Below are positions 1 through 9,045 of a stretch of DNA of 9,045 bases, piece after piece (position 1 is the first letter of the stretch; every line of letters begins with the position of its first letter). Both the position numbers and the translations under genes were made by a program. This DNA is from a bacterium. Lineage in GTDB: Bacteria; ARS69. Where the stretch lies: the NCBI GenBank assembly GCA_025774865.1, contig JALGZO010000359.1:1-9045 (forward strand), in the 5' to 3' direction. The notes beneath the pieces are model-generated. The model did not search any database. It saw nothing but the letters and a program-made list of their open reading frames with translations, and was not told where the DNA came from.

Positions 1-1465
1 GCACCCACAGGTGCGTGCGCTTCACGACGAAGCCCCGCCCCAGGTCGTCGAGCGTGGCGAAGCTGATCGGGGTGTCCGCCGGGATCTCGATCTTGAACGA
101 GCCGTCCGAATAGACGGGAGCGAAGCCTATCAGCGCGCGCTTCTCGAACTCGTTCGCCGAGAAGTCGCCTCGCTCGCCGCGTTGAGTCGGGCGCGCGGCG
201 ATCACTGCGATTTGGTCGATGGCATCGGTGCCGCGGACGGGCACTTCCTGCCCGTCTTGCGCGCCGTTCCGATTGAAGACGTCCTGCGCGAGGAAGATGC
301 CCGTCGTCTGGCTGTGGTCCACCGTCGATTCGATGACCGGAGGACGAGCGCGCGGCGCGATCAGCTGGGCGTCGTACTCGTTGGTCGCGGGATCGTTGTA
401 GAGGAACGTCAGGTCCTGGATAGAGAGGGTCGCGGGGTCCTCTGGAGTGCCTGCGCCTTCCTGCGCGAGGGTGAACGTGTACAGTGCGTAGTCGACGTCT
501 TCCTCCGTCGCGGCCGGCAGCGTGTACGACGCGATGTAACGGTTCTCCCCGAGCGGGAACGGGTACTTGAACGCGCCGTAGGTCCATGGCGCGCCGTCGG
601 TGTTCACGTTCGCGGTGAGTACGTCCCAGTGCAGGTTGCTGTCCGCGGCGGGCGGATCGGCCGGACCCTGCTCCGGCTTGATCAACGCGATCGGACCGGC
701 GTCTTCGTTGATCATCGTCGATTCGATGGCAACGAGTCGTCCGTCGCCCGTCGGCTGCGCGTGGAAGAAGTTCCGGTTGTGCGGGCCGAAACTGTGGAAC
801 GTGCCGGTACCGTCCGGATTCATCGCGAACAGAGGAAAGCGGTTGAACGTTCCGAAGTGGTCCCAGCGCGTGTAGACGACGCGACCATCGGGCAGCAGCG
901 CCGGATCGAAATCGTCGCTCTGGTTGAAGCTGATGCGCTCCATCGCGGAGCCGTCGTGGTTACACACGTAGAGGCGCTCGGCCGGCGAGTGGTTGTACTC
1001 GTCCATCTCGTCGTCACGGGAGCTCGTGAACAGGATCTTGCCGTCCGGCCGGTAGAGCGGGTCGAAGTCGTGCCCGCCCCCGGACGTTATCTGGCGGAGG
1101 TTTCCGCCATCGGCGTCGATCTCCCAGATGTTGCGATCGGACGCGCCGGGGGGGCGCATCGAGAAGAGGATCTTCGTGCCGTCGAAGGACACGCACGGAT
1201 CGGAGACGCTCGCCCCGACGAAGTTCGTCAGAGGCGTCACGTTGCCGTCGGGCGCGATCGGGGAGATGCGGTAGAGATTGCCTTCCGCCCAGCTCCGATT
1301 GAGCGTTTCCTCGCCCGTGGTCTTCACGAACACGAGCGCCGCGGTGGTCTCTTCCGACACGATCAAGTCGTCGGGCGCGCTACTGCGACAGCCGGCGAGA
1401 AGGAGCACCACCCCGGTCCCCACGAACAGGCCTCGAAATCGTGGCCGCGAATCGCTGCTTTTCAT
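1..1465 (-). CDS. HzsA-like PD40/TolB-propeller lipoprotein (3' end cut by window)
   Basis: Large predicted lipoprotein; 488 codons are visible and the C-terminus lies beyond the left edge. Residues 1-26 form a signal peptide ending in a perfect lipobox (LAGC, Cys26), so it should be lipid-anchored and face the periplasm or cell surface. Residues about 85-200 hold PD40/WD40-like blades (SFDGTKILFS, RPDGKILFTSSRD, LPDGRVVYTRWDH). The YTRWDH motif at 198-203 and the following LFAMNPDGTG are typical of the middle domain of hydrazine synthase alpha-like proteins. Further on, APRARPPVIE and DGSFKIEIPADTPISF match the stretch that in relatives precedes a CxxCH heme site; the window ends at RTHLWV, just before it. 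No CxxCH is visible in the part present. The ATG at 1465 has GAGGAG six bases upstream. It is last of three co-directional genes, 38 bp after the barrel gene. The family occurs far outside anammox bacteria, so hydrazine chemistry is not implied; substrate unknown. Confidence 0.85.
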   Translation of the reverse strand, partial: MKSSDSRPRFRGLFVGTGVVLLLAGCRSSAPDDLIVSEETTAALVFVKTTGEETLNRSWAEGNLYRISPIAPDGNVTPLTNFVGASVSDPCVSFDGTKILFSMRPPGASDRNIWEIDADGGNLRQITSGGGHDFDPLYRPDGKILFTSSRDDEMDEYNHSPAERLYVCNHDGSAMERISFNQSDDFDPALLPDGRVVYTRWDHFGTFNRFPLFAMNPDGTGTFHSFGPHNRNFFHAQPTGDGRLVAIESTMINEDAGPIALIKPEQGPADPPAADSNLHWDVLTANVNTDGAPWTYGAFKYPFPLGENRYIASYTLPAATEEDVDYALYTFTLAQEGAGTPEDPATLSIQDLTFLYNDPATNEYDAQLIAPRARPPVIESTVDHSQTTGIFLAQDVFNRNGAQDGQEVPVRGTDAIDQIAVIAARPTQRGERGDFSANEFEKRALIGFAPVYSDGSFKIEIPADTPISFATLDDLGRGFVVKRTHLWV

Positions 1466-1471
1466 GAACAT

Positions 1472-1477
1472 CTCCTC
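1472..1477 (-). promoter_or_regulatory. Ribosome binding site for the HzsA-like gene
   Basis: GAGGAG on the minus strand, six bases before the ATG at 1465. It fixes the start immediately before a clean lipoprotein signal peptide and suggests the gene is translated independently although it is the third gene of the operon. Confidence 0.7.
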
Positions 1478-1503
1478 GGGGGTGGTTGCTTGACGGCGAC
1501 GGC

Positions 1504-2124
1504 TCATCGGTCGAGACCTCGATAGAAGGCGAGCGCGACGGTGGTCTCTGCATAGCGGTACGCGACGGTGCCGCCGCTTTCGCCGCGGCCGCCGAGAGCA
1601 GTGACGCTGCGCGCCTCGAGCCGGAGAGCGACGTCGTCGCGGACGTAGAGCTCCACGCCGCCACCGGCGGTGAGCGTGTTCTTCGTGACGGGATCGCTGT
1701 TCAGGGACTCGCCCGGGTAGACCAGGATCATCCCGTAGCCGAGCGATCCGTACGGCTGTATCCGCCAGGGCAACGGATACCGGACGATGGCGCTCAGCGT
1801 GTGCAGGAGCGCATGGACTGCCTCTCCGGGGTTGTGTCCGACCGCGGCTTCCCAGCCGAGCCGGTCGTTCGGGTTGTATGCGACTCGCAATACGTAGAGC
1901 CGTTCGCTTCCCAGTTGTCCGAAACCCGGGCTGAACGAGATTCGCGAGAGGAACGGTCGCGCCCCTGCGTCGAGCCGGAGCGGGTCCTTGGCGAGCTCGG
2001 GCACGAGGTATTCGCGCCCGTTGAAGACTGCCGAGGGCGACGTGTCGTCAGTCTCCGCGGGGGAATCCGCGAGCACGAGGCCCGGCAGGCACAGCAGCGC
2101 GAGCGCGAGGGCGCGGCGGCTCAC
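1504..2124 (-). CDS. Exported outer-membrane beta-barrel-like protein
   Basis: 206-residue protein starting at GTG 2124. The GTG shares four bases with the TGA of the upstream cytochrome-like gene (GTGA overlap), which argues for translational coupling. Residues 1-19 are a signal peptide (Arg-Arg, then a Leu/Ala-rich core, probable cleavage at VLA-DS). The mature part alternates polar and hydrophobic/aromatic residues in short strands separated by Gly/Asn/Asp turns, for example RLYVLRVAYNPNDRLGWEAAVG, given here as its two halves RLYVLRVAYN and DRLGWEAAVG, then IQPYGSLGYGMILVY, LTAGGGVELYV and TTVALAFYRG near the C-terminus. This pattern and the size fit a small, roughly eight-stranded outer-membrane barrel of the OmpA-like/'beta-barrel domain' type. 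I cannot assign a specific family. Its place between two envelope lipoproteins suggests a shared envelope function, but eight strands would be too narrow for an open electron conduit. The long upstream extension of this frame is the shadow of the preceding gene and is not part of the protein. Confidence 0.75.
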   Translation of the reverse strand: MSRRALALALLCLPGLVLADSPAETDDTSPSAVFNGREYLVPELAKDPLRLDAGARPFLSRISFSPGFGQLGSERLYVLRVAYNPNDRLGWEAAVGHNPGEAVHALLHTLSAIVRYPLPWRIQPYGSLGYGMILVYPGESLNSDPVTKNTLTAGGGVELYVRDDVALRLEARSVTALGGRGESGGTVAYRYAETTVALAFYRGLDR

Positions 2125-2543
2125 CGGAATTCCCCCGCGAGGATCCAGTCGAGGATCGTCTGATAGCCGGCGTCGTCGGGGCTCGTGAACGGTTCCCAGC
2201 TGTGGGTCGCTCCGCCGGCGTCGGCGGCGAGAGGCTTTGTCAGGAGCGAGCTCATCTCCGGCGACCAGGGATCCACCTGAAGGCGGGCCTGCTCGAAGTC
2301 GAATGCCGCATCGAGCGCGGTCAGAGGTGACAGCTCGAAGGTCCCGCGGATTCCGCCCCCGTGACACTCGACCGCGTGGCAGCCGGCGTCGACCAGCACC
2401 GGAGCGACGCGCGTCTGGAACTGCGCGTAGTCCAGATGGTAGTCCTCCCCGCCCCCGGCCGGCGTCGGGGCCGTGCCGGGGTCGGCGCATCCGCCAGCCC
2501 CTCCGGCGAGGGCGACGAGAACCGCTGTTTCAATCCTGAGCAT
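2121..2543 (-). CDS. Small cytochrome c-like lipoprotein with one C-x4-C-H site
   Basis: 140-residue protein starting at ATG 2543. Residues 1-19 form a hydrophobic export signal ending GAGGC; Cys19 is the likely lipidated residue although Ala at -3 is not the usual Leu. A Pro/Gly-rich linker is followed by FQTRVAPVLVDAGCHAVECHGG. Its core reads Cys55-His-Ala-Val-Glu-Cys60-His61-Gly-Gly, a C-x4-C-H site where standard c-type cytochromes have C-x2-C-H. The remainder (FELSP, LQVDPWSPEMSSLLTKPL, THSWEPF, YQTILDWI) matches the small one-heme-like domains common in planctomycete and related envelope proteins, where the tail helix reads 'Y..il.WI..G'. It is first of the three-gene operon with the beta-barrel and the HzsA-like lipoprotein. 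Likely role: periplasmic electron transfer or a heme-bearing partner. Whether heme is actually attached at this spacing is uncertain. The start at 2543 is preferred over an in-frame ATG at 2651 because only the former opens directly on the signal peptide. Its Shine-Dalgarno match is weak. Confidence 0.8.
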   Translation of the reverse strand: MLRIETAVLVALAGGAGGCADPGTAPTPAGGGEDYHLDYAQFQTRVAPVLVDAGCHAVECHGGGIRGTFELSPLTALDAAFDFEQARLQVDPWSPEMSSLLTKPLAADAGGATHSWEPFTSPDDAGYQTILDWILAGEFR

Positions 2544-2897
2544 TCTCAACTCGGCGTGAAGGCGTGGGGTTCGTGTGGAAGACCGGAGTCCAGCAAGGGA
2601 CGGGCCAGCAAAACCGATGGCGTCGGTGCCGCAGGATTGGCGGCGGTTCACCGAGTTTCGCAGTCGCGCGCAGCGAGCCGAGCCGGCAACTGTGCAAAGC
2701 CAAAGGAGGCTGGGCAGATTGCGAACATCTCGAGGCCGACGATTGCCGGCGATTCGTCATGACTTGCGCCCGTCCCACAAGAACTGCTAAAGCCGGTCGT
2801 GAATCAGGACGATTTGCAAGCGATCGACAGGAATCACGACGACCACGCGTCTCGGCGAGGATCGGTGGTTTCCGTACGTGGGAGGAGGGATCAGCAG
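2544..2897. other. Divergent intergenic region between envelope operon and lipoprotein gene
   Basis: 354 bases without a convincing gene. It must hold the promoters of the minus-strand operon (from 2543) and the plus-strand lipoprotein gene (2898). I looked for -35/-10 pairs on both strands and found only weak matches (for example a TTGCGC-like box with a poor CTAAAG partner on the plus strand), so I call none. Short open frames here have no recognisable protein character. No long inverted repeat or tRNA-like fold was seen. Confidence 0.5.
2884..2889 (+). promoter_or_regulatory. Ribosome binding site deciding the 2898 start
   Basis: GGAGGG, the downstream part of the purine run GGAGGAGGG at 2881-2889, lies eight bases before ATG 2898. 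It selects this start over an in-frame ATG at 2799, which would add 33 charged residues in front of the lipoprotein signal. Confidence 0.75.
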
Positions 2898-3737
2898 ATG
2901 CGATTCGTGGATTGGAAGTTCAGAAGGCTCGCGTTCCTCGTCGTGCTGCCGGTCGCGCTGTTCAGCGGCTGCGGCGACGACCAGACCAGCAACGATCCGG
3001 TGCAGCCCGTCTCGGAGCAGACGGCCGTGGAGGCCGCGGTAGCCACGACCGAGTTCATCGACACCTTCATCAACTCGATCGCAACCGTTATCACCGGAGA
3101 CCTGACGGGCGGTCTCGCGACGCTGCGTCTGCCGTCCTCGATGGTAGGCGACATCTCGAGGGACGATGTCTGTCTGAGTCAGGCGGCGACCTGCGAGCAA
3201 AGCTGGGACGGCACGAATCATACGGCGACGTGCAGCTCGACCAGTCAGGATTGCTCGGTCACGGCTCTCGTGCTCGTCCAGTTCCTAGATCAGCTCGGTC
3301 AGTCGCAGGCGGAGCCGGACCAGTCGACCGAGGAGTTCACGTACAACGTCGACATGACCATCGACTTCGTGGTCACGGAAGCGCCCCCGGGTCGTGCCGC
3401 CGACTTCATCGACTACTACTTCGACTTCAACAACGACATGTCGGTACGGGACATCCCGCAACAGGTGTATCAGGCGCAGGGCACCGGATCGATGGATCTT
3501 CGAATCTCCGGAGAGCTGGATGGGCAGACGTTCGACGAGGCGGCCGGCATTTCCTGGTCGTACGACCTCGACGTACCGGCGAAGGGCGGATGCTCGACGG
3601 GAACGGTCCAGATCTCCGTGGGCCAGTACACCGCCGTCGCGACCTACGGTTCGACTGGTCAATACACCGTGGTGGTGTTCCTCGACGGCCAGGAGGTTCA
3701 TCAGGAGCAAGGAACCTCCAGCTGCATGTTGGGCTAG
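2898..3737 (+). CDS. Hypothetical lipoprotein with six mature cysteines besides the anchor
   Basis: 279-residue protein of unknown function. Residues 1-25 are a typical lipoprotein signal: basic N-region, hydrophobic FLVVLPVAL core, lipobox FSGC with Cys25 as the anchor, then GDDQ. Asp at +3 and +4 but Gly at +2 gives no classical inner-membrane retention signal, so outer-membrane sorting is plausible. The mature chain is acidic and Thr/Ser/Gln-rich. Residues 40-70 look helical (VEAAVATTEFIDTFINSI). After that come four clustered cysteines (92, 99, 112, 119) in a Ser/Thr-rich segment, then beta-type sequence. Cys232 and Cys276 near the C-terminus bracket two short strand-rich repeats (TAVATYGSTG, TVVVFLDG). 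Six mature cysteines could form three disulfides in the periplasm. I do not recognise the family. The gene stands alone, divergent from the cytochrome-like operon, and is followed by a strong hairpin, so it is probably monocistronic. Confidence 0.8.
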   Translation: MRFVDWKFRRLAFLVVLPVALFSGCGDDQTSNDPVQPVSEQTAVEAAVATTEFIDTFINSIATVITGDLTGGLATLRLPSSMVGDISRDDVCLSQAATCEQSWDGTNHTATCSSTSQDCSVTALVLVQFLDQLGQSQAEPDQSTEEFTYNVDMTIDFVVTEAPPGRAADFIDYYFDFNNDMSVRDIPQQVYQAQGTGSMDLRISGELDGQTFDEAAGISWSYDLDVPAKGGCSTGTVQISVGQYTAVATYGSTGQYTVVVFLDGQEVHQEQGTSSCMLG

Positions 3738-3757
3738 GGTCAGCTGTCCGGAAGAGC

Positions 3758-3779
3758 GGGCCGGGGTCTCCCCCGGCCC
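3758..3779. terminator. GC-rich hairpin, likely bidirectional terminator
   Basis: A perfect 9-bp stem, GGGCCGGGG with CCCCGGCCC, closes a TCTC loop. It sits in the 43-bp gap between two convergent genes, 21 bases after the lipoprotein stop and two bases from the stop of the diguanylate cyclase gene. No T-run follows on either strand, so it departs from the textbook intrinsic terminator. Position and symmetry nevertheless suit transcription stop or mRNA 3'-end protection for both genes. Confidence 0.6.
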
Positions 3780-3780
3780 C

Positions 3781-4809
3781 TCAGTCGGAGATCGTGTTGC
3801 GCCCGGCGTTCTTGGCCGCGTAGACGGCCTGGTCGGCCCGAGCGATGAGCGTGGTGGGGGTCTCGCCGTCCTCGGGGTAGGTGGCAACCCCCAGGCTCAA
3901 CGTGACGCAGCCGAGCGGCTGCGTCTCGCGCCCTTCGAAGGGATACCCCGCCACGGCGATCCGGATCGAGTCCGCGAGCTCGAGACCATCCTCCTTGGAG
4001 AAGCGGGGAAGAAGCGCGACGAGTTCCTCACCGCCGTAGCGGGCCACGATTCCTCGGTCACCCACCTTCTCGGTGGTCAGTTTCGCGATCGCCTTCAGAA
4101 CGCGGTCGCCGGCGAGGTGGCCGTGCGTATCGTTGAACTGCTTGAAGTGGTCCACGTCCATGAACACGACCGAGACCGGCGTGTGATCCTTCTCGGCGAC
4201 GTTCAGCACGCGAATCAGAGCGTCACGAAAGCTCCGATGGTTGTAGAGCCCCGTGAGCCCGTCTCGATTCGCGGACTCCTTCAAGTTGTCGGCCAGACGG
4301 ACGAGGGCGGTGTTCGCTTCGTTGAGGTCTGACGCCTTGGCCCTCAGTTGCTCCGTCAGTCGTCGGTTCTCTTCGACCAGGGCGGCCTTGTCGGCGGCCC
4401 GGTTGACCACCGACGTGATCACGGCGAGCTCGTCGAACGGCTTGCGCATGAAATCGTAGGCGCCGGACCGCAGCGCCCCCATGGTCGCCTCGATCGTCGC
4501 ATGGCTCGTCATGATGACGACGACAGTGTCGGAGTCGAGGGCCTTGACTGCGTCGAGAAGCTCGAGCCCGGACATCTTTCCCATCACGATGTCGGTCACG
4601 ACGACCGGATGCGGTCGGTCCCGAAACACGGCGAGGGCGCGCTCGCCGCTTTCGACCGCCGTGACCTCGTAGCCCTCCTCCCGGAGGACCTCGCTGATCA
4701 CGAGGCGGAGCGTCTCTTCGTCCTCGGCCAGGAGCACGGGCGGACGGCTCTTCTTCGGCTCGGACCGCGCCGACTCGCGGGGCCTCTCGATGGGATTCTC
4801 GGGTCGCAT
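3781..4809 (-). CDS. Response regulator-type diguanylate cyclase (REC-GGDEF)
   Basis: 342-residue cytoplasmic protein predicted to make cyclic di-GMP from two GTP when its receiver domain is phosphorylated. After a charged tail (1-22) comes a REC domain (about 24-142) with the acidic pocket Glu29-Asp30, phospho-acceptor Asp73 (VVVTDIVMGKMSG), switch Thr101 and Lys123 (KPF). Residues 143-180 are a heptad-like Glu/Leu/Asn-rich linker, probably a dimer coiled coil as in PleD/WspR-type enzymes. The GGDEF domain starts at RDGLTGLYNHRSF (182-194). It has MDVDHFKQFND (217-227) with metal/GTP-binding Asp218 and the HGHLAGD turn, and the signature YGGEEL (258-263), an active-type variant. The RxxD inhibitory I-site normally found six residues before the signature is missing (GDRG at 250-253). 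No histidine kinase gene is in the window, so its partner is encoded elsewhere. The ATG at 4809 follows GGGGAGAG with unusually short spacing; the exact start is therefore less sure than the function. Confidence 0.93.
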   Translation of the reverse strand: MRPENPIERPRESARSEPKKSRPPVLLAEDEETLRLVISEVLREEGYEVTAVESGERALAVFRDRPHPVVVTDIVMGKMSGLELLDAVKALDSDTVVVIMTSHATIEATMGALRSGAYDFMRKPFDELAVITSVVNRAADKAALVEENRRLTEQLRAKASDLNEANTALVRLADNLKESANRDGLTGLYNHRSFRDALIRVLNVAEKDHTPVSVVFMDVDHFKQFNDTHGHLAGDRVLKAIAKLTTEKVGDRGIVARYGGEELVALLPRFSKEDGLELADSIRIAVAGYPFEGRETQPLGCVTLSLGVATYPEDGETPTTLIARADQAVYAAKNAGRNTISD

Positions 4810-4935
4810 CTCTCCCCGCTCTCGGTCCGAGGCCCTGGGGGCCGGTTCGTCCTCCTTTCGTGTTTTCGTGCCCCGAGGAGCTGATCTTGAGCCGAAGCGT
4901 TCGGGCCAGGTGTGGCGCGTCGGGCCCGATCACGG

Positions 4936-4941
4936 TATACA
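4936..4941 (+). promoter_or_regulatory. Possible -10 box for the META-domain gene
   Basis: TATACA stands out as an AT-rich hexamer in the GC-rich 171-bp divergent gap between the cyclase and META-domain genes, 40 bases before ATG 4981. The -35 position at 17-bp spacing reads TGGCGC, a poor match. GTATAC is itself palindromic and could serve either direction. Weak call. Confidence 0.25.
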
Positions 4942-4980
4942 GACCCCTCAGACGGCTCGTGCGAACGGTTGGGGGGCCTC

Positions 4981-5937
4981 ATGCTTCGTCGGCGATGGAC
5001 TCGATGGCAGATCGGTCTGCCGCTTCTGGCCGGGATCGCGGTCGTGGCCGCCGCCGTCGGTGATCCCGGCGAGGAGTCGGAGACGGGATCCGGGCTGGCC
5101 CCGAGCTGGGAGGAGCTCGCCAACTTCACGTTCGAAGGCGTCTACCCGCGGCCGGTTCGCCTGACCGACGGCCGCTGGGAGGGGGACCCCTTCGTGCCGG
5201 ACGGAGCGTCGCGCCCGTCGCTCGAGATCGCCGACCCGGTTCTGGTCACGGGTGACCTCGACGGAGACGGCTCGGACGAGGCCGTCGTCCTTCTCATGCA
5301 GGCCTCGGGGGGGAGCGGGCTCTTCCATCACCTGGCCGTTGTCAGCCGGGAGGGCGGCGCCCTGGTGCAGCGGGGAGCCGCCCCGCTCGGGGACCGCGTC
5401 CAGATCCGGGCCGCTCGGGTGGACGGCGAGCGGGTCATCCTGGAAATCGTCCAGGCTGGCCCCGAGGACGCGATGTGTCGCCCGACGGAGAGGGCCGAGC
5501 TCGTCTGGGAGCTGTTGGATCGGGGGCTCACCCAGATCTCCAGCCGGTTGACCGGGACGCTGTCGATCGCGGATCTCGAAGGGGTCGAGTGGGTGTTGGA
5601 GCGCTTCTCCCGGCAGGAGCCGGCCCCGGGAGACCCCGAGGCGACTCTCGTGGTCGAGGGGGATCGGATTGCGGGCTCGAGCTTCTGCAACCACTACATC
5701 GGCACCGTGACCGGGGCCGCGCCGGGCGAGATCGAGATCGGCCCGCTCGCCGCAACGCGCATGAGCTGCCCCGAGCCGGCGGCGAGCCTGGAGATTCGCT
5801 TTTGGCAGTCACTCGGGGCGGCCCACAGGTTCGCCTTCTTGAACGGGAAGCTGGCCCTTTCGATTCGGCGGGACGGTTCCCTGGAGACGCTGATGTTCAC
5901 GCCCCGCGCCCCGGCCGTAGGCGGCGCTCAGCGGTAG
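4981..5937 (+). CDS. Exported META (HslJ-like) domain protein
   Basis: 318-residue protein. Residues 1-27 contain an Arg/Trp-rich N-region and a hydrophobic LPLLAGIAVVAAAV segment with no lipobox cysteine. This is either a cleaved signal peptide or a membrane anchor, placing the rest in the periplasm. The first mature domain (about 40-195) carries VTGDLDGDGSDEAVVLL (89-105), a Ca2+-loop/FG-GAP-like Asp-rich turn, then GGSGLFHHLAVV and LGDRVQIRA, a layout I recall from other META-associated exported proteins. The C-terminal META domain (about 200-312) shows VEWVLERF with Trp204, IAGSSFCNHYIG with Cys236-Asn237, and LAATRMSCPEP with Cys263. The two cysteines are the conserved pair of HslJ-type domains. 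META proteins are linked to heat shock, novobiocin resistance and envelope stress, but the biochemical activity is unknown. The ATG at 4981 lies just after a GGGGGG-rich stretch; an in-frame ATG at 4912 gives an implausible charged extension. The stop overlaps the convergent beta-helix gene by 10 bp. Confidence 0.85.
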   Translation: MLRRRWTRWQIGLPLLAGIAVVAAAVGDPGEESETGSGLAPSWEELANFTFEGVYPRPVRLTDGRWEGDPFVPDGASRPSLEIADPVLVTGDLDGDGSDEAVVLLMQASGGSGLFHHLAVVSREGGALVQRGAAPLGDRVQIRAARVDGERVILEIVQAGPEDAMCRPTERAELVWELLDRGLTQISSRLTGTLSIADLEGVEWVLERFSRQEPAPGDPEATLVVEGDRIAGSSFCNHYIGTVTGAAPGEIEIGPLAATRMSCPEPAASLEIRFWQSLGAAHRFAFLNGKLALSIRRDGSLETLMFTPRAPAVGGAQR

Positions 5938-7292
5938 CGGCTCTTCACGCGTGTCCAGGACTCCGCTTGCACCGAGAAGAGCTCGCATCCGACGTCGATC
6001 GCGCCGACGAGTCCACAGCCGCTCTGGGCCGCGGCGCACGGCGAGTCGGACCGAATCGAGAGATCGGGTTCGTCCAGGTCGCAGAACAGCGGGTCGTCCG
6101 CGAAGTTGCCGTTCTGATCCGCCCAGCTGGCCAGACAGTCGACCCAGTCGCCGGCGAGATTGCCCCAGACGTCGGTGCAGGCGACGCTGATCGTCGCCCC
6201 CTCTCCGCAGCCGACCGGGCCCCCGTTGGCACCGAAGGCGAAGATGCATGTCGTCACGTCCGCGGTGGCCGCGGACACGTCCCTCTCCAGGAAGAGGTGG
6301 TCCCCGACGTCGGCCGACGAATTCCGCAAGAACGTCGTGCGAGTGAGCATGACGCTGCCACCCCCGACGTAGATGGCGCCGCCTCGCGCCGTCGAATCGG
6401 CGGATCCGGTCGTGCGGTTTCCGTCGAAGATGCTTCGCTGGATGTCGGCTCGCGCGCCCGCTCCGACCGTGACCGCTCCCCCCTCGTCGCTCGTGACGTT
6501 GTTGCGGAACGTGCACCCCTGAATGAGAACCGATGAGCTGCCGGTCACCGTCACGGCCCCGCCCGAGCGCCGGCCGTCGTTGGCGAGGAGCCGGCAACCG
6601 AAGAGCCCGGCGACCGAGTTCTCCGCTCCGAAGGCCCCGGAAGAGCTATCGGCGGTGTTGCTCTCGAACAGACAGGTCTCGTAGACGGCAAACGGTGCGC
6701 CACCCAGGAACACCGCGCCGTGCCGCGATGCGTGATTGCCGACGAACGTGCAGTCGATGAGGTGGGTCTCCGCGCTGCTGCCGTGAAATGCCCCGCCCCA
6801 TCCCCCGGCGACGTTGGATTCGAATCGGCACGCATCCAGCGTGAGCAGCGAGTTCTCCGCGTAGACGCCGCCGCCGTGCCCGCCCCCTTCGACCTGGCCG
6901 CCTTGGAACGTGCAGGAGCTGAACGACACGGTGGACCCGACGCAACGGAGGCCACCGCCGGACTCGCCGGCGACCGCTGGACTCGCATTGCGAACCGTGA
7001 GACCGACGATGTCGCAGCCCGCGACGCCATCCGCGACGAACCCGCGACCGGCGCCACCCGCATCGATCACGACGCAATCCGGCTGACCGGTCGCCCCGGA
7101 GACCACGACTCCCGTCTTCAGCACGAGATCCCGCTCGAAGTACGTTCCGCACGCGATTTCCACGAGGTCGCTCGCTTGCGCAGCCGCGAGCGCGGCACTG
7201 ATCGTGGGGTAGTCGCCGGGAACCCGCAGGGTGCCGGCCGCCAGCGGGAGCGGCGCCATGAGCAGGCAAGGAGCGAGTTGGAAAGGTCTCAC
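5928..7292 (-). CDS. Secreted right-handed parallel beta-helix repeat protein
   Basis: 454-residue predicted exported protein. Residues 1-20 form a short signal peptide (RPFQLAPCLLMAPLPLAAG). TLRVPGDYPTISAALAAA at 21-38 is the usual entry cap of these helices ('VP.dypTIq.Al'). From about 45 to 350 there are roughly ten coils of 22-28 residues with recurring 'GGA.....S...I..CTF.NN.A' patterns (GGGVYAENSLLTLDACRFESN, shortened here to GGGVYAENS and LDACRFESN; GGAVTVTGSSSVLIQGCTF; GGAIYVGGGSVMLTRTTF). This is the Pmp/pectate-lyase-like fold. The tail GNFADDPLFCD (395-405), SPC (417-419) and CGLVGAIDVGC is a recurrent C-terminal motif in proteins of uncultured FCB-related bacteria. Only about 18 residues follow, with no recognisable type IX sorting domain, autotransporter barrel or FlgD-like Ig domain. 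No catalytic acid cluster is evident, so a surface/adhesive or polysaccharide-binding role is more likely than lyase activity. The GTG at 7292 was chosen for its GGAAGG site and signal peptide; the open frame extends to 7484. Confidence 0.85.
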   Translation of the reverse strand: MRPFQLAPCLLMAPLPLAAGTLRVPGDYPTISAALAAAQASDLVEIACGTYFERDLVLKTGVVVSGATGQPDCVVIDAGGAGRGFVADGVAGCDIVGLTVRNASPAVAGESGGGLRCVGSTVSFSSCTFQGGQVEGGGHGGGVYAENSLLTLDACRFESNVAGGWGGAFHGSSAETHLIDCTFVGNHASRHGAVFLGGAPFAVYETCLFESNTADSSSGAFGAENSVAGLFGCRLLANDGRRSGGAVTVTGSSSVLIQGCTFRNNVTSDEGGAVTVGAGARADIQRSIFDGNRTTGSADSTARGGAIYVGGGSVMLTRTTFLRNSSADVGDHLFLERDVSAATADVTTCIFAFGANGGPVGCGEGATISVACTDVWGNLAGDWVDCLASWADQNGNFADDPLFCDLDEPDLSIRSDSPCAAAQSGCGLVGAIDVGCELFSVQAESWTRVKSRYR

Positions 7293-7298
7293 GACGTG

Positions 7299-7304
7299 CC
7301 TTCC
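7299..7304 (-). promoter_or_regulatory. Ribosome binding site deciding the beta-helix start
   Basis: GGAAGG on the minus strand, six bases before GTG 7292. The signal peptide starts right at this GTG, whereas the 64 codons further upstream look non-coding, so this site decides the start. Confidence 0.65.
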
Positions 7305-7440
7305 GAGTGCGTCCAGGGTAGCGTGGTCCTCCGACCGCCACAACGGCGCCCGGCTCAGCGCACTGGGGAGAAGCCTCTCCGGCAGGTGTCGAGTCCATCG
7401 CCCCCCTGAATCGGAGAGCGTCGGACCCCGACGTGGCGTC

Positions 7441-7457
7441 ACTTTTTCCTTGAAAGT
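7441..7457. repeat. Short inverted repeat ACTTT/AAAGT
   Basis: ACTTT (7441-7445) and AAAGT (7453-7457) flank a 7-base spacer. It directly abuts the stronger 7-bp repeat at 7458-7475, making a tandem pair of palindromes just upstream of the predicted promoter. Five-base arms alone could be chance. Confidence 0.35.
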
Positions 7458-7475
7458 AGCCTGACGAATCAGGCT
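7458..7475. promoter_or_regulatory. Perfect inverted repeat AGCCTGA-CGAA-TCAGGCT, operator candidate
   Basis: Two perfect 7-base arms (7458-7464 and 7469-7475) separated by CGAA. It covers the predicted -35 box at 7461-7466, the placement expected for a repressor-binding palindrome. No T-run follows on either strand, which argues against a terminator. The AT-rich setting in an otherwise GC-rich intergenic region supports a control role. The binding protein is unknown. Confidence 0.5.
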
Positions 7476-7489
7476 GAATAGCATATGAT
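7461..7489 (+). promoter_or_regulatory. Predicted sigma70-type promoter of the polysaccharide operon
   Basis: CTGACG (7461-7466, four of six matches to TTGACA) and TATGAT (7484-7489, five of six matches to TATAAT) at an ideal 17-bp spacing, pointing at the glycosyltransferase gene. A start site near 7496 would be expected. The -35 box is embedded in the inverted repeat at 7458-7475. Confidence 0.45.
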
Positions 7490-7593
7490 GCGCTGGTCCG
7501 CCTTGGCAATACTCCCTAGATTCTCGTCAAATGGGCAGCTCGGGTTGTTTCGTCCCCGCGAGCGTGTTTCCGTGTGCGGTTTCACCGAAGAGT

Positions 7594-7597
7594 GGAG
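7594..7597 (+). promoter_or_regulatory. Ribosome binding site deciding the glycosyltransferase start
   Basis: GGAG, within the purine run GGAGAAGGA at 7594-7602, lies six bases before GTG 7604. In-frame GTG codons at 7574 and 7592 are alternatives with no comparable site. Confidence 0.55.
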
Positions 7598-7603
7598 AAG
7601 GAT

Positions 7604-8425
7604 GTGAAGTCGCCGGCCAAGCACGACCTTTTCGGTGTCCTTGTCAGTGCCACGAGCTACGAAGAGGCGCTTGAGGTCGTGATCGGAGCCGCCAAGCGAG
7701 GCCGCAAGTTGACCGTGGATCACATGCCCGTTCATGGTCTCGTCGAGGCTGCCCGCGATCCAGTTCTCCGCGAGTGCATCAACAGCTTCGACATCGTCGC
7801 GCCCGACGGGCACCCGGTTCGGTGGGCATTGAACAGGCTCCGCGGGACGAGGCTCGCAGATAGAGTATACGGTCCGGAACTCATGCTGCGACTTTGCGGG
7901 CGAGCGGCGGAGGACGGCGTGGGAGTCTATCTCTACGGAAGCACCGAGGACGTCGTCGGGAGACTCCGCGAGAGCCTGCTCAAACGGTTTCCGGGACTGC
8001 GCGTGGTCGGAAGCGAGTCGCCGCCCTTCCGCCCACTCACGCCGAAAGAAGACCAGGAAATGGTCGAGCGGATCAACCAAAGCAGCGCGGGCCTCGTCTT
8101 CGTCGGGCTCGGCTGCCCCAAGCAGGAGATTTTCGCACACGAGCATCGCGACCAGATCCATGCTGCGCAGCTCTGTGTTGGAGCCGCCTTCGACTTCCTC
8201 GCCGGACAGAAGAGAATGGCGCCGTCCTGGATGCAGGATCGTGGTCTCGAATGGCTGTTTCGTCTGGTGTCCGAGCCGCGCCGGCTCTGGCGCAGATACC
8301 TTGTCACCAATACGATCTTTCTGGCATGGTTCGGGCAGGAACTCGCTCGCGGCAGAGGATCGAACCATTCCAACGGGGCGTCGACCGAGGAACGGTCGCA
8401 CCCTCGTAAAGGGACCACGATATGA
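7604..8425 (+). CDS. WecB/TagA/CpsF-family glycosyltransferase
   Basis: 273-residue GT26 (WecG/TagA/CpsF) enzyme, expected to transfer a sugar from a UDP-sugar onto a lipid-linked saccharide at the inner membrane during exopolysaccharide or cell-wall glycan assembly. The family landmarks are in order: MPVHG (41-45), VAPDGHPVRWAL (65-76) with the presumed catalytic-base Asp68, RVYGPELM (87-94), VYLYGS, FVGLGCPKQE (166-175), VGAAFDFLAG (192-201), AP.WMQ..GLEWLFRL (206-221) and EPRRLWRRYL (224-233). The MPVHG and RVYGPELM forms match the exopolysaccharide-locus subfamily rather than the teichoic-acid 'TPN' form, so the exact donor is not known. The Arg-rich C-terminal region and the hydrophobic TIFLAWFG segment probably bind the membrane, as in TagA. 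Start GTG 7604 rests on the GGAG site; GTGs at 7574 and 7592 are possible. It is first in an operon, and its TGA overlaps the ATG of the next gene (ATGA). Confidence 0.92.
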   Translation: MKSPAKHDLFGVLVSATSYEEALEVVIGAAKRGRKLTVDHMPVHGLVEAARDPVLRECINSFDIVAPDGHPVRWALNRLRGTRLADRVYGPELMLRLCGRAAEDGVGVYLYGSTEDVVGRLRESLLKRFPGLRVVGSESPPFRPLTPKEDQEMVERINQSSAGLVFVGLGCPKQEIFAHEHRDQIHAAQLCVGAAFDFLAGQKRMAPSWMQDRGLEWLFRLVSEPRRLWRRYLVTNTIFLAWFGQELARGRGSNHSNGASTEERSHPRKGTTI

Positions 8426-9045
8426 GAACAGCCTTAGTCTGCGGTGCGGGTGGCTTCATTGCGTCGCATCTTGCGAGGGCACTTCGCGACAAGGGGTACT
8501 GGGTCCGCGGTGTCGATATCAAGGATCCCGAGTTCGGAGAGTCGGCAGCTCATGAGTTCCTGAAACTGGACCTGAGAAGGGCCGCGGACTGCGAGAAGGC
8601 GCTCGAGCGAGCCGACGGGTCCTTCGACGAGGTCTACCAGCTGGCCGCGGACATGGGAGGCATGGGCTTCATCCACTCGGCCGAGTGCGAGATCATGCGC
8701 AACAATGTGTTGATCAACGTGAACATGACGCACGCCGCCGCAAACGCCGCCGTCAGGCGCTATTTTTTCTCCTCCTCTGTCTGCATCTATCGCGACATGG
8801 AGCCCGGCGAGCCCGAGCTAGCCGAGGACGGCGCGTACCCAGCGAATCCCGACAACGAGTATGGCTGGGAGAAACTGTACTCGGAGCGCACTGCGATGGC
8901 ATACGGAAGACGCTCCGGAGTGACAGTGCGCATCGCCCGGTTCCAGAATTGCTACGGCCCGGAGGGCACCTGGACGGGGGGGCGGGAGAAAGCGCCCGCG
9001 GCGCGCTGCCGCAAAGTGGCCGAGCGCGAAGACGGGGGCACGATC
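8422..9045 (+). CDS. GDP-mannose 3,5-epimerase-like NAD-dependent epimerase (3' end cut by window)
   Basis: The first 208 residues of an extended-SDR sugar-nucleotide epimerase; the gene runs off the right edge. The N-terminus has the NAD-binding GAGGFIASHL turn (8-17) and Asp32 at the end of the second strand, indicating NAD rather than NADP. LAADMGGMGFI (74-84), the SSSVCIY segment (117-123), YGWEK (147-151) and RFQNCYGPEGTWTGGREKAPAA (173-194, shown here by its ends) closely follow plant GDP-mannose 3,5-epimerase. All four residues known to matter in that enzyme have counterparts: Cys121 and Lys190 (the acid/base pair for C3/C5 epimerisation), and Tyr147 and Lys151 (the SDR catalytic pair). 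The likely reaction is GDP-D-mannose to GDP-L-galactose and/or GDP-L-gulose, or an analogous conversion, supplying a precursor for the polysaccharide. It overlaps the glycosyltransferase gene by ATGA, so coupled translation is expected. About 140-170 C-terminal residues are missing from view. Confidence 0.9.
   Translation, partial: MRTALVCGAGGFIASHLARALRDKGYWVRGVDIKDPEFGESAAHEFLKLDLRRAADCEKALERADGSFDEVYQLAADMGGMGFIHSAECEIMRNNVLINVNMTHAAANAAVRRYFFSSSVCIYRDMEPGEPELAEDGAYPANPDNEYGWEKLYSERTAMAYGRRSGVTVRIARFQNCYGPEGTWTGGREKAPAARCRKVAEREDGGTI

Follow-up and report, generated by a model that had tools for sequence, protein, structure and literature searches.

An envelope operon that links an HzsA-like protein with the thioredoxin, DUF4266 and DUF3570 genes of a flavinylation system

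Results

Gene organization and conservation of the operon

The window, that is the whole stretch of 9,045 nucleotides analysed here, is one contig (C363) of a 785-contig genome (G000; completeness 92.65, contamination 8.3). Near its first position lie three genes for envelope proteins, which raises the question of whether these form a unit of their own and what such a unit would do. As recorded in the preliminary description, the three genes run in one direction, on the minus strand, with a GTGA overlap and a 38-bp gap. The first (2121..2543) encodes a lipoprotein of 140 aa with a CX4CH motif (CHAVECH). The second (1504..2124), which has a GTG start within the GTGA overlap, encodes a small β-barrel of 206 aa with a signal peptide, and the third (1..1465) encodes an HzsA-like lipoprotein with a PD40 β-propeller and the first part of an HZS_alpha domain, and runs off the contig. 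The 38-bp gap separates the barrel gene from the HzsA-like start at 1465, and a probable ribosome-binding site (GAGGAG, minus strand) is present in the sequence at 1472..1477. An alternative start is the ATG at 1507; read in frame, GAGGAG corresponds to an invariant 'EE' that precedes the HzsA-like start in three family members.

A second contig of the same genome (C753) completes the HzsA-like gene and carries the remaining genes of the operon. Positions 1..109 of the window overlap the end of this contig over 109 bp with one silent mismatch, and the gene continues on the minus strand at L004:3566-4189, which encodes the motifs CVGCH and CASCH. A repeat artefact was ruled out as the source of the overlap, and the join was accepted because relatives hold all these genes contiguously, in the same order, on one contig. 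The completed protein is 673 aa from the first ATG and 659 aa from the preferred start. On the same strand, 9 bp after the HzsA-like gene, C753 encodes a TlpA-type thioredoxin (WCKPC), followed with a 4-bp overlap by a DUF4266 lipoprotein that ends in GGGCACN, a DUF3570 protein with the sequence DAISGAS, and an NHL protein with an end of the FlgD/secretion-tail type. The three-gene set first described is thus real and conserved, but it is only the front part of the operon, and the view of a closed trio was dropped once C753 had extended it.

When 84,980 genomes were scanned with an HzsA-like profile, 12 loci were obtained, all from metagenome-assembled genomes (MAGs) titled Eisenbacteria, Krumholzibacteriota, Gemmatimonadota or bacterium. 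The order CX4/5CH protein, barrel, HzsA-like protein, thioredoxin, DUF4266, DUF3570, NHL was kept in all 12, so that the conservation expected in Eisenbacteria- and Krumholzibacteriota-type genomes was indeed found. Loci on sufficiently long contigs continue with a lipoprotein, a second barrel, an SH3-barrel, a 189-aa protein, and coiled and TPR proteins, and the full gene set also occurs in two more families (L059, L061). The small barrel gave only weak Pfam matches, below the cut-off, to OMP_b-brl and OmpA_membrane; a homologue was present at the equivalent position in 12/12 loci.

The HzsA-like protein

Pfam analysis of the part of the gene in the window gave PD40 (E 1e-11) and HZS_alpha (E 1.3e-8). 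The HZS_alpha domain (PF18582) scored 35.7 bits in the window half and 44.5 bits in the C753 half, against a curated cut-off of 26.6. The completed protein has a β-propeller, an HZS_alpha domain and two CxxCH motifs (CVGCH, CASCH), which bears out the earlier assignment as an HzsA-like PD40 lipoprotein with a C-terminal heme-type site. Lack of a heme motif in the full-length protein, or of a conserved gene order in relatives, had been named as grounds to reject the proposed three-gene set; both were checked, and the set withstood both checks. When a three-member profile was searched against the PDB, the best structure was Kuenenia HzsA (5c2v, E 8.6e-26). The alignment spans the propeller and the heme-αI and heme-αII regions, with CVGCH and CASCH opposite CSGCH and CAMCH of 5c2v, and a 12-member profile gave a concurring result. 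Two CxxCH motifs at the HzsA heme positions were present in 13/13 HzsA-like members, and from these motifs the protein likely carries c-type heme. Five histidines of the propeller are invariant (172, 216, 237, 242 and 248, in the numbering of the L057 protein) and could possibly form a metal or substrate site.

The small CX4/5CH lipoprotein

The lipobox Cys19 as well as Cys55, Cys60, His61 and His114 are invariant in the 13 homologues of the small lipoprotein. A canonical CXXCH was absent from all of them: the cysteine spacing is CX4CH in 3/13 and CX5CH in 10/13. The C-x4-C-H motif of the preliminary description therefore holds only for the window and the two relatives nearest to it, and the other ten relatives have CX5CH. 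The spacing shifts from CX4CH to CX5CH inside one orthologous family, while the sequence CHGGGIRG stays invariant. None of the 13 members matched a Pfam family, and the structure model (pLDDT 73) had no match in a fold search of the PDB, which is no evidence for a new fold. On the conserved residues we propose a mono-heme or another metal/thiol protein; with a spacing this variable, the presence of heme is uncertain.

Downstream genes and the DUF3570 barrel

Meheust et al. 2021 (PMC8238504) described a flavinylation system whose core consists of DUF3570, DUF4266, thioredoxin and ApbE, and it is the downstream thioredoxin, DUF4266 and DUF3570 genes that tie the operon to it. The statement that no named system matches applies to the trio alone and no longer to the operon as a whole. 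The operon shares with the published DsbD/ApbE/DUF3570/thioredoxin-like/DUF4266 clusters the thioredoxin, the terminal CxC of DUF4266, the ApbE-type motif in DUF3570 and, in several relatives of the window, an adjacent ApbE gene. It differs in the fixed HzsA-like lipoprotein with its two heme motifs, in the small barrels and the NHL, SH3 or TPR proteins, and in a divergent DUF3570 that mostly has one relaxed motif. Flavinylation clusters that lack DsbD also occur (PMC8238504).

The DUF3570 domain (PF12094) was matched with E 1.5e-42 in the C753 protein and with E 7e-45 and 1.5e-47 in two relatives (L039, L040). The flavin motif D..[ST].AS is present in 13/13 DUF3570 proteins of the window's kind. 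The strict SGAS form was found in the window genome, L047 and L057, and the other ten have the relaxed DAI[ST][TS]AS; in most Eisenbacteria-type proteins TTAS or TSAS thus replaces the strict [S/T]GA[S/T], and there is one site, not two. In L049, L052, L056 and L061 an ApbE gene directly precedes the operon on the same strand. The window genome has a single ApbE gene, on another contig (C74) beside a polyprenyl synthetase gene and away from the operon. A DUF4266 protein ending in C[AG]C sits between the thioredoxin and DUF3570 in every locus. Its tail, GGGC[AG]C[NK], is nearly invariant across loci and resembles a modification or metal-binding tail.

In the structure model (pLDDT 78), DUF3570 forms a barrel of 16 long strands with a C-terminal Phe, and its fold matches are outer-membrane barrels (Z up to 17.8). 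The predicted flavin motif (residues 91-94) lies in a long loop (75-106) that joins strands 3 and 4. If the barrel follows normal porin topology, this modelled loop would be outside or folded into the pore. ApbE modification (flavinylation) of DUF3570 has been shown for Chlorobium luteolum, where the protein required extraction from the insoluble pellet (PMC8238504), as is expected of a porin-like barrel. The small barrel had been put forward as the outer-membrane anchor; from the structure model, the 16-strand DUF3570 barrel is the likelier hub. MtrCAB resembles this arrangement in the idea of an outer-membrane barrel that carries a redox cofactor route, but the DUF3570 barrel differs in having 16 strands and, where MtrCAB has a multiheme plug, a covalent-flavin site in a loop. 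MtrB was one of many barrels that the model matched; a match of this kind is common to barrels in general.

Co-occurrence of HZS_alpha and DUF3570

The co-occurrence of the two genes was determined in 386 genomes, mostly of other families than the window's. HZS_alpha was found in 19/386 and DUF3570 in 23/386, and both were present in 8 genomes versus 1.1 expected (P 2e-6); excluding the window's own family, the numbers were 5 versus 0.75 (P 4e-4). In 7 of the 8 genomes with both, the two genes are linked. In the eighth (G351), a counter-example, HZS_alpha is encoded within an HzsBC-type cluster. Linkage of the HzsA-like gene with DUF3570 was seen under five family labels (f1, f99, f159, f174 and f220).

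The family f220 was entered via a linked case (G286) and is large, with mostly near-complete genomes, some of them single-contig. An HzsA-like gene is present in 20/59 f220 genomes, and a divergent DUF3570 subfamily (Pfam E ~1e-25 to 1e-39) is present in exactly these 20. All 18 inspected loci have a divergent version of the operon that encodes, in this order, the HzsA-like protein, an SH3-barrel, a barrel, the thioredoxin, DUF4266, DUF3570 and a coiled protein; the CX4/5CH protein is absent from the f220 loci. The HzsA-like proteins have two CxxCH motifs in 19/19 examined, and all 19 DUF3570 proteins retain the flavin motif D..[ST].AS, in the form D..[ST][GS]AS. Plasmid records were searched for relatives of the f220 HzsA-like protein, and none were found. 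The family holds two DUF3570 subfamilies, of which the ordinary full-length one is more widely spread. Two divergent genes (872-885 aa and 454-464 aa) are conserved upstream in 18/18 f220 loci.

Discussion

Proposed function of the operon

Our analysis established, by computation, the gene content, order and linkage of the operon, its heme and flavin motifs, the barrel model, and the lack of HzsB/C and of a key tyrosine (see below). An electron-handling envelope machine is proposed because an HzsA relative with two heme motifs, a thioredoxin and a covalent-flavin barrel share one operon. The earlier suggestion of an envelope assembly with redox proteins agrees with the thioredoxin, the heme and flavin motifs and the barrels. 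We consider it rather probable, with some reserve, that the operon builds an outer-membrane thiol-flavin-heme electron-transfer complex, for which we infer occupancy by heme and FMN, physical association of the proteins, an electron flow with its direction, and a substrate. On this view the window contains the 5' portion of a single long envelope operon, which runs from the CX4CH lipoprotein through the NHL/FlgD protein and in relatives goes on with another lipoprotein, two additional barrels and TPR/coiled proteins. The thioredoxin (and DUF4266) would supply thiol electrons, and these would pass to FMN bound by ApbE to the long loop of the DUF3570 porin-like barrel. The di-heme HzsA-like propeller would exchange electrons with this FMN or spend them on a small substrate, a role in which the CX4/5CH protein would join it in the window's lineage only. 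The proposal is weakened by the relaxed, single-site motifs of most Eisenbacteria-type DUF3570 proteins, by the failure to identify a membrane electron donor in the cluster, and by the absence of the CX4/5CH protein in f220 and the remote ApbE gene of the window genome.

An assembly or maturation system is the alternative that survives best, although we regard it as unlikely. The thioredoxin and DUF4266 would then hold cysteines in the reduced state for the insertion of heme or metal, and the SH3, TPR and NHL/FlgD proteins and the barrels would assist in building or secreting a surface structure; the HzsA-like protein would serve as a structural or sensory subunit and the flavin as a thiol redox partner. 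The TlpA-like nature of the thioredoxin is in keeping with such a role, as this fold serves in cytochrome c maturation too, and so are the SH3-barrel, TPR and coiled proteins conserved in the operon and the FlgD/secretion tail of the NHL protein. However, two CxxCH motifs plus a flavin site in every member exceed what a pure assembly factor needs.

Relation to hydrazine synthase

It is very improbable that the HzsA-like protein is a nitrogen-cycle enzyme that, like hydrazine synthase, forms or cleaves an N-N or N-O bond, even though HzsA is its closest solved structure and all domains are matched. A PD40 propeller, HZS_alpha and the heme-αI and heme-αII CxxCH motifs are common to HzsA (5c2v), the clade I-IV homologues of PMC12758564 and the window protein. 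Tyr591 of HzsA, at position +4 after the heme-αI CxxCH, is a heme ligand (PMC12758564). The residue at this position is T in the window protein; the 12 relatives have T, E, R, G, H, M or V and in no case Tyr. No HzsB/HzsC or fused partner gene adjoins the DUF3570-linked loci tested (L059-L061), and a search for HzsB/C in the window genome gave weak domain-level matches only; an HzsB/C fusion gene was present at seven other HzsA-like loci and in a cluster of G002, a genome of the window's family. Hydrazine synthase identity was rejected because both the heme-ligand tyrosine and the HzsB/C partners are absent. A neighbouring FG-GAP CRTAC1 gene is missing as well, and the partners of the window protein (thioredoxin, DUF4266 and DUF3570) are unlike those of HzsA homologues.

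In a tree of 28 HzsA-like proteins, a single clade (100/99) unites the eight core DUF3570-linked members of the window's kind and sets them apart from the HzsBC-adjacent proteins, which also argues against a nitrogen-cycle enzyme; the f220 protein sits on a long branch whose position is unsure. The two types are distinct, since G002 has a separate, ordinary cluster (L042, G002:C244, 1-9575) of CRTAC1, HzsA-like, HzsBC-like fusion and c554-like genes. This cluster also contains two ABC substrate-binding proteins and fits clade III of PMC12758564.

Chance, or shared ancestry of a few genomes, is a hardly credible account of the linkage between HzsA-like and DUF3570 genes: the relatives of the window come to no more than a few MAGs from related lineages, but linkage under five family labels, the co-occurrence counts, the 18/18 f220 loci and the exact presence/absence match in the 59 f220 genomes (20/59) refute it as a general account.

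Coupling of two published halves

The two halves of the operon are already published apart, and their coupling is the new part: our literature search found no report that joins the HzsA-like half with the DUF3570 flavinylation half, and neither main text mentions the other half. PMC8238504 mentions neither hydrazine synthase nor PD40, and PMC12758564, on HzsA homologues with HzsBC, names none of DUF3570, thioredoxin and ApbE. In the library searched, DUF3570 turned up in a single paper. PMC10732223 suggests for HzsA homologues a broader family with other substrates. Going further than an electron-transfer complex, the operon might represent an undescribed class of outer-membrane redox conduit, in which a porin-like barrel with FMN covalently bound in a loop would be fed by periplasmic thiols and coupled to a repurposed di-heme propeller of the hydrazine-synthase type, which would act on an extracellular or periplasmic substrate. 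This extension is tentative, and we think it rather doubtful; if true, it would point to a wider machine family from which hydrazine synthase may derive. The coupling ties two open questions together and opens both to experiment. Many f220 species have the module, as do uncultured phyla, and f220 likely includes cultured, gene-deletable species, because its sampled genomes are mostly near complete and some are single-contig.

Other genes

An unrelated genome (G020) contains two tandem-like HzsA-like genes without the heme-αII domain (L041, 4305-6329 and 11394-13424, minus strand), each followed by a large NHL-type protein, with DUF3570 and HzsBC absent nearby. In the window, a response regulator with a GGDEF domain (3781-4809, minus strand) and a right-handed β-helix protein (5928-7484, minus strand) are ordinary and lie outside the operon. 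The divergently placed gene at 2799-3737 (plus strand) encodes a lipoprotein of no known family, and a homologue with 25% identity occupies the matching place in L057.
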